DNA from: Streptomycetaceae bacterium
Lineage (GTDB): Bacteria; Actinomycetota; Actinomycetes; Nanopelagicales; Nanopelagicaceae
NCBI GenBank assembly: GCA_027490815.1
Contig: JAIXXJ010000029.1
Location: forward strand, 1-64,000
Direction of reading: 5' to 3'
DNA length: 64,000 nt
Shown here: one piece after another, positions 1 through 64,000 of the stretch
Layout: every line of letters begins with the position of its first letter
Position numbering within the stretch: position 1 is the first letter of the stretch
Notes under the pieces: generated by a model
What the model was told of the DNA's origin: nothing
The model's input: the letters and a program-made list of their open reading frames with translations, nothing else
The model's database searches: none
Translations under genes and position numbers: made by a program

Positions 1-154
1 CTGTATGACTATGAACTACCTCAGTTTGGCTAGTCGGCTGTACTGTCGATTCAATATGACAGTCAGGTGCCGCTGCAGCCCCTGTACTAAAAAGAAGAAA
101 AAGAGCAGCAAGAGGCACGGCTAGCCGTCGCGCTTTCACAACTCCAAATTTCAT
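1..154 (-). CDS. Secreted protein, N-terminal part only (cut by window edge)
   Basis: Only about 51 N-terminal residues are visible, read leftward off the window. They form a clear Sec signal peptide: basic start (KARR at residues 7-10), hydrophobic core (about 11-23), and an Ala-rich end (GAAAAPD, 25-31) that suits signal peptidase I. The mature part begins with a Cys and is rich in Thr, Ser and His, too short to identify. The ATG at 154 has no Shine-Dalgarno of normal spacing; instead TAGTAT lies 6 nt upstream (161-166, complement), which suggests a leaderless mRNA. In the ancestral chromosome this gene would have followed rnpB directly, before the element at 243-5083 inserted. Confidence 0.6.
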   Translation of the reverse strand, partial: MKFGVVKARRLAVPLAALFLLFSTGAAAAPDCHIESTVQPTSQTEVVHSHT

Positions 155-242
155 TCCCAAATACTAAATGTCACGAAAGGGGATTTCCATCTGAAAATTG
201 CGTGTCTCTAAATAAGCGCAAATAGCCCCTAAACAGACTGAA

Positions 243-265
243 AAAGAAGAGTCGCCCTATAAGCC
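243..265. repeat. Attachment site copy (orphan rnpB 3' end)
   Basis: Left copy of the 23-bp direct repeat. It matches the last bases of rnpB (minus strand GGCTTATAGGGCGACTCTTC) but the rest of the gene is absent here. Identity stops at both ends (A versus T before it, A versus G after it), which fixes the repeat length. On the minus strand it is followed by a T-rich run, probably the original rnpB 3' flank. Confidence 0.85.
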
Positions 266-299
266 AGGCTTACAGATGAACTTCCTCCCAAATTCAGTC

Positions 300-1424
300 T
301 CAAATGGCAAGAGTAAGTTTCTTTGAAACTTTTTTCCTACGGACAGATTGATCGAGTCTTTCTGCCAAGTCGCTTACATCACCTTCGAACAAATGCCCAT
401 AGGTGTCCATGGTTTCAGAAATCGAATTATGGCCAACGAAAGCTTGGATTTGTTTGGGAGAACAACCCTCTCGAATCAAAGTTGAAACGCAAGTATGTCG
501 CAGTACATGGAGATTAGTTCTTGGTGGTAGCCCCATCCTTCTTGCATATTTACGGAACATTGCAGAAGCGTTCTTGTATCTGAACTCACGACCCTTGTTA
601 TCAGTAAAAATTAAACCATGAGGGCCGAGACCATAAATCTTGATGTGTTCAACAAGGATGTCTGCTAACTCTTGGCTTAAACCAATCGTTCTATAACTCG
701 CCTTTGTCTTTAATCGAGTCTCAATGATTTTCTTTGGAGAACGGCTCAACTGTCTGTCAATCTTTATAGTTTTCTTCTCAAAATCAATCTGCTCGATCGT
801 CAGACCCAATATCTCAGAGGGACGCATACCTGTGAAATAGCCAGTCCAAATGATTGGACGAAATCTCACCGAATGAAGCTTGGCCAACTCTTCAACTTGC
901 TCGTATTCAAGTGGAACAACATCATGAAGCCTTGTTGCCTTAGATCGCTTTATAGAGACCATTGGTGATTGGCGAATAAATTTATCTTGGACGGCCGAGT
1001 TCAAAATTGCACCCAGCAAGTTGATAATGCTCTCGATATATTTAGGCGATAGTGACTTTAGAGTTTTTGAATTCTCTCGACTTATTTCCGCAATCCACAT
1101 TTTGATATCAGAAGTGCGAATTGCATTCAGAGGTAGATGACCAAGCGTTGGAAGAATGTATTTGTTGACTTTAATGGCATATCCATCTCGAGTCTCATCT
1201 CTGATGACCAACGTTTCTTTCCAAATCTCGTCAATGTACTGAATCAGAGTGAGGTTGGAAGTTATGGGATCAATGTATTGCCTTTGATGAATATCAACTT
1301 CCATGCGCTTAGCAAATTGAGATGCTGCATCTCTGGTTGGAAATCCACCTTTTTCTGCAAGAGTTTTGTCAGGTCGATACCACCTAGCCGACCACTTCTT
1401 ACCGCGCTTGCGAACACTTGACAT
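300..1424 (-). CDS. int: Tyrosine recombinase (phage-type integrase)
   Basis: Site-specific recombinase, 374 aa, predicted to catalyse insertion and excision at the 23-bp repeats. The N-terminal 50 residues are the AP2-like arm-binding type (RKRGKKWSARWYRP), followed by a SAM-like core-binding domain (about 60-160) and the catalytic domain. The active-site set is complete: Arg201 (GMRPSE), a candidate beta-strand Lys241, His306 and Arg309 (HVLRH), His332 (VGHNS), and nucleophile Tyr342 (MDTYGHLF). GAGGA lies 6 nt before the ATG. It follows the HTH gene at 1451-2134 with a 26-bp gap on the same strand, so the two are probably cotranscribed. It looks intact. Confidence 0.95.
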   Translation of the reverse strand: MSSVRKRGKKWSARWYRPDKTLAEKGGFPTRDAASQFAKRMEVDIHQRQYIDPITSNLTLIQYIDEIWKETLVIRDETRDGYAIKVNKYILPTLGHLPLNAIRTSDIKMWIAEISRENSKTLKSLSPKYIESIINLLGAILNSAVQDKFIRQSPMVSIKRSKATRLHDVVPLEYEQVEELAKLHSVRFRPIIWTGYFTGMRPSEILGLTIEQIDFEKKTIKIDRQLSRSPKKIIETRLKTKASYRTIGLSQELADILVEHIKIYGLGPHGLIFTDNKGREFRYKNASAMFRKYARRMGLPPRTNLHVLRHTCVSTLIREGCSPKQIQAFVGHNSISETMDTYGHLFEGDVSDLAERLDQSVRRKKVSKKLTLAI

Positions 1425-1450
1425 TCAATTCCTCACTTTCATATTTAGCA

Positions 1451-2134
1451 TCAGGCCTTTGATAGGAAATACTTTTCTCTTTGAACGCCGTTATCTGAAT
1501 GAAACATAACTTCTCCGTGAGACGTTAATTCGCCACCAGATTTACCTGCCCCTGAACTTGTCAGCCACTTATTTCTGCGAGCGATTCGAAGTGCAGTTGT
1601 AACCAAAGAGGGTTCAACATTGAGAATCTCGGCAGTGCGTTGTACTGCACGACTATTACTAACAACACAAAGATCGGCATATATCTTTGCGATTAGAACT
1701 GCATCGGCTCCATTTGCTCCAATTATTGTCTTTTCACGATCACCCAAGAAAACGCTTGGCTTTTCTTTTCGTGCTGAATCAATGTTTCTAACCTTGAGAT
1801 TATTCACTCTCAGATTTTCCGCCAAGATAGTTGAGTGTGCCTTAATGAGATCACCCCACGGAATCTGACGAACAATTGTCGAATTAAGAGGATGCAAATT
1901 TGAGGACGAAGGCATTGAAATTGAAGCTACCCGCGCACGAAGCTTTCCCTCAGTTTCTGAAACTGGTTTTGGGTTAGAACCGACATATTGAATCTCGAGG
2001 GAGATCGCACTCAAACCCTCTTGTTTACCTCTTTTTGACCCAATCCAATATCGAAATGGCGCTTCATCGTGCCATGTCAGAAATTCCATGGCCTTGTGCA
2101 ATGAAGGTTGTGTCATCACAATTCCAGATTTCAT
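1451..2134 (-). CDS. Element-encoded protein with C-terminal helix-turn-helix
   Basis: 227 aa from the ATG at 2134, chosen because a strong Shine-Dalgarno (AAAGGGAG) precedes it; an in-frame start ten codons upstream has none. I do not recognise the N-terminal half. The last third (from about DAVLIAKIYADL to ARRNKWLTSSGAG) has the pattern of a small HTH seen in proteins encoded beside integrases in actinobacterial phages and plasmids: a helix, a 'xxTAExLNVxxS' turn and a recognition helix ending in 'RARxLGLL'-like residues, then a GGELT tail. That resemblance is by eye. It is the first gene of the leftward operon with the integrase and could repress or activate the divergent promoters at 2158-2193, or act in replication. 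Confidence 0.65.
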   Translation of the reverse strand: MKSGIVMTQPSLHKAMEFLTWHDEAPFRYWIGSKRGKQEGLSAISLEIQYVGSNPKPVSETEGKLRARVASISMPSSSNLHPLNSTIVRQIPWGDLIKAHSTILAENLRVNNLKVRNIDSARKEKPSVFLGDREKTIIGANGADAVLIAKIYADLCVVSNSRAVQRTAEILNVEPSLVTTALRIARRNKWLTSSGAGKSGGELTSHGEVMFHSDNGVQREKYFLSKA

Positions 2135-2157
2135 ATTTCTCCCTTTTGAGATAGGTT

Positions 2158-2193
2158 TTGACAAATCCTAACCCTTGAACCATAATCTGTCAA
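2158..2193. promoter_or_regulatory. Two superimposed divergent promoters
   Basis: Plus strand: TTGACA at 2158-2163, 17-nt spacer, CATAAT at 2181-2186, serving the excisionase-like gene at 2234. Minus strand: TTGACA at 2193-2188, 17-nt spacer, TAGGAT at 2170-2165, serving the HTH-integrase operon. Both have the ideal spacer and lie in the same 36 bp, and the two -35 boxes form an inverted repeat (TTGACA...TGTCAA). One polymerase bound here would exclude another, so the two operons are probably expressed alternately. These are much closer to the sigma-70 consensus than the promoters of the surrounding core genes. Confidence 0.75.
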
Positions 2194-2233
2194 GACACAC
2201 GCCAACATCGGCTACCTGGAGGAGCCGAACAAA

Positions 2234-2470
2234 ATGACTAACAAACTAACAACTGCCAACGCGGCCAAGGTAATAGGAAGATCCCCTCATTGGCTATATG
2301 TAAATTCAGAAAGGCTCAAAATTCCTCGCTACCGAATAGGGGGCAGATGGGTCTATTTCGAGTCAGAACTCGCTGAATGGTTCATGGATCAGAAGGAAAT
2401 GCATGAAGCCAGCTCAAGCCATAGACCAAAGAGCAGGATTCCAACGCGAATGCATGTGGAGTTTTCATGA
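2234..2470 (+). CDS. Excisionase-like MerR/HTH_17 DNA-binding protein
   Basis: 78 aa. The first 50 residues match the excisionase/AlpA fold: helix-turn-helix start (TTANAAKVIGRSPHWLYVN), then the wing (RIGGRWVYFESELAEWF) typical of HTH_17 proteins. A Shine-Dalgarno TGGAGGAG (2217-2224) lies 9 nt before the ATG. It is first in a rightward operon and overlaps the next gene by ATGA at 2467. Family knowledge: such proteins bend att DNA to favour excision or regulate element genes. Its position opposite the integrase operon fits a switch between staying and leaving. Confidence 0.8.
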   Translation: MTNKLTTANAAKVIGRSPHWLYVNSERLKIPRYRIGGRWVYFESELAEWFMDQKEMHEASSSHRPKSRIPTRMHVEFS

Positions 2471-3000
2471 GGAAAAATAGTTTCGGATCAGAAATGATCC
2501 CCTTTCAAGAGTTCGCTCGATTACTTGGTTATTCAAATTGGTTTGATGAAATGATGTGGAAAGAACACGGGCCATTTATGATGCATTTCGGTGAAGATAA
2601 ATGGGTCGAGAGAGATCTAGCTTATTTCTACATAACCAGTCGTGGCCTTGGAACATTTTTCAAATCTTCTTTACCCCCTGATTTTGTTCCTTTAGCTTGT
2701 TGTGAATCTGCGAGTACAGATATTTGCCGCGCAAATTCGATGCAAAGCAAGTTGCTCAAGTCAATTTCACGGATAAGTAACTATTGCTCCCCTGTTCCTG
2801 AATCATTAATTTGGCACGATATCTTCATTCAACTTGATTCATGCCAACTGAAGAATTACTTGGACTTCAGTTTTCAGCTATTTGAACTCAAGCTGAAGGG
2901 CTTAATTGATGTAACAAGAAATGATGAAGATCGCCCTATGTATTCCATCTCAAAAGTTCCAAAGAAGCGAGGGCCTGGTAGGCCAAGGAAATATACCTAG
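2467..3000 (+). CDS. Unknown element protein with C-terminal AT-hook
   Basis: 177 aa, starting in the ATGA overlap with the excisionase-like gene, so translationally coupled. The body is not recognised; residues 10-60 (FQEFARLLGY...WVERDLAYFY) may be a small helical DNA-binding domain, and the middle is rich in aromatic residues and Cys. The C-terminus KKRGPGRPRKYT has the GRPRK core of an AT-hook, which binds the minor groove of AT-rich DNA. Directly downstream (3014-3205) lies an AT-rich array of repeats and palindromes. Inference: it may be the initiator or partition factor for that site, or a silencer. No enzyme motif is visible. Confidence 0.6.
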   Translation: MRKNSFGSEMIPFQEFARLLGYSNWFDEMMWKEHGPFMMHFGEDKWVERDLAYFYITSRGLGTFFKSSLPPDFVPLACCESASTDICRANSMQSKLLKSISRISNYCSPVPESLIWHDIFIQLDSCQLKNYLDFSFQLFELKLKGLIDVTRNDEDRPMYSISKVPKKRGPGRPRKYT

Positions 3001-3046
3001 ATTTGATTTCTAAACTATATGACTATATGACTATATGACTATTACC

Positions 3047-3135
3047 TGTATACGTGACTATACTTTTGGTAAGGTGCGCAAAGAAAATAATTATTTTTAG
3101 TGCGCGAATTCTCTAAAAATATAGTCACGTATACA
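3047..3135. repeat. Nested palindrome inside the iteron region
   Basis: Arms TGTATACGTGACTATA (3047-3062) and its exact reverse complement (3120-3135) are 16 bp each. At the centre lies a perfect 14-bp AT palindrome AAAATAATTATTTT (3084-3097), and between them GCGC boxes at 3076-3079 and 3102-3105. All three pairs share nearly the same centre (about 3091), so this is one long imperfect palindrome able to form a cruciform or bind a symmetric protein complex. No T-run follows, so it is not a simple terminator. Confidence 0.7.
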
Positions 3136-3155
3136 GCGTATAGTCGATAATAAAC

Positions 3156-3205
3156 TATAATTTTTATAATTTATAGTCTATATAATTTTTATAATTTATA
3201 GTCTA
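3156..3205. repeat. Perfect 25-bp direct tandem repeat
   Basis: Two identical adjacent 25-bp units, 3156-3180 and 3181-3205, almost pure A/T, each starting TATAATTTTT and ending TATAGTCTA, followed by the first four bases of a third copy. The last TATAGTC of each unit is the heptamer shared with the rest of the array. Such AT-rich tandem units are typical DNA-unwinding or iteron elements. Confidence 0.75.
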
Positions 3206-3414
3206 TATAAATAGGGGAAAATATAATAAGAATTTTTCCCGATAATCCAAGATGCAGTAAATTTATCAGGATTTATTCTGGTTGAAATTGAACCTTTTAA
3301 TCCCAAATCAGGATTTTCATAAACAATTCCGCGAAAATGCACTATAACTTCTATGATAAACACTCGAATAATTGCTTCATTACTTCTTACTTGAGCGATG
3401 CCAATTCCACCCAT
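3196..3414 (-). CDS. Doubtful small open frame
   Basis: A 72-codon frame with an Ile/Val-rich sequence of globular-looking composition, but no Shine-Dalgarno before its ATG, no recognisable domain, and an end that runs into the AT-rich repeat. It could be a decayed gene fragment in the element or chance. The rest of 3206-3517 shows only a short GC-rich inverted repeat near 3465 (GGCTTCCGGGAGCC). Confidence 0.15.
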   Translation of the reverse strand: MGGIGIAQVRSNEAIIRVFIIEVIVHFRGIVYENPDLGLKGSISTRINPDKFTASWIIGKNSYYIFPYLYRL

Positions 3415-3505
3415 GGGTTAGGTGGTTCAAATGAGAATTCAATCGCCTCTAAACGGCCTTTGCGGGCTTCCGGGAGCCTACCCAGCCAGCGTCACCCGTC
3501 TTAGA

Positions 3506-3511
3506 TATTCT
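3506..3511 (+). promoter_or_regulatory. -10 box of a leaderless promoter for the zinc-finger gene
   Basis: TATTCT ends 6 nt before the ATG at 3518 and no Shine-Dalgarno is present, so transcription should start at or beside the A of the ATG. The cargo gene thus uses the same start type as the host's core genes, unlike the sigma-70-like switch promoters at 2158-2193. Confidence 0.5.
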
Positions 3512-3517
3512 TAAATC

Positions 3518-4849
3518 ATGGGAAACGCAGAAGCATTGGACGCACTTCGAGCTGAAGCTTTAGCTAATGATTGCACATTCGTATCAAAAGAAAGAGTGAA
3601 AGGAAATTCCCGATTCACATTTCGTTGTGGTTCGGAACATGAATTCACAGCAACAAGTAGCGCTATAAGAAGAAGGGGCTATTGGTGTCCGACCTGTTCC
3701 CAAGGCATTCAGCGATACACGGAAGAGACGGCGAGGGAATTTATGTTGTCCGTTGGATTGGAACCAACTGAGCCCTATGTAGGCTCAGGTGATCCTTGGA
3801 AATGCAAATGTCTGAAATGCGGCAAAGAGACCAAAAAACGACTTCGAAGTGTGAAGCAGACGGGAACTCAAATCGGATGTCAATCATGTTCGACACAAGC
3901 CCGTGCAGTTCTACAAAGAACTGACGAGACCATTGCGGCAGGAGTCATGTTGGCAGCCCAAGCAAAACCTATTGAGCCGTATAAAGGGAGTGGCGCTCGT
4001 TGGAAATGCGAGTGCATGAGGTGTGGAAACATAATTTTTCCTTCTCTCAGTAGCGTGAAGGGTGGTGGAGACCCTTGCACTTTCTGTTCCGGGCATTCAG
4101 TAGATGAAAAGCAAGCGATTGAACTTTGCAGAGAGTTTGGTCTTGAGCCAATAGGTGCGTATCCCGGCAACAGCGTTAAATGGAACATGAAATGCTTAAA
4201 GTGTGGCGCTGAAGTATCTTCCTTGTATGGGAATATCACCAGAAAGAAAAGAAGAGGCTGGAAAAGCTTTGGATGCCCCGATTGTTCTTTCTTGCAGATG
4301 GGAAGGCGTTATAGCGAAGACCCAGAAGTTGCACGTCAAAAGTTTCTAAATGCCGATCTAGAAATGATTGGAGAGTACATAACAGCTAGACTCCCCATTG
4401 AGGCAAAATGTTTGAAGTGTGGGGAAATCACAAAGCAAACTTTAAATGGCGTTATGAATGGCAAAGCTTGTAAATTTTGCTTCCATGTCGGTATCAAATA
4501 TGGCGAGCCAGCTTATTTATATCTGATTTTCCACAAGGAATTCGGTTCAATAAAAGTGGGTATTTCTAATACAGATGCGAATCTCAATCGTCTCGATTCT
4601 CACAAGAAGAATGGCTGGACTGAATACAAGTCCTTTAACTTTGATACAGCCGATGAGGCCGAATATTTTGAAACAATGTTGCTCAAGTGGCTTAGAAAAG
4701 AACGAGGTCTACAAGCTCATCTCGTCCGAGAACTCATGCCACAGGGCGGTTTCTCCGAGACAGTCGACGCCGAGGAAGTGACCCTGCTTGAGATTGAGGT
4801 AAAGCTCAAATCTCTACTTGAAGATAGAGCGGAACTCGATTCAGATTGA
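3518..4849 (+). CDS. Five-repeat zinc-finger protein with GIY-YIG-like C-terminal domain
   Basis: 443 aa. Four clear repeats of about 60 residues follow an N-terminal half-similar one: each has a helix, a 'GLEPIEPYxGS' strand, a WKCxCLKCG knuckle and a second CxxC. Cys pairs lie at 57/60, 98/101 with 121/124, 166/169 with 187/190, 226/229 with 253/256, and 298/301 with 318/321, as in treble-clef zinc fingers. The C-terminus resembles a GIY-YIG nuclease (T5orf172-like): AYLYLIF (332-338), KVGIS (346-350), Arg358, and a helix with Glu379/382/385. From memory, actinobacterial proteins of like build end in the same 'MPxGGxxET' motif. It is the element's only evident cargo; DNA binding and cleavage, perhaps against other phages, is inference. 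Confidence 0.65.
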   Translation: MGNAEALDALRAEALANDCTFVSKERVKGNSRFTFRCGSEHEFTATSSAIRRRGYWCPTCSQGIQRYTEETAREFMLSVGLEPTEPYVGSGDPWKCKCLKCGKETKKRLRSVKQTGTQIGCQSCSTQARAVLQRTDETIAAGVMLAAQAKPIEPYKGSGARWKCECMRCGNIIFPSLSSVKGGGDPCTFCSGHSVDEKQAIELCREFGLEPIGAYPGNSVKWNMKCLKCGAEVSSLYGNITRKKRRGWKSFGCPDCSFLQMGRRYSEDPEVARQKFLNADLEMIGEYITARLPIEAKCLKCGEITKQTLNGVMNGKACKFCFHVGIKYGEPAYLYLIFHKEFGSIKVGISNTDANLNRLDSHKKNGWTEYKSFNFDTADEAEYFETMLLKWLRKERGLQAHLVRELMPQGGFSETVDAEEVTLLEIEVKLKSLLEDRAELDSD

Positions 4850-4853
4850 AAAA

Positions 4854-4970
4854 CTAGCCGAGTATTTTCGCCTTTGCTTTTTCGAACTCTTCCTGTGTCA
4901 ATGCACCCGAATCTAGAAAGTCTTTTAGTGCCCATAAAAATGCCCATGCTTGCCCATGATTAGTCCATAC
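4854..4970 (-). pseudogene. SHOCT-domain C-terminal remnant
   Basis: On the minus strand an open frame ends with ALKDFLDSGALTQEEFEKAK followed by AKILG and a stop at 4854. This matches the SHOCT short C-terminal domain, whose pattern is LxxLxxxGxITxEEFExxKxxLL. The frame stays open upstream towards 5060 but has no ATG, GTG or TTG start and no sensible N-terminal domain. It is probably the tail of a gene cut off when the element formed or decayed. Convergent with the zinc-finger gene. Confidence 0.4.
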
Positions 4971-5023
4971 AAGAGCACAAAATAGTGTTAGGTCTTGACA
5001 AAAGATGTAACGCTTAGAAAGGA

Positions 5024-5056
5024 AAAGGGAGCGGGTTTTTTCCCCCCACTCCCTTT
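5024..5056 (-). terminator. Terminator hairpin just downstream of rnpB, inside the element
   Basis: AAAGGGAGCGGG (5024-5035) pairs with CCCACTCCCTTT (5045-5056) with one mismatch; read on the minus strand the stem is followed by TCCTTTC, a pyrimidine tail. It lies 8 bp beyond the rnpB 3' end but on the element side of the attachment repeat, so the element supplies it. Confidence 0.65.
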
Positions 5057-5060
5057 AGGT

Positions 5061-5083
5061 AAAGAAGAGTCGCCCTATAAGCC
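5061..5083. repeat. Attachment site copy overlapping the rnpB 3' end
   Basis: Right copy of the 23-bp direct repeat (other copy 243-265). It covers the last 20 nt of rnpB, including the 3' strand of helix P1 (5064-5075), plus three bases beyond. Insertion here leaves the RNA sequence unchanged. Confidence 0.85.
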
Positions 5084-5423
5084 GGATCCTGTCGTTCTTG
5101 CGAACGGATCACCATCCATCTAGATCTGTAATCACTTACAGATTCAAGCAACCTACCCGTTGACTCGAGCGAGCAGCTCTCAAACGCCAACTGCGTGGTC
5201 TTGCTTCAGGCGGGGTTTACATAGCCAACTACATTTCTGTAATTGCTGGTGGTCTCTTACACCACCGTTTCACCCTTACCAACATTGCTGCTGGCGGTTT
5301 ACTTTCTGTTGCACTGTTCCCGCGGATTGCTCCGGGTGGGAGTTACCCACCGCCTTGCTCTGCGAAGTCCGGACTTTCCTCGGTATAACTTGCGTTATAA
5401 CGCGGTGATCCGGGCGACTCTTC
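5064..5423 (-). ncRNA. rnpB: RNase P RNA (type A)
   Basis: Catalytic RNA that matures tRNA 5' ends. Read on the minus strand, the ends GAAGAGTCGCCC and GGGCGACTCTTC (5412-5423 and 5064-5075) form a 12-bp P1 helix. Inside are the hallmark conserved stretches GAGGAAAGTCCGGAC (P4 5' strand region), GGGTAAGGGTGAAA-like and GGGTAGGTTGCTTGA-like cores, and the closing ACAGGATCCGGCTTATAG. Length 360 nt is normal. A TATCCT box 8 nt upstream (5432-5437) may be its -10. Its 3' end is the insertion target of the mobile element but the gene is intact. Open frames seen inside it are not genes. Confidence 0.97.
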
Positions 5424-5461
5424 TATGGTTAAGGATACGTGCTAGCCAACAGTGAGGGAAA

Positions 5462-6466
5462 TTATTTTTCCTCTGAGTGCTTCTTAGGTTTTTTTCCATC
5501 GGTTACGCGGCCGGCGTGAGCCTGAGCGCTCGGATCCTTCTTGACCTTAATCAAGCTGGCAATTGTTGAAATAATCAAGATCGCTGCGATTACCCCAAGG
5601 CTTACAAGAGTTGGAATCTTTGGCACTTCAGCCCATGTTTCGTGAAGGTAAGTCATGATCAACTTAACTCCGATAAACATCAGAATTATTGAAAGTCCCA
5701 GAGATAGATAGACCAGTTTGTCCAAAAGTCCCTTGAGTAAGAAATAGAGAGCGCGTAATCCAAGCAAAGCAAATGCATTGGCTGCAAAGACTAAGAATGG
5801 CTCTTGGGTTACTCCAAATGTTGCAGGAATCGAATCAAGTGCAAAGAGAAGATCTGTGGAAGCAATAGCGATCATCACCAAAAACATAGGTGTGGCAATG
5901 CGCTTGCCATTGAGGCGAGTAAAGATCTTCGACCCGTCGTATTCATCTGTCATGGCAATCCGTTTTCTAATTGATCGCACCAAGAAATTATCTTCAGGTG
6001 AAGGGTCCTCATCCCAGTGCTTAAACAGACCTACACCTGTCCAGATCAAAATTGCACCAAAGATTACAAATGTGAAGCTAAATGCAGCCAACGCTGCGGC
6101 GCCTACTGCGATGAATATGGCGCGAAGGACTAGTGCCAGAATCACACCAAACATCAATACTCTCTGGTGATAAATCGATGGCACCTTAAACTGAGCCAGG
6201 ATAATAATGAATACAAAGAGGTTGTCTACAGAGAGTGATTTTTCTACTAAGTAGGCTGCAAAATACTCGGTACCAAATTGAGAACCTGCAGTTTGCCAAA
6301 CCCAAATTCCAAAAACGATCGCAACACCAATATAGAAAATAGACCAGATAGCAGCTTCTTTGAACATTACATCGTGAGGTTTGCGACTAACAGTGAGTAG
6401 GTCAACAACGATTAGAGCGATTATTGCGCCGACAACTAGTGCCCAGGTCAGTAGTGATACATCCAT
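5462..6466 (-). CDS. TerC/Alx-family membrane protein (Mn2+ export type)
   Basis: 334 aa from the ATG at 6466, chosen because the riboswitch leader ends just upstream. Integral membrane protein with about nine hydrophobic segments and the family motifs VEKSLSVDNLFVF (around 77-90) and ALDSIPATFGV (around 208-220), whose acidic residues sit in the membrane and are proposed to bind metal. The C-terminus is Lys-rich and cytoplasmic. Family knowledge: TerC/Alx proteins export Mn2+ and help load metalloproteins; the yybP-ykoY riboswitch in the leader supports a manganese role here. A second start at 6517 would fall inside the riboswitch and is rejected. Confidence 0.9.
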   Translation of the reverse strand: MDVSLLTWALVVGAIIALIVVDLLTVSRKPHDVMFKEAAIWSIFYIGVAIVFGIWVWQTAGSQFGTEYFAAYLVEKSLSVDNLFVFIIILAQFKVPSIYHQRVLMFGVILALVLRAIFIAVGAAALAAFSFTFVIFGAILIWTGVGLFKHWDEDPSPEDNFLVRSIRKRIAMTDEYDGSKIFTRLNGKRIATPMFLVMIAIASTDLLFALDSIPATFGVTQEPFLVFAANAFALLGLRALYFLLKGLLDKLVYLSLGLSIILMFIGVKLIMTYLHETWAEVPKIPTLVSLGVIAAILIISTIASLIKVKKDPSAQAHAGRVTDGKKPKKHSEEK

Positions 6467-6482
6467 TTTTAAATACCTATTC

Positions 6483-6592
6483 GTTAAAGGGGCCAGTGAT
6501 GCCAAGGTCTCCCTCAACCAGAATATGGTCGTAGCTCCGGGATATTTCTATCCGTATTGACGAAGCTACGTTTGCGAGGTACTCCCCTTAAC
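6483..6592 (-). promoter_or_regulatory. yybP-ykoY (manganese) riboswitch
   Basis: In the leader of the TerC gene. On the minus strand GTTAAGGGG (6592-6584) pairs with CCCCTTTAAC (6492-6483) to form P1. It is followed by the conserved GGGGAGTA and, at the 3' side, GAGGGAGACCTTGGC (6515-6501), the two loop segments that meet to bind Mn2+ in this class. An internal stem GTAGCT...AGCTAC is also present. The gene family downstream is a classic partner. AGG in the last leader segment (GAATAGGTATTT) may be the ribosome site it controls. Confidence 0.85.
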
Positions 6593-6655
6593 TGTGGAGA
6601 ACTTTATGTGGCCAGCTGGCTCTATTGCAAATTAGCCACTCACAATAAAGCAGAT

Positions 6656-7996
6656 TTATAGAGAGGCTAGGGCCTCTTCTAAGACTCCCAGAGCGTCTTT
6701 AAGAAGTTCATCTGTAATCACAATTGGAGGCAAGAATCGAACAACGTTTCCGTAGGTTCCTGCAGTTAACACAAGAACACCTTTGCTTTGGCAGTACTTA
6801 ACGATCGCACTCATTGCTTCAGGATTTGGATCCCTAGTGCCAGGCTTTACCAATTCAATTGCTTGCATGGCACCGCGTCCACGCACTTCACCGATCACTG
6901 AATATTTGCTCTGCATCTGACGCAATGAATCACCAAGAATCTGTCCAACGTGATTTGCGCGCTCTACAAGTTTCTCAGCTTCCATGGTCTCAAATACTCC
7001 AAGTGCTGCAGCACAGGCAATGGGATTTCCTCCATATGTTCCGCCAAGGCCAGAAACATGCACAGAGTCCATGATCTCTTCCCGCCCTGTTACAGCCGCT
7101 AGTGGAAGTCCGCCTGCAATACCCTTTGCAGTAACAATCATGTCTGGGACAACGTTTTCATGTTCAACAGCAAACATATTTCCAGTACGAGCAAAACCAG
7201 TTTGAACCTCATCTGCGATAAAGACAATGCCCTTTTCAGTTGAATACTTTGATAGAGCTGGCAAGAAACCCTTAGGCGGTACTACAAAACCACCTTCGCC
7301 TTGAATAGGCTCGATAAGAATTGCCGCAACATTGTGAGCACCGATCTCTTTTTCAATTTTGCTTGTAACCATCTCAATTGCATCTTCTGTAATCGTCGCT
7401 TGGTTGCCCATCCAATGGAAGGCATAGGGCATAGGGACGCGATAAATCTCTGGAGCAAAAGGACCGAAGCCTTCTTTATATGGCATATTTTTTGCAGTCA
7501 ATGCCATGGTCAAATTAGTGCGACCGTGATAGCTGTGTTCAAAAACAACGATTGCTTGGCGCTTTGTGTAGTGACGAGCAATCTTGACTGCATTTTCAAC
7601 AGCTTCGGCGCCGGAATTAAGAAGTACAGACTTCTTTTTAAACGTTCCAGGAGTGAGGGCATTGAGTTTTTCACACACCTCGATGTAACCCATATATGGA
7701 GCGACAGTAAAACAAGTATGTGTAAATGCTTGTACTTGATCAATAACTCGATCAACAACGCGGGGCGCTGAATTTCCAACGTTTACAACACCAATACCTG
7801 AACCAAGATCAATAATTTGATTTCCATCTATATCAAGAAGAATTGCATCACTTGCGCGTTCAATCACTACAGGAATGGCCATGCCTAGACCAGCAGATGT
7901 CGACTCTGTGCGGCGCTTTAGCGCTTCCAATGATTTTGGTCCTGGAATCGCTGTTACCAACCGACGCTCTTGAGTCAATGCAGTAAGTGTTGTCAT
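6656..7996 (-). CDS. gabT: 4-aminobutyrate aminotransferase
   Basis: PLP-dependent class III aminotransferase, 446 aa, moving the amino group of GABA (or a similar omega-amine) to 2-oxoglutarate to give succinate semialdehyde. Seen: NSGAEAVENAVKIAR (127-141), IEPIQGEGG (228-236), Asp262 in IADEVQTGFARTG, and the PLP lysine Lys291 in TAKGIAGG. Full length for the family. Leaderless start: TAGACT 6 nt before the ATG. It faces away from the decarboxylase-like gene at 8075 across a 78-bp gap, which suggests a shared amine pathway; an aldehyde dehydrogenase that could finish the route lies at 19236. Confidence 0.9.
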   Translation of the reverse strand: MTTLTALTQERRLVTAIPGPKSLEALKRRTESTSAGLGMAIPVVIERASDAILLDIDGNQIIDLGSGIGVVNVGNSAPRVVDRVIDQVQAFTHTCFTVAPYMGYIEVCEKLNALTPGTFKKKSVLLNSGAEAVENAVKIARHYTKRQAIVVFEHSYHGRTNLTMALTAKNMPYKEGFGPFAPEIYRVPMPYAFHWMGNQATITEDAIEMVTSKIEKEIGAHNVAAILIEPIQGEGGFVVPPKGFLPALSKYSTEKGIVFIADEVQTGFARTGNMFAVEHENVVPDMIVTAKGIAGGLPLAAVTGREEIMDSVHVSGLGGTYGGNPIACAAALGVFETMEAEKLVERANHVGQILGDSLRQMQSKYSVIGEVRGRGAMQAIELVKPGTRDPNPEAMSAIVKYCQSKGVLVLTAGTYGNVVRFLPPIVITDELLKDALGVLEEALASL

Positions 7997-8002
7997 GGAT
8001 AA

Positions 8003-8068
8003 AGTCTAAGGCATTTTTTCCCTTTTTCAGGCCGAACATTTCCCACTTTAAGGGCGAGTAGTTAGGCT
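8003..8068. promoter_or_regulatory. Back-to-back leaderless promoters, gabT and decarboxylase
   Basis: Minus strand TAGACT (8008-8003) stands 6 nt before the gabT ATG, plus strand TAGGCT (8063-8068) 6 nt before the ATG at 8075. Neither gene has a Shine-Dalgarno, so both mRNAs probably begin at the start codon. Confidence 0.55.
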
Positions 8069-8074
8069 TACTTC

Positions 8075-9514
8075 ATGAACTCTGAGTTAAGAGATAGTGC
8101 ACCGTTACTAGATGCTTATCTCTCCTACTTTGAGAGCAATCGGACAGCTTTTACTATTCCTGGACACAAACAGAAAGCATCTCGTCTAGATGCTGGCCTG
8201 GGCGCAGTAGTTGATAGCGATACCCCTTTATACGGTGGTCTAGATGCAATCAAACTGACACAAGGGGTTCTTAAAAAAGCTGAAGCACTGGCCGCAAAGT
8301 TATGGGGCGCTGACTACGCACGTTTTTCTACTGGCGGTTCTACACATGCCAATCAAGCAATTATTTTGGCGCTAGGAAAACCTGGCCAGAAAATTGCAGT
8401 GACTAGAACGGCCCATCGCTCTGTACTTAGCGCACTTGTTTTAACGGGATTAGAGCCAATTTGGTTAACACCAGAGATTGATGCAAAAACTGGAGTGCCT
8501 ATAGGAATACCAGTGAGTGAACTGGAAAAAACTCTTGATCAAAAGCCAATCGCGCTATTGCTCACAGAGCCAAGTTATCTAGGAACACTTTCAGAGTTAG
8601 AAGCTTTGATTTCAAAAGCTCATTCCAGGGATATACCTGTAATTATTGATGCGGCGTGGGGCGCCCACTTTGGTTTTAATTCAAATCTGCCTCAACACGC
8701 CTTGCAGATGGGCGCCGATGCACTGATAACAAGTGTTCATAAAACTTTGCCTGGCTACAGTGCTTCTGCATTGTTATTGGCTCAAGGCAAGTTATTAAAT
8801 CTTGATCGCATTGAACAAAGCTTTGAAACAACTCACACCACATCACCGGCAGGTGCTCCCCTTGCTTCTATTGATGGATGCCGGGCACTTTTACAAACAC
8901 GTGGCGAAGAGCTGACAGGAAATCTAGTTGTGTTAGTTGATTCATTTAAAGACAAGGTCGAGAAAGCATGTGGAGTACCTGTATTTCTTAGCGCATCTGA
9001 TTTTCCTATGGGCCGTTTTGATCCTGTAAAAATTGTGCTCAGAGCCAATCTCCTAGGAGTTTCAGGAGTTGAAGTTGAAAGTGAGTTAGAAAAGCAAAAC
9101 ATACGCGTTGAAATGGCAGATCAAGACACCATTGTTTTTCTGGCCACATTGGCAGATGGCACCGGTGATTTTGATGAGGTTGCATCAAAACTCATTCCAA
9201 TTCTAGAAAAATTGCGCTCTAATCCTCGCCAAACTCAAACTGCGCTCAGTTGGTCAATTGTTCCAAAGGCTGGAATGTCGATTAGAGATGCCTACTTTGC
9301 TGAAACCGAATTCGTTAAAGCCGCAGATGCAGTTGGACGAGTCAGCGCCGATTTAATCGCCCCCTACCCGCCAGGTGTGGCCGTAGTTGCACCGGGCGAA
9401 GAGTTAACAAAGCAGATTGTCGAAGGATTAGCGGCAAGCAAAAAAGCAGGTGTTCGAATTGCATATGCAAGTGATCCAACACTTCAGACGTATCGCATAA
9501 CCAAAGGGGTTTAA
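8075..9514 (+). CDS. Orn/Lys/Arg decarboxylase-family PLP enzyme
   Basis: 479 aa, the short form found in Gram-positive bacteria. The major PLP domain shows FTIPGHKQ (27-34, the substrate-entry PGHxxG-type motif), STGGSTHANQA (86-96), Asp192 in VIIDAAWGAHF with His198, and the PLP lysine Lys223 in TSVHKTLPG. A smaller C-terminal domain (about 390-479) includes PYPPGVAVVAPGE, which closes the active site in the family. The exact substrate (arginine, lysine or ornithine) cannot be read from sequence. Leaderless TAGGCT box. Divergent from gabT, so polyamine or GABA metabolism is likely. Confidence 0.85.
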   Translation: MNSELRDSAPLLDAYLSYFESNRTAFTIPGHKQKASRLDAGLGAVVDSDTPLYGGLDAIKLTQGVLKKAEALAAKLWGADYARFSTGGSTHANQAIILALGKPGQKIAVTRTAHRSVLSALVLTGLEPIWLTPEIDAKTGVPIGIPVSELEKTLDQKPIALLLTEPSYLGTLSELEALISKAHSRDIPVIIDAAWGAHFGFNSNLPQHALQMGADALITSVHKTLPGYSASALLLAQGKLLNLDRIEQSFETTHTTSPAGAPLASIDGCRALLQTRGEELTGNLVVLVDSFKDKVEKACGVPVFLSASDFPMGRFDPVKIVLRANLLGVSGVEVESELEKQNIRVEMADQDTIVFLATLADGTGDFDEVASKLIPILEKLRSNPRQTQTALSWSIVPKAGMSIRDAYFAETEFVKAADAVGRVSADLIAPYPPGVAVVAPGEELTKQIVEGLAASKKAGVRIAYASDPTLQTYRITKGV

Positions 9515-9523
9515 ATCTTCTTT

Positions 9524-10606
9524 TTAGCGAAGGTGGCTCTGCTCATTTAATGTTCTAAGGGCCCGTAATCCATCACTTGGCCAGATTGAAATTGTAGTAA
9601 TTGAACACGGTGAAATGTCTATGTGAAAAATAGATTCAGCCGGCGCCCCGATAACATTTTTTACGGCAGATTTAATGGTTCCGTTATGAGTTATGACAGC
9701 AACTCTTTGACCTGGAAATTCACTAGAGATTTTATCTAGAGCAAAATCTATTCTCTCTGAAACGCTGTCATAGGACTCGCCCTCTGGTGGTGCAAAAGCA
9801 GTTGAGGAGACCCATGCTTGATAGTCAGCAGGATATTTCTCTTTAACTTCATCAATAGACATGCCATCCCATATACCAAAAGAACACTCAATCCAGGCTT
9901 CTTCAAAGTTAATCGGAATTCCCGTAATTCGTGAAAGTGCTTCGGCAGTTTGTGTGGTTCTGCGTAGCGGAGAAGAAATAATGACCTCTGGGTTTAAATC
10001 GGCAACAGCTTGTGCAACTTTTTCTGCTTGCTCCAAACCAATGTGGGTCAGCTCAGGATTTAGCGGGCCATCGCCTGAAAACTTCTTAAATGGAGTCAAA
10101 ACCGTTTCACCGTGTCGAATAAGAAAGATTGTTGTTGCTTTTTCTGTTGTGAGTAAGCGCTCTGTTAAAAAATTCTGTTGGTGATAAACAACTTCTCCCC
10201 CGCCTGACTGCTGATCTAATGCTTTATTTGCCAAGCGATCTGCATGTGAGTTTTCATCACGCGGAATCCATGTATAACTGACTTGTGAAGGGTTATGAGC
10301 AGATCTTGCATCTTGGGCCATGATGCGCATGTCGGCATGTTTAATCTGCCAGCGCCCTGACATTTGTTCTACGACTAATTTGCTATCCATCTTTACATCA
10401 ACTGTTGCATCAGGATCTATTTCGTGGATTGCAGTCAAGCCAGCAATCAACCCAGAGTATTCGGCAACATTGTTGGTAGCAATACCAATAAAGTCATAGA
10501 GCTCTGCAACTATTTTTCCATTTTCGGTAATGACTGATCCATATCCAGCAGGTCCTGGATTACCCCGTGAGCCACCGTCTGCAGTTAATGTGAAATGTCT
10601 GGCCAT
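9524..10606 (-). CDS. Bifunctional RNase HI / histidine phosphatase
   Basis: 360-aa fusion as in Mycobacterium (Rv2228c type). Residues 1-135 are RNase HI, with Asp10 (LTADGGSRGNPG), Glu49 (NNVAEYSG), Asp74 (KMDSKLVV) and Asp123 (HADRLANKAL) as the metal-binding set, cutting RNA in RNA-DNA hybrids. After a linker, residues 158-350 are a phosphoglycerate-mutase-like phosphatase: RHGE (164-167), SSPLRRTTQTAE, and THNGT near 308. In mycobacteria the second half resembles CobC, which dephosphorylates a cobalamin precursor. Starts 3 bp after the zinc-ribbon gene's stop, so the pair is an operon, as in mycobacteria. Confidence 0.92.
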   Translation of the reverse strand: MARHFTLTADGGSRGNPGPAGYGSVITENGKIVAELYDFIGIATNNVAEYSGLIAGLTAIHEIDPDATVDVKMDSKLVVEQMSGRWQIKHADMRIMAQDARSAHNPSQVSYTWIPRDENSHADRLANKALDQQSGGGEVVYHQQNFLTERLLTTEKATTIFLIRHGETVLTPFKKFSGDGPLNPELTHIGLEQAEKVAQAVADLNPEVIISSPLRRTTQTAEALSRITGIPINFEEAWIECSFGIWDGMSIDEVKEKYPADYQAWVSSTAFAPPEGESYDSVSERIDFALDKISSEFPGQRVAVITHNGTIKSAVKNVIGAPAESIFHIDISPCSITTISIWPSDGLRALRTLNEQSHLR

Positions 10607-10609
10607 TTT

Positions 10610-11338
10610 TTAAACCCCACGCACCAAAATACATCGACACTCTTCGCAGCGAACAACTTCATCTTCTGCTAAATCTGTCAATCGCTTCAGTTCAACCGCG
10701 TTAATCGACAGGTTGCATCCAGAGCAAGCACCAGCAACTAATGCTGCAGCACCTGGCCCACCAGAATCTGCTCGCAGTTTTTCATAGAGATCCACTAATG
10801 CTTTTTCGATTCCGCCCACAGTACTTATTCGATCACTTGCAATACTTTCTAGCTCTGTATTAATCGCTGCCATTGCGTTTTCTTTACGAATCTCTAAATC
10901 TGCAATCACTGCGGCGAGCTCATCGCCTTCTTGTGAGAGTTTTGCAATGCTGGCTTGGATTGCATCCACCCTCATCATGATCTCTAATTCAACTTCCTCT
11001 AGCTCTGCCCTGCGTGTACTAAGAGTGCCAACTTCATGTTGTAGTTGTTCTAACTCTTTTGGAGATGCTGACCCACCACTTAAACGAGCTTCATCGCGCG
11101 TGATTCGAGAAACTACTTGCTCAACATCGGCTTCTGCCCGAAGCAATTCACGTTTAACATCGCTTAATTCGGTCTCTGCTGCAATACGAAGATCACGGGC
11201 GTTATTAAATTTGTTGGTTGTGTTTGTAATTTCTATGAGCTCAGGAAGTGTTGATGCTTTATGTCGCAATAGATTGGCCTGTTGATCAAATCTAGCAACA
11301 TCTAAAATTGAGCGCTGGTCGCTGGGAGTAGCCTTCAT
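10610..11338 (-). CDS. C4-type zinc-ribbon coiled-coil protein
   Basis: 242 aa. Residues 10-185 are a long helical coiled coil rich in Glu, Ala, Leu and Arg; the C-terminus holds a zinc ribbon with GACSGCNLS and VRCEECRCIL (CxxC...CxxC). This is the family of mycobacterial Rv2229c, always next to the RNase H-phosphatase gene. Related helical-hairpin zinc-ribbon proteins bind nucleic acids. AAAGGAAG precedes the ATG closely. Precise role unknown; a partner in RNA or R-loop handling is inferred only from the neighbour. Confidence 0.85.
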   Translation of the reverse strand: MKATPSDQRSILDVARFDQQANLLRHKASTLPELIEITNTTNKFNNARDLRIAAETELSDVKRELLRAEADVEQVVSRITRDEARLSGGSASPKELEQLQHEVGTLSTRRAELEEVELEIMMRVDAIQASIAKLSQEGDELAAVIADLEIRKENAMAAINTELESIASDRISTVGGIEKALVDLYEKLRADSGGPGAAALVAGACSGCNLSINAVELKRLTDLAEDEVVRCEECRCILVRGV

Positions 11339-11428
11339 CTTCCTTTACCCCCACCGTAATTGATTTGTATGCCTTCAGTTTAGGTTAGGGGTGAGTTTAA
11401 TCCAAAAGTAAATGTTCTAATTCAAACG

Positions 11429-11500
11429 TGGGCGGTGAGGGTTTCGAACCCCCGACATTCTCGGTGTAAACGAGACGCTCTACCACTGAGCTAACCACCC
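11429..11500 (-). tRNA. tRNA-Val (anticodon TAC)
   Basis: 72-nt cloverleaf on the minus strand. Acceptor GGGTGGT pairs with ACCGCCC (one G-T pair), D-arm AGCTCAGTGGTAGAGC, anticodon stem CTCGT/ACGAG with loop TTTACAC giving anticodon TAC, and T-arm GGGGGTTCGAACCCC. The CCA end is not encoded. It lies alone between the zinc-ribbon and peroxiredoxin genes. Confidence 0.97.
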
Positions 11501-11553
11501 GGTATTGCAGGATCAAATCTTAACTTACGAGCCCGCAATCTACTAAATCACGC

Positions 11554-12009
11554 TTATAGAGATGCAATTGCAGCCTTGTAATCAGCATTATCTCTTGCTG
11601 CCCAACCGTTTTTAACTTCCCACCGCAAAACGCCTTCTTTGTCAATCAAGAAACTTCCACGAAGTGCGCAGCCTTTTGTTTCTTCAAAAACTCCATAAGT
11701 TTTTGCAACCGCTCCGTGAGGCCAGAAATCTGAAAGAACTGGAAATTCATATCCCTCTTTTTCAGCAAAGACACGTTGCACATATGGTGAATCACAAGAG
11801 ATCGTAATTACCTGCAGATCATCATTTTGAAATGATGAAAGATCATCACGCAGGGCACACAGCTCGCCGGTGCATGTTCCCGTAAATGAGAATGGATAGA
11901 ACATGAGTAACACGTTCTTCTTGCCCTTAAAAGATGAGAGGGAAACTTTTTCGCCATGCTGATTTGGAATTTCGAAATCAGGAGCTGCTTGTCCAATTGA
12001 TAATGTCAT
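11554..12009 (-). CDS. ahpE: Peroxiredoxin, AhpE-like
   Basis: 151-aa thiol peroxidase that reduces hydrogen peroxide and organic peroxides. It has the full peroxiredoxin motif PxxxTxxC as P39-FSF-T43-GT-C46, with Cys46 the peroxidatic residue; Cys51 follows five residues later, and the invariant Arg lies near 120 (CALRGSFLID). Size and the ALRGSF segment agree with mycobacterial AhpE, which sits in the same order beside the DUF3052 gene and aceE. Cytosolic, no signal peptide. The electron donor cannot be told from sequence. Confidence 0.9.
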   Translation of the reverse strand: MTLSIGQAAPDFEIPNQHGEKVSLSSFKGKKNVLLMFYPFSFTGTCTGELCALRDDLSSFQNDDLQVITISCDSPYVQRVFAEKEGYEFPVLSDFWPHGAVAKTYGVFEETKGCALRGSFLIDKEGVLRWEVKNGWAARDNADYKAAIASL

Positions 12010-12018
12010 TGGGCAAAC

Positions 12019-12411
12019 TTAGCGCTTGAGCGACTTACGTGCCACTAGACGTGTTGCCGTCCAATCTTTTGCGAGCGCAATTGTTGATGTCTGACTTAGG
12101 CCTGCCAGAGGTGCTGCGTCTTGAATATCACTTGGCTCCACATGACCATCGCGACCAACTTTTGGTGTTAACACCCAAATAGATCCGTTCTCTGCCAGAT
12201 ATGTGATCGCATCCATAAGTTCATCGACTAAATCTCCATCGCCATCTCGCCACCAAATGATCACGGCATCTACAACATCGGTTGTGGTGTTTTCGATTAA
12301 CTCAGTTTCGGTAATTCCACGAATTTCGTCTCGAAGTGTGGAATCACAATCACTGTCAAAGCCCACCTCTAGTACAAGGTCCCCTTTGGCTAATCCCATC
12401 CGCGTTGGCAC
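12019..12411 (-). CDS. DUF3052 family protein
   Basis: About 130 aa, a family confined to Actinobacteria with no known function. The conserved segments [36 protein letters not shown] and [14 protein letters not shown] are present, an alpha/beta fold with acidic loops. I chose the GTG at 12411 because TGGACT lies exactly 6 nt upstream, matching the local leaderless pattern; an in-frame GTG at 12426 is also possible. It is divergent from aceE and 9 bp from the peroxiredoxin, the arrangement also found in mycobacteria. Confidence 0.8.
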
Positions 12412-12516
12412 TGGATAAGTCCACACAATCGGCCCAAGATGCGCAAGAGGAAAATTGGCTCAATTTTTGGCCCTTTCAATTTCCTCTTACAGGCCATAAC
12501 ACGCGAGAATAGGCAC

Positions 12517-15237
12517 ATGAGCGAAAACTTCGAGGCGCCCGATCTCAATATCGACCAGCTAGTTGATACCGATCCCTCTGAGTCTGCCGAATGGCGTGCA
12601 TCCTTTGACGCGGCTTTAAAGGCAGCCGGTCCTGTTCGTGCGCGTTATTTAATGCTTAATCTTTTGCAACATGCACGCGAACAAAATGTTGGAATATCAG
12701 CCCTTCGCACATCTGATTACATCAACACTATTTCACCTGAACATGAAGCACCTTTCCCAGGTGATGAAGATTTAGAACGCAAGATACGCCGAATAAATCG
12801 CTGGAACGCTGCAATGTTGGTTCACCGAGCACAACGTCCAGGAGTTGGTGTGGGTGGACATATCTCAACATATGCATCATCTGCTGCATTGTATGAAGTT
12901 GGTTTTAACCACTTCTTCCGCGGGCAAGATCATGCAGGTGGTGGAGATCAAATTTTCTTCCAGGGACATGCAAGCCCTGGAATGTATGCACGAGCATTCT
13001 TAGAAGGACGACTTACTGAAAACCAATTAGATGGTTTCCGCCAAGAACTTTCGCATCCTGGAGGTGGACTCTCTTCATATCCTCACCCACGACTCATGCC
13101 AGAGTTTTGGCAGTTCCCAACTGTGTCTATGGGAATTGGTCCACTCAATGCAATTTATCAAGCACGCTATAACCGCTATCTACACAACCGTGGAATCAAA
13201 GATACAAGTGATCAAAATGTTTGGGCATTCTTAGGTGATGGCGAAGTAGATGAAGTCGATACATTGGGCGCAATAGGACTTGCAACACGAGAGAAATTAG
13301 ATAACTTAACTTTTGTCATTAACTGCAATTTGCAACGCCTTGATGGACCAGTGCGAGGTAATGGAAAAATCATTCAAGAGCTAGAGGCAATCTTTGGTGG
13401 CGCCGGTTGGAATGTTATTAAAGTTGTTTGGGGACGTGGTTGGGATCCACTCCTTGCAAAAGATCGCGAAGGCGCTCTCGTTAAAATCATGAATGAAACC
13501 CTTGATGGTGACTATCAAACATTTAAGGCCGAATCAGGTAAGTATGTGCGCGAGCATTTCTTTGGTCAGGATCCACGCACTGCAGCATTGGTTGCAGACT
13601 GGAGCGATGATCAGATATGGAACCTCAAACGAGGTGGCCACGACTATCAAAAACTCTATGCTGCATATACGGCTGCAACTCAAAAGAATGGTCGCCCTAC
13701 TGTTATTTTGGCAAAGACTGTTAAGGGTTGGACACTTGGTTCACACTTTGAAGGTCGCAACTCCACCCATCAGATGAAGAAAATGACTCTAGAAGACATT
13801 CAGATGTTTAGAGATACTTTGCATCTAGATATTCCAGACTCAAAATTAGATAAGTACTTGCCACCATATTACTTACCTGCGCCTGACTCACCTGAGGCTA
13901 AGTATGTTGCAGAGCGAAGAGCAGAACTTGGTGGATCGATTCCGCGACGTCGCTCGAAGTCACGTCCACTGACTCTTCCAGATGAGAGCGTCTATGAATC
14001 TGCAAAACGCGGCTCAGGCCATCAAGAAATTGCTACGACAATGGCGTTTGTTCGCATGCTAAAAGATCTTGTTAAGGATCCAGGGTTAGGTTCTCGAATA
14101 GTTCCAATTATTCCAGATGAGGCGCGCACATTTGGTATGGATTCTTTGTTTCCTTCAATGAAAATCTATTCCCCACATGGACAAAAATACACAGCAGTAG
14201 ATCGCGAACTGATGCTCTCGTATAAGGAATCAACCTCTGGTGTTATCTTGCACGAAGGAATTAATGAGGCTGGCTCAGTTGCATCCTTTACTGCAGTTGG
14301 TTCTTCATATTCAACTCATGATGAACCAATGATTCCGATGTATATTTTCTATTCAATGTTTGGTTTCCAGCGAACAGGTGATGGTTTCTGGGCAGCTGCA
14401 GACCAACTAGTTCGCGGGTTTGTCATTGGCGCAACAGCGGGGCGCACAACACTCAATGGTGAAGGATTACAACACGAAGATGGGCATTCGCTACTGCTAG
14501 CAGCAACAAATCCTGCCGTAGTTGCCTACGATCCAGCTTATGCATTTGAGTTAGCTCATATCGTTAAAGATGGTCTTCGAAGAATGTATGGCGAGAATAG
14601 TGAGAATGTTTTCTACTACTTAACTGTCTATAACGAGCCTTATATTCAACCGGCCGAACCAGAGAATTTAGATGTTGCAGGACTGCTCAAAGGTATATAT
14701 CTGTATTCACCTGCAAAGAAATCTCGCAAGAAGAGTGCTCAGATTCTTGCATCAGGAGTTGGAGTTAACTGGGCCATAAAGGCGCAACAACTTCTCAACG
14801 ATGATTGGGGCGTTAAAGCCTCTGTTTGGTCTGTGACATCATGGAATGAACTTCGCCGTGATGGACTTGCAACTGATCGACATAATTTGTTGAATCCAAA
14901 TGATCAGCGCCAAGCTTATGTAACTACAAAACTTGCTGGTGCAAAAGGGCCAGTAGTTGCCGTCAGCGACTACATGCGTGCTGTGCAGGACCAAATTTCT
15001 CCGTGGATAGAGCAACCTTTCTACTCATTAGGAACAGATGGTTTTGGATTATCAGATACTCGAGGCGCCTTGCGTCGACACTTTAAAGTAGATGCTGAAT
15101 CAATTGCAGTTGCTGTTTTGCAACAGCTAGTCGAAGCAGGAAATATCAAAAAGAGCGTCCTGACAAAGGCTATGGCCAAATACAAGATTCACGATGTAAC
15201 AGCTGCAGATGCTGGCAACACAGAAGGTTCTGGTTGA
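12517..15237 (+). CDS. aceE: Pyruvate dehydrogenase E1 component, homodimeric type
   Basis: 906 aa. Thiamine-diphosphate enzyme that decarboxylates pyruvate and passes the acetyl group to E2 lipoyl domains. Typical AceE blocks: [20 protein letters not shown], the ThDP site [13 protein letters not shown] (GDG...), and [16 protein letters not shown]. The ATG at 12517 starts the usual [11 protein letters not shown]-like N-terminus and has GAGAAT 6 nt upstream; a frame extension 26 codons longer has no signal and is rejected. No E2 or E3 gene is nearby, as in other actinobacteria. Its TGA (15235-15237) touches the stop of the next gene on the other strand with no gap. Confidence 0.96.
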
Positions 15238-16416
15238 TTAGTCTTTCTTCAAAACTTTAGTAAAAAATGGAACCGTTAAGAGCATCAATGCTGGAATGGC
15301 AAGTCCTATAGATAGTGAAGTCAATTCCGCAGTCCATGCGATCACCCAACGTAATACAAAGGCTAGAACAATAGTTATAACTCCAATTTGCCCAACTACA
15401 ACCGAAGAAGGGTTTTTTGATCGAGTATTGGCTGCATTCATGAAAGACGGTGCAAGGAAAGAGGAGCCGAGCCCTGCAACTGAGAACCCAACACACAAGA
15501 CCAAAATCACTACGAGTTGATTTGTATCTTTGAAAAATTCTGCGACAAATATGGTCCCTAAAAATGATAGACCAGATGTAATTGAGGCAATTTTTGATAA
15601 TTTGATGATCGAATTCTTATCAAGAAGTCGATGGATATTTAGTCGCCCAACAATCATCGCAACAGTAAAGAGAATGTATGGCAACGTATTGATTCCAGGT
15701 TTTAACCCCATATCTTCACTGAGAAAAATTGAAGCCCAATCTCCAACTGCGTATTCGAGCATTAATGAGGAGATCAAGCCTGCGGAAACTACAGCTTGAA
15801 TTTCAAATCCTTTAAACATGTCAGAGAACCCATAATCCCTCTCAGGATTCTGATTTGGCTCCACCAAAACTTGCGTCATTGAAGAGATTGCATAGAGCAT
15901 TCCAGCAAGAGTCATAATTGTAAGAACTGTGATGTGTGTCGTTAGTGAGATATTCCCAATTAATAGTCCTGCAATGATCGAAGTTACTAGTGCACCAAAG
16001 CTCCAGAGTCCACTAAGAAGTGTTATCACATTCCTGTGTGATCGATCCTGAAAGCTGAAGCCTTGCGAATTGATTGATATATGAAAACCAGAAATTGCAC
16101 TTCCCCAAGTGATATTTGCAATAAGAAAAATGAAAGTTGAACTGGTATGAACAAGGATTAAAAGTGAAATAGCCAGCACAGTTGCAGAGATCTGCAAGAT
16201 TAATTTGGCCCCATATTTGTGCACTAGGTGGCCTACTGTCATTAAGCTAATGAAAGATCCGATAGCAGCTGTACTTATTAGAGAACCAAACTCTCCATTA
16301 GATAGTCCCAAATTTACTTTGACTTCTGACAATCGTGGCGCCAAAGCCATAATCAAGAAACCAAATAAAAAGAAAAGTGACTTTAAATACTTTAGCTCTT
16401 GTTGTTGGCTCAACAT
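15238..16416 (-). CDS. MFS transporter
   Basis: 392 aa with about 12 hydrophobic segments and the major-facilitator layout. After the first helix comes LSEVKVNLGLSNGEFGSL and, between helices 2 and 3, VGHLVHKYGAKLIL, the motif-A position (GxLxDRxGxR variant). Closest in feel to YbjJ/FucP-like carriers, but the substrate is not evident. Its ATG overlaps the stop of the CnoX-like gene by one base (TAATG), so the two are translationally coupled. It converges on aceE with zero intergenic bases. Confidence 0.85.
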   Translation of the reverse strand: MLSQQQELKYLKSLFFLFGFLIMALAPRLSEVKVNLGLSNGEFGSLISTAAIGSFISLMTVGHLVHKYGAKLILQISATVLAISLLILVHTSSTFIFLIANITWGSAISGFHISINSQGFSFQDRSHRNVITLLSGLWSFGALVTSIIAGLLIGNISLTTHITVLTIMTLAGMLYAISSMTQVLVEPNQNPERDYGFSDMFKGFEIQAVVSAGLISSLMLEYAVGDWASIFLSEDMGLKPGINTLPYILFTVAMIVGRLNIHRLLDKNSIIKLSKIASITSGLSFLGTIFVAEFFKDTNQLVVILVLCVGFSVAGLGSSFLAPSFMNAANTRSKNPSSVVVGQIGVITIVLAFVLRWVIAWTAELTSLSIGLAIPALMLLTVPFFTKVLKKD

Positions 16417-17276
16417 TAAAAAATCGAGCTCGCTAATTCTTTCCGGGCAGAAATTAAACGGGGATCACCTTGATCGACCAATGCAAATAAACAAATCAGG
16501 TGTGTCTTCACTTTGTTTTTGTCATCACCTGCCGAAGCTTTAATCAAGGTTAACAACCGTGAAAAAGCCTCCTCCACTCCTCCATTTACAATTTCGATGT
16601 CTGCAGCCTTTAGTTGAAGATCAATATCTTGTGGAGATTTTTCTGACTCCTCAACAATTTTGTTAAGTTCAAGACCTTCAGTGCGCATTAAAAGTTGGGT
16701 TTGCGCCAAGCCGAGTTTGGCCAAACTTTCATTTGGCTTTCTAGATAACCATTTTTTATACGCTACTTCTGCACCGGCATAGTCGCCTGACTCTAAAGCC
16801 AACATCGCCTCTTCTTCTTCAGGTTCAACCTGCTCAACAGGTGCCTCACCTATGCCCTGCTTGGCCGAAAGTGTTAAGACTTTATCTATTACAAGACGAA
16901 CTTGCGCTTCTGGATAGGCTTGTTCAAATAACGGAACCATTTGTTCGGCAATAATTGCAACTGCATATGGAACATTTTTTGTCTGAAAAGCTTGGGCAAT
17001 CTCTGGATGTGTATCAATGTTTACTCGGGCCAAACTCCACTTTGCCTGGTATTGATTCTCCAACTTTCCAAGGGTGTTTAGCATCTCTTGAGACTCAACA
17101 CTTCTTGGCGACCACATGAGAACAATTACAGGTCTGATCAAAGATAAGGGCAAAATATCGGAGTTTAGATTCTCAACGGTTACTTCAAGGCCTGGCAATG
17201 GCACATCTGGATTGACCTTTGGCTTTGTCAAAGAACTCAAATCAAAGGCCTGCCCGAAATTAGGAGGCAAACTCAT
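16416..17276 (-). CDS. Thioredoxin-like/TPR co-chaperone (CnoX/YbbN type)
   Basis: 286 aa. A thioredoxin fold (about 30-145) is followed by a TPR-type helical region (about 150-286) with ALESGDYAGAEVAYKKWL. The usual redox CxxC is replaced by SPRS (56-59, in LMWSPRSVES), so it should not be a disulfide reductase. Family knowledge: YbbN/CnoX proteins hold unfolded proteins and pass them to GroEL or DnaK; many lack one or both cysteines. TAGGAT lies 6 nt before the ATG, giving a leaderless start. Coupled to the MFS gene downstream, with no obvious functional link. Confidence 0.82.
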   Translation of the reverse strand: MSLPPNFGQAFDLSSLTKPKVNPDVPLPGLEVTVENLNSDILPLSLIRPVIVLMWSPRSVESQEMLNTLGKLENQYQAKWSLARVNIDTHPEIAQAFQTKNVPYAVAIIAEQMVPLFEQAYPEAQVRLVIDKVLTLSAKQGIGEAPVEQVEPEEEEAMLALESGDYAGAEVAYKKWLSRKPNESLAKLGLAQTQLLMRTEGLELNKIVEESEKSPQDIDLQLKAADIEIVNGGVEEAFSRLLTLIKASAGDDKNKVKTHLICLFALVDQGDPRLISARKELASSIF

Positions 17277-17362
17277 AGTGCAATCCTATCGAGGCCGCTT
17301 ATAGCCCCGCAAACATCAACCTTAAACACCAAACTAACGCTCACACACTTTAGAATAAGACC

Positions 17363-18490
17363 ATGGCAACTTCAAAGAGAATCACTAAAACTACTCCAGT
17401 GGTGTCAAAACCAAAAAAGAAATTAACTGATTTTGGAGTGTCCGGGCTACCGATAAATCAGACACAGCCCTTCTACTTTGGCTTTGTTGCCACACTGGGT
17501 GTTTTGACTGCAATCATTCTGCTGCGAGCTCTTGAAAGTGTGAGTCAAATATTTGTCTTAATTCTTGTCTCACTTTTCTTAGCTACAGGACTAAATCCAG
17601 CTGTAGAGGCCTTGCGCAGACGAAATCTTTCTCGCGGTTCTGCTGTGGCAGTAATTTTCTCATCTGTGATTCTTTTTGTTGTCTTTTTTGCTTTTGTAGT
17701 AGTTCCGCCGGTTGTAAATCAAGGATCTAATCTCATTGAAAATGCACCGCAATTACTAGATGATTTGATGAAAAATGGGACTATAAATAGTTTGAATGAA
17801 CAATTTGGTTTAATTGATACATTGCAATCTAGATTAAATTCTGTAACCTCTGATGGAACCTTGTTGATCTCAACATTTGGTGGGGTAATTGGAGTCGGTC
17901 AGTCAATTCTTTCAGGATTTTTTACCGCGTTGACTATTTTAGTACTTACGCTGTATTTCATAACATCACTTCCACAGGCTGTTTCCCTTGGACTGTCACT
18001 AGTGCCTGCATCTCGTCGGGAAAGAGTAGGCAAACTCACTCATGCAATTATTGAACGAATTGGTTTATTTGTGGGCAGCCAGATCCTGATTGCTGCAATG
18101 GCTGGGGTTTTTGTTGTTCTCTTAACCTCGATACTTGGAATGCCATCTCCAATTGCAATTGGCATGATCGTTTTTGTTGTAGCACTTATTCCACTCATCG
18201 GTCACTTCATTGGCGCTGGCGTTGTTACTTTGATTGCATTAACGCAATCTCCATTAATTGGTCTCATAGCATTTGTGGCATATGTGCTCTATGTTCAAAT
18301 TGAAAACTATGTTGTGACTCCACGAATTATGAAACGAACTCTGTCTGTGCCTGGGGCAGTAACGATTATCTCGGCTTTGATTGGATCATCACTTTTAGGG
18401 TTGGTGGGTGGTTTGCTAGCCGTTCCTGTTGCTGCATCAATCATCTTGATTTTGGATGAAGTTGTAATTCCTAGAGCAAATAAGGCTTAA
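17363..18490 (+). CDS. AI-2E family membrane protein
   Basis: 375 aa with about eight transmembrane segments and the PF01594 pattern: N-terminal helices, a soluble loop (about 110-185), then LVPASRRERVGKL and the conserved C-terminal half with IALIPLIGHFIGAG-like and YVQIENYVVTPRIM. Family members include PerM, TqsA and Na+/H+ antiporters; transport of AI-2 should not be assumed. TAGAAT 6 nt before the ATG marks a leaderless start. Its stop shares TTAA with the stop of the convergent hydrolase gene. Confidence 0.85.
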   Translation: MATSKRITKTTPVVSKPKKKLTDFGVSGLPINQTQPFYFGFVATLGVLTAIILLRALESVSQIFVLILVSLFLATGLNPAVEALRRRNLSRGSAVAVIFSSVILFVVFFAFVVVPPVVNQGSNLIENAPQLLDDLMKNGTINSLNEQFGLIDTLQSRLNSVTSDGTLLISTFGGVIGVGQSILSGFFTALTILVLTLYFITSLPQAVSLGLSLVPASRRERVGKLTHAIIERIGLFVGSQILIAAMAGVFVVLLTSILGMPSPIAIGMIVFVVALIPLIGHFIGAGVVTLIALTQSPLIGLIAFVAYVLYVQIENYVVTPRIMKRTLSVPGAVTIISALIGSSLLGLVGGLLAVPVAASIILILDEVVIPRANKA

Positions 18491-19197
18491 AACTCAAGAG
18501 GTAGTTTTACAATTTCGCCAGTAACAGTTGATGTGATTTCAGATAAGACCCTGTGTACCGAAGGCTCCCCCAGCCAAAGATGTTTTGCATCATCGACTGC
18601 GATTATCTTGATAGATGGAACTATTGAGAACCTGCTACGTGCTTCATCTGGCTTTAGGTAATCATCCAATTCAGGGACAAGTGCGATTATTGGCCTTTGA
18701 TCACTATTCCAGTACTTAAGTTGTTCATCGGTTGTTGTTCTAAGAGGTGGACTAAGCAGAATCAATCCTTTGTGACGTGGATCTTTTGCATGTTGAAGAG
18801 CTAAGTCTGTACCAAAAGACCAACCCACAACCCATAGGTTTTCTAGCTTTAGAACATCAAAGCAATAGTTCAACATTGCTTCTACATCGAAATGCTCGGC
18901 ATTTCCGTTATCGAATTCACCAGTACTTGCTCCGGCCTCACTTGAAGTTCCTCGTGTATTGAATCTGATCACAGTGAGATCGGCCATTGCAGGCAAGCGA
19001 TTTGCAGCTTTTTTGTAGATGTGACTGTCCATCATTCCACCGGCTGTGGGAAGAGGGTGTAAACATAAAATTGCCCCTCTGGACTTTTGTAATGGAGCAG
19101 CAACTTCACCGATTAAAACAACACCATCATTGGTGGTTACCTGAAATGGGGTTCTAACTGATGGATAGATCGAGCCAGGACCAACTCTCATTTTCAT
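18487..19197 (-). CDS. Alpha/beta hydrolase
   Basis: 236 aa. Shows an oxyanion region LCLHPLPTAGGMMDSH (45-60), the nucleophile elbow GWSFG with Ser127, and a late His206 in DDAKHLWLG; Asp178-179 may complete the triad. The short, cap-poor form resembles the dienelactone-hydrolase/KANL3 (UPF0227-like) serine hydrolases. Substrate unknown. TAGAAT lies 7 nt before the ATG. Divergent from the aldehyde dehydrogenase with 38 bp between starts. Confidence 0.8.
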   Translation of the reverse strand: MKMRVGPGSIYPSVRTPFQVTTNDGVVLIGEVAAPLQKSRGAILCLHPLPTAGGMMDSHIYKKAANRLPAMADLTVIRFNTRGTSSEAGASTGEFDNGNAEHFDVEAMLNYCFDVLKLENLWVVGWSFGTDLALQHAKDPRHKGLILLSPPLRTTTDEQLKYWNSDQRPIIALVPELDDYLKPDEARSRFSIVPSIKIIAVDDAKHLWLGEPSVHRVLSEITSTVTGEIVKLPLEF

Positions 19198-19235
19198 GCT
19201 TCAGATTCTATCTCTAGGAGGCTAGGCTAATACAC

Positions 19236-20705
19236 ATGGCCAAAACATTTAACTCTTATAACCCAGTTACCAATAAAGTCATTGGGACATATCCAATTCA
19301 ATTAGAGAAAGATGTTGATCATGTAGTGGCACGGGCCCGTGTTGCATCTTCCAAATGGGTCAACCTTGGATTTAATGGCCGGAAAAAAACTTTACTTGCC
19401 TGGAGTAGTCACATCATCAAAAACATAGAAGAGGTTGCATCGTTAATCTCTTTAGAAACAGGCAAGCCCCTCAGTGATGCAAGGCTTGAAGTAAGCATCG
19501 CTGTCAGTCATATTGGTTGGGCAGCACGTCATGCAGAAGATGTTATGCGCACTTCTCACAGAGCACCTGGTGCTTTGATGGCAAATATGTCGGCAACTGT
19601 TGAACGCTCGCCAGTAGGTGTTGTGGGAGTAATTGGGCCATGGAACTATCCAATATTTACTCCAGTGGGTTCAATTGCATATGCATTAGCTGCAGGTAAT
19701 ACCGTTGTGTTCAAGCCAAGTGAGTACACACCTGGAGTTGGTGTTTGGTTAGAAGAAAGTTTTCGTTCCGTAGCTCCATTTGCAGACATCTTTACAACTA
19801 TCACTGGCTTAGGCCAAACCGGTGCAGCGCTATGTAATAGCGTGATCGACAAACTTTCTTTTACTGGATCTACTAGAACAGCAAAACTAGTCGCCGCTGC
19901 TTGTGCCACAAATATGATCCCGGTGGTTTTAGAGTGCGGTGGAAAAGATCCTGTGATCGTGGCATCAGATGCAAATATTGATCGCGCAGTTGATGCAACG
20001 ATTTGGTCTGCAATGGCAAACGCCGGACAATCGTGTATTGGCGCTGAGAGAGTTTATGTTGATAAAAAAGTTGCTTCGGTGTTTATCTCTAAGGCTGTTG
20101 AACTTGCAAAGACGATAAGTGCCGGTGCCCCAGGAGAAGGTAACTATGGTCCGGCGACTATGCCATCTCAGATAGATGTAATTGCCTCACATATAAAGGC
20201 AGCCATTAAAGATGGTGGAAAGTTTGCCTACGGGAGTGCAAAGTCTGTGCAAGCACCATTTGTTCAACCAGTAATTCTGGTTGATGTCCCTGAAAGCTCT
20301 ACCGCAATTAGAGAAGAGAGTTTTGGTCCAATTGTCATCATTAATACTGTTGAAAACATACAACGGGCAATTGAGCTTTCAAACTCTTCACGATATGGAT
20401 TGGGAGCAAATGTTTGGTCAAAGAGGCAAGGAAAGAAAATTGCCTCACAACTACATTGTGGAATGGTTGCTATAAATTCAACCTTCTCATTTGCGGCAAT
20501 ATCTGCAGTGCCATTTGGTGGAGTGAAAGACAGTGGTTATGGCAGAGTTCACGGACCTGAAGGCTTGCTGGAGTACACCTTTGCGCGCACGGTAGTTCGA
20601 ACTCGATTTAATCTTCCTATCAATTTTTTGAGTTTTAAGCGCCGAGCAAAAGATGATCGCCTAGTTATTAAGGCAACCAAATTGCTTAAAGGAAGATTGG
20701 GCTAG
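19236..20705 (+). CDS. NAD(P)-dependent aldehyde dehydrogenase
   Basis: 489 aa. All catalytic residues of the ALDH superfamily are present: Asn137 (GPWNYP), Glu233 (VLECGGKDP), nucleophile Cys267 (NAGQSCIGAERV), and the EESFGPI and PFGG motifs. It oxidises an aldehyde to an acid. It may be the succinate-semialdehyde step after gabT (6656-7996), but it is 11 kb away and the sequence does not settle the substrate. A basic C-terminal tail (FKRRAKDDR...KGRLG) extends beyond the usual end. Leaderless-type box TAGGCT 7 nt before the ATG. Confidence 0.88.
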   Translation: MAKTFNSYNPVTNKVIGTYPIQLEKDVDHVVARARVASSKWVNLGFNGRKKTLLAWSSHIIKNIEEVASLISLETGKPLSDARLEVSIAVSHIGWAARHAEDVMRTSHRAPGALMANMSATVERSPVGVVGVIGPWNYPIFTPVGSIAYALAAGNTVVFKPSEYTPGVGVWLEESFRSVAPFADIFTTITGLGQTGAALCNSVIDKLSFTGSTRTAKLVAAACATNMIPVVLECGGKDPVIVASDANIDRAVDATIWSAMANAGQSCIGAERVYVDKKVASVFISKAVELAKTISAGAPGEGNYGPATMPSQIDVIASHIKAAIKDGGKFAYGSAKSVQAPFVQPVILVDVPESSTAIREESFGPIVIINTVENIQRAIELSNSSRYGLGANVWSKRQGKKIASQLHCGMVAINSTFSFAAISAVPFGGVKDSGYGRVHGPEGLLEYTFARTVVRTRFNLPINFLSFKRRAKDDRLVIKATKLLKGRLG

Positions 20706-20733
20706 CGCAATTTATATTTGAAAATGCTTTGAT

Positions 20734-21051
20734 CTAAAACTTCGGAGCATTTCTTGTTCGCTCTGTATTTGGGCGGCGATTATCTTTCTTACTCCAACAC
20801 GTGTTATGCCAATGACGGCGGCCATCTTCATCATATTCAAGCCAGGCAACAATGTGTGGTGTTGCAAGTGGAATCAGTTGATCACAACCTGGGCATCTAT
20901 ATGGCTTTGTAGAACCTGAACCGGTTAATCGACGAACAATGTATGTTCCATCTTTGTGGTCTTCTCTACTCTCACCCGTAGAGGCGATGTTAATCTCCCG
21001 CGGTTCCACAGGCTTTTCTCGCTTTTTTGGATAGTTTCTACGGGGGCTCAC
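20734..21051 (-). CDS. Small actinobacterial zinc-binding-like protein
   Basis: 105 aa. After a basic, disordered N-terminus, the middle carries CPGCDQLIPLATPH and RRHWHNTCW: a CxxC plus HxH/C set that suggests one zinc ion. Proteins like this in high-GC actinobacteria are often labelled ATP/GTP-binding without proof; I see no P-loop. The start is GTG with GAAAAT 6 nt upstream. Divergent from the ABC transporter operon with 30 bp between starts. Function unknown. Confidence 0.7.
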   Translation of the reverse strand: MSPRRNYPKKREKPVEPREINIASTGESREDHKDGTYIVRRLTGSGSTKPYRCPGCDQLIPLATPHIVAWLEYDEDGRRHWHNTCWSKKDNRRPNTERTRNAPKF

Positions 21052-21081
21052 AGGAGTATTTTCGCATAGTAAAGTATCGGT

Positions 21082-21933
21082 ATGAGCCTCATCGAAGTTA
21101 AAGGCCTCAAGAAAAACTATGGTGATCTGCAGGCGGTTCGCGGGCTTGATCTACAGATTGAACAAGGAGAGATTTTCTCCCTTCTCGGGCCAAATGGGGC
21201 AGGAAAAACAACAACAGTAGAAATCCTTGAAGGCTTTCGAACTCGTGATTCGGGATCTGTCAGTGTTTTAGGTGTTGATCCCCAAATTAAAGGTCATGAA
21301 TCTCGAATATGGCGCAATCGTATTGGGATTGTTTTACAAAACTCTGCAGATGCTGGTGACTTAAGTGTTGGTGAAACTGTTAAACATTTCAGTAACTACT
21401 ATTCAAATCCATTAGATGTTCAGGAAGTTATTCATAGTGTCGGTCTAGATGAAAAACAAGGCTCTCTCATTCGAAACCTATCTGGTGGACAACGCCGCAG
21501 ATTAGATGTTGCACTTGGCATCATTGGAAACCCAGAGCTTCTTTTCTTAGATGAGCCCACAACAGGTTTTGATCCACAAGCTCGCCGCGCATTTTGGTCA
21601 CTGATTCAACAGCTTCGAAGTGATGGAACGACAATTCTTTTAACAACTCATTACTTGGACGAGGCACAGGCACTTGCTGATCGAGTTGCCGTAATCAATC
21701 ATGGTCAGATTGTTGAAATCTCTACTCCTACAGAGTTAGGTGGGCGAGCAACCGCGCAGGCAACAGTTCAATGGCGCGATGGGGCGCAGATAAAGCTTGA
21801 GAAAACAGATAACCCCACAGCATTGGTTTCAAAACTTTCCACACATTTTGGTGGAGAAATCCCTGAATTAATCGTTACTAGACCATCGCTAGAAGATATT
21901 TATCTTGAGATGATTGGAAATCCAAATGAATAA
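21082..21933 (+). CDS. ABC transporter ATP-binding protein (DrrA-like)
   Basis: 283 aa ATPase of an ABC-2 exporter. Walker A GPNGAGKTT (36-44), signature LSGGQRRRLDVAL, Walker B LLFLDEPTTGFDP and the switch His in LLTTHYLDEA are all intact. The C-terminal 60 residues are the DrrA-type extension that contacts the permease. TAAAGT 6 nt before the ATG gives a leaderless start. The permease gene overlaps its end by 8 nt. Substrate (drug, lipid or other) cannot be told. Confidence 0.93.
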   Translation: MSLIEVKGLKKNYGDLQAVRGLDLQIEQGEIFSLLGPNGAGKTTTVEILEGFRTRDSGSVSVLGVDPQIKGHESRIWRNRIGIVLQNSADAGDLSVGETVKHFSNYYSNPLDVQEVIHSVGLDEKQGSLIRNLSGGQRRRLDVALGIIGNPELLFLDEPTTGFDPQARRAFWSLIQQLRSDGTTILLTTHYLDEAQALADRVAVINHGQIVEISTPTELGGRATAQATVQWRDGAQIKLEKTDNPTALVSKLSTHFGGEIPELIVTRPSLEDIYLEMIGNPNE

Positions 21934-22720
21934 GGTTCCTAGCGCACTTAGAATTGGCCTTCGTCGTGGAAGTTTAGAGGTCAAGCAATTTTCACGTCAA
22001 AGGGAATCCGTAGTATTCACTTTGTTCTTCCCAGTAATTTTGTTGGTAATTTTTGGATCAGTATTTCAAAATACAATTTCCCCAGGTGTCACCTTTTCAC
22101 AATACTTTGTTGCAGGAATGATTGCCTCAGGACTAGTCAATACCGGTTTTCAAGCTTTAGCGATCACAATCCCAATGGAGCGAGATGTCGGTGCTCTCAA
22201 ACGCCTCAGAGGCACTCCCATGCCTGCCTCTAGTTACTTCATAGGTAAAGCAATTCTGATTTTTGCAAGCATGGCTGTTCAGATAATCATGCTTCTAGGA
22301 TTTGGAGTGCTCTTCTTTGGGTTAGAGATGCCTACTGAAATGAGTAAATGGATAACCTTTACTTGGTTAGTAATCTTGGGCAGTGCATGCTCAACAGCAC
22401 TTGGAATCGCTTTTTCAATAGTTCCAAAGTCTGGCAGAGGCGCCTCAGCGGTTGTCTCACCGATAGTGATCATCCTTCAATTCTTTAGCGGTGTTTTCTT
22501 TGTCTTTACCCAGTTGCCAACTTGGATGCAACAAGTTGCCGCTATTTTTCCTTTGAAATGGTTGACCCAAGGTATGCGATCTGTTTTTCTCCCGGACTCT
22601 TTTGCCGCAGAGGAAGTTGCTAATTCATGGGAAATAGGAAGAACTTTTGTAATCTTGATGATCTGGTTAGCCATTGGAATCTTTTTCTCGGTTAGAAAGT
22701 TCAAGTGGGATCGTGATTAA
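21926..22720 (+). CDS. ABC-2 type transporter permease
   Basis: 264 aa from the ATG at 21926, which overlaps the ATPase gene by 8 nt; an upstream TTG is less likely. Six hydrophobic segments in the ABC2_membrane pattern, with the coupling region ERDVGALKRLRGTPMPASSY after the second helix, which contacts the ATPase. Partner of the gene before it. The following secreted-protein gene again overlaps by 8 nt, so all three form one operon. Confidence 0.9.
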   Translation: MNKVPSALRIGLRRGSLEVKQFSRQRESVVFTLFFPVILLVIFGSVFQNTISPGVTFSQYFVAGMIASGLVNTGFQALAITIPMERDVGALKRLRGTPMPASSYFIGKAILIFASMAVQIIMLLGFGVLFFGLEMPTEMSKWITFTWLVILGSACSTALGIAFSIVPKSGRGASAVVSPIVIILQFFSGVFFVFTQLPTWMQQVAAIFPLKWLTQGMRSVFLPDSFAAEEVANSWEIGRTFVILMIWLAIGIFFSVRKFKWDRD

Positions 22721-23390
22721 GCGCATACTTCTGGCAGTTCTGGTTCTTTCACTCATAACTCCTGCAGCTGTGTTGCCATCTCAAGCAGCAACTAATTCAC
22801 CAGCCCCAACCAAAAAACCAACTGCAAAACCAACGGTTACAAAGAAGCCAACTGCAAAACCCAAAGTAACCAAGAAGCCGGCTACTAAACCAAAGGTTAA
22901 GAAAAAACCAAAGCCAAAAGCAACGTCAAAAGTTGCTCCCCTACCAACTCCGGTTTGGCCACCAAAGGGATTTAAAGTCAGTAGCAATGGCAGCACATTT
23001 GCAAAGATTCCTACATTCGATGCACTTAAAGGGCTATCTAACATTGATAAAGTTTTAGAGAAGTCACTTGCAGTTCAAGAAGACGGGATTAGAGTCTGCG
23101 AAAAGTATGCATGTGGCGCAATTCAAGTAGCATCAACTGTTGGTTGTACTTACTGGATTGTTACAGCAGATGTTCGAAGCCAAGTTTCAGAGACAGATAA
23201 GACACTTAAGATTTTGGGACAACTTCGCACTACATATAGCAAAACAGGACCCAAGCAGTTCGCAACAATTCTTTTAGTCAGTAAAGAGCCTTTAGATCCG
23301 CTTCACTCAATAGGTAACTTCAAAGCTGATTGCCGAAGTGATACTTCAAATGAAATTGTTCCTACTACAACGTATACAACTAACTATTAG
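22713..23390 (+). CDS. Secreted protein with Lys-Pro-Thr repeats
   Basis: 225 aa from the GTG at 22713, which overlaps the permease gene; a longer frame reading has no start signal and would hide the signal peptide. Signal peptide of about 26 residues ending LPSQAATNS. Then about 50 residues of roughly 10-residue repeats (KKPTAKPTVT, KKPTAKPKVT, KKPATKPKVK), a cationic Pro-rich spacer that could thread through or bind the cell wall. The C-terminal domain (about 80-225) has four Cys and is not recognised. Operon with the ABC transporter suggests an envelope role. Confidence 0.7.
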   Translation: MIKRILLAVLVLSLITPAAVLPSQAATNSPAPTKKPTAKPTVTKKPTAKPKVTKKPATKPKVKKKPKPKATSKVAPLPTPVWPPKGFKVSSNGSTFAKIPTFDALKGLSNIDKVLEKSLAVQEDGIRVCEKYACGAIQVASTVGCTYWIVTADVRSQVSETDKTLKILGQLRTTYSKTGPKQFATILLVSKEPLDPLHSIGNFKADCRSDTSNEIVPTTTYTTNY

Positions 23391-23959
23391 CGATTTGCTC
23401 CTGGAACCCAGAGTTGATCACCAATTTTTTTATTGGCATCTCTAGCTAAAACAAAGAGAAGATCTGAGCAGCGATTTAAATATTTTGCAGTAAGCGGATT
23501 TACTCCTCCACCAAATGCGTGAATGGCTGCCCATGTGCGGCGCTCTGCTCTGCGAACAACGGTGCGCGCAACGTGTAGATGTGCTGCTGCTGTAGTACCT
23601 GAAGGAAGTACAAATGATCGTAGAGGTTCTAATGTTGCGTTGTATTTATCAATCTGTTCTTCTAGGAAAACAACTTGAGATTCAAGTACTCGAAGTGGTT
23701 CAAAAGCTGGTGCGTCAACAACTGGAGTACAAAGATCTGCGCCAACATCAAAGAGATCGTTTTGAATTCGAACTAGAAGTGTGCGGACATCTTCTGATAA
23801 TTCATCTGCTGCAAGTACAACACCAATCGTCGAATTAGCCTCATCAACAGTTGCATAAGCCTCTAGGCGTGGATCGTTCTTTGATGTGCGGCTCATGTCT
23901 CCAAGAGAGGTTGTGCCGTCGTCACCAGTCTTTGTGTAAATGCGCGTTAAATTAACCAT
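23387..23959 (-). CDS. pduO: Cob(I)alamin adenosyltransferase, PduO type
   Basis: 190 aa, transfers the 5'-deoxyadenosyl group of ATP to cob(I)alamin to make coenzyme B12. Family motifs: TRIYTKTGDDGTTSLGD at the N-terminus (ATP binding), VDEANSTIG, and the C-terminal ARTVVRRAERR with LNRCSDLLFVLAR. Trimeric five-helix bundle in known members. Leaderless TAGGCT box 6 nt before the ATG. Its stop overlaps the stop of the convergent secreted-protein gene, and its start is 28 bp from that of murA. Confidence 0.93.
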   Translation of the reverse strand: MVNLTRIYTKTGDDGTTSLGDMSRTSKNDPRLEAYATVDEANSTIGVVLAADELSEDVRTLLVRIQNDLFDVGADLCTPVVDAPAFEPLRVLESQVVFLEEQIDKYNATLEPLRSFVLPSGTTAAAHLHVARTVVRRAERRTWAAIHAFGGGVNPLTAKYLNRCSDLLFVLARDANKKIGDQLWVPGANR

Positions 23960-23965
23960 GGCCCT

Positions 23966-23981
23966 AGCCTATAAGTAGACT
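23966..23981. promoter_or_regulatory. Minimal bidirectional leaderless promoter, pduO/murA
   Basis: Only 28 bp separate the two ATGs. Minus strand TAGGCT (23971-23966) and plus strand TAGACT (23976-23981) each end exactly 6 nt before their start codon and lie 4 bp apart. Any -35 contact for one gene must fall on the other gene's -10 or coding sequence. Confidence 0.6.
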
Positions 23982-23987
23982 CCACCT

Positions 23988-25247
23988 ATGGCATCTTTGG
24001 ACCGCTTCCGAATCGTTGGAGGCATGCCACTTCACGGTCAAGTAACCGTTACAGGTGCTAAAAACTCAGTTTTAAAGTTGATGGCAGCCTCTTTGTTGGC
24101 GCCCGGAAAAACCATTATTCGAAATGTGCCTGCAATTGCAGATGTCGAGATTATGGCTGAGCTTCTAACACGTTTAGGTTGCACAGTTGAAAGCAGTTTG
24201 GGAATGCTGACTATTGATGTTCCTGAGGTTCCAGATCATCGGGCAGATTACGACTTGGTTAGAAAAATGCGTGCTTCGATCAACGTGCTAGGACCCCTTG
24301 TCGCCCGAGTTGGTGAAGCAGAGGTCGCACTGCCTGGTGGAGATGCAATCGGTTCACGTGGTTTAGATTTTCATATTAAGGGATTAGAAGTTCTAGGAGC
24401 AAATGCACATATTGAACATGGATATGTCATTGCCAAAGCTCCCAAAGGATTAACTGGAGCACCCATAGATTTAGATTTCCCAAGTGTTGGTGCAACTGAA
24501 AATATTATGACTGCAGCCGTCCTTGCACATGGAGTGACCACGATTGATAACGCAGCACGCGAACCTGACATTGTGGACTTAGGTGAATTTCTAATCTCAA
24601 TGGGTGCAAAGATTCAAGGACTTGGTAGTTCTATAATTACTATTACTGGAGTTGAGAAGCTATCTCCTACCGATCACACAACTGTTGCTGATCGAATAAT
24701 TACGGGCACATGGGCATTTGCAGTGACTATGGCAGGTGGTGACATTTCTATTCTCGGTGCTAGGCCAGAACATCTAGAGCTACCTTTAGAGAAGTTGGCT
24801 TCATCTGGAGCAGTAATCACTTCAATTGAAAATGGAATACGCGTGCGTATGAATCAGCGACCACAATCAATTGACGTTGCAACATTGCCTTATCCCGGTT
24901 TTCCAACTGATTTATTACCGATGGTAATTGCACTGAATTCAATTGCAGATGGCCATTCATTAGTAACCGAAAATGTTTTTGAATCCCGATTTATGTTCGT
25001 TAATGAACTTATCAGATTAGGTGCCCAGATAAATGTTGATGGACACCATGCCTCCATTACTGGCGTTAATCAGCTCTCTGGTGCACCTGTTGAGGCTCAC
25101 GACATTCGCGCAGGTGCTGGATTAATTTTGGCTGCATTAGTTGCAGACGGTGAAACAACTGTAGATCAGGCCTTCCACGTTGATCGCGGGTATCCAAACT
25201 TTACTGAGCAATTACAAGGCTTAGGAGCCAAGGTAACTAGAGAATGA
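23988..25247 (+). CDS. murA: UDP-GlcNAc 1-carboxyvinyltransferase
   Basis: 419 aa, first committed step of peptidoglycan synthesis, adding enolpyruvate from PEP to UDP-GlcNAc. Seen: the KN motif ([10 protein letters not shown], 21-30), the active loop [14 protein letters not shown] with Asp119, and FPTDLLP near 305. The loop residue that is Cys in E. coli is Asp here, as in M. tuberculosis, so fosfomycin, which alkylates that Cys, should not inhibit it. Leaderless start (TAGACT). Its end overlaps glpX by ATGA. Confidence 0.95.
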
Positions 25248-26173
25248 GTATTCAAAAACCTGACCGCAACCTTGCATTAGAACTAATTCGCGTAACTGAG
25301 ACAGCAGCTCTTGCAGCTAGTCCTTGGGTTGGTCGTGGTGAAAAAGATTTAGCAGATGCAGCTGCCGTAAAGGCCATGCGCGAAATGATCAACACGGTCG
25401 ACATGCGTGGGGTTGTAGTTATAGGTGAAGGGGAAAAAGATAACGCCCCAATGCTTCATAACGGCGAAGAAGTTGGCAACCAAGATGGACCTGAATGTGA
25501 TGTTGCTGTAGATCCGATTGATGGCACGTCATTGACTGCAAATGGAATGAATGGCGCAATTAGTGTGATTGCACTTGCACCAAGAGGAACAATGTTTGAT
25601 CCTGCGGGAGTTTTTTACATGGACAAAATAGTTACAGGTCCGGCAGCAGCAGCAGTTATAGACATAAAAGCCACTGTTGCCCAAAATATACAGGCAGTAG
25701 CAAAAGCAAAAGGTTTAAAAGTAAGTGAAGTTACAGTTGTAGTGTTGAATCGACCTCGACATGAAAAACTCATCGCAGAAATTCGGGCAGCCGGTGCACG
25801 CATCCGTTTGATTCAAGATGGAGATGTTGCGGCAGCAATAGAAACATCTCGTCCAGATGCTGGTGTTGATTTACTTATGGGCGTTGGTGGCACCCCGGAG
25901 GGAGTAATCACAGCTGCAGCGATGATCTGTTTGGGTGGAAGTATTCAAGGCCAACTCAATATTGACGGAAAGAATTCAGGACCGATTCTTACAACGAAAG
26001 ATCTAGTTTCATCAAATGATGTTTTTCTTGCAGCTACAGGAATTACCGATGGAGAGTTAGTTCACGGAATTAGATACACACCTTTTGGGGCAATCAGTCA
26101 GTCAATTGTTATGCGTGGAAAATCTAGAACCGTGCGCATAATTAATACTGAGCACCACTTAAATCAGAATTAG
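25244..26173 (+). CDS. glpX: Fructose-1,6-bisphosphatase class II
   Basis: 309 aa, hydrolyses fructose 1,6-bisphosphate to fructose 6-phosphate in gluconeogenesis. Class II metal sites: [11 protein letters not shown] (about 62-72), [16 protein letters not shown] (about 85-100) and [14 protein letters not shown] near 205. Same class and size as mycobacterial GlpX, the main FBPase in actinobacteria. Starts in the ATGA overlap with murA, so coupled to it. Confidence 0.94.
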
Positions 26174-26183
26174 AAAAAGCCAC

Positions 26184-26206
26184 AAGAAAACTTAAGGGTT
26201 TTTCTT
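26184..26206. terminator. Possible bidirectional terminator, glpX/atpC
   Basis: AAGAAAAC (26184-26191) and GTTTTTCTT (26198-26206) can pair around a 6-nt loop with one extra T, between the convergent ends of glpX and atpC. It is short and overlaps the atpC stop codon, so this is a weak call. Confidence 0.3.
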
Positions 26207-26456
26207 AACCAACCGATTCGGTCAGAATTGAGACTCGGTTATTTGCAACCGATAAGAAGCCACCACTGACTTTAAATTCAGTGGTGCTTCCATCGCTTGC
26301 TTCAATGCTGACTTGTCCATCGACTAGCACTCCAAAAAGCGGGGTGTGATCGGTCAAAATACCGATGTCACCTTCAACTGTGCGTGCAGAGACAGATACT
26401 GCCTCACCCGACCAGACTCGCTCTGCTGGAGATACTAATTCGACTTTAAGTGTCAT
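26205..26456 (-). CDS. atpC: F1 ATP synthase epsilon subunit, short form
   Basis: 83 aa only; usual forms are about 120-140. The whole N-terminal beta-sandwich is present (LKVELVSPAERVWSGEA, GDIGILTDHTPLFGVL, GGFLSVANNRVSIL), but the C-terminal two-helix domain that can brake rotation and bind ATP is missing. The stop is clean and the frame is otherwise normal, so this looks like real loss. Last gene of the atp operon, 7 bp after atpD. Confidence 0.9.
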   Translation of the reverse strand: MTLKVELVSPAERVWSGEAVSVSARTVEGDIGILTDHTPLFGVLVDGQVSIEASDGSTTEFKVSGGFLSVANNRVSILTESVG

Positions 26457-26463
26457 TGTTAAA

Positions 26464-28805
<2,342 letters not shown>

Positions 28806-28808
28806 GAG

Positions 28809-30449
28809 TTACTTCTTCACCGCCGGTGCTACGTACTTAGTAACTTGCTCTGCTTCAACGCCATCTAGAGCCTCTGCAGGTGCATCATTTACTATTGCAG
28901 CAGCTGATGGCTTAAAGAGTTTCTTGAATGCGGCAACTGCTTCATCCATCTTTGCAATTGTGTCATCTTCCAAAACCTTAGTTTCAGAAATAACTGTAAA
29001 GATCTCTTTGCGCTCTCGTCCAATGAAATCAAGTAGTTCAAGTTCGAAGCGACGAATGTCTGCAACTGCAACATCATCTAGACGACCTGAAGTACCGGCC
29101 CAGATTGAAACGATCTGACGCTCAAGTGAGTACGGTGAGTACTGACCTTGCTTGAGAAGTTCAACCATTCGTGCACCGCGCTCTAGCTGTGCCTTTGATG
29201 CAGCATCTAGATCTGAACCAAACGCTGCGAAAGCTTCAAGTTCACGGAACTGTGCAAGGTCTAGACGCAAACGTCCGGCAATCTTTTTCATCGCCTTAGT
29301 CTGAGCAGATCCACCTACACGCGATACAGATACACCCACGTTAATCGCTGGGCGAACGCCTGCGTTAAACAAATCTGTTTCAAGGAAGCACTGACCATCT
29401 GTAATAGAAATTACGTTAGTTGGAATAAATGCAGAAACGTCATTTCCCTTAGTTTCAATGATTGGCAATCCGGTCATTGATCCGCCACCTAATTCATCAG
29501 AGAGCTTTGCACAACGCTCTAATAAACGTGAGTGTAAGTAGAAAACATCTCCTGGATACGCTTCGCGACCTGGTGGACGACGAAGTAGAAGTGAGACTGA
29601 ACGATAAGCCTCGGCCTGCTTTGATAAATCATCAAAAACGATTAGTACGTGCTCGCCGTTATACATCCAGTGCTGGCCAATTGCAGAACCAGTGTAAGGA
29701 GCTAAGTACTTGAAACCTGCTGGATCTGATGCAGGAGAGGCAACAATAGTTGTGTACTCCATTGCACCGGCTTCTTCGAGTGCGCCCTTAACAGCTGCAA
29801 TCGTTGAACCCTTTTGACCAATAGCAACATAGATACATTTAACTTGCTTCTTCTTGTCGCCAGTTTTCCAGTTTTCTTTCTGGTTAATAATTGTGTCAAC
29901 TGCAATTGCAGTCTTTCCAGTTTGGCGGTCACCAATAATCAACTGACGCTGCCCACGACCAATAGCAGTCAATGCATCGATCGCCTTAATTCCTGTAGCA
30001 AGTGGCTCTTTAACTGGCTGGCGCTGAACTACAGAGGGAGCCTGAAGTTCTAATGCGCGACGAGCATCAGCTTTGATTTCGCCCTTACCGTCAATTGGAT
30101 TTCCGAGTGCATCAACAACACGACCCAAGAAACCATCTCCAACTGGAACAGAGAGAATTTCGCCAGTTCCACGAACAGATGTTCCTTCACCAATTCCTTC
30201 GGTTCCACCCAAGATAACAACACCGATTTCACGGACGTCAAGGTTAAGTGCAAGACCTAATGTTCCGTTTTCAAAACGAAGCAACTCGTTTGCCATCGTT
30301 GATGGCAACCCTTCTACGCGAGCGATTCCATCACCTGCTTGGCTAACGGTTCCTACTTCGTCGCGAGCTGCAACGCCCGGATCGTATGACTTAACGAAGT
30401 TCGCTAAGGCACCCTGAATCTCTTCAGGATTGATCTTTAGGTCTGCCAT
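28809..30449 (-). CDS. atpA: F1 ATP synthase alpha subunit
   Basis: 546 aa, non-catalytic nucleotide-binding subunit. P-loop [13 protein letters not shown], and [16 protein letters not shown] typical of alpha. The C-terminal tail is about 30 residues longer than in E. coli, as in other actinobacteria, where such an extension has been linked to suppression of ATP hydrolysis. Strong Shine-Dalgarno AAAGGGAG. Confidence 0.98.
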
Positions 30450-30461
30450 CTTTTTCTCCCT

Positions 30462-31289
30462 TTATTTGCTTCCGGCTAAAGCGCGTGCGGCCCCAGCCAA
30501 ACGATTAGAAATTGATCCATCAACGATTTCATCTGCGAACTTCACTGAAACTCCACCAATTACGTGCGGATCGATTTCAATATTGATTCGTACCGGTTGT
30601 CCAACTTTGCTTGTTAAGGCCGTTACTAGACGAGTTTGCTGATCTTGGTTAATTGGTGCAGCGACCTTAACCAGAGCGATAACTCGATTTCTGCGTGCTG
30701 CTAACGCCCATTGATAGTCAGCAAAAGTAGCCTCGATGCTGCGTCCACGCCAAGAGTTGACCATTTGAGTGAGTAGTTTTGAAGTAGAAGTTGATGCATT
30801 CTTTGAAATTTCTTGTGCAAGTTTTGATTTTGCTTGAACTGCATCTGACTTAAAGGCCTTGCGAAGTTCTGAAGAGTTTGTAATGGCATTAAAAACCACG
30901 AAAATCTCTTCTTCAACTCGATCTAGTTCACCAGAGATATTGGCTGCTGATGCCTCCGCTTCAATTGCCAATTGCTCAATAACTTGTACTAGATCCTTAG
31001 CCCCAGACCAACGTAGCGCTGAAATCTCGGTTAACAAACCAAGAGCAGGCGCTCCCACCTTTGAAGCTAAAAGATCTTTCACAAATACGCTCTTTGACTG
31101 TGCATCACGTGATGGATCAGTCAGGGCGCGGCGAACTGAGATGTTAGAACCCAAAACATCTGTAATAAAGAAAAGTTCAGAGCTCAAAGTTGATGCAGTT
31201 TTTGCATCAACACCTTTTACTGCAGCATCAAGTGCTATGCGTGCAGCAACGAGTGAGGCCCTACTGCTGCCCCCAAGATGAGCTCTCAT
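30462..31289 (-). CDS. atpH: F1 ATP synthase delta subunit
   Basis: 275 aa, the stalk piece joining F1 to the b subunits. The actinobacterial form is about 100 residues longer than in E. coli, and this matches it. The C-terminal signature PVRINIEIDPHVIGGVSVKF is clear, and the body is helical. GGAAGG precedes the ATG. Between atpF and atpA in the usual order. Confidence 0.93.
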   Translation of the reverse strand: MRAHLGGSSRASLVAARIALDAAVKGVDAKTASTLSSELFFITDVLGSNISVRRALTDPSRDAQSKSVFVKDLLASKVGAPALGLLTEISALRWSGAKDLVQVIEQLAIEAEASAANISGELDRVEEEIFVVFNAITNSSELRKAFKSDAVQAKSKLAQEISKNASTSTSKLLTQMVNSWRGRSIEATFADYQWALAARRNRVIALVKVAAPINQDQQTRLVTALTSKVGQPVRINIEIDPHVIGGVSVKFADEIVDGSISNRLAGAARALAGSK

Positions 31290-31302
31290 CTTCTTTTCCT
31301 TC

Positions 31303-31833
31303 CTACTTTGACTTCTCTAGATCTTCAAGGAAGCGATCAACGATACGTGACTGACGCGCTTGATCATCAAGTGCTTCTCCCACAATCTTTGATGCCAACT
31401 CAACAGCTAGAGCACCCACTTCATTGCGAAGTGAAGTAACTGCTTGCTGACGCTCTGCTTCAATCGATGCATGAGCGGCGGCAGTAATTCTTGCTGCCTC
31501 TTCTTGTGCCTTTGCGCGAAGCTCTTCAACTATTGCAGCGCCTTGAACTCGAGCATCTTCACGAAGTGCTTGAGACTCAGACTGTGCCTTTGAAAGTTGT
31601 TCCTTGTACTGAACTAGCGCGTCGGCAGCTTCTGCCTGTGCTTTTTCAGCGCGCTCAATGCCGCCCTGAATCGCTTCAGTACGAGCCTTAAACGCTTTTT
31701 CGAACATAGGAACTACTTTTTTCAGCATTACAAAGTAAAGAAGACCGAAGGCAATGAAGCCGACGACTATTTCTGCTGAATGTGGCAAAAGTGGATTGGG
31801 TGCTCCGCCTGCCGCAATCAAAATGTGTGACAT
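31303..31833 (-). CDS. atpF: F0 ATP synthase b subunit
   Basis: 176 aa. One membrane helix (about 22-42, IVVGFIAFGLLYFVMLKKVV as EIVVGF...), then a long charged Ala/Glu/Gln-rich helix that dimerises as the outer stalk, ending SRIVDRFLEDLEKSK. Shine-Dalgarno AGAGGAA. Length and position are standard. Confidence 0.95.
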   Translation of the reverse strand: MSHILIAAGGAPNPLLPHSAEIVVGFIAFGLLYFVMLKKVVPMFEKAFKARTEAIQGGIERAEKAQAEAADALVQYKEQLSKAQSESQALREDARVQGAAIVEELRAKAQEEAARITAAAHASIEAERQQAVTSLRNEVGALAVELASKIVGEALDDQARQSRIVDRFLEDLEKSK

Positions 31834-31865
31834 CTGAATTCCTCTAGTTAGTTATCGATTAGTGA

Positions 31866-32069
31866 TTAGAGAACGAATGCGAGTACGAGACCGAAGAGAG
31901 CTAGAGCTTCTGCCATAGCAAATCCAAGGAATGCGATTGGCTGTAGAACGCTACGTGCCTCTGGTTGGCGAGCTACACCGTTGATGTAAGCCGCGAAGAT
32001 CATTCCCACTGCAAGTCCAGGTCCAATTGCTGCAAGACCGTAACCGACGAGGTTGAGTGTGCCTGTCAT
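31866..32069 (-). CDS. atpE: F0 ATP synthase c subunit
   Basis: 67-aa hairpin of two membrane helices, with the loop NGVARQPEA and the ion-carrying carboxylate Glu54 in [11 protein letters not shown]. The residues beside the Glu are Ala and Leu, without the extra polar ligands of Na+ types, so protons are the likely ion. Slightly shorter than the usual 70-80 residues. Good Shine-Dalgarno (GGAAAGG). Confidence 0.96.
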
Positions 32070-32129
32070 TTTTCTTACCTTTCCGTTGGTATTTCTGTTT
32101 GGTGGTTGTAGTGCTATTTCCTTGCTGAG

Positions 32130-32918
32130 TTAGTGCTCATCGGCTAAAGCACCACCGATGTAAAGCGCAGTCAGCAAGGTAAAGATGTACGCCTGCAGAC
32201 ATTGAACTAAAAATTCGAAGAAAGTAATGGCAATTCCAAATGCAAATGCAAATGGACTCACCAACTTCAACCCAATTGCACCCTGAAGAAGGTGTTCTCC
32301 ACCCAGAATAAAAATCATGAGCAAAAGGTGGCCGGCAAACATATTTGCAAAAAGACGAAGTGAGATCGTGAGGGGACGAACAATTAAGTAGGTCGCAATT
32401 TCAATCGGAGTTAACAAGATGTAAACAGGCTTAGGAACACCTGGCATGAAGAGAATGTCTTTGATGTACTTAAAGATTCCATGGTGACGAATTCCTACAT
32501 AGTGGAAAACTCCAAAAGTAATGATTCCAAGTACATAGGCAAAACTGATTCGTGACATGGTCGGGAATTGAATGAGAGGAACAATTCCGAAAATATTATT
32601 GGTCAAGATGAATACAAAGAGAGTAAATAGGTAAGGGACAAAGCGCATGAACTCATGTCCAATGATGTCTTTACCTAAATCATTGCGAACGTAGGCATAA
32701 ACCGATTCACCAGCAAATTGAAGCTTTGAAGGAACAATTGATGCCTTACGAGATGCTGCTATGAAGAAAATAGAAATGATTATGACTGAAAAAATAACTA
32801 GAAAAATTGGTTTTGTTGTGAATTCGTTGTCTCCAAAAATGGGAGGTAGAACGAAATCTTTACTACTTGGGGGAATAAACTCGTCGCCTTCTGCACGAAA
32901 GCTAAACATCGAGCGCAC
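32130..32918 (-). CDS. atpB: F0 ATP synthase a subunit
   Basis: 262 aa with five to six membrane helices. The essential Arg lies in TISLRLFANMFAGHLLLM, and the C-terminal helix has CLQAYIFTLLTALYIGGAL. It forms the half-channels for protons. Start is GTG at 32918 with GAGGAG upstream. The 131 bp before it (to 33049) hold no gene; a TAGGGT box near 32990 (minus strand) may be an internal promoter. Confidence 0.95.
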   Translation of the reverse strand: MRSMFSFRAEGDEFIPPSSKDFVLPPIFGDNEFTTKPIFLVIFSVIIISIFFIAASRKASIVPSKLQFAGESVYAYVRNDLGKDIIGHEFMRFVPYLFTLFVFILTNNIFGIVPLIQFPTMSRISFAYVLGIITFGVFHYVGIRHHGIFKYIKDILFMPGVPKPVYILLTPIEIATYLIVRPLTISLRLFANMFAGHLLLMIFILGGEHLLQGAIGLKLVSPFAFAFGIAITFFEFLVQCLQAYIFTLLTALYIGGALADEH

Positions 32919-33049
32919 GAAGACTCCTCAAGAATTATCGAAGGATTAAGGCTGGGATGAAGGGATGGGGATAATCTCTTCGGGTCGTACCCTATTGTTT
33001 AAAACGGCGTTGTGAGAAATCCAAAACCTGTGAATAAAGGTCAAATTGG

Positions 33050-33241
33050 TCACCCTTCGCGCCCAAAGCGCAGCCAGACTAGATAGAGCGCGGCGCCCAT
33101 ACCAAGAAGAAGGCCGATTGGTAAGAAATAGCCAGTGACCAGCCATTTATCGAGAGCCCAGCCAATCCCGCCCCAAAACAATGGTCCAGAGATTAGGTAT
33201 CCAAGAATTGTCCAAGCGGCACCTTCGTTGATACGGCTCAT
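33050..33241 (-). CDS. AtpZ-like small membrane protein
   Basis: 63 aa with two membrane helices (GYLISGPLFWGGIGWALDKW and LPIGLLLGMGAALYLVWL). The first has the GxGxxxD pattern of the AtpZ/ATPase_gene1 family, which in other bacteria sits before atpB and forms a cation channel or helps assembly with AtpI. Starts in a 4-nt overlap with the atpI-like gene. Confidence 0.75.
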   Translation of the reverse strand: MSRINEGAAWTILGYLISGPLFWGGIGWALDKWLVTGYFLPIGLLLGMGAALYLVWLRFGREG

Positions 33242-33720
33242 TGTTCTCCCCCTGCATGATTACTTGCTTGATTACTTGATTGATTACTTGAATCGTTGCC
33301 GGAGTTGGAGCTACCGGGTAGGGGTAAATGTATGCGCAACTTCGTATAACTGGCAATCTCGCCCCCAAGCCAGCTGAGCGTGAGAAGGATCGCCGTTACT
33401 CCAAAACTGGTTCGATTGATGCTTTCTCGATCTGTGTAGGTTGTTAGAAGCCACAAAAAAACACCGACAAACAAAAGCTTTGTTGTATATGAAAAAAGAG
33501 CTAAACCCATTGTAGAAATCGGATCCAGATTTCTAGAAATGCGTGAGACAAAGATAGTTACGGCAAAGAAAATTACTACGATGAACTGAGCAAGTAACGC
33601 TCCTAAAAAACCAGACATACCAGAAACAATTGCAGAAAGACCCATGGCTAATGCGCCGGTTATCGCAGTGGGAATTACCGCTCCGCGAAGTAAAGAGAGC
33701 TCGACATTTTCATTTGTCAC
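33238..33720 (-). CDS. atpI: AtpI-like membrane protein with Ser/Asn/Gln tail
   Basis: 160 aa, four membrane helices over residues 10-125, in the place of mycobacterial atpI (Rv1303). AtpI helps assemble the c-ring. The tail (about 137-160) is low-complexity, with tetrapeptide SNQ-type repeats encoded by a 12-bp tandem repeat (33258-33290). GTG start overlaps the wecA stop (GTGA). Sequence similarity of this family is weak, so the call rests partly on position. Confidence 0.7.
   Translation of the reverse strand: MTNENVELSLLRGAVIPTAITGALAMGLSAIVSGMSGFLGALLAQFIVVIFFAVTIFVSRISRNLDPISTMGLALFSYTTKLLFVGVFLWLLTTYTDRESINRTSFGVTAILLTLSWLGGEIASYTKLRIHLPLPGSSNSGNDSSNQSSNQASNHAGGEQ
33258..33290. repeat. 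12-bp tandem repeat within atpI
   Basis: GATTACTTG recurs at 33258, 33270 and 33282 with exact 12-bp spacing (units end CTT, ATT, AAT). It encodes the Ser-Asn-Gln-rich tail of the AtpI-like protein in frame, so unit gain or loss would not break the gene. Confidence 0.7.
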
Positions 33721-34805
33721 TTAACTACCGCCGGATTTTTCTTACCAGATTTCATAACAAAAACACTTGTGCCAACAAAAATAATGACTGTTATTAACGC
33801 TACCCACCAAGGCGCAAAAGCTAGGACGGTGACTGGAAATGCAATTGTTGCAGTCCATAAATAAAGGATCAATGCTGTTTTGTTGGTTGAATTACCAGCA
33901 CTGAGCAGTCGATGATGTAGGTGCTCATTATCTGGAGCAAACGGTGACCTGCCTGCTCTAACTCTTCGGCCCACTGCAAGAAGTAAATCAAGAAATGGAA
34001 TTGCAAGAACTGCAAATGGCAGTAGCAAGGGTAGGAGAGTTGGACCCAGTGATTCGGCAGAAATCGCATTGGGATCAACTTGACCAGTTAATGTGATTGC
34101 AGCGGCTGAAAGCAAAAGTCCCAAAAACATAGAACCACTATCGCCCATAAAGATTTTGGCTGGATTTAAGTTATGAGGTAAAAATCCTAAGCAGATTCCC
34201 ACAAGTACTGCTGTTGTTAGTGATGGAACACCTGCGCGACTAAAGCCATAATCGACAGCTAATAGATATGCAAAAGCAAAGAAGGCTATGCCAGAGATTG
34301 CAACAATCCCTGCAGCCAAGCCATCCATTCCATCAATAAAGTTAACTGCATTAATTACCACCAATACGATTAAAACTGTCAGAAGTTGGCCAATGCTGGG
34401 AGGAAGTGAGACAACTCCATTAATTGGAAGCCACAAAATCTGGATTCCATAGACCAGTAAAATTCCTGCAACAAATACTTGACCTGCAAGTTTTGTCAAG
34501 GCATCCAGTTGAAAACGATCATCGGCCATGCCAAGTAGAACAATGGCTGTTGAGGCAAGAAAGATTCCCCATGCTTCTTGGCCAAAGGATTTTCCAACAA
34601 GTGGAAGATGGTTAACAATTAAAAATGTCAAGGACATAGCAATCCACATCGCTACTCCACCCCATCGGGCAGTTGGCACGCTATGTATATCTCGATCTCG
34701 AATTGTTGCTATTGCACCAAAGCGAAGAGCTTGTTTTCTAACAAAAGGTGTAACCAAGTAACAGAGCGCAGCTGAAATCAGAAGCGTAATTAAGTACTCG
34801 CGCAT
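33717..34805 (-). CDS. wecA: Undecaprenyl-phosphate GlcNAc-1-phosphate transferase
   Basis: 362 aa, about 11 membrane helices, MraY/WecA family. It links GlcNAc-1-phosphate to a polyprenyl carrier to start cell-wall or arabinogalactan linker assembly. Signature Asp-rich loops: GMADDRFQLDALTK, NAVNFIDGMDGLAAG, FMGDSGSMFLG, and the His-rich APDNEHLHHRLL near 295. Corresponds to mycobacterial Rv1302, also before atpI. 9 bp after glyA. Confidence 0.9.
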   Translation of the reverse strand: MREYLITLLISAALCYLVTPFVRKQALRFGAIATIRDRDIHSVPTARWGGVAMWIAMSLTFLIVNHLPLVGKSFGQEAWGIFLASTAIVLLGMADDRFQLDALTKLAGQVFVAGILLVYGIQILWLPINGVVSLPPSIGQLLTVLIVLVVINAVNFIDGMDGLAAGIVAISGIAFFAFAYLLAVDYGFSRAGVPSLTTAVLVGICLGFLPHNLNPAKIFMGDSGSMFLGLLLSAAAITLTGQVDPNAISAESLGPTLLPLLLPFAVLAIPFLDLLLAVGRRVRAGRSPFAPDNEHLHHRLLSAGNSTNKTALILYLWTATIAFPVTVLAFAPWWVALITVIIFVGTSVFVMKSGKKNPAVVK

Positions 34806-34814
34806 TAAATTACT

Positions 34815-36077
34815 TTATGCCTGGTAGATAGGAAAACGAGCAGTTAATGCATGGACTTCTGTTTTGATCCCAGCATGAGTCTTTGGATCATCGGTTTTGA
34901 TTGCACGGGAAATCAGAGATGCAATTTGTTTCATCTCCTCAATGCCCATTCCTTGGGTAGTTGTGGCAGGTGAACCAACACGAATACCACTTGTAATGCC
35001 TGGCTTTTCTGGATCGTATGGAATCGAATTTTTATTCATAACAATTCCAGCGGCGCCGCATCGTTCATCTGCAACTTTTCCATTAACCCCAGTACTTCGG
35101 ATATCCATCAGCGCTAAGTGAGTTTGTGTTCCTCCGGATACTGCGCGCATTCCTTCACCTTCAAGGGCTGCTGCTAAAGCTTGTGCATTAATAATTACAT
35201 CCTTTGCATACTTTTGATATGCAGGTGATGCGCACTCGGCTAATGCAACTGCTTTGCCGGCAACTGCAGACATGATTGGTCCGCCTTGCATGCCTGGAAA
35301 TACTGCTTTATCAACTGCTGCTGCGTGCTTTTCTTTTGCCAAAATCATGCCTCCGCGAGGACCACGCAAAACTTTATGAGTTGTGAAAGTTACGACATCG
35401 GCATATGGAACTGGTGATGGAATTGCTTTACCGGCAACAAGTCCAATGAAGTGCGCAGCATCCACCCACATTATGGCTCCTACTTCATCACAGATTTCGC
35501 GGACTTTTGCGAAATCAACAAGTGATGGGTAGGCAGTTGCTCCCGAACAGATCATCTTTGGTTTTGTTTTTATTGCTTGATCTCTGAGTTCGTCGTAGTC
35601 AATTAATTCATTATCTTTTCGCACGCCATAGGATTCAACGTTAAACCATTTGCCTGAAAAGTTAACTGGTGAACCGTGAGTCAAGTGGCCACCATGTGCA
35701 AGATCCATTGCTAAAACTGTGTCACCTGGCTTTGTAAATGCTTGATAGATAGCAACGTTTGCTGATGCACCTGAGTGAGGCTGAACATTTGCATGTTCGG
35801 CACCGAACAGTGACTTAGCGCGATCAATTGCAAGATATTCGGCCTTATCTACTTCTTCGCATCCACCGTAATAACGTTTGCCTGGATAACCTTCGGCGTA
35901 TTTATTCGACAATGTTGATCCCATTGTGGCTAACACTGCTCGGGAGGTGAAATTCTCTGATGCGATCAATTGAAGATTTGTTTGTTGACGCTTAAGTTCA
36001 GAGAGAAGGACGGCAGCGATTTCAGGGTCTTGTGATGTTAAAAGATTAAAATCAGGGCCGTAGAAGTTTTCAGACAT
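34815..36077 (-). CDS. glyA: Serine hydroxymethyltransferase
   Basis: 420 aa PLP enzyme interconverting serine and glycine with tetrahydrofolate. Seen: YAEGYPGKRYYGGCE, HSGASANVA, WVDAAHFIGLVAGK, and the PLP-lysine motif VVTFTTHKVLRGPRGG. I start it at the ATG at 36077 because TAGGGT lies exactly 6 nt before it; a TTG two codons earlier is less likely. It heads the minus-strand run glyA-wecA-atpI, so it may lead the ATP synthase operon. Mycobacteria have glyA elsewhere: this is the one insertion in an otherwise conserved order. Confidence 0.96.
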   Translation of the reverse strand: MSENFYGPDFNLLTSQDPEIAAVLLSELKRQQTNLQLIASENFTSRAVLATMGSTLSNKYAEGYPGKRYYGGCEEVDKAEYLAIDRAKSLFGAEHANVQPHSGASANVAIYQAFTKPGDTVLAMDLAHGGHLTHGSPVNFSGKWFNVESYGVRKDNELIDYDELRDQAIKTKPKMICSGATAYPSLVDFAKVREICDEVGAIMWVDAAHFIGLVAGKAIPSPVPYADVVTFTTHKVLRGPRGGMILAKEKHAAAVDKAVFPGMQGGPIMSAVAGKAVALAECASPAYQKYAKDVIINAQALAAALEGEGMRAVSGGTQTHLALMDIRSTGVNGKVADERCGAAGIVMNKNSIPYDPEKPGITSGIRVGSPATTTQGMGIEEMKQIASLISRAIKTDDPKTHAGIKTEVHALTARFPIYQA

Positions 36078-36125
36078 GGACAAACCCTACAACGCTGAGC
36101 CCAACCACGCCTGTTGCCACAAGTT

Positions 36126-36764
36126 TTACCCTAAATTTGGAACGATCTTTTTGATTTCAGCGCGCGAAATAGCACCTTCTCGAAGCAATCGAACACCAGA
36201 CTCATCGGCCTCGACAATTGTGGATGGCGCTGATTTACGTAGCTTTCCATTATTGAACTTAATTGCTAAGTCGGTATCCATAACAAGTACTTCATCCAAA
36301 GTTAATGGTGGTTGCATGCCTTTTCTTGCTGCACTTGCAATTGCAAGAGGACCGGTGTGCGCAGTCAATGCCTTTGCAAATGTGGCACGTGGAACGCGCA
36401 CGCTAACGCGGTCAAGTTGATTGGCATCACCTAAATCCCAACTTAGACCTTCGTAAGGACGAAGATTTAGTGAAAGCATTCCTGGCCAAAACTTTTTCAT
36501 CAATGCTTTTATCTCAGGGGTAACTTCTCGAATAATTCCATCCGTTGTTTTCGCTGAGCTAACAATTACTTGGGCTGATGTAAAGATTGAATCACCACGA
36601 AGCACATGCATTGCACGAACAGTGTCTGCTCGAAATGCATCACAGGCAAATGCATAACTATTTTCCATGGGAATAGCGATGATGTAACCATCTGCTATTG
36701 CCTTGGCAGCTTTGCTAACGTGGCGTGAAAGTTCGCCCTTTTTTAAATCAACTGTTTTTGCCAT
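36126..36764 (-). CDS. YrdC/Sua5-like protein with altered active-site motifs
   Basis: 212 aa from the ATG at 36764, which has a strong AGGAGG; a frame extension of nine codons is rejected. It holds the position of mycobacterial Rv1301, an L-threonylcarbamoyladenylate synthase acting in tRNA t6A formation, and aligns along its length (FWPGMLSLNLRP, SWDLGDANQ, PSTIVEAD). But three conserved motifs are changed: PTDTVYG reads PMENSYA, the KGR loop reads LRGD, and the SSAN region reads ASAA. These bind substrate in Sua5/YrdC, so the protein may have lost or changed this activity. Two bp after prmC. Confidence 0.75.
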   Translation of the reverse strand: MAKTVDLKKGELSRHVSKAAKAIADGYIIAIPMENSYAFACDAFRADTVRAMHVLRGDSIFTSAQVIVSSAKTTDGIIREVTPEIKALMKKFWPGMLSLNLRPYEGLSWDLGDANQLDRVSVRVPRATFAKALTAHTGPLAIASAARKGMQPPLTLDEVLVMDTDLAIKFNNGKLRKSAPSTIVEADESGVRLLREGAISRAEIKKIVPNLG

Positions 36765-36766
36765 GG

Positions 36767-37615
36767 CTACCTCCTGACTGCACTCGACCAACGAGGTCGG
36801 CCCACTAGGTCATCATGGCTTGCAATTTCAAAAAAATCCATACTCAATAGCTTGGCGATCGCATCGGCTTGATCTTCACCGTGTTCAATGACAAGAACAC
36901 CTTGTGATTTTAGAAGGCGTGCTGCCGCATCTATAAAAGTTTGCGGGATTTCTAATCCAGTTGGGCCACCAAATAATGCAATGTGGGGCTCAAAGGCTTC
37001 GACATCTCGTGGAAGTCTTTCTCCTTCGCGAATGTATGGAGGATTAGCAATTACGACATCACATTTAATTCCATCTAAAACTTCTTGCACATCACCTTCA
37101 ACAACTCGCACATTTTCTGCAATATGTGAAACATTCCTCTTTAACCAGACAAGGGCTTCAGGACTTTTCTCAACAGCGATAACGCGTGAACCGGGTGCCT
37201 CTGTAGCAATTGCTAGAGATAACGCCCCTGAACCCGCACCAAGATCAACAACGCTCACCGGTTGGGGTAGGTTTTTTATGTGTAGCAAAACAGCATCAAT
37301 TAAAAGCTCTGACTCAGGGCGAGGAACTAAAACACCTGGGCCAACTTGAATTTCTAGATGTCTAAAGCCTGCAATGCCAGTCAAATACTGCAGCGGCTCA
37401 AAGTTTAAACGTCGATCAAGTAAGTCAAAAAACTGTTCCTCAATGATGTTTTGATCTGAAAATCCAAGCAGGGTGGCTTCTAGAACAACTGGATTATGAA
37501 GGTCCATTCGCGTTAAACCTAAAACATGGGCAAGTAGAAATTCTGCATCGACCTCAGAAATGTTTGACTCACTTAACTGCGATTTTGCAGCACGCAAGAT
37601 TGCCTTAATCTCCAT
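36767..37615 (-). CDS. prmC: Release factor glutamine methyltransferase
   Basis: 282 aa. Methylates the Gln of the GGQ motif in release factors using SAM. N-terminal helical domain (1-80), SAM-binding VVDLGAGSGALSLAIA, and the Gln-binding NPPY motif in DVVIANPPYIRE. Directly 2 bp after prfA, its target gene, the near-universal pairing. Confidence 0.95.
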   Translation of the reverse strand: MEIKAILRAAKSQLSESNISEVDAEFLLAHVLGLTRMDLHNPVVLEATLLGFSDQNIIEEQFFDLLDRRLNFEPLQYLTGIAGFRHLEIQVGPGVLVPRPESELLIDAVLLHIKNLPQPVSVVDLGAGSGALSLAIATEAPGSRVIAVEKSPEALVWLKRNVSHIAENVRVVEGDVQEVLDGIKCDVVIANPPYIREGERLPRDVEAFEPHIALFGGPTGLEIPQTFIDAAARLLKSQGVLVIEHGEDQADAIAKLLSMDFFEIASHDDLVGRPRWSSAVRR

Positions 37616-37617
37616 GA

Positions 37618-38700
37618 TTAGTTGGCGTTTGCTAAGCGCGCAGCCTTATCTGCATCAAGCAACGTTTGAATCATGTCATCTAAATCGCCATTTAGGACAG
37701 AATCAAGATTATTTGATTTGTAATTGACTCGGTGGTCACTGATTCGATTTTCTGGAAAGTTATATGTACGAATTCGCTCTGATCGATCCACAGTACGCAC
37801 TTGGCTTTTTCGTTCAGCCGATGCTGCTGCATCTGCCTTTTCTTGTGCGTCGGCGAGTAATCTTGCACGAAGAATTCGAAGCGCTGACTCTTTGTTTTGC
37901 AACTGGCTTTTTTCATTCTGGCAGGAAACAACAATCCCAGTTGGAACGTGAGTCAATCTAACGGCCGAGTCTGTTGTATTCACCGATTGACCGCCAGGAC
38001 CAGACGAGCGATAAACATCTACTCGAACATCTTGCATGTTTAACTCAACATCAATCTCTTCGGCTTCAGGCAAAATAAGTACTCCAGCCGCAGATGTGTG
38101 AATACGTCCTTGGCTTTCAGTCTCTGGCACACGCTGCACGCGGTGCACTCCACCCTCAAATTTTAACCGTGCATAAGGTGATTCACCTGGCGCCGCTGTT
38201 CCTTTAGATTTAACGGCAACAGAAATGTCTTTGTAACCACCCATTTCACTTTCAGTTGCATCAATGATTTCTACTTTCCAATTTCTTTTTTCTGCATAAC
38301 GCATATACATGCGAAGTAGATCGCCAGCAAATAATGCTGATTCATCGCCACCTGCGCCAGCCTTTACTTCTAAAATCACATCACGATCATCGTTGGGATC
38401 TCGTGGCAAAAGTAGTTCCTCTAGTTTTTCAGCAGCATCATCACGCGCTGCTTCTAATGCGGGAATTTCGGTGGCAAAATCAGGATCAGCTGCGGCAAGT
38501 TCTGCGCCAGCGATTAAATCTTCTTCTGCAGATTTCCATGCTTTAAATCCTGCAACGACAGGTCCCAGTTGAGCATAACGTCGACCTAGTTTGCGTGCAT
38601 TGGCTTGATCTTCATGAATTGAAGGATCAGCCATCTTTGCTTCAAGTTCGGCGTACTCACGAACCATTTCGTGTGCTGATGCAAATCGATCATTGCTCAT
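37618..38700 (-). CDS. prfA: Peptide chain release factor 1
   Basis: 360 aa. Recognises UAA and UAG and triggers peptide release. GGQ motif in [18 protein letters not shown]; the codon-reading PxT tripeptide appears as PET in [23 protein letters not shown] lies 8 nt before the ATG. The rpmE terminator (38752-38797) lies just upstream, so prfA has its own promoter or relies on readthrough. Confidence 0.97.
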
Positions 38701-38751
38701 GTGAGGACTCCTTTCTTTCGACTTGTTTAAGCAAATGGTTGTTTAAAAAAT

Positions 38752-38797
38752 AAAGAAACCGCGACCACAGCTGTTAAGGCTGCGATGCGGTTTCTTT
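38752..38797 (-). terminator. Rho-independent terminator of rpmE
   Basis: AAAGAAACCGC (38752-38762) pairs perfectly with GCGGTTTCTTT (38787-38797), with a second inner stem (CAGC/GCTG) below the loop. On the minus strand the stem ends in TTTCTTTATTTTTTAAAC, a long T-run. Lies between rpmE and prfA. Confidence 0.9.
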
Positions 38798-38803
38798 AGA
38801 AAG

Positions 38804-39019
38804 CTAGTTTGAGGTTTTTTTGCCGAAGCGCTCTTCGAACTTGGCCACACGACCACCGGTATCAAGAATGCGCTGCTTACCTGTGTAGAACGGGTGGCAT
38901 ACAGAACAAACTTCAACATAGATTGAACCTGTTGTGACTGTTGAGCGAGTTACAAATTTTTCGCCGCAACCACACGTTACTTGAGTCTCTACGTACTCTG
39001 GATGAATCTCTGACTTCAT
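38804..39019 (-). CDS. rpmE: 50S ribosomal protein bL31
   Basis: 71 aa from the ATG at 39019, which has GAGGG 7 nt upstream; the frame extends six codons further without support. Zinc-binding (C+) form with CGC near the start (VTCGCGEKF) and [13 protein letters not shown]. Its own terminator follows. Order rho-rpmE-prfA-prmC is as in mycobacteria. Confidence 0.97.
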
Positions 39020-39147
39020 AGTTTTTCCCTCATTCATGTTTGGGTCCTTTAAATCTGACCTTAGTGATCAGATGTTCAGGTGAACCAAACGGTTGTTTAA
39101 CAGGTGCTTAGGGTAGGTGATTAGCCTGGTTTTTGTGAAATTGACGC

Positions 39148-40701
39148 TTACTTTGAATCGTCAGGCCCAGAAGTCGTCTTCTGGATCTGCATCAAGAATT
39201 CAACATTGGACTTGGTGCCCTTCATCTTTTCAAGGAGAAGTTCAAGTGCGGCCTGTGGTTCTAGTGCGTGCAGTACTCGACGAAGTTTCCACACAATATT
39301 GAGCTCTTCTGATCCCATAAGAATTTCTTCTTTACGAGTTCCAGATGCAACAACGTTAACAGCAGGGAATATTCTCTTATCTGCCATACGGCGATCAAGA
39401 ATCAACTCCATGTTTCCTGTTCCCTTAAATTCTTCGAAGATAACTTCATCCATGCGTGAACCTGTATCGACAAGTGCGGTTGCAAGAATTGTTAGTGAGC
39501 CACCATCTTCAATATTACGAGCGGCACCAAAAAACTTCTTAGGTGGATATAGAGCTGCTGAATCAACACCACCAGAGAGAATTCGACCTGATGCAGGAGC
39601 TGCAATGTTGTAGGCACGACCTAAACGAGTAATTGAGTCAAGAAGTACAACTACATCGTGACCAAGTTCAACAAGTCGCTTTGCGCGCTCAATTGCAAGC
39701 TCTGCAATTGTTGTGTGATCATCGGCGGGACGATCAAAAGTTGAAGCGATAACTTCACCCTTAACCGAGCGCTGCATGTCTGTAACTTCTTCAGGACGCT
39801 CATCGACCAAAACGACCATTAAGTGACACTCTGGATTATTCGTTGTAATTGCATTAGCAATGGACTGTAGGACCATTGTCTTTCCAGCCTTTGGTGGAGA
39901 AACAATTAGCCCGCGCTGACCTTTACCAATGGGCGCAATCAGATCAATGACGCGAGTAGTGAGAACATTTGGTTCTGTTTCAAGACGCAGGCGCTCTTGT
40001 GGATACAAAGGAGTGAGCTTGCCGAATTCAACGCGATTACGAGCCTCATCCGGTGTAACTCCATTAACAGTTTCAAGAGTAATGAGCGCATTGAATTTCT
40101 CTTTGCGCTCACCTTCACGAGGTTGGCGGACTTGTCCTGTGACTACATCGCCTTTGCGCAGTCCATTTTTTCGAACCTGCTGCAATGAAACATAAACATC
40201 GTTTGGTCCTGGCAAATATCCACCGGTTCGGATGAATGCATAACTCTCGAGAATATCTAGAAGCCCACCGACAGGAACAAGGACATCGTCCTCACTCAAT
40301 ACTGGTTCGCGTTCTTCTCGCGGTCCACGATCACGGTTGCGGTCACGGTTACGATTGCGGCCCTGGCGGTCATTGCGATCGAATCGATCACGGCCTCCAC
40401 GATCATTATTTGATGAAGGGGATGAATCTTCTTCATCGTCATCAGAATCTTGGGAATTACCTTTTGGCTTCGAATCTTTTTTACGGTTATTTCGTGCCTC
40501 ACGACGGGCCTCACGTTCGGCCTTGGCATCTTCGCGGTTTTTTGCTTGCAATCCCGCAATCGCATCAACTAACGCGTCCTTCTTCATTTTCGCTGCGCCT
40601 TCAACACCTAACTGTGTTGCGACCGTCTTCAACTTAGGAAGGGTCATTGCTGCAAGCTCTGGACTGTTTGAGCGAACTGGTTCTATCTCTGTTGTCATCA
40701 T
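39148..40701 (-). CDS. rho: Transcription termination factor Rho
   Basis: 517 aa. N-terminal Rho domain (about 10-50, LPKLKTVATQLGVEG), then an Arg/Asp/Asn-rich low-complexity insert (about 58-130, RDRNRDR-type) typical of actinobacteria, an RNA-binding fold (GGLLDILESYAFIRTGGY), and the ATPase core with P-loop SPPKAGKTMVLQ and VVLLDSITRLGRAYN. Hexameric RNA translocase. The 180 bp upstream (40702-40883) hold no gene; I see no clear promoter or attenuator there. Confidence 0.97.
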   Translation of the reverse strand: MMTTEIEPVRSNSPELAAMTLPKLKTVATQLGVEGAAKMKKDALVDAIAGLQAKNREDAKAEREARREARNNRKKDSKPKGNSQDSDDDEEDSSPSSNNDRGGRDRFDRNDRQGRNRNRDRNRDRGPREEREPVLSEDDVLVPVGGLLDILESYAFIRTGGYLPGPNDVYVSLQQVRKNGLRKGDVVTGQVRQPREGERKEKFNALITLETVNGVTPDEARNRVEFGKLTPLYPQERLRLETEPNVLTTRVIDLIAPIGKGQRGLIVSPPKAGKTMVLQSIANAITTNNPECHLMVVLVDERPEEVTDMQRSVKGEVIASTFDRPADDHTTIAELAIERAKRLVELGHDVVVLLDSITRLGRAYNIAAPASGRILSGGVDSAALYPPKKFFGAARNIEDGGSLTILATALVDTGSRMDEVIFEEFKGTGNMELILDRRMADKRIFPAVNVVASGTRKEEILMGSEELNIVWKLRRVLHALEPQAALELLLEKMKGTKSNVEFLMQIQKTTSGPDDSK

Positions 40702-40883
40702 TTTCTTTTCGCTATTGGCTTTGGTTTTTCATCTAATCGAATGAGCCGATTGGTATGGTCCGAATAGATTAAAAACTTCGTAAGCCGTGGATTTTTTACT
40801 GTGATTATCTGATGTGTTACTGGCTGCTAGATGAGCCGTTCAGATGAGTAAAGGTTAGCAGTGCAAAGCCACAATTCGCAAAA

Positions 40884-41813
40884 TTAAGCAGAAATTACAG
40901 CTACGCCTGTGCGAGAAATTCCTAATGTGCGCATAGCAAAGCGCTCCCCGGCCGCTCTTTCTAGTTCGGCGGCTTCATCATCTGCCCCTGTGCGAAGGAC
41001 CAAAACAGATGGGCCAGCACCGGAGATAAAGGCTGCAACCCCTGCGCTTCGAAGTTTTGTCATCAGAGCGTATGAGTGAGGCATCGCATCTTGGCGATAA
41101 CTTTGATGCAAATAATCCTCGGTTGCACCTAACAAAAGATCAGGGCGATTTTGAAGTGCTTGGACCAATACAGCTGTGTTTGTTGAATTCCGAACTGCAT
41201 CAATGTGAGGAATGCTCTCAGGCAACATTTTTCGAGCTTTTGATGTTGAAAACTCTGTAGCTGGAACAAAAGCAAGTGCACTAATTCTAGGATCAACTTG
41301 AATGTTTAATGACTGCGCAATTACAGAACCACGTTGATTTTCTTGCCAAGCAATATTTGCATTTCCAAAAATCGCTGCTGAGACGTTATCTGGATGACCT
41401 TCCATTTCATTGGCAATATTGAGCATTGCCTCTAATGACATTTTCTCTTGACCACCAAGTACTAGTGAGCGCGCTAAAAAGAGTCCGCCAACAATTGCTG
41501 CAGCAGATGAACCAAGTCCTCGTCCATGCGGAATCACATTGAGTTGGCGAAGTGCAATACCGCGGGGGCGCCCTCCAAGAAAATCAAAACCCTTATACAT
41601 TGCTTTAATTACTAAATTCTTATCGGTTACCGGAACATTTTCTGCGCCTTCACCAGTTACATCAACATCAAAGCCTGGCTCATCCATAACCTGTGCGATG
41701 TATCGATCATAAATATTAAGGGCCAAACCAAGGCAATCAAAACCGGGTCCTAAGTTGGCACTTGATGCAGGAACTTGAACTTGAATTGGTTGTGCTTTAA
41801 AAGTTGGCTTCAT
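40884..41813 (-). CDS. thrB: Homoserine kinase
   Basis: 309 aa from the ATG at 41813, 1 nt after the thrC stop; a TTG three codons earlier is possible. GHMP kinase: VPASSANLGPGFDCLGLAL at the N-terminus, the ATP loop HGRGLGSSAAAIVGG, and the C-terminal FISGAGPSVLVL. Phosphorylates homoserine for threonine synthesis. Last of hom-thrC-thrB. Confidence 0.95.
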   Translation of the reverse strand: MKPTFKAQPIQVQVPASSANLGPGFDCLGLALNIYDRYIAQVMDEPGFDVDVTGEGAENVPVTDKNLVIKAMYKGFDFLGGRPRGIALRQLNVIPHGRGLGSSAAAIVGGLFLARSLVLGGQEKMSLEAMLNIANEMEGHPDNVSAAIFGNANIAWQENQRGSVIAQSLNIQVDPRISALAFVPATEFSTSKARKMLPESIPHIDAVRNSTNTAVLVQALQNRPDLLLGATEDYLHQSYRQDAMPHSYALMTKLRSAGVAAFISGAGPSVLVLRTGADDEAAELERAAGERFAMRTLGISRTGVAVISA

Positions 41814-41814
41814 T

Positions 41815-42894
41815 TTATGCAAGCCCTAAAGCTTTAGCAGCAACTTTTGCGTTAACAGGTACAACTACTGGCTTCTTTGCAGAATCGAGTGCATAAGGAA
41901 TGTCTTTAAGTCCGTGTCCTGTCACAGTGATCACAATGGTTTTGCCCTGAGGCAACTTTCCTGCTTTTTTGTATTTTAAAAGCCCAGCGAGTCCAGCTGC
42001 AGAAGATGGTTCAACGAAAATTCCTTCTTTTGCAGCAATGAGTCGATATGCCGAAAGAATTTCTCGGTCAGTGACAGCATCGATTACGCCACCAGATAAA
42101 TCACGAGCCTCAACAGCTTGTTGCCATGATGCAGGGTTTCCGATTCGTATTGCTGTAGCAATTGTTTCAGGATTTTTTACAATCTTTCCTTTAACTATTG
42201 GGGCCGCCCCAGCTGCTTGAAACCCATACATCATTGGTAGTTTCTTAGACATATTGTCTTTGTAATACTCCTTGTACCCTTTCCAATATGCAGTGATGTT
42301 TCCTGCATTTCCAACAGGCATCGCATGAATATCTGGGGCATTGCCTAAAAGATCTACTACTTCAAAACTAGCTGTTTTTTGTCCTTCTATTCGATAAGGG
42401 TTAACAGAGTTAACTAGGGCAACTGGATAGTTTTCAGAAAGCTCTTTTGCAAGAGTCAGACAGTCATCGAAGTTACCGTTTACCTGCAAAATAGTGGAGT
42501 CATGAATAACTGCTTGGGCTAACTTACCCATTGCAATTTTTCCTTTTGGAATCAAAACAGCTGGGCGCATCCCAGCTTTGACAGCATATGCAGCAGCTGA
42601 AGCAGAAGTATTTCCAGTTGATGCGCAGATAACAGCCTTTGCGCCATCTTCTGCCGCCTTTGAAATCGCCATTGTCATTCCGCGATCTTTAAATGAACCT
42701 GTTGGATTTAAACCCTCGTACTTAATCCAAACATCATTGCCCAAAATATCTGACAGGTTACACGCATAAATTAAAGGTGTACCACCTTCTCGCAAGGAGA
42801 CGATCGGAGTCTTTGCGCTAACTGGAAGCCTGTGTCGATACTCTTCAATAACACCACGCCATTGATGTGCACCTTGTTTTTTAAAGATACCCAT
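41815..42894 (-). CDS. thrC: Threonine synthase
   Basis: 359-aa PLP enzyme converting O-phosphohomoserine to threonine. PLP lysine in [14 protein letters not shown], phosphate-binding [11 protein letters not shown], and [14 protein letters not shown]. Short actinobacterial class. Its ATG overlaps the hom stop (TAATG), so translation is coupled. Confidence 0.95.
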
Positions 42895-44189
42895 TAGGCA
42901 GGTGCTCCTTCGACTCGAATAACACTTTCAACATTTCGAACTATCTCTAACTTGCGTAAACTTTCAACACAGGCATCTAAGGCATCTTCTGACGCTGCGT
43001 GTGTCACAACAATAAGTTCTGCATCTTTGCCAAGGCCAGCTTGTCGAACTGTTTGGATCGATACATTTTCAGATGAAAAAGTCGAAGCAATAGCTGCCAA
43101 AACACCTGACTTGTCTGCAACGTGGAGTCGAACAAAAAACTGTGACTTAACTGCGCCAATGGGAGCAATATCTAAATCTGCATAATCAGATTCGCCGTAT
43201 CCCACTGTTGCATACGCAGCATGACGTGTTACTGCAACTAGATCACCCAAGATTGCTGATGCTGTTGGTGCTCCACCGGCGCCGCGGCCGTAAAACATTA
43301 ATTGACCTGCAGATTCAGATTCAACATAGACCGCATTAAATGCATTACGAACAGTTGCAAGTGGATGTGATTGCGGCAAAATTACTGGGTGCACGCGAAC
43401 GGAAATCTCATCTTTGACTGTTAACTCTGCAATGGCTAACAACTTAATCACGCTATTCATGGATTTGGCTGCTGCAACATCTTCACTGGAGATATTTGAA
43501 ATACCTTCTGTATACACCTCATCAATTGTTACAGTGCTATGAAATGCAAGACTTGCTAGCAGGGCAGCCTTAGCTGCGGCATCGTAGCCCTCAATATCTG
43601 CAGTCGGATCACTTTCTGCATAACCTAAAGCCTGTGCCTCTTTGAGTACATCTGCAAAGGCTCGACCTTCTTCATGCATCTTTGTCAGAATGTAATTAGT
43701 AGTCCCATTGACGATTCCCATAACACGAGTGATCTGATCACCAGCAAGGGATTCGCGCATTGAACGAATAATTGGAATAGCACCGGCAACTGCTGCTTCG
43801 TAATACAGATCTACTTTGGCTGCATCGGCAGCATTAAAGAGTTCGTGCCCATGAGTTGCAAGGAGTGCTTTATTTGCAGTGATAACAGATTTTTTGTTCT
43901 TTATCGCTTCCAAAATCAGGGTACGAGCTGGTTCGATACCGCCCATAACTTCAATAACAATATTGATTGCTGGATCATTAACAATTGATGCCAGGTCAGT
44001 TGTAATTAAGGATGCATCTACTCCAGGGCGTGCACCTGCTTTTCGAACTCCAACTTTGCTCAATACAAGATGAGCACCGGATCGCTCTGAAAGTTCCTGC
44101 TGATCATCTTGAAGCAGGCGGGCCACTTGGCTGCCAACAACACCGCAGCCAAGCATTCCAATTGAGATTGTTTTAACGCCCGAATTCAT
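42894..44189 (-). CDS. hom: Homoserine dehydrogenase
   Basis: 431 aa. NAD(P)-binding [17 protein letters not shown], catalytic domain with [14 protein letters not shown] and [19 protein letters not shown], and a C-terminal ACT domain (about 350-425, [16 protein letters not shown]), the usual site for threonine feedback. Leaderless: AAGAAT 6 nt before the ATG. First gene of the threonine operon; methionine synthesis through metY (48154) also draws on its product. Confidence 0.96.
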
Positions 44190-44222
44190 GGGCCTATTCT
44201 TTCACAGATGGGTAGGACGGCG

Positions 44223-45530
44223 TTAAATATCTAGGCCAAGTAAGTCAGCCTCGGTTTCTCGGCGGACAATCACACGTGCTTTTCCATCTTTTATAGCAAT
44301 TACAGGCGGCCTTGGAACATGGTTGTAATTGTTTGCCAGACTTCGACCATATGCACCAGTTGCTGGAACCGCCAATAAATCGCCCGGAACGATGTCACTA
44401 GGTAAATCAATCTCACGAATAAGGATGTCTCCAGTCTCACAATGTTTACCAACTAAGCGAGATGAGATGTTTGGAGCGGTACTTGTTCGATTAGCCAAAA
44501 CAGTTGTGTACTTAGCACCATAGAGTGATGGGCGGATGTTGTCACTCATTCCACCATCTATCGAAATGTAATTTCTATGTAATCCATCTTCAAGAGTTAC
44601 ATCCTTAACGGTGCCTACTTCATAGAGAGTAAACATTGATGGTCCAACAATTGATCGTCCTGGTTCAATTGAAATCTTTGGAATGGCTAACTTATTGGCT
44701 TCACAGTTTTTCTTTACTGCAGTTGCAAGTGCTTGCAACGCCTGTGAAGGAACCACGGTTTTATCACCAGGCAAATATGCAATTGCATATCCCCCGCCAA
44801 GGTCAAGCTCTGGAAGTTCTGACTTAAACTCGTCGCGATACTTTGCAAGAAGATTGATTAAGCGCTCTGCAGCAAGTTGGAATGTTTCATAGCCAAAAAC
44901 TTGTGAGCCAATGTGTGCATGAAAGCCCCGTAGTTCTAGGCTGGAGTGGTTACGCACCTCTTTAATCGCAGCCCACGCGGCGCCACTTGCAATCGAAAAT
45001 CCAAACTTTACATCTTCATGTGCTGTAGCAATCGATTGATGTGTGTGAGTATCAATTCCTGGAGTAATTCTAAGTAGGACTTTTTGTGTTGTGCCATTTT
45101 TTTGGGCGGCGGCAGCAACGCGCTCAATTTCATACAGCGAGTCCAAAACGATGATGCCGACTCCTGCATCGACAGCTCCTTGAATTTCAGAGACCGATTT
45201 ATTGTTTCCGTGAAGTTCGATTTTTGCTGGGTCTATTCCTGCTGCAAGTGCAACTGCCAGTTCTCCGCCAGTGCAAACATCAATACCAATTCCACAATCT
45301 TTGATCCAGCGGGCTACTTCAGTGCAGATAAATGCCTTTGCTGCGTAATAAACCGTCCCTGCATTAGATTCAAAAGCCTTCGAAAGTGCGGCGTTCCAAT
45401 CTAGAGCTCTGCTACGAAAATCTGATTCATCAATAAAAAATGCAGGAGTTCCAAATTCTTTTGCTAGATCTTTTGCAGAGATTCCAGAGATAGATAGTTG
45501 CTCTCCAGTTTTAACCGAGGATGACCACAT
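44223..45530 (-). CDS. lysA: Diaminopimelate decarboxylase
   Basis: 435 aa, makes lysine from meso-DAP. PLP lysine in YYAAKAFICTEVARW, PLP-phosphate site ISIEPGRSIVGP, HAHIGSQ, and ISIDGGMSDNIRPSLY. 3 bp after argS, with GGAGAGG overlapping the argS end as ribosome site. The pair argS-lysA before hom is the order known from mycobacteria and corynebacteria. Confidence 0.96.
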   Translation of the reverse strand: MWSSSVKTGEQLSISGISAKDLAKEFGTPAFFIDESDFRSRALDWNAALSKAFESNAGTVYYAAKAFICTEVARWIKDCGIGIDVCTGGELAVALAAGIDPAKIELHGNNKSVSEIQGAVDAGVGIIVLDSLYEIERVAAAAQKNGTTQKVLLRITPGIDTHTHQSIATAHEDVKFGFSIASGAAWAAIKEVRNHSSLELRGFHAHIGSQVFGYETFQLAAERLINLLAKYRDEFKSELPELDLGGGYAIAYLPGDKTVVPSQALQALATAVKKNCEANKLAIPKISIEPGRSIVGPSMFTLYEVGTVKDVTLEDGLHRNYISIDGGMSDNIRPSLYGAKYTTVLANRTSTAPNISSRLVGKHCETGDILIREIDLPSDIVPGDLLAVPATGAYGRSLANNYNHVPRPPVIAIKDGKARVIVRRETEADLLGLDI

Positions 45531-45533
45531 TGC

Positions 45534-47198
45534 TTACATCCTCTCCGGTGCGCTGACGCCTAAAAGATCTAATCCGTTTTTTAACACTTGCTTGGTAGCA
45601 GTACACAGTAATAGACGAGCTGTGTGTATTGCAGTTAATTTCTCTTCTCCCATTGGAAGCACACGGCAATCATTGTAAAAACCGTGATAAGTGCCAGCTA
45701 ATTCTTCTAAATACCGAGCGACCCGATGTGGCTCACGCAGCTCGGCGGCCGATTCGATTACACGTGGAAATTCGGCAAGGGCGCCAAGTAATTCATTCTC
45801 GCGATCGTGTGTCAGTTGTGTTGGATCAAAATTCTTTAGCTCCATCGGTGCACCAAGTTCGGCTGCATTACGAAGTACTGCTGCAATTCGTGCGTGCGCA
45901 TATTGAACGTAGTAGACAGGATTTTCATTTGTATTTCGCTTCAAAACATCAATATCCATGACCATAGGCGTATCTACTGGATATCGAATCAAGGTATATC
46001 GCGCGGCATCAACCCCAACTTTTTCTACTAGCTCGTCTAACGTAATTATTGTTCCGGCACGCTTAGAGAGTTTTACTTCTTGACCACCCTCCATAATCTT
46101 TACAAGTTGTCCGATTAGCACATCAATGTTGTAGTCAGGATTATCACCTGCACATGCTGCAGTTGCACGTAGGCGATTGATGTAACCGTGATGGTCTGCG
46201 CCAAGCATATAAATACAGATATCAAATCCGCGTTCACGCTTATTAATGTAATAGGCGGTATCTGAGGCAAAATAAGTTAGTTCACCGTTTGCCTTAGTAA
46301 TTACACGATCTTTGTCATCACCAAAATCTGTAGTTCGAAGCCAGATTGCTCCTTCGCTTTCAAATACATGACCTTGCTTGCGAAGTTTTTCAACACCATG
46401 TTCTACAGCTCCTTGATCATGTAAAGAACGCTCAGAAAACCAGACATCAAAGTGTGTATTGAAAGTTTCAAGAACTCTTTGCTGATCTTTTAATTGAACT
46501 TTATATGCTGCTTCACGAAAAGTTTGAGTTCTCTCATGGGGAGCAAGATCCTTTATTCCAGGGTTATCTTTAACTACCTCTACTGCCAAATCTTTAATGT
46601 AATCGCCTTGATAGCCATTTTCAGGAACAGCTTGACCCAATGCCACAGCTTCTACAGATTGGCCAAACAAATCCATCTGGTTACCACGGTCATTAATATA
46701 AAACTCCCGCGTTACCTGAGCACCAGCCGCAGTTAGAACACGTCCGAGTGAATCGCCAACTGCTGCCCAACGCGTATGCCCAAGGTGTAAAGGCCCGGTT
46801 GGGTTTGCGCTAATGAACTCAAGATTAATTTTAATTCCAGCTAAGGAAGTACCTTTTCCAAAAACATCCTTTGCCGCAACAATCGTTTCTACCAACTGAG
46901 CTTGACTTGCGCGATTAAGTGTTAAGTTAATAAATCCAGGTCCCGCAATTTCTACTTTACTCATACCTTCTATGCCAGTAAGTAGGTCGGCAATTATCTG
47001 CGCGACTTCTCGTGGGTTTTTCCCCATTGGTTTCGAAATTTGAAGGGCAATCGAAGTTGCATAGTCTCCATGTGTTCTGTCTTTAGGCCGCTCCAATTTA
47101 ATTGAATCAGGTAGGGGCCCCGATAAGGATTTGGCCTGAATTCCCCGAGAAATTGCCTCCTTAATGATCGCTTCGAGCTGCTCGATTTGTGAAGGCAT
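45534..47198 (-). CDS. argS: Arginyl-tRNA synthetase
   Basis: 554 aa. Class I signature NPTGPLHLGHTRWAAVGD, N-terminal Add-1 domain, and C-terminal anticodon-binding DALR domain ending in DLLGVSAPERM. The KMSKS-like site reads KLSKRAGT, as is common in ArgRS. I prefer the ATG at 47198 over the one at 47204 because TAATCT stands exactly 6 nt before it. Confidence 0.96.
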   Translation of the reverse strand: MPSQIEQLEAIIKEAISRGIQAKSLSGPLPDSIKLERPKDRTHGDYATSIALQISKPMGKNPREVAQIIADLLTGIEGMSKVEIAGPGFINLTLNRASQAQLVETIVAAKDVFGKGTSLAGIKINLEFISANPTGPLHLGHTRWAAVGDSLGRVLTAAGAQVTREFYINDRGNQMDLFGQSVEAVALGQAVPENGYQGDYIKDLAVEVVKDNPGIKDLAPHERTQTFREAAYKVQLKDQQRVLETFNTHFDVWFSERSLHDQGAVEHGVEKLRKQGHVFESEGAIWLRTTDFGDDKDRVITKANGELTYFASDTAYYINKRERGFDICIYMLGADHHGYINRLRATAACAGDNPDYNIDVLIGQLVKIMEGGQEVKLSKRAGTIITLDELVEKVGVDAARYTLIRYPVDTPMVMDIDVLKRNTNENPVYYVQYAHARIAAVLRNAAELGAPMELKNFDPTQLTHDRENELLGALAEFPRVIESAAELREPHRVARYLEELAGTYHGFYNDCRVLPMGEEKLTAIHTARLLLCTATKQVLKNGLDLLGVSAPERM

Positions 47199-47314
47199 GC
47201 TCATAGATTAGCGCGAGCATTCGTTTTATTAAGTCTCGTTTTGGCAACACGCACAACATGCCTCTAATCTTGACCCCAACCCATACTGGTGCCAAAACAC
47301 ATTGTTATGGGTTT

Positions 47315-47395
47315 GCGGGAGTGGTGAAATGGCAGACACGCAGGTCTTAGGAACCTGTGTCTTCGGACGTGCGGGTTCAAGTCCCGCCTCCCGCA
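47315..47395 (+). tRNA. tRNA-Leu (anticodon TAG)
   Basis: 81-nt class II tRNA. Acceptor GCGGGAG/CTCCCGC, anticodon stem CAGGT/ACCTG with loop CTTAGGA giving anticodon TAG, a short variable arm (TGTCTTCGGACG), and T-arm GCGGGTTCAAGTCCCGC. CCA is not encoded. Confidence 0.96.
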
Positions 47396-47495
47396 CACAA
47401 TTACTTCCTTTTGGTTTATTCCAATGTAAAGAAATGAAAAAGTAGGAAATATCTACGCAGTAAAGTGGAATGTTGTTAAGAAAGTAGAACTAAAA

Positions 47496-47831
47496 ATGGC
47501 AAAGAAATCACCAGCCAAAATCAAGAAACTAGCGGCAGAGGCCAAGCGCAACGCAGCTGCTAAACGCGAATTGAAGAAAGCAACAACAGAAGTAGTTAGT
47601 GCAAGTAGTTCTGTCGAATTCGATCGTTATGAATCCCTTGATGCAGCTTGGCGCCAGATTGGACTTGGGGCACCTGCTAGACGAGCACTCGTTGATGAAG
47701 GATTGTTTGAATTAAGCGATCTTCGAAAGATGTCACTTGCGGCACTAAAGGATCTTCATGGAATGGGTCCTAATGCAGTTCGAATTCTTATCGCAGAAAT
47801 GAAGAAAGTCGATCTAGCCTTCAGGAAATAG
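47496..47831 (+). CDS. Small basic protein with helix-hairpin-helix (alpha-CTD-like) domain
   Basis: 111 aa. N-terminal 30 residues are Lys/Ala-rich and basic (KKSPAKIKKLAAEAKRNAAA). Residues 50-108 (AWRQIGLGAPARRALVDEGL to LHGMGPNAVRILIAEMKK) form a double helix-hairpin-helix as in the RNA polymerase alpha C-terminal domain and DNA-binding HhH proteins. Probably binds DNA without sequence specificity. Not recognised as a named family. Lies between tRNA-Leu and the SAM-IV riboswitch with no operon partner. Confidence 0.7.
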   Translation: MAKKSPAKIKKLAAEAKRNAAAKRELKKATTEVVSASSSVEFDRYESLDAAWRQIGLGAPARRALVDEGLFELSDLRKMSLAALKDLHGMGPNAVRILIAEMKKVDLAFRK

Positions 47832-47948
47832 TTTTGCCCGCTTGCTGCTGCAAAGCTGTTGCAAATAGGTTGTAAGTTCTGTGAGGGCTTAGGCGAAGCT
47901 TGGATCCGGTGGTCATTTTCCTCAACTTTTCATTTGTCAGATTTGGGC

Positions 47949-47954
47949 TATGAT
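47949..47954 (+). promoter_or_regulatory. -10 box of the metY promoter
   Basis: TATGAT ends 7 nt before 47961, the first base of the SAM-IV aptamer, with TTTTCA 16 nt upstream as a weak -35. The stretch 47832-47948 holds no other clear feature. Confidence 0.5.
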
Positions 47955-47960
47955 TTTCCT

Positions 47961-48066
47961 GTTCACGAGTCCTACGTTTTAGCCCCGGCTTAGTAGGCGG
48001 CAACCCTCCAACGCGGTGGGGTGCTCCGGGTGACGAACTGGTCAGGAAACTGATAAGCGCGGTATT
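47961..48066 (+). promoter_or_regulatory. SAM-IV riboswitch
   Basis: S-adenosylmethionine aptamer in the metY leader. It matches the actinobacterial SAM-IV pattern almost base for base: GTTCACGAGT (P1 side), AGCCCCGGCTTAGTAGGCGG, CAACCCTCCAACGCGGTGGG, GTGCTCCGGGTGACGAAC, and a 3' hairpin GGTCAGGAAACTGATAAGCG. When SAM is plentiful it should lower metY expression. The 87 bp between it and the gene contain TTTAAGT...ACTTAAA, which could pair, but no T-run, so control of translation is more likely than termination. Confidence 0.9.
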
Positions 48067-48153
48067 ACAAATTTAAGTGACTCTATTTAGTAACTTAAAA
48101 AAGACATACCAACGTTTGCAAACTCCTGACACCTACTGCGATGGAGAGAAATA

Positions 48154-49464
48154 ATGTCAAACAACTGGTCATTTGAAACACTACAAATTCATGCCGGACA
48201 AACTCCGGATCCAACTACTGGGGCGAGAGCACTCCCTCTGTATCAAACAACGGCCTATCAATTTCGAGATACAAAGCATGCAGCTGACTTATTCTCTTTA
48301 GCCGAACTTGGAAACATTTACACCCGCATCATGAATCCAACTCAAGATGCCGTGGAGCAAAGAATTGCAGCTCTTGAAGGCGGAGTAGCAGCCCTGCTGC
48401 TTGCTTCAGGATCGGCTGCTACTGCATTTGCAATCATGAATATCGCTGAGGCTGGCGATCACATCGTTTCTAGCCCAAGCCTTTACGGTGGAACTTACAA
48501 TCTATTTCACTACACACTTCCAAAGTTTGGAATTGACGTAACTTTCGTCAAAGATCCATCTGATCCGAAATCATGGCGTGATGCTGTCAAACCAAACACA
48601 AAGGCTTTCTTTGGCGAGACAATTGCAAATCCAAAAAATGAGATCCTAGATATCAAACCTATTGCGGATGTCGCCCATGAAATTGGGGTCCCTTTGATTG
48701 TTGATAACACAGTTGCAACACCGTATTTGATTAAACCAATTGAATTTGGGGCAGATGTTGTCATTCACTCTGCAACTAAATTCTTATCAGGTCATGGAAA
48801 CGCCGTCGTCGGGGCAATTGTTGATGCTGGAACTTTTGACTATGCAAAGTACCCAGATAAGTACAAGGGCTTTAATGAGCCGGACCCAAGTTATAACGGA
48901 ATTGTCTACTCGCAAGCTTTAGGTGTTGGTTCTGCATTTGGTGCAAATCTTTCTTACATCTTTAAGATTAGATTGCAGTTGTTGCGCGATATTGGTGCGG
49001 CAGTGGCTCCATTTAACGCATGGCTTCTTGCGCAAGGTTTAGAAACTCTAAGTCTTCGTATTGATCGCCATGTTGAAAATGCGAAAGCCATAGCTACCTG
49101 GTTGGAAGCACATCCAAGTGTCGAAAAAGTTAACTATGCAGCACTTGCTTCTTCTCCATGGAATGCATTGGCTAAGAAATACTCACCAAAGGGACCGGGT
49201 GCAGTTCTCTCCTTCGAACTTAAAGGTGGAGTTGAAGCTGGTAGAAAGTTTGTGGAATCACTCAAACTGTTCTCACACGTTGCCAATATCGGTGATGTTA
49301 GATCGTTAGTTATTCATCCAGCAACAACAACGCACTCACAGCTATCTGGTGATGAGCAGTTAGCAGCCGGAGTAACACCTGGACTTGTGCGATTGAGTCT
49401 CGGGTTAGAAAACATTGAAGATCTCAAAGCAGATCTAGAAATCGGTTTTGCTGCTGCTAAGTAA
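48154..49464 (+). CDS. metY: O-acetylhomoserine sulfhydrylase
   Basis: 436 aa PLP enzyme of the Cys/Met family, making homocysteine from O-acetylhomoserine and sulfide. N-terminus FETLQIHAGQ, YTRIMNPTQDAVEQRIAALE, PLP lysine Lys209 in SATKFLSGHGN, and the C-terminal IHPATTTHSQL. The long form (about 430 aa) is typical of MetY rather than MetB/MetZ. GGAGAG precedes the ATG. Under the SAM-IV riboswitch. Confidence 0.95.
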   Translation: MSNNWSFETLQIHAGQTPDPTTGARALPLYQTTAYQFRDTKHAADLFSLAELGNIYTRIMNPTQDAVEQRIAALEGGVAALLLASGSAATAFAIMNIAEAGDHIVSSPSLYGGTYNLFHYTLPKFGIDVTFVKDPSDPKSWRDAVKPNTKAFFGETIANPKNEILDIKPIADVAHEIGVPLIVDNTVATPYLIKPIEFGADVVIHSATKFLSGHGNAVVGAIVDAGTFDYAKYPDKYKGFNEPDPSYNGIVYSQALGVGSAFGANLSYIFKIRLQLLRDIGAAVAPFNAWLLAQGLETLSLRIDRHVENAKAIATWLEAHPSVEKVNYAALASSPWNALAKKYSPKGPGAVLSFELKGGVEAGRKFVESLKLFSHVANIGDVRSLVIHPATTTHSQLSGDEQLAAGVTPGLVRLSLGLENIEDLKADLEIGFAAAK

Positions 49465-49482
49465 ACAAAATCTATAGGTTGT

Positions 49483-49530
49483 AAAAAGTCCATCTGGTCC
49501 GGTCGCGAAAGTTTGCAGCCGGGCCAGATG
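49483..49530 (-). terminator. Terminator between metY and the 83-aa membrane protein
   Basis: CATCTGGTCCGG (49491-49502) pairs with CCGGGCCAGATG (49519-49530), 12 bp with one G-T pair. On the minus strand the stem is followed by GACTTTTT, so it ends the minus-strand gene at 49561; the hairpin may also slow metY transcripts. Confidence 0.65.
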
Positions 49531-49560
49531 CACGTTAACGACTGATCTAGTTACGAATTT

Positions 49561-49812
49561 CTAGTTACTAAAAGCGTAAGCGATGAGCAAGATTCCCAGT
49601 ACGGCAGAAAGAGCCTTAACTTCGCGTCTGGCAAGAACCTTTACTGCCAATGGAACAAATGTGGCGGCCAAGAAAATTGCTCCTGGCCCAAAAATCATTG
49701 CACTTCTGGCCAAGACATCTGGCTCTCCCCATTGGTAGCGTAAATTGATGAGTCCACAGGCAAAGAGTGTGTAGCTACCTAGTCGATAGTTATTAATCCA
49801 GTTTTTATCCAT
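49561..49812 (-). CDS. Small membrane protein next to actinorhodopsin
   Basis: 83 aa with two to three hydrophobic segments (about 12-24, 37-60, 67-82) and a short cytoplasmic N-terminus. Not recognised. Leaderless TAGACT box 6 nt before the ATG, hence its own promoter after the actinorhodopsin terminator hairpin (49832-49865). Position downstream of the rhodopsin suggests, but does not show, a shared role. Confidence 0.65.
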   Translation of the reverse strand: MDKNWINNYRLGSYTLFACGLINLRYQWGEPDVLARSAMIFGPGAIFLAATFVPLAVKVLARREVKALSAVLGILLIAYAFSN

Positions 49813-49831
49813 GCATTTAGTCTAAGAATGC

Positions 49832-49865
49832 AAACAGGGGCGCCGCTTTCGCGACACCCCTGTTT
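49832..49865. terminator. Hairpin terminator after actinorhodopsin
   Basis: AAACAGGGG (49832-49840) pairs with CCCCTGTTT (49857-49865) around a GC-rich loop that can itself fold (CGC...GCG). It lies 38 bp beyond the rhodopsin stop. The T-run is on the plus-strand side, so termination on the minus strand rests on the stem alone. Confidence 0.55.
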
Positions 49866-49902
49866 TTAAGGATATTTACAAAGAAATATCACTAATCAAT
49901 GA

Positions 49903-50664
49903 TTAGTGATCGTCCTTCATTCCTTCTGCAACTGACTTCATCTTTGCGATCTTCAGAATTGTTAGTCCGAATACGCACTTTGCCAAGATGTCTGCAATTG
50001 TGTATCCAACTTGAACAGTTACGAATGATGATGCTGTTTGATCACCAACGATGTTGAAGATGTAAGCGATTGGGTAAACGCCCCATGTTGCGATAAGAAG
50101 CAAACGTAGGCGGCCAATTGTCTCTGCAACGCCAGCTGGCTGACGATCGAGTGACTTGCCAAGCTCTACGAATAGTACGTAGAGGATGTAGATGAATGGA
50201 AGTGTTGAAAGCACACCGTATAGAACCTGTGTGTTCTGATCGCTTGAGATCTCACCTGGGTATCCAAGTGCGATCATTGCAGCTGATGCTGGAACAAGGC
50301 GCATGATTAGTGAACGTGATACTTCCTTAGCAAGTGCTAGAACTGCAATAACTTCTACAAGTAGTAGAGGCACAGTCAATAGCCAGTCAACGTAGCGGTA
50401 TGCCTCGTTGAATGCATCCTGTGAACCATCAAGTAGAACTTTTCCACCCTCTGAAGCATGCTTGAATGAATCAAAAATGCGTAGGTAGTGGTAGCCAGCG
50501 ATGAACGTAACCATTGAAGACATCACTAACGCTGTGCGGTACTTTGCTAGAACTCTTGGCTGTGAAACTAATGTGTAAACAGTAGTTGCGAGCATAGAGA
50601 TCAAACCAAGTGAAAACACGTTGTAAACGAGGTTCCACTGGTTGCTATCTAGTTGAATAAACAT
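49903..50664 (-). CDS. Actinorhodopsin (light-driven proton pump)
   Basis: 253 aa, seven membrane helices. From the ATG at 50664: His59, Arg90, proton acceptor Asp93, Thr97, donor Glu104 in RYVDWLLTVPLLLVE, counterion Asp225, and retinal Schiff-base Lys229 in IADILAKCVFG. These match a proteorhodopsin-type outward H+ pump. Leu101 at the tuning position (105 in proteorhodopsin) points to green light. Gly150 in VLYGVLSTLPF may be the glycine that opens space for a carotenoid antenna in xanthorhodopsin-type pumps. GGAGG lies 9 nt before the ATG; an adjacent TTG is rejected. No retinal-synthesis gene is in the window. Confidence 0.96.
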   Translation of the reverse strand: MFIQLDSNQWNLVYNVFSLGLISMLATTVYTLVSQPRVLAKYRTALVMSSMVTFIAGYHYLRIFDSFKHASEGGKVLLDGSQDAFNEAYRYVDWLLTVPLLLVEVIAVLALAKEVSRSLIMRLVPASAAMIALGYPGEISSDQNTQVLYGVLSTLPFIYILYVLFVELGKSLDRQPAGVAETIGRLRLLLIATWGVYPIAYIFNIVGDQTASSFVTVQVGYTIADILAKCVFGLTILKIAKMKSVAEGMKDDH

Positions 50665-50726
50665 CAATTAATTCCTCCATGAGGATCATATTCACAGGTC
50701 ATTCGACCCCTGAAACCATTGCCCAT

Positions 50727-50750
50727 AAGGAGTCCTCGAGGAGCCCCTTC
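50727..50750. promoter_or_regulatory. Palindromic leader site upstream of actinorhodopsin
   Basis: AAGG...TCCTCGAGGA...CCTT: a perfect 10-bp core (50733-50742) inside a 24-bp imperfect palindrome, 63-86 bp before the rhodopsin ATG. It could be an operator or an RNA hairpin in the leader. No convincing -35/-10 pair was found in 50668-50916. Confidence 0.35.
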
Positions 50751-50916
50751 GATCAACGACATAGAAATTATGCATCAACTTGGGTGAAATAACCTCATTA
50801 AATTCTCACTTTTGTGATGATTTTTCATGAACCCCTCACCCATTTAGGCGTGAATGGGGCTACTCATCAGTAAAGTCACCCTGAATTCACCCTCATAAGG
50901 GGCGTATGGTTAATGG

Positions 50917-51555
50917 ATGAATCAAGTGGTGGTCCCAAAGCTGCGCGGTTGGTTCCACTTGGGCGCAACTCCAGTCGTCATTGTTGCATCGCTCGTCTTA
51001 TTCATCTTAAGTAACGAATCACTCAAGTTTGCAGTATCGGTTTACGCAGCTACGGCCATCATGCTCTTTAGTGTTTCGGCCATCTACCACCGGGTCCCAT
51101 GGGTTCCCACAAAGAAAATGATGTGGCGCCGTTGGGATCATGCAAACATCAACCTGCTGATTGCAGGTACCTATACTCCCTTTGCAGTTGCCCTCCTTGA
51201 AGGTCGCGAAAGAAATATTTTGCTATTGATTGTTTGGTTAGGCGCATCCTTTGGTGTTGGGCTTCGGGTTTTTTGGATCAATGCTCCTCGCTGGCTTTAC
51301 GTTGGTAATTACTTGCTTCTCGGTTGGGTTGCAGTGGCCTACACCCCTGCTCTTTATCGAGAGGGTGGTTTATGGGTATTACTTCCCATTCTCATTGGCG
51401 GACTCTTTTACACAGTTGGTGCGATTTTTTATGCGCTCAAGAGACCCGGGCGCAGTGCAAAATACTTCGGTTTTCATGAACTTTTTCACGTTTTTGTGCT
51501 TGCCGCGTGGATCTCTCAGTACGTAGCAATCTCAGTTGCGATTTACAGTAACTAG
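50917..51555 (+). CDS. HlyIII/PAQR-type membrane protein
   Basis: 212 aa with seven hydrophobic segments. The PAQR metal-site motifs are present: SAIYHR after helix 2 (SxxxH), the Asp in WRRWDHANI, and FGFHELFHVF near the end (HxxxH). Family knowledge: HlyIII/TrhA proteins keep membrane fluidity and may have zinc-dependent hydrolase activity; haemolysis is not implied. Leaderless TATGGT box 6 nt before the ATG. Divergent from actinorhodopsin. Confidence 0.88.
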   Translation: MNQVVVPKLRGWFHLGATPVVIVASLVLFILSNESLKFAVSVYAATAIMLFSVSAIYHRVPWVPTKKMMWRRWDHANINLLIAGTYTPFAVALLEGRERNILLLIVWLGASFGVGLRVFWINAPRWLYVGNYLLLGWVAVAYTPALYREGGLWVLLPILIGGLFYTVGAIFYALKRPGRSAKYFGFHELFHVFVLAAWISQYVAISVAIYSN

Positions 51556-51578
51556 GGGCGATTTACAGTAACTGGGGG
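51539..51578. repeat. 20-bp tandem duplication at the end of the HlyIII gene
   Basis: Units 51539-51558 and 51559-51578 (GCGATTTACAGTAACT plus RGGG) differ at one base. The first contains the gene's TAG stop; in the second the same position is TGG. The copy lies outside the gene, so it does no harm to the protein. Confidence 0.8.
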
Positions 51579-51625
51579 CGTGCCCTAACCTAGGGCTCTA
51601 AATAACTGAGTAGTGGGGTCAAAAG

Positions 51626-52453
51626 ATGGCAGAAAAGAAGAATTTCCTCGGCTGGGTTGGCTTTACAGGTGAGGATTCAAATTCAAGTACTCCATCAACA
51701 TCTTCAGTAGATCGCATTCGAGAACTTGAAGCGCAAATTGCAGATTTAAAGTCTCGCCGTGACATCACTGGCCTAACGCGCGAAGAGTTTGAAATTCTTG
51801 CAACAGAGACTGCAATGTCGATGATCAAATCGGCACAGGCCCGCGAAAGCAAAGCACAGGCTGCCGCTTCGCGATTGATTGCAGAGACCACACGTGCAAC
51901 AAAAGAAGAACTTGCCGCGGCAGATCTAAAGGCTCGATCAATTCTCAGTAGCGCTGAATCACGGGGCAGAAAATATATTCAAACGGCTGAAGCTGAAGCA
52001 GAAGAGAAGGTATCTGAAGCAGAAACTGAAGCGGAAGAGCTCCTAGAAAAAAGTAAACGCGAAGTAGCTGCCCTTACTTATGCTGCAAAGCGAGAGGGTG
52101 AGCGAATCATCTCGACTGCAACCGCAGAGATTACGAACTATCGCCAATGGCTAAATGGGGCAATCGGTGAGGCAGAACGGTTGTACCGAATTCAAAAGCA
52201 AGCTCTTGATTCAGCTGAGTCTTCGATTCAACAATCTCGAAATCGACTAGATGGTGCGTTTCAAAAATTAGAAGAGCTACAAAAAAGTATCCTGGAAAAT
52301 CTCAATCCAAACGACACTCTAATTAATTCAGGGCCTCTAAGAGTTTCCAGTCAGAGAACGCAATCAGCATTGGCAGCTCCAAAGGGATCAGCTAAAAAAT
52401 CTACTAAGAAGTCTGCTAGTCCGAGTTCAAAAAAGAAGACAGCAAAGAAATAA
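51626..52453 (+). CDS. DivIVA-like coiled-coil protein with Lys-rich tail
   Basis: 275 aa. A short N-terminal segment (MAEKKNFLGWVGF) is followed by a long Ala/Glu-rich coiled coil (about 28-230) of the DivIVA/V-ATPase-E look, and a C-terminal Lys/Ser tail (KKSTKKSAS..KKKTAKK) resembling histone H1. No catalytic motif. In actinobacteria, coiled coils of this kind organise poles, septa or the nucleoid; which applies here is inference. A TGGGG at about -11 may be its ribosome site. Confidence 0.65.
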   Translation: MAEKKNFLGWVGFTGEDSNSSTPSTSSVDRIRELEAQIADLKSRRDITGLTREEFEILATETAMSMIKSAQARESKAQAAASRLIAETTRATKEELAAADLKARSILSSAESRGRKYIQTAEAEAEEKVSEAETEAEELLEKSKREVAALTYAAKREGERIISTATAEITNYRQWLNGAIGEAERLYRIQKQALDSAESSIQQSRNRLDGAFQKLEELQKSILENLNPNDTLINSGPLRVSSQRTQSALAAPKGSAKKSTKKSASPSSKKKTAKK

Positions 52454-52485
52454 TCTGAGCGTTTATTTCTAGCCATTCTTTAATC

Positions 52486-54222
52486 ATGTCTACGTCCCGG
52501 GGAATTCGACACGTCCCTGCAATAGATGGATTACGTGCAGTCGCTGTAATCGCAGTAATTTTGTATCACCTTAACTTTTCATGGATACCTGGAGGCTTTC
52601 TAGGTGTAGATCTTTTCTTTGTCATTTCCGGTTATGTTATTACCAGACTTCTTTTGGATTCCATCCAACGAAGTGGTGGATTAGATCTTCGCGCTTTCTA
52701 TGCCGCACGATTTCGGCGCTTACTCCCACCGCTTATATTCATGATTTTTGTGACAACAATAATCGTAGGTTTTTGGGCGCCAGACACCATGCGACGATTC
52801 TTGGGTGATGCCCCCTTTGCTATTTCCGGCACAATGAATTGGTGGTTGATCTTTCGCGAGACAGACTATTTCGAAGCCATCGGCAGGCCTGCACTGTTGC
52901 AACACACTTGGTCGCTGGGTGTTGAAGCACAGTTTTATTTGGTATGGCCACTGATTCTACTTTTGGTATTGCGATACTTTGGAAAGAAAAGAATCCCTTT
53001 TGCTGCTCTGCTAATTGCCATTACCTCAGGCATAACACTTCTCATAGTTTCACTACAAGTTGATGGATCTGATGCATCAAAAGTTAGCCATGTTTACTTT
53101 GGAACCGATACTCACAGTATTGGCTTGTTTTTAGGTGCTGCGCTTGCAGTTAGTTGGATCCCTCAAAATCTACAAGAGACCGTTACTAAACGAGCACAGG
53201 ATTTCATAGACGGAATTGGAGTTTTCGGATTTCTTGGAATCATCGCCGCATTCCTTTTTATTGATGCCTCAGATCCAACCTTGTACAAAATTGCATTCCC
53301 TTTAGCAGGTCTCTTTGGCGTTGCAATTCTTGTTTCAATAGTTCATCCTGCTTCACGTTTTGCTCCTGTTTTGAGCAGCAAACCCTTTATCTGGATCGGT
53401 GAACGTTCATATGCAATCTACTTATGGCACTGGGTAATTTTTCAGATCACCAGACCAGAGTATGACCTTGAGGGTTCTACATGGGCGCTCTATGCATTAA
53501 GAGTTCTACTTGTATTCGCTTTGGCCGATATTTCACTGCGTCTTGTGGAGCTACCTGTTAGAACTGGCTTAATTGACTATTGGTTCAAGGGCATGAAGTA
53601 TCGAACTAAGCGAGTGCAAATTCGACAAAAAATCACAGTCTTATTAATCATCATTTTCGTTTTGGGTTCAAGCTCTACAGTTGCAGTACGAGCAATTGCA
53701 ACAGGTGATGCGCAGTTAAATGAGATTAAAAAACAGATAGAACAGCCATTTATTCCTCCCGTACTTGACGAAGGCGGATTATGGGTAACTGGAGATTCGG
53801 TCATCCTCGGAATTAGGTCTGAGCTTGATTTAGTACAGAATATCGGTCTTATTAACGCACGTGTCGGACGCCAAGCATCAGAGCTGTTAGAAGAAATTCG
53901 AAGAGATAAAAAGAAAATGTCCGATGCCACAGTGATTTTTAATCTTGGAAACAACAATAAATTAACTGAAGAACAAGTCTCATTAATCTTTCAAGAGTTA
54001 GCAGACCAACCAAGAATTATCGTTGTTAATGCCGCCGTTCCACGAGCTTGGCTTGCAGACAATAATGCATTGATCAAAAAGTATGCCGATCTCTACTCTG
54101 CAAGGCTTGTAGATTGGGCAAGTATTTCTGCAAATCATCCAGAGTACTTTGCACCTGATGGTGTTCACTTGGTTCCGGCAGGTGCACGAGCATATGTTGA
54201 TGCAATAACTGCTTTACTTTAA
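52486..54222 (+). CDS. Acyltransferase 3 (OafA type) with SGNH domain
   Basis: 578 aa. N-terminal AT3 membrane domain (1-375, about ten helices) with HVPAIDGLRAVAVIAVILYH and FLGVDLFFVISGYVITRLL; a further helix (about 383-403); then an extracytoplasmic SGNH-like domain with GDS (in TGDSVILG), NLGNNN, and DGVHLVP as the Asp-His pair. Such proteins O-acetylate cell-surface sugars or peptidoglycan. CATTCT 6 nt before the ATG suggests a leaderless start. Confidence 0.88.
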   Translation: MSTSRGIRHVPAIDGLRAVAVIAVILYHLNFSWIPGGFLGVDLFFVISGYVITRLLLDSIQRSGGLDLRAFYAARFRRLLPPLIFMIFVTTIIVGFWAPDTMRRFLGDAPFAISGTMNWWLIFRETDYFEAIGRPALLQHTWSLGVEAQFYLVWPLILLLVLRYFGKKRIPFAALLIAITSGITLLIVSLQVDGSDASKVSHVYFGTDTHSIGLFLGAALAVSWIPQNLQETVTKRAQDFIDGIGVFGFLGIIAAFLFIDASDPTLYKIAFPLAGLFGVAILVSIVHPASRFAPVLSSKPFIWIGERSYAIYLWHWVIFQITRPEYDLEGSTWALYALRVLLVFALADISLRLVELPVRTGLIDYWFKGMKYRTKRVQIRQKITVLLIIIFVLGSSSTVAVRAIATGDAQLNEIKKQIEQPFIPPVLDEGGLWVTGDSVILGIRSELDLVQNIGLINARVGRQASELLEEIRRDKKKMSDATVIFNLGNNNKLTEEQVSLIFQELADQPRIIVVNAAVPRAWLADNNALIKKYADLYSARLVDWASISANHPEYFAPDGVHLVPAGARAYVDAITALL

Positions 54223-54237
54223 ATTTTATTTTTAACA

Positions 54238-54273
54238 AAAAAATTCTCCCACCGATAGGTGGGAGAATTTTTT
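54238..54273. terminator. Strong bidirectional terminator
   Basis: AAAAAATTCTCCCACC (54238-54253) and GGTGGGAGAATTTTTT (54258-54273) pair perfectly over 16 bp around a GATA tetraloop, with T-runs on both strands. It separates the convergent acyltransferase and histone-like genes. Confidence 0.95.
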
Positions 54274-54285
54274 AGATTAAACTAC

Positions 54286-55092
54286 TTACTTGAACTCTCC
54301 AGGTATTCCGAAAACAGTTGCAGAGGCAACTTGACCATCTGAGTAAACAGATGAGACACGGAACTGAGTCCAACCTGTATCTCCTGATTTAGTAACATCC
54401 TGGCTCAATTGGTCGGCTGGTACTTCAGCAATTGCTGACCAATCTCCTGTTCCATTTGCACGTATCTCAACTTTAAATCCGGTTAAGCCATCAACTGCCA
54501 TTGGTGCAACCCAACGTAGCTTTAGACCAGCTTCGCTCTTTAGTGCAACAAACTTTGTTGGTGCTTCAACTGCACCAACGGTAGCTCCATTTGTCTCGGT
54601 TGGAGTTGGTGTTGCTGATTCAGTTGGTGATGCTGACTCAGTTGGCATCGCAGATTCTGTTGGAGTTGGCGCTGCATCATTGTCAGAACTTGATGAATTT
54701 GCCCAAACTATTGCAGCAAGTGCAACGATTCCAATTACAACGATCCACACTGTATTTGCTGATGTTGATTGCTTTGGCTTTGCGACAGGCTTAGGAGCAA
54801 ATGTCGCTGCAGGAGCATCTACACGAGGCGCCGTTCTTGCTGAGGAGATTGGTACTGGTGGAACTGAATATCGGCTTGCACTCTTTCTGGCAGCTGACTT
54901 CTTAGCTGCTGCTTTCTTGGTAGCGCGCTTTGCAGGTGCTTTTTTCGCAGCTTTCTTTGCGGTCTTCTTAACCGCACTCTTCTTTGCTACAGATTTCTTC
55001 GCTGTCTTCTTTTTAGCAGCTGATTTTTTCACTGCAGACTTTTTAACTGATGACTTCTTTGCAGTTTTTTTTGCGGTCTTCTTAACGGCCAC
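54286..55092 (-). CDS. Histone-H1-like membrane protein with fibronectin III domain
   Basis: 268 aa in three parts. Residues 1-72 are nearly pure Lys/Ala/Ser repeats (KKTAKK, KKSAVKK), as in histone H1 and mycobacterial HupB tails, and should bind DNA. Residues 114-131 (TVWIVVIGIVALAAIVWA) are a single membrane helix. A Thr/Ser/Pro linker (140-170, PTESA repeats) leads to a fibronectin type III domain (about 178-267, PTKFVALKSEAGLKLRWVAP). The positive side faces the cytoplasm, so the protein could tie the nucleoid to the envelope. GTG start with AAGGAG upstream. No named family recognised. Confidence 0.75.
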   Translation of the reverse strand: MAVKKTAKKTAKKSSVKKSAVKKSAAKKKTAKKSVAKKSAVKKTAKKAAKKAPAKRATKKAAAKKSAARKSASRYSVPPVPISSARTAPRVDAPAATFAPKPVAKPKQSTSANTVWIVVIGIVALAAIVWANSSSSDNDAAPTPTESAMPTESASPTESATPTPTETNGATVGAVEAPTKFVALKSEAGLKLRWVAPMAVDGLTGFKVEIRANGTGDWSAIAEVPADQLSQDVTKSGDTGWTQFRVSSVYSDGQVASATVFGIPGEFK

Positions 55093-55147
55093 GGTAACTC
55101 CTTGGATTGTATGTTGTACGTAAATAAAGCTATTTGATAGGTAAAGG

Positions 55148-55765
55148 TTACCGTAGGGTGGCTAGCAATCGAATCACATGAGGTGCGATTAAGCGGAGTG
55201 ATTTTCCGCGATGGCTGACTAAATCCTTCTCTTCTGCGCTCATTTGTGCACTTGAGATAGCAAGGCCATTTGGCTGAAAAATAGGATCGTAGCCAAATCC
55301 ATTCGTGCCTACGGCTGAACGCAAAATGGATCCATCAAACCTACCTTCGGACACATGCTCACGGCCATCGGGTAACACCAATGAGGCAACACAAAGAAAG
55401 TGCGCACCCCGTTTTTCTTCTGGGACATCTTTTAACTGCTCAAGAACTTTTTCCAGATTTGCTTGATCATCTCCGTGTTTACCGGCCCATCGTGCAGAGA
55501 AAATTCCAGGCGCACCGCCAAGGGCATCAATACAAAGCCCCGAATCATCGGCAATTGCTGGTAGCCCAGTTGCCATAGATGTATAGCGCGCTTTTAGGAG
55601 TGAGTTTTCCTCAAAAGTAGAACCTGTTTCTTCAACATCAACTAAATTTGGAAATTGATCTACGCTCATGAGTTCAACTGCTCCAGGGGCGATCTCTTCA
55701 AGTATTCGTCGAAACTCAATAATTTTTCCTGAGTTACGAGTAGCCAGAACAAGTTTGTGTGACAT
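55148..55765 (-). CDS. rdgB: Non-canonical purine NTP pyrophosphatase
   Basis: 205 aa, HAM1/RdgB family. Hydrolyses ITP, dITP and XTP to keep them out of nucleic acids. Motifs: LATRNSGKIIEF at the N-terminus, TFEENSLLKAR, ADDSGLCIDALGGAPGIFSARWAG, and GFGYDPIF. The first base overlaps the rph stop (TAATG). Order murI-rph-rdgB as in mycobacteria. Confidence 0.95.
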   Translation of the reverse strand: MSHKLVLATRNSGKIIEFRRILEEIAPGAVELMSVDQFPNLVDVEETGSTFEENSLLKARYTSMATGLPAIADDSGLCIDALGGAPGIFSARWAGKHGDDQANLEKVLEQLKDVPEEKRGAHFLCVASLVLPDGREHVSEGRFDGSILRSAVGTNGFGYDPIFQPNGLAISSAQMSAEEKDLVSHRGKSLRLIAPHVIRLLATLR

Positions 55766-56490
55766 TAAAGTTTAAGTGCAGCCTTTTGCATTCCTGTTAA
55801 TGTTTTACAGCCATCAACTGCCAAATCAAGTAATTGATTGAGAAGTGCGCGATCAAAGGGCTCACCTTCTGCAGTACCTTGAACTTCAATGAAGCGTCCA
55901 TCTCCTGAGACAACAACATTCATGTCAGTTCCTGCGCGCACATCTTCTTCGTAACACAAGTCCAACATGGGTTTTCCATCGATTATTCCAACACTCACCG
56001 CGGCAACGGTGTCGTTAAGTGGCTTTGCATTTTCTTTGATGTGGCCTTGTGACTTTGCCCAATTTATTGCATCTTCAAGTGCCACATATGCACCAGTTAT
56101 TGCTGCGGTGCGAGTTCCTCCATCGGCCTGTAAAACATCACAATCAATGACAATAGTATTTTCACCAAGCTCTTTCATATTTACAACTGCTCGAAGTGAT
56201 CGACCAACTAAACGAGAAATTTCTTGGGTGCGACCACCAAGTTTTCCTTTTACGCTTTCGCGATCTGAACGTGTGTGTGTTGCTCTGGGTAACATCGAAT
56301 ATTCAGAAGTAACCCAACCGTTGCCACTATCTTTAAGCCAACGAGGAACTCCTGGAGAAAAAGATGCAACACATAAGACTCGGGTTTTTCCAAATTCAAC
56401 TAAAACTGAACCTTCTGCATGGTCTAACCATCCACGAGTGAATTTAATTTCTCTTAAGTCATTTACCGCGCGACCGTCATTGCGTGACAT
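55765..56490 (-). CDS. rph: Ribonuclease PH
   Basis: 241 aa phosphorolytic exoribonuclease that trims tRNA 3' ends. Seen: [46 protein letters not shown], and [25 protein letters not shown] precedes the ATG. Full length, no truncation as in some laboratory E. coli. Confidence 0.96.
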
Positions 56491-56519
56491 GTAAGGCTCC
56501 TTTGGATTGAGTGCTTAAA

Positions 56520-57317
56520 TTACAGTGATTGATGTTCGACTTGCGTAACTTCAGGACCTAGGAAACGTCGTGCTAAGGTTTCAAATGCCTTTGCATCACC
56601 GGTTGCTAAGAATCTATGCGTAGGGGCCGAACTAGATTGCGGCCTTAGTGCATTATTTTCAACTAATGTTCGATACAAATCTTTTGCTGTTTCTTCTGCA
56701 CTTGAAACCAATGTAACGTTTTCACCCATTACGTAAGAGATAACTCCAGTTAACAATGGATAGTGCGTACATCCCAAAACTAAAGTATCTACTTCAGATT
56801 TCATGATGGGTTCTAAGTACTTCTGGGCGACTTTAGTGATCGCTTCCCCTGATGTTTCTCCCCGCTCAACAAATTCCACAAATAAAGGACAAGCTGCAGA
56901 AGTAATTTGCAACTGTGGTGCTGCAGCGAATGCATCTAAATAGGCTTTTGAATCAATTGTTGCTTGAGTGCCAATTACCCCAATTCGTCCGGAGCGAGTA
57001 GCTGCCACCGCTCTTCGAACTGCAGGTTGAATCACTTCAATTACAGGAATCGAATAACGCTCACGGGCATCGCGCAACATTGCAGCCGATGCTGTATTAC
57101 ATGCAATCACTATTGCCTTTACGCCTTGATCAATCAAAAAATCCATTGTCTCAAGAGCGAACTCACGAACTTCAGAGAGCGGACGTGGTCCATAAGGACC
57201 GCGGGCTGTATCACCAATATAAAGTGTGGACTCATTAGGTAACTGATCTAATACTGCCCGTGCAACTGTGAGTCCACCGACTCCTGAATCAAAAATTCCA
57301 ATTGCAGCATTACTCAC
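56520..57317 (-). CDS. murI: Glutamate racemase
   Basis: 265 aa, supplies D-glutamate for peptidoglycan. Catalytic cysteines in [12 protein letters not shown] and [10 protein letters not shown], and the substrate loop [17 protein letters not shown]. The start is GTG with TAGGCT exactly 6 nt upstream, a leaderless GTG start. Confidence 0.95.
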
Positions 57318-57344
57318 AGGGCTAGCCTACCTTGAACTTTATAA

Positions 57345-57908
57345 CTATTGGGATCCATTCATTACTGCTTCAAGCAAACTTTCTTGAAGCCACCCAAGCC
57401 AGCCATACACAGTATAAACACCATGCATTGGGTCATCAGGTGCTAATAGTTGCAATTCCTCTGGTGAGTTTTCTTCAACGTTTAATCTAACGCCCAAAGC
57501 TAATCGAACATCATTTATCGCACCAAGCCAATCGTTGGCTCCATCACGATCTATTTCGACAACACCATCAATTGCAGAAATTAGATTTGATCTCATAGCC
57601 ATTGCGTGTCCTTGTTTTTTCTGCCTCAAAGTTGATTCGGTATATCTTCGAAATTCAGAGGCATCAACTTGATCTGCGTATGCATTTGGCAGTAGTCGTA
57701 ACAAAACTTCATCTTCGGGCGGAGTGTCATGTGAAGTTATTCCAACCAATGCTGCCAGTGGATCATCACTCTGGTGGTCGATACGTTCTGCTAAAAGTTC
57801 GATGATTTGCTCTGAAAGATTTGTTAAAACTTCACGCTCAGATTCTGAGAAATTCGCCACGAATGCGTTATCTCCATGAGGATAAAAACCCTTTTGGAGG
57901 TCAGACAT
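57345..57908 (-). CDS. DUF2017 family protein
   Basis: 187 aa from the ATG at 57908, which overlaps the clpS stop (TAATG); a frame extension of 11 codons is rejected. Actinobacterial family always next to clpS; function unknown. Mostly helical, with LLRLLPNAYADQVDASEFRR and YGWLGWLQESLLEAVM as the conserved stretches. Coupling to clpS suggests a role near N-end-rule proteolysis, unproven. Confidence 0.85.
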   Translation of the reverse strand: MSDLQKGFYPHGDNAFVANFSESEREVLTNLSEQIIELLAERIDHQSDDPLAALVGITSHDTPPEDEVLLRLLPNAYADQVDASEFRRYTESTLRQKKQGHAMAMRSNLISAIDGVVEIDRDGANDWLGAINDVRLALGVRLNVEENSPEELQLLAPDDPMHGVYTVYGWLGWLQESLLEAVMNGSQ

Positions 57909-58201
57909 TACTGCTGATCTCCACGTTGAAGAGTTGCCCACAATCCAAATTCATGAATGCGAGCTACATCGCGTTCCATCTCTTCGCGGCTACCTGTTGA
58001 AACTACAGCCTTGCCTTCGGTATGTATTTTCATCATTAGTTCGGTAGCTTTTTCTTTACTAAAGCCAAAAAGCTCCATGAGCACATATGTTACATAGGTC
58101 ATTAAATTTACTGGGTCATCCCAGACAATAGTTATCCAGGGAACATCTCCACTAAATATTGCCTGAAGTTCTTCTTCAACTTTTTCATTTACTTTGACCA
58201 T
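57908..58201 (-). CDS. clpS: ATP-dependent Clp protease adaptor ClpS
   Basis: 97 aa. Delivers N-degron proteins to the ClpC/ClpP machine. Core motif [20 protein letters not shown] with the DDPVN substrate pocket, and [19 protein letters not shown]. 2 bp after the GH18 gene, so the two are probably in one operon, although a functional link is not evident. Confidence 0.94.
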
Positions 58202-58203
58202 AG

Positions 58204-60078
58204 TTATCGAATTATAATCGCAAAGGTTTCAGATGTAAGTTCGGTGCCAACTTGCACACGCATTGTCAGGATGCCTCGATTATTTTCAACCGTGCTGAAG
58301 GTGAAGGCACCGTTTGCATCCGAAGTCACGGCTGTTCCGACATTCTGCCATTTTCCATTAATGCTCTTTTGAAGAATTGCTGATTTTCCAAGAACTTGTG
58401 GAAGCAGTTGCGCCTTTATCGTAAAGGAGGCAGCTCTTGAAGCAGAGTTTGGTCGATCAATAAGTATTTTGCTCTTAACTGTAACAACCTGCTCAGGAGT
58501 AATTGAGTCAGTTCGTTCCCAAGTTGCAAGAGTTGTTAATCGAATTCCAGCAGAACTTGCCAAAGTAATTGGAGCATTAATCGATCCATTTGTATCGGTC
58601 ACTAACTCTGCAATTTTTGTCCAAACTCCTCCGCGGTTAATCTCTAGCGCAACGGGTAGACCAACAATTGGGGACTTATCTTTAAGTGTAAACAAGCCAC
58701 TTACGTTGAATTGATCGGCATAGAAAACTGAACCTTGAGTCACACCAGATAAACTCATCGAGGAAACCACTGTGTCTGGCGCCATTGCCAAAGCAGCATT
58801 TCTCATCTCTGTTGTTGATAATTGATCCTCCATGCCAAGTGTCCAAAGCGCGGCTCCACCAAGTCTGTACTTTGAAACTAATGCCATTCTCTCGGCATAA
58901 CTTCTGGAATTCTGATACCAAACAGTTCGACTCACATTGCAAGTTGTTGATGCACCATCTGCAGTTAAACCGTTGTAGGTTTGAACATAAGAGTAAGTTG
59001 CTTCACTCACAGTTGCATCAAAAACAGGAATAGCATTATCGATTACAGCTTTTCTTTCTGCATTAACCATTAAGAATGTTGACGCTTTAGCTCCTGCTTT
59101 AAGTCCAGGTGGCGCAGACACTGGGCATTTACCCTGCACCGCTGTGATCCAATCCCTGCCATAGCCAGGTAAACCAACATAAACTTTTGATGAAGGCATG
59201 ATGCTGATTGCATATCGAAGAGTTTTATCAACCCAACTAATCGGTGCGTTTGGACCTGGCTTTGCAACATTGAAGTCGTAGGTCATTATTCGTAATCGAT
59301 CAATGCTGCTTGCAATATCTGCCCACGCATAAACAAAATATCCTTTTTGCTTTTCACTTGGATCGTAAAGATAAGGCGTTGTTACAGAGAGAATTTTCTT
59401 ATTAGCGCGCAAGGCAACACTCAACTCTTTAATGAAAGCAACCCACAACGGAGCAGTTCGAGTCCAAGTTGTATTCCCATCTACAAATGCAAATCCTTCA
59501 TAATCTAAATCAATTCCATCAAATCCATTAACATTAACTAAATTTACAATTGAATTGACAATTGTGGTGCGAGTTGTTGGGTTGGCTAAATACCCGGCCA
59601 ATACAAGCTTGGCCGTTCCGTCAGTCATTGTTGGAATTACTTGCATACCCGCACGACGCAATAAACAAACAGTGTCAGCCATTGGCCAAGAAGGATTGCC
59701 TGTGTTGTAATCATTTCGAATCAGCGTTGGGCTTTTTAGTGAGAACCAAAACGGTAAAACTTCTTTCATTAAGTCTTTATTTCTAAAAAGATACGAACTC
59801 TCGATTGCTGCATTTTCTGTTGGGCCATATTGCGAGGAATCACAGACTGCCGGTTGATTTACTCCTGTTGGAATCGAAGGAGTTAGCTTTCGAACACGTG
59901 GTAACACTCGATCTATTGAATAATATGGAATCCAACCAGTGACTATTTTGCGAGGCTCTTTATTGCTTGCCGATGCGGTATGAACTGCGCTTGGAACAAG
60001 TAAGCCAAGTAAAGTTGTAATTACAACTAGAAGTGAAGTTGTTTTGTTCTTCTTACTCTTCTTGCTTGTTTTGCTCAT
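58204..60078 (-). CDS. Secreted glycoside hydrolase family 18 protein
   Basis: 624 aa. Signal peptide or anchor (Lys-rich 1-12, hydrophobic 14-33, AVHTASAS). GH18 barrel (about 44-430) with the complete DxxDxDxE site as DGIDLDYE (Asp187, Asp190, Asp192, Glu194), MTYDFN and [10 protein letters not shown]. The rest (about 445-624) is two Ig-like beta domains. GH18 enzymes cut chitin or, in YaaH/SleL types, peptidoglycan; recycling of its own wall or of environmental chitin are both possible. ATGA overlap with the DUF3039 gene. Confidence 0.88.
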
Positions 60079-60344
60079 TTATCTTTAGGCGCTGGTTTCA
60101 AGCCTGCAAAAATCTCCTTGCAGGTCGGACAAATTGGATATTTTTCTGGATCCCTACTTGGTATCCACTTCTTTCCACACAAGGCCTTTACTGCCTTTCC
60201 GGTTACAGCTGACTCCACAATCTTCTCTTTTTTTACATAGTGTGAAAAGCGGTCATGTCCGCCGTCATCTTCTTCTAAATCCATAGATGGGCGTGTCAGA
60301 AGATCGGTATCGTCCTCTAATCCTATTTTTTTAAAGATTCCCAT
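60075..60344 (-). CDS. DUF3039 family protein
   Basis: 89 aa actinobacterial family of unknown function. Conserved HDRFSHYVKKEKIVESAVTG and ALCGKKWIPSRDPEKYPICP with four Cys/His positions (C, CxxC) that likely hold zinc. First of the minus-strand run to clpS. Divergent from argF. Confidence 0.85.
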   Translation of the reverse strand: MGIFKKIGLEDDTDLLTRPSMDLEEDDGGHDRFSHYVKKEKIVESAVTGKAVKALCGKKWIPSRDPEKYPICPTCKEIFAGLKPAPKDK

Positions 60345-60396
60345 GAGGTTGATAAGGATACCTTCGAGTAGTCAAAACTACGGGTAGAATTCACCA

Positions 60397-61341
60397 ATGA
60401 AGGACTTATTGCGCACCGAGCACTTATCACGGGCTGATGTTGAATTAATATTGTCCACTGCCGCTGAATTTGCTGAGAAACCTCTGCGATCTAATTCAGC
60501 ATTGGCAAATAAAACCGTTGCTATCTACATGACTAAGCCTTCAACACGCACAAGGCTTGCATCTGAGACTGCTGTTGTTCACCTTGGCGGAACTCCAATT
60601 TTTATTAGAGGCGATGACCTTCAATTGGGTCGCGGAGAAACTATCTCTGATACTGCCAAAATCATTAGCGGTTATGCCAGTGCATTAATTGTTCGAACAT
60701 TTGCGCAATCAGATGTTGATGAACTTGGTGCGAACTCTTCAATTCCAGTAATAAATGCATTGACTGACGTGGACCATCCAACACAGTTGTTGGCTGATTG
60801 GTTAACAATTCGAGAGAACTTTGGAAAAGATATAACGGGACGTAAGTTTGTTTATTTAGGTGACGGTAACAACATGTCGCACGCTTGGTTAATTATGGGT
60901 GCAATTATGGGTGCACACGTTGTTGCTGCAACACCTGGCGGTAAATGGTCTCCGGATCCCATTGTTGTTGAAGTTGCAAAAAATATTGCGGCACAAAATG
61001 GTGGACGAGTTGAGCTCTCAATTGATCCTGAAGCTGCGGCCCAAGACGCATCGGTTCTTTATACGGATGTTTGGATGTCTATGGGTGATTCAGAATCTGA
61101 TCGCAGTGAGAAAACGCGATCTCTATCTCCATTTGCCGTTACTGAACAGTTAATGAAGATGACAACTAAAGATTCAATTTTTATGCATTGCTTGCCAGCA
61201 CATCGCGGGGAAGAGGTGTCAGCATCTGTCATTGATGGCCCACGATCTGTGGTTTGGCGCGAGGCGTATCATCGCCGCACAACAATTCAAGCCATTTTGT
61301 ACCATTTAGTTCGTGGAGACTTAGAGGGCTCTACACGCTAA
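60397..61341 (+). CDS. argF: Ornithine carbamoyltransferase
   Basis: 314 aa. Makes citrulline from ornithine and carbamoyl phosphate. Carbamoyl-phosphate loop KPSTRTR, HPTQLLADWLT, ornithine-side DVWMSMGDS, and HCLPAHRGEEV. TAGAAT 6 nt before the ATG gives a leaderless start. It is alone, without the rest of an arg cluster; could serve arginine synthesis or, less likely, a deiminase pathway. Confidence 0.95.
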   Translation: MKDLLRTEHLSRADVELILSTAAEFAEKPLRSNSALANKTVAIYMTKPSTRTRLASETAVVHLGGTPIFIRGDDLQLGRGETISDTAKIISGYASALIVRTFAQSDVDELGANSSIPVINALTDVDHPTQLLADWLTIRENFGKDITGRKFVYLGDGNNMSHAWLIMGAIMGAHVVAATPGGKWSPDPIVVEVAKNIAAQNGGRVELSIDPEAAAQDASVLYTDVWMSMGDSESDRSEKTRSLSPFAVTEQLMKMTTKDSIFMHCLPAHRGEEVSASVIDGPRSVVWREAYHRRTTIQAILYHLVRGDLEGSTR

Positions 61342-61351
61342 TATTTGTCGC

Positions 61352-62473
61352 ATGCGCATAGTCGTCCCAAAAGAGATTAAGTCTGGCGAAAAGCGCGTTG
61401 CGCTCGTCCCCGATGTAATCAGTAAGTTAACTCGCCTTGGACTAGAAGTTGTCATTGAGTCTGGAGCTGGAATTGCATCTCAAGCAAGTGATGCTCAGTT
61501 TGCCGAACAAGGTGCATCTATTAAACAAGGTGATGTCTTATCTGATGCCGATGTGGTGCTTTCTGTTCAACCACTAACTCCGCAACAAATGGCCACACTC
61601 AAGAAGGGTGCCATCACAATCTCTTTTCTGTCCCCAGTTACATCGATTGATTCAATCGAGGCAGCAACAAAAGCTGGAGTTACAGCATTTTCACTTGAAT
61701 TAGTTCCAAGAATTTCGCGCGCTCAATCTATGGATGCATTAACCTCGCAGGCATTGTGCGCAGGTTACAGAGCGGCAATTGTTGGCGCAGAACTCTCACC
61801 TCGATTTGCTCCAATGTTAATGACTGCTGCAGGCACAGTTACTCCCGCACAAGTTTTAGTTCTTGGTGCAGGTGTTGCAGGATTGCAGGCTATTGCAACC
61901 TCTCGACGTCTAGGCGCAGTTGTTTCAGCCTACGATGTTCGACCCGCATCTGCCGATGAAGTTCGTTCTATGGGTGCAACATTTATTGAACTCGAACTTG
62001 AAGCACTTGAAGGTGCAGGTGGATACGCCCGCGAGATGAGTGAAGATCGAGCAACAAAGCAACGTGAACTTTTAACTCCGTACATTGCAAAGTCTCACAT
62101 TGTTATTACAACTGCCGCAGTTCCCGGTCGGCAAGCACCTCAATTAATGACCAAAGCCATGGTTGATTCGATGGCACCAGGAACAATCATTGTCGATTTA
62201 GCTGCCGAAACCGGTGGCAATGTTGAAGGTTCAAAACCTGGTGAAATAATTGAAACTGCTGGTGGCGTTCGTATTTGGGGTGGAAAAGATGTTCCGAGCC
62301 AACTTCCGTTCCATGCATCGTTTCTGTATTCACGAAATGTAGTTAACTTACTTTCACTCTTCACCATCGGAGAAAAAGATGGAGTCAAAGCTTCATTTAA
62401 CCTTAATTTTGATGATGAGATCATAAACGGCGCTGCAGTAACGCACGCAGGTACACGAAGAGGAGCACAGTAA
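61352..62473 (+). CDS. pntA: NAD(P) transhydrogenase subunit alpha part 1
   Basis: 373 aa, soluble NAD(H)-binding domain I. Motifs IKSGEKRVALVPD, MTAAGTVTPAQVLVLGAGVAGLQAIA, and YDVRPASADEVRSMGA. In this organism alpha is split, so membrane helices are in the next gene. TAATAT 7 nt before the ATG. The three-gene unit transfers hydride from NADH to NADP+ driven by protons. Confidence 0.95.
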   Translation: MRIVVPKEIKSGEKRVALVPDVISKLTRLGLEVVIESGAGIASQASDAQFAEQGASIKQGDVLSDADVVLSVQPLTPQQMATLKKGAITISFLSPVTSIDSIEAATKAGVTAFSLELVPRISRAQSMDALTSQALCAGYRAAIVGAELSPRFAPMLMTAAGTVTPAQVLVLGAGVAGLQAIATSRRLGAVVSAYDVRPASADEVRSMGATFIELELEALEGAGGYAREMSEDRATKQRELLTPYIAKSHIVITTAAVPGRQAPQLMTKAMVDSMAPGTIIVDLAAETGGNVEGSKPGEIIETAGGVRIWGGKDVPSQLPFHASFLYSRNVVNLLSLFTIGEKDGVKASFNLNFDDEIINGAAVTHAGTRRGAQ

Positions 62474-62754
62474 TGGACGCAATGGCAATACTTTCCATCT
62501 TTGTTTTATCTGTTTTCGTTGGCTTTGAAGTTGTCTCTAAAGTCTCATCGACTTTACACACACCTTTAATGTCTGGTGCAAATGCAATCCATGGAGTCAT
62601 TTTGGTGGGTGCGATCATCGTGGCCGATCACAGTGAAACTAACTTGGAGTTAGGACTCTCCCTTGCAGCCATTGTGTTGGCGACAATAAACATGGTTGGT
62701 GGATTTGTAGTCACCGATCGAATGCTAGAGATGTTTAAGGGGCAGAAAAAATGA
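62473..62754 (+). CDS. pntA: NAD(P) transhydrogenase subunit alpha part 2
   Basis: 93 aa, the membrane part of alpha with about three to four helices: VFVGFEVVSKVSSTLHTPLMSGANAIHGVILVG in pieces, and MVGGFVVTDRMLEMFKGQKK, the classic C-terminus. Overlaps part 1 (TAATG) and pntB (ATGA), so all three are coupled. Confidence 0.94.
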   Translation: MDAMAILSIFVLSVFVGFEVVSKVSSTLHTPLMSGANAIHGVILVGAIIVADHSETNLELGLSLAAIVLATINMVGGFVVTDRMLEMFKGQKK

Positions 62755-64000
62755 GTCGCACTATTTACGATCTCATTGGTTTGGCCGCTGGTATTGCCTT
62801 TATTTTGGCTTTAAAAGGGCTGTCTCACCCAAAGACTGCGCGTAGAGGAAATTTGATTGGCGCTTTTGGTGCCGGCCTTGCAACACTCGTAGTCTTTTTT
62901 TATGCAAGCCCAAGTGTTTACGGCAAAGCTGAATCATCATTGCCGCTTAATAATCTTGGTTGGATTCTTGGAGCAATCGCTGTTGGTTTAATCATTGGTG
63001 TTCCAGCTGCACGTAAAGTAGAGATGACCCAGATGCCGCAGTTGGTTGCACTCTTTAACGGAGTAGGTGGCGGCGCAGCAGCGTTAGTAGCAATTGTGGA
63101 ATATCTAAACTTGGGTTCAGAGGCAACAACTGCCCAAGTTGTCTTTACAGTGTTTACAGTAATTGTTGGATGCGTCTCTTTCAGCGGATCAATCATCACA
63201 TTCATGAAGCTTCAAGAACTTATGACAACTAGACCAGTGGTTTTCCCAGCTGGACGGTTTGTTATTGCTGCAACACTTGCATCTGTCATCGGCGTGGGCG
63301 GTTGGGTTGTTTCAGCACTTGGCACGACTCCATTGCTCATACTTGCTGCTCTGTCCTTGCTTTTTGGAGTTCTTTTTGTACTTCCTGTGGGGGGCGCAGA
63401 TGTTCCAATTGTTATCTCACTTCTCAATGCATTCACTGGATTAACAGTTGCTGCAAGTGGATATGTACTCGACTCAGTACTTTTGATTATTGCAGGAACT
63501 TTAGTAGGTGCATCTGGAACTATTTTGACTCGATTGATGGCAGATGCAATGGGTCGATCTTTGTTTGGAACTCTCTTTGGTGCATTCACTGCCAAACCAC
63601 AAGATTCTTCTGGAGTAGCCGAAGATCGTCCTGTTCGATCTGGATCAGCAGATGATGTTGCAATCTTGCTTAACTATGCACGTCGGGTCGTTATTGTTCC
63701 TGGATTTGGTCTGGCTGTTGCTCAAGCACAACATACGGTTCGGGAGTTAGCAGATCTCATGATTTCAAAAGGCATTGATGTTGCTTATGGAATTCACCCA
63801 GTAGCAGGACGTATGCCAGGACACATGAACGTATTGCTTGCCGAGGCAAATGTTCCTTATGATCAATTAGTTGAAATGGATGAAGTCAATCCAACGTTTG
63901 GACAAACCGATGTTGCTATTGTTATTGGTGCAAACGATGTCGTAAATCCAGCAGCAAAAACCACGCCGGGGTGTCCGATATATGGAATGCCAATTCTTGA
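62751..64000 (+). CDS. pntB: NAD(P) transhydrogenase subunit beta (cut by window edge)
   Basis: Starts in the ATGA overlap at 62751 and runs open to the right edge (about 416 residues seen of roughly 460). Nine-helix membrane domain II with LVALFNGVGGGAAALVA, then the NADP-binding domain III: IVPGFGLAVAQAQ, YGIHPVAGRMPGHMNVLLAEA and IGANDVVNPAA. Forms the proton path. Confidence 0.96.
   Translation, partial: MSRTIYDLIGLAAGIAFILALKGLSHPKTARRGNLIGAFGAGLATLVVFFYASPSVYGKAESSLPLNNLGWILGAIAVGLIIGVPAARKVEMTQMPQLVALFNGVGGGAAALVAIVEYLNLGSEATTAQVVFTVFTVIVGCVSFSGSIITFMKLQELMTTRPVVFPAGRFVIAATLASVIGVGGWVVSALGTTPLLILAALSLLFGVLFVLPVGGADVPIVISLLNAFTGLTVAASGYVLDSVLLIIAGTLVGASGTILTRLMADAMGRSLFGTLFGAFTAKPQDSSGVAEDRPVRSGSADDVAILLNYARRVVIVPGFGLAVAQAQHTVRELADLMISKGIDVAYGIHPVAGRMPGHMNVLLAEANVPYDQLVEMDEVNPTFGQTDVAIVIGANDVVNPAAKTTPGCPIYGMPIL

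Follow-up and report, generated by a model that had tools for sequence, protein, structure and literature searches.

It was found that a gene for a 177-aa predicted DNA-binding protein is directly followed by a related, diverged array of short DNA repeats in all four loci where it occurs, and that all four loci come from one family of small-genome actinobacteria. One of them lies in the 64,000-nucleotide stretch of DNA analysed here (the window), which opens one contig of a 1.23-Mb genome. The pairing of the gene and the array is well supported, and sequence comparison suggests that the protein and the array are a portable module acting together. Since the pairing is kept at 24–32% protein identity while the integrase and the cargo change, the protein is probably a site-specific DNA-binding protein with a cognate site. 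By analogy with the rep-oriV layout of Salmonella genomic island 1 (SGI1), the likeliest of the readings considered is that the two are an initiator/oriV pair for the excised element; I hold this reading tentatively, at slightly under an even chance.

As listed in Table 1, the gene and the array belong to an integrated, roughly 4.8-kb element whose ends are 23-bp repeats of the 3′ end of the host gene rnpB. The inserted element leaves rnpB whole. With a PF00589 integrase and 23-bp rnpB direct repeats bounding both sides, it is a site-specific integrative element. The gene for the 237-aa protein is divergent from the HTH_17/177-aa gene pair, in which the stop of the former gene and the start of the latter overlap by 4 bp. 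Pfam and PHROG searches recognised no relaxase, transfer, or capsid gene among the five genes of the element, and no primase, helicase, helicase loader, or RepA_N initiator. Copies of the rnpB 3′ end were seen at several sites in the same genome and in relatives (G000:C10:45485-45509; L082, L086, and L087). The element lies almost at the left end of the window's contig, and a second contig stops near an rnpB-end copy. From the scatter of such end copies among relatives, it seems that elements integrate at rnpB repeatedly, as if stacked there. A relative of the window's cargo gene (L086:3627-5093, genome G258; 33% identity over 362 aa) adjoins an rnpB-end repeat; neither a homologue of the 177-aa gene nor the array was found near it.

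Table 1. Features of the integrated element and its host gene, in positions of the window
Feature	Position	Strand	Evidence or remark
Left attachment repeat, AAAGAAGAGTCGCCCTATAAGCC	243..265	+	Displaced copy of rnpB 3′ end; exact 23-bp match to 5061-5083
Tyrosine integrase, 374 aa	300..1424	-	PF00589, E 1.3e-26; PF14659, E 1.3e-5
237-aa protein, possible HTH regulator	1451..2164	-	ORF; weak PHROG HTH match, E 0.07
Candidate divergent promoters, TTGACA-17-CATAAT (+) and TTGACA-17-TAGGAT (-)	2158..2193		Consensus scan, 11/12 and 10/12; not functional evidence by itself
HTH_17 excisionase-like protein, 78 aa	2234..2470	+	PF12728, E 1.9e-7; PHROG excisionase families, E 4.5e-5 and 1.7e-4
177-aa predicted DNA-binding protein	2467..3000	+	ORF; three homologues; structure model
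PGRPRK codons, AT-hook-like core	2974..2991	+	PGRP identical in 4/4 homologues
Left outer ACTAT iterons, 8-bp spacing	3014..3042	+	Three exact 13-nt copies, about 3.6 units
Left inner half-site pair, 3038-3042 and 3057-3061, 19 bp apart	3038..3061	+	18–19 bp spacing kept in 4/4 loci
Central core, GGTGCGCA-AAGAAAATAATTATTTTTAG-TGCGCG	3073..3106	.	A+T-rich palindrome with flanking GCG motifs; aligned in 4/4 loci
Right inner half-site pair ATAGT, 3121-3125 and 3140-3144, 19 bp apart	3121..3144	-	
Two identical 25-bp units, 3156-3180 and 3181-3205	3156..3205	.	Each ends with a TATAGTC site
Candidate cargo promoter region, block TTTCATAAACAATTCC...ACTTCTATGATAAA	3315..3360	+	16-nt exact match with L007; visual match with L008
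Cargo protein, 443 aa, repeated zinc-ribbon-like units and GIY-YIG-like C-terminal region	3518..4849	+	PHROG endonuclease families, E 4.9e-39 and 1.5e-31; GIY-YIG only E 0.02
Right attachment repeat, at rnpB 3′ end	5061..5083	+	23-bp repeat
rnpB, RNase P RNA class A, host gene	5062..5421	-	RF00010, 315 bits, full length

The array occupies positions 3014-3206, just downstream of the 177-aa gene, and is a single dyad rather than separate repeats. An earlier note on this DNA had listed its parts from the letters alone, mentioning neither the element around them with its ends nor the overall dyad, and all the listed kinds of repeat are indeed there: the ORF ending in GRPRK, the nearly four 8-bp repeats, the two identical 25-bp units, and seven copies of GACTATA (three) or TATAGTC (four). 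The nested palindrome that it described is also present, with an inner palindrome AAAATAATTATTTT at 3084-3097, but its sizes need correction from 16-bp arms and 89 bp to perfect 17-bp arms (CTGTATACGTGACTATA at 3046-3062 and its complement at 3120-3136) and a span of 91 bp. A longer arm pair of 31 nt (3037-3067/3115-3145) matches at 87%. The words ACTAT/ATAGT were observed 10 times, whereas dinucleotide shuffles contained 1.9 on average, and neither this number nor the left/right polarity of the words was reached in any of 1000 shuffles. The longest perfect arm is less striking alone, being matched in 17 of 1000 shuffles. Folding of the array core as single-stranded DNA gave a stability 8.5 sd above that of shuffles.

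Is this layout found in other genomes? I searched 201 genomes of the family with the window protein and 296 genomes of the order with a profile of four sequences. Both searches gave the same four loci, that is, the window and three more (L007, L008, and L009, with 24–32% identity to the window protein), while two weak profile matches (G031:C12 and G079) contain stop codons and are fragments. Genome samples of the class and the phylum had no further homologue, and a scan of genome contigs returned only the already known G189 locus. The earlier note had proposed to check whether homologues are always trailed by similar repeats; they are, the window included, and every array found came with the gene. 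In the four loci, ACTAT half-sites lie left of the centre of an A+T palindrome and ATAGT half-sites right of it, at about 34–38 and 52–57 bp on either side, except that the inner right site of L007 is ATGGT and the second left site of L008 is ATTAT. Most loci have extra half-sites farther out at 7–9 bp spacing. The array regions are 68–76% A+T, and the A+T palindromic core with its flanking GCG motifs is present in 4/4 loci. The inner-site pattern matched exactly the four gene-bearing genomes, none of the 292 others of the order, and none of the reversed controls; it was drawn from the four loci, so that only its absence elsewhere is independent evidence. The window's two 25-bp units are not present as such in L007–L009, which have palindromes of about 50 bp instead. 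Two or more of these palindromes (CATGCGGT...GAAGTTAA...ACCGCATG) lie 97–98 bp apart just past the array in L007 (6090-6290, reverse strand) and L008 (7053-7260), while L009 carries a single one, similar in its centre but not in its stem.

Some other interpretations of the array itself were rejected or set aside. An RNA structure was considered, and the alignment has 11 compensatory pairs, but the counts of left and right half-sites vary from locus to locus, and direct repeats do not allow one-to-one pairing. Thus, binding sites explain the array better than an RNA structure does. The core GGTGCGCA is like that of a XerCD/dif site, but it has no second dif half-site. Telomere-resolution palindromes do not suit an integrated element with imperfect palindromes. 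Nor is the array an attachment site, as the attachment repeats are at the rnpB 3′ end, 2–3 kb away.

In L007, L008, and L009, the gene for the homologue starts just after a tyrosine integrase gene. The cargo comprises a C5 methylase and an SNF2-type helicase in L007, methylases and a match to a type II nicking endonuclease in L008, and hsdM and hsdS in L009, whose contig stops inside its element. The window integrase is of a different lineage, with 22% identity to that of L008. Since this integrase lineage differs and the cargo also differs (restriction-modification, helicase, and endonuclease genes), the protein and the array look like a portable module. Neither the protein nor the array was present where the order has integrases of more distant kinship, several of them with HTH_17 genes nearby. 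Thus, the module seems not to be simply a part of the integrase system. The left ends of the L007, L008, and L009 elements carry an identical 14-nt word, TTAACTCTTAATTG, next to different host neighbours; in L008, the word provides the end of a histidine kinase gene. The right end of L007 was placed approximately: ppx and a tRNA-Leu-like gene are about 50 bp apart in relatives and about 16 kb apart in G189, where ATAACTCTTAATCG, a sequence related to TTAACTCTTAATTG, may mark the right end. A strong G+C-rich hairpin, differing in sequence, was seen between the integrase gene and the homologue gene in L007 and L008; it is perhaps a terminator or an attenuator.

The constant neighbourhood of an integrase gene raises another explanation, namely that the 177-aa protein acts as a directionality factor, with the array as its binding region in integrase-mediated excision. 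An N-terminal segment of the protein has a weak hhalign match to HTH_17 excisionases (probability 6%, E 0.0058), and the portions of the L007–L009 elements that were read showed no separate HTH_17 gene. However, the window element has an HTH_17 gene of its own, and its array is about 2.7 kb and 1.9 kb from the attachment repeats, far from the usual binding place of such a factor. I consider this explanation very unlikely.

The integrases of L007 and L008 are 92% identical although their hosts belong to different genera, which indicates a recent transfer as judged from the sequences. Many islands move by means of a helper, and since the window element has no recognised relaxase, transfer, or capsid gene, movement from cell to cell would need one. 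The array might then be a transfer origin or a packaging signal that a conjugative plasmid or a phage uses in trans via the protein. However, a protein search of 50,697 phage and 72,556 plasmid records gave no match, no match was confirmed in viral contigs, and the dyad suits a replication origin better than a usual, asymmetric oriT. This helper-dependent role is thus improbable.

The C-terminus of the 177-aa protein is KKRGPGRPRKYT, which carries the GRPRK motif. As in AT-hook proteins, the PGRP core is near the C-terminus, and here it is common to all four homologues; such a short motif is uninformative on the family, and the rest of the protein matches none searched. The cysteines of a CC..C..C pattern are also invariant across the four. 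The earlier note had recognised no Rep or Par family in the protein, and this stands: Pfam, PHROG, PADLOC, and PDB sequences gave no match, hence none to a known initiator family such as Rep_3, RepA_N, RepA_C, HUH, and the like. The structure prediction and profile search that the note suggested yielded a predicted winged helix in the C-terminal half and, from the profiles, no family. The AlphaFold2 model made with the four sequences is weak over the full length (mean pLDDT 61); the winged helix, at about residues 86–161, is its better-modelled part, and the N-terminal half has no confident model. A single-sequence model of the L008 homologue (mean pLDDT 37) was unusable. Comparison with PDB folds gave a best Z of 10.6 (Zur), but the matches spread over many unrelated winged-helix proteins, and a family assignment from them was rejected. 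The predicted winged helix and the invariant PGRP fit a DNA-binding protein.

A small DNA-binding adaptor with several predicted DNA-contacting parts, encoded next to an array, might also serve segregation or copy control, in which case the protein would bind the array as a centromere. This is the least probable of the explanations weighed here: no ParA- or ParM-like NTPase partner was recognised in the window element, and an integrated element already segregates with the chromosome.

The initiator/oriV reading remains the preferred one. The array lies downstream of the gene, its half-sites are symmetric around an A+T core, and no other replication genes were recognised in the element; for these reasons an initiator/oriV pair is the most likely. 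As in iteron replicons, an array of putative initiator-type binding sites is next to the gene across relatives (4/4) and has an A+T-rich region within. The 177-aa protein would bind the dyad-symmetric array downstream of its own gene, the winged helix reading the ACTAT/ATAGT half-sites and the AT-hook taking the A+T-rich DNA between them. After excision, the complex may wrap the A+T-rich core of the circular element, melt it, and draw in replication machinery of the host or a helper; the array would thus be the oriV of the element and the protein its initiator. The earlier note had likened the gene and its binding array to origin or partition pairs. Of this, the pairing held at every locus, while an identity as Rep/origin or Par did not emerge: no recognised ParA-type partner, primase, helicase loader, or relaxase is beside the gene in the window element, and the DnaA-box consensus is exact only in L009 (TTATCCACA at position 7307 of the reversed locus, just before hsdM and about 310 bp beyond the array), the other three loci having only two-mismatch matches. 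The lack of similarity to initiator families, the DnaA-box consensus in one of four loci, and the small size of a protein with no recognised helicase- or primase-recruiting domain all speak against an initiator, as does the fact that integrative elements can persist without replicating by themselves.

Known systems offer partial parallels. In staphylococcal pathogenicity islands (SaPI), repeats flank an A+T-rich stretch next to the rep gene, and the window likewise has repeats on both sides of an A+T-rich stretch beside a gene. However, SaPI initiators have helicase activity (PMC7145576), while the window element has no recognised gene for a helicase or primase. The phage satellite PLE of Vibrio cholerae uses a non-helicase RepA and iterons; it is also a small integrative element whose initiator lacks helicase and primase and whose repeats have inverted sub-repeats around an A/T tract (PMC7145576). 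In contrast to the window element, with no RepA_N match and no known helper phage, PLE has a RepA_N fold and a serine recombinase. The layout is also like that of SGI1, an integrated island with a tyrosine integrase and xis, in which an iteron oriV with A+T-rich regions is directly downstream of the gene for the DNA-binding initiator Rep and is required for replication of the excised island (PMC7433901). SGI1 differs in having a RepA_C-type domain in Rep, 17-bp direct iterons, and a DnaA box (PMC7433901), whereas here there is no family match, the half-sites are 5–7 bp long and mirror each other in a dyad, and a DnaA box is not a general feature of the loci.

Transcriptional control is the other explanation that deserves attention. 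The protein on the array could act as an enhancer, silencer, or insulator and set the expression of the downstream cargo, for example keeping a restriction enzyme or nuclease off until establishment. In the window, L008, and L009, the first cargo gene follows the array on the same strand at a distance of 300–600 bp; a block resembling a promoter, which the window shares in part with L007 and L008, lies between array and cargo; and a winged helix with an AT-hook is frequent in regulators and silencers. The promoter consensus scan did not report the block in the window. A CTTCTATAATGAA-like motif, perhaps a shared promoter or operator, was seen before the integrase gene and between the array and the cargo in L007 and L008, and at 3341-3356 in the window. 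However, the array keeps its structure while each element has unrelated cargo, the first recognisable cargo gene of L007 is about 1 kb off, and with about 110 bp arranged symmetrically about an A+T palindrome, the array is larger than one would expect of an operator. Array-like sites were not found near the other genes examined, and no similar site cluster was found upstream of the 177-aa gene; with its downstream position, the layout is unlike an autoregulatory operator. I regard transcriptional control as unlikely, though the most serious rival to the initiator/oriV reading.

It is quite possible, though less likely than not, that the protein is the first member of a new family of replication initiators and works on a mirror-symmetric origin, so that defence-carrying integrative elements of small-genome actinobacteria could replicate after excision. 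Few mobile elements have been described in actinobacteria of this kind, and little is known about the movement of their defence genes. A portable module found across different integrases and defence cargo may serve to mark such elements and to test their replication directly. If the array is an origin, it would offer a compact replicon from a lineage without genetic tools, together with an initiator family absent from the databases searched here.
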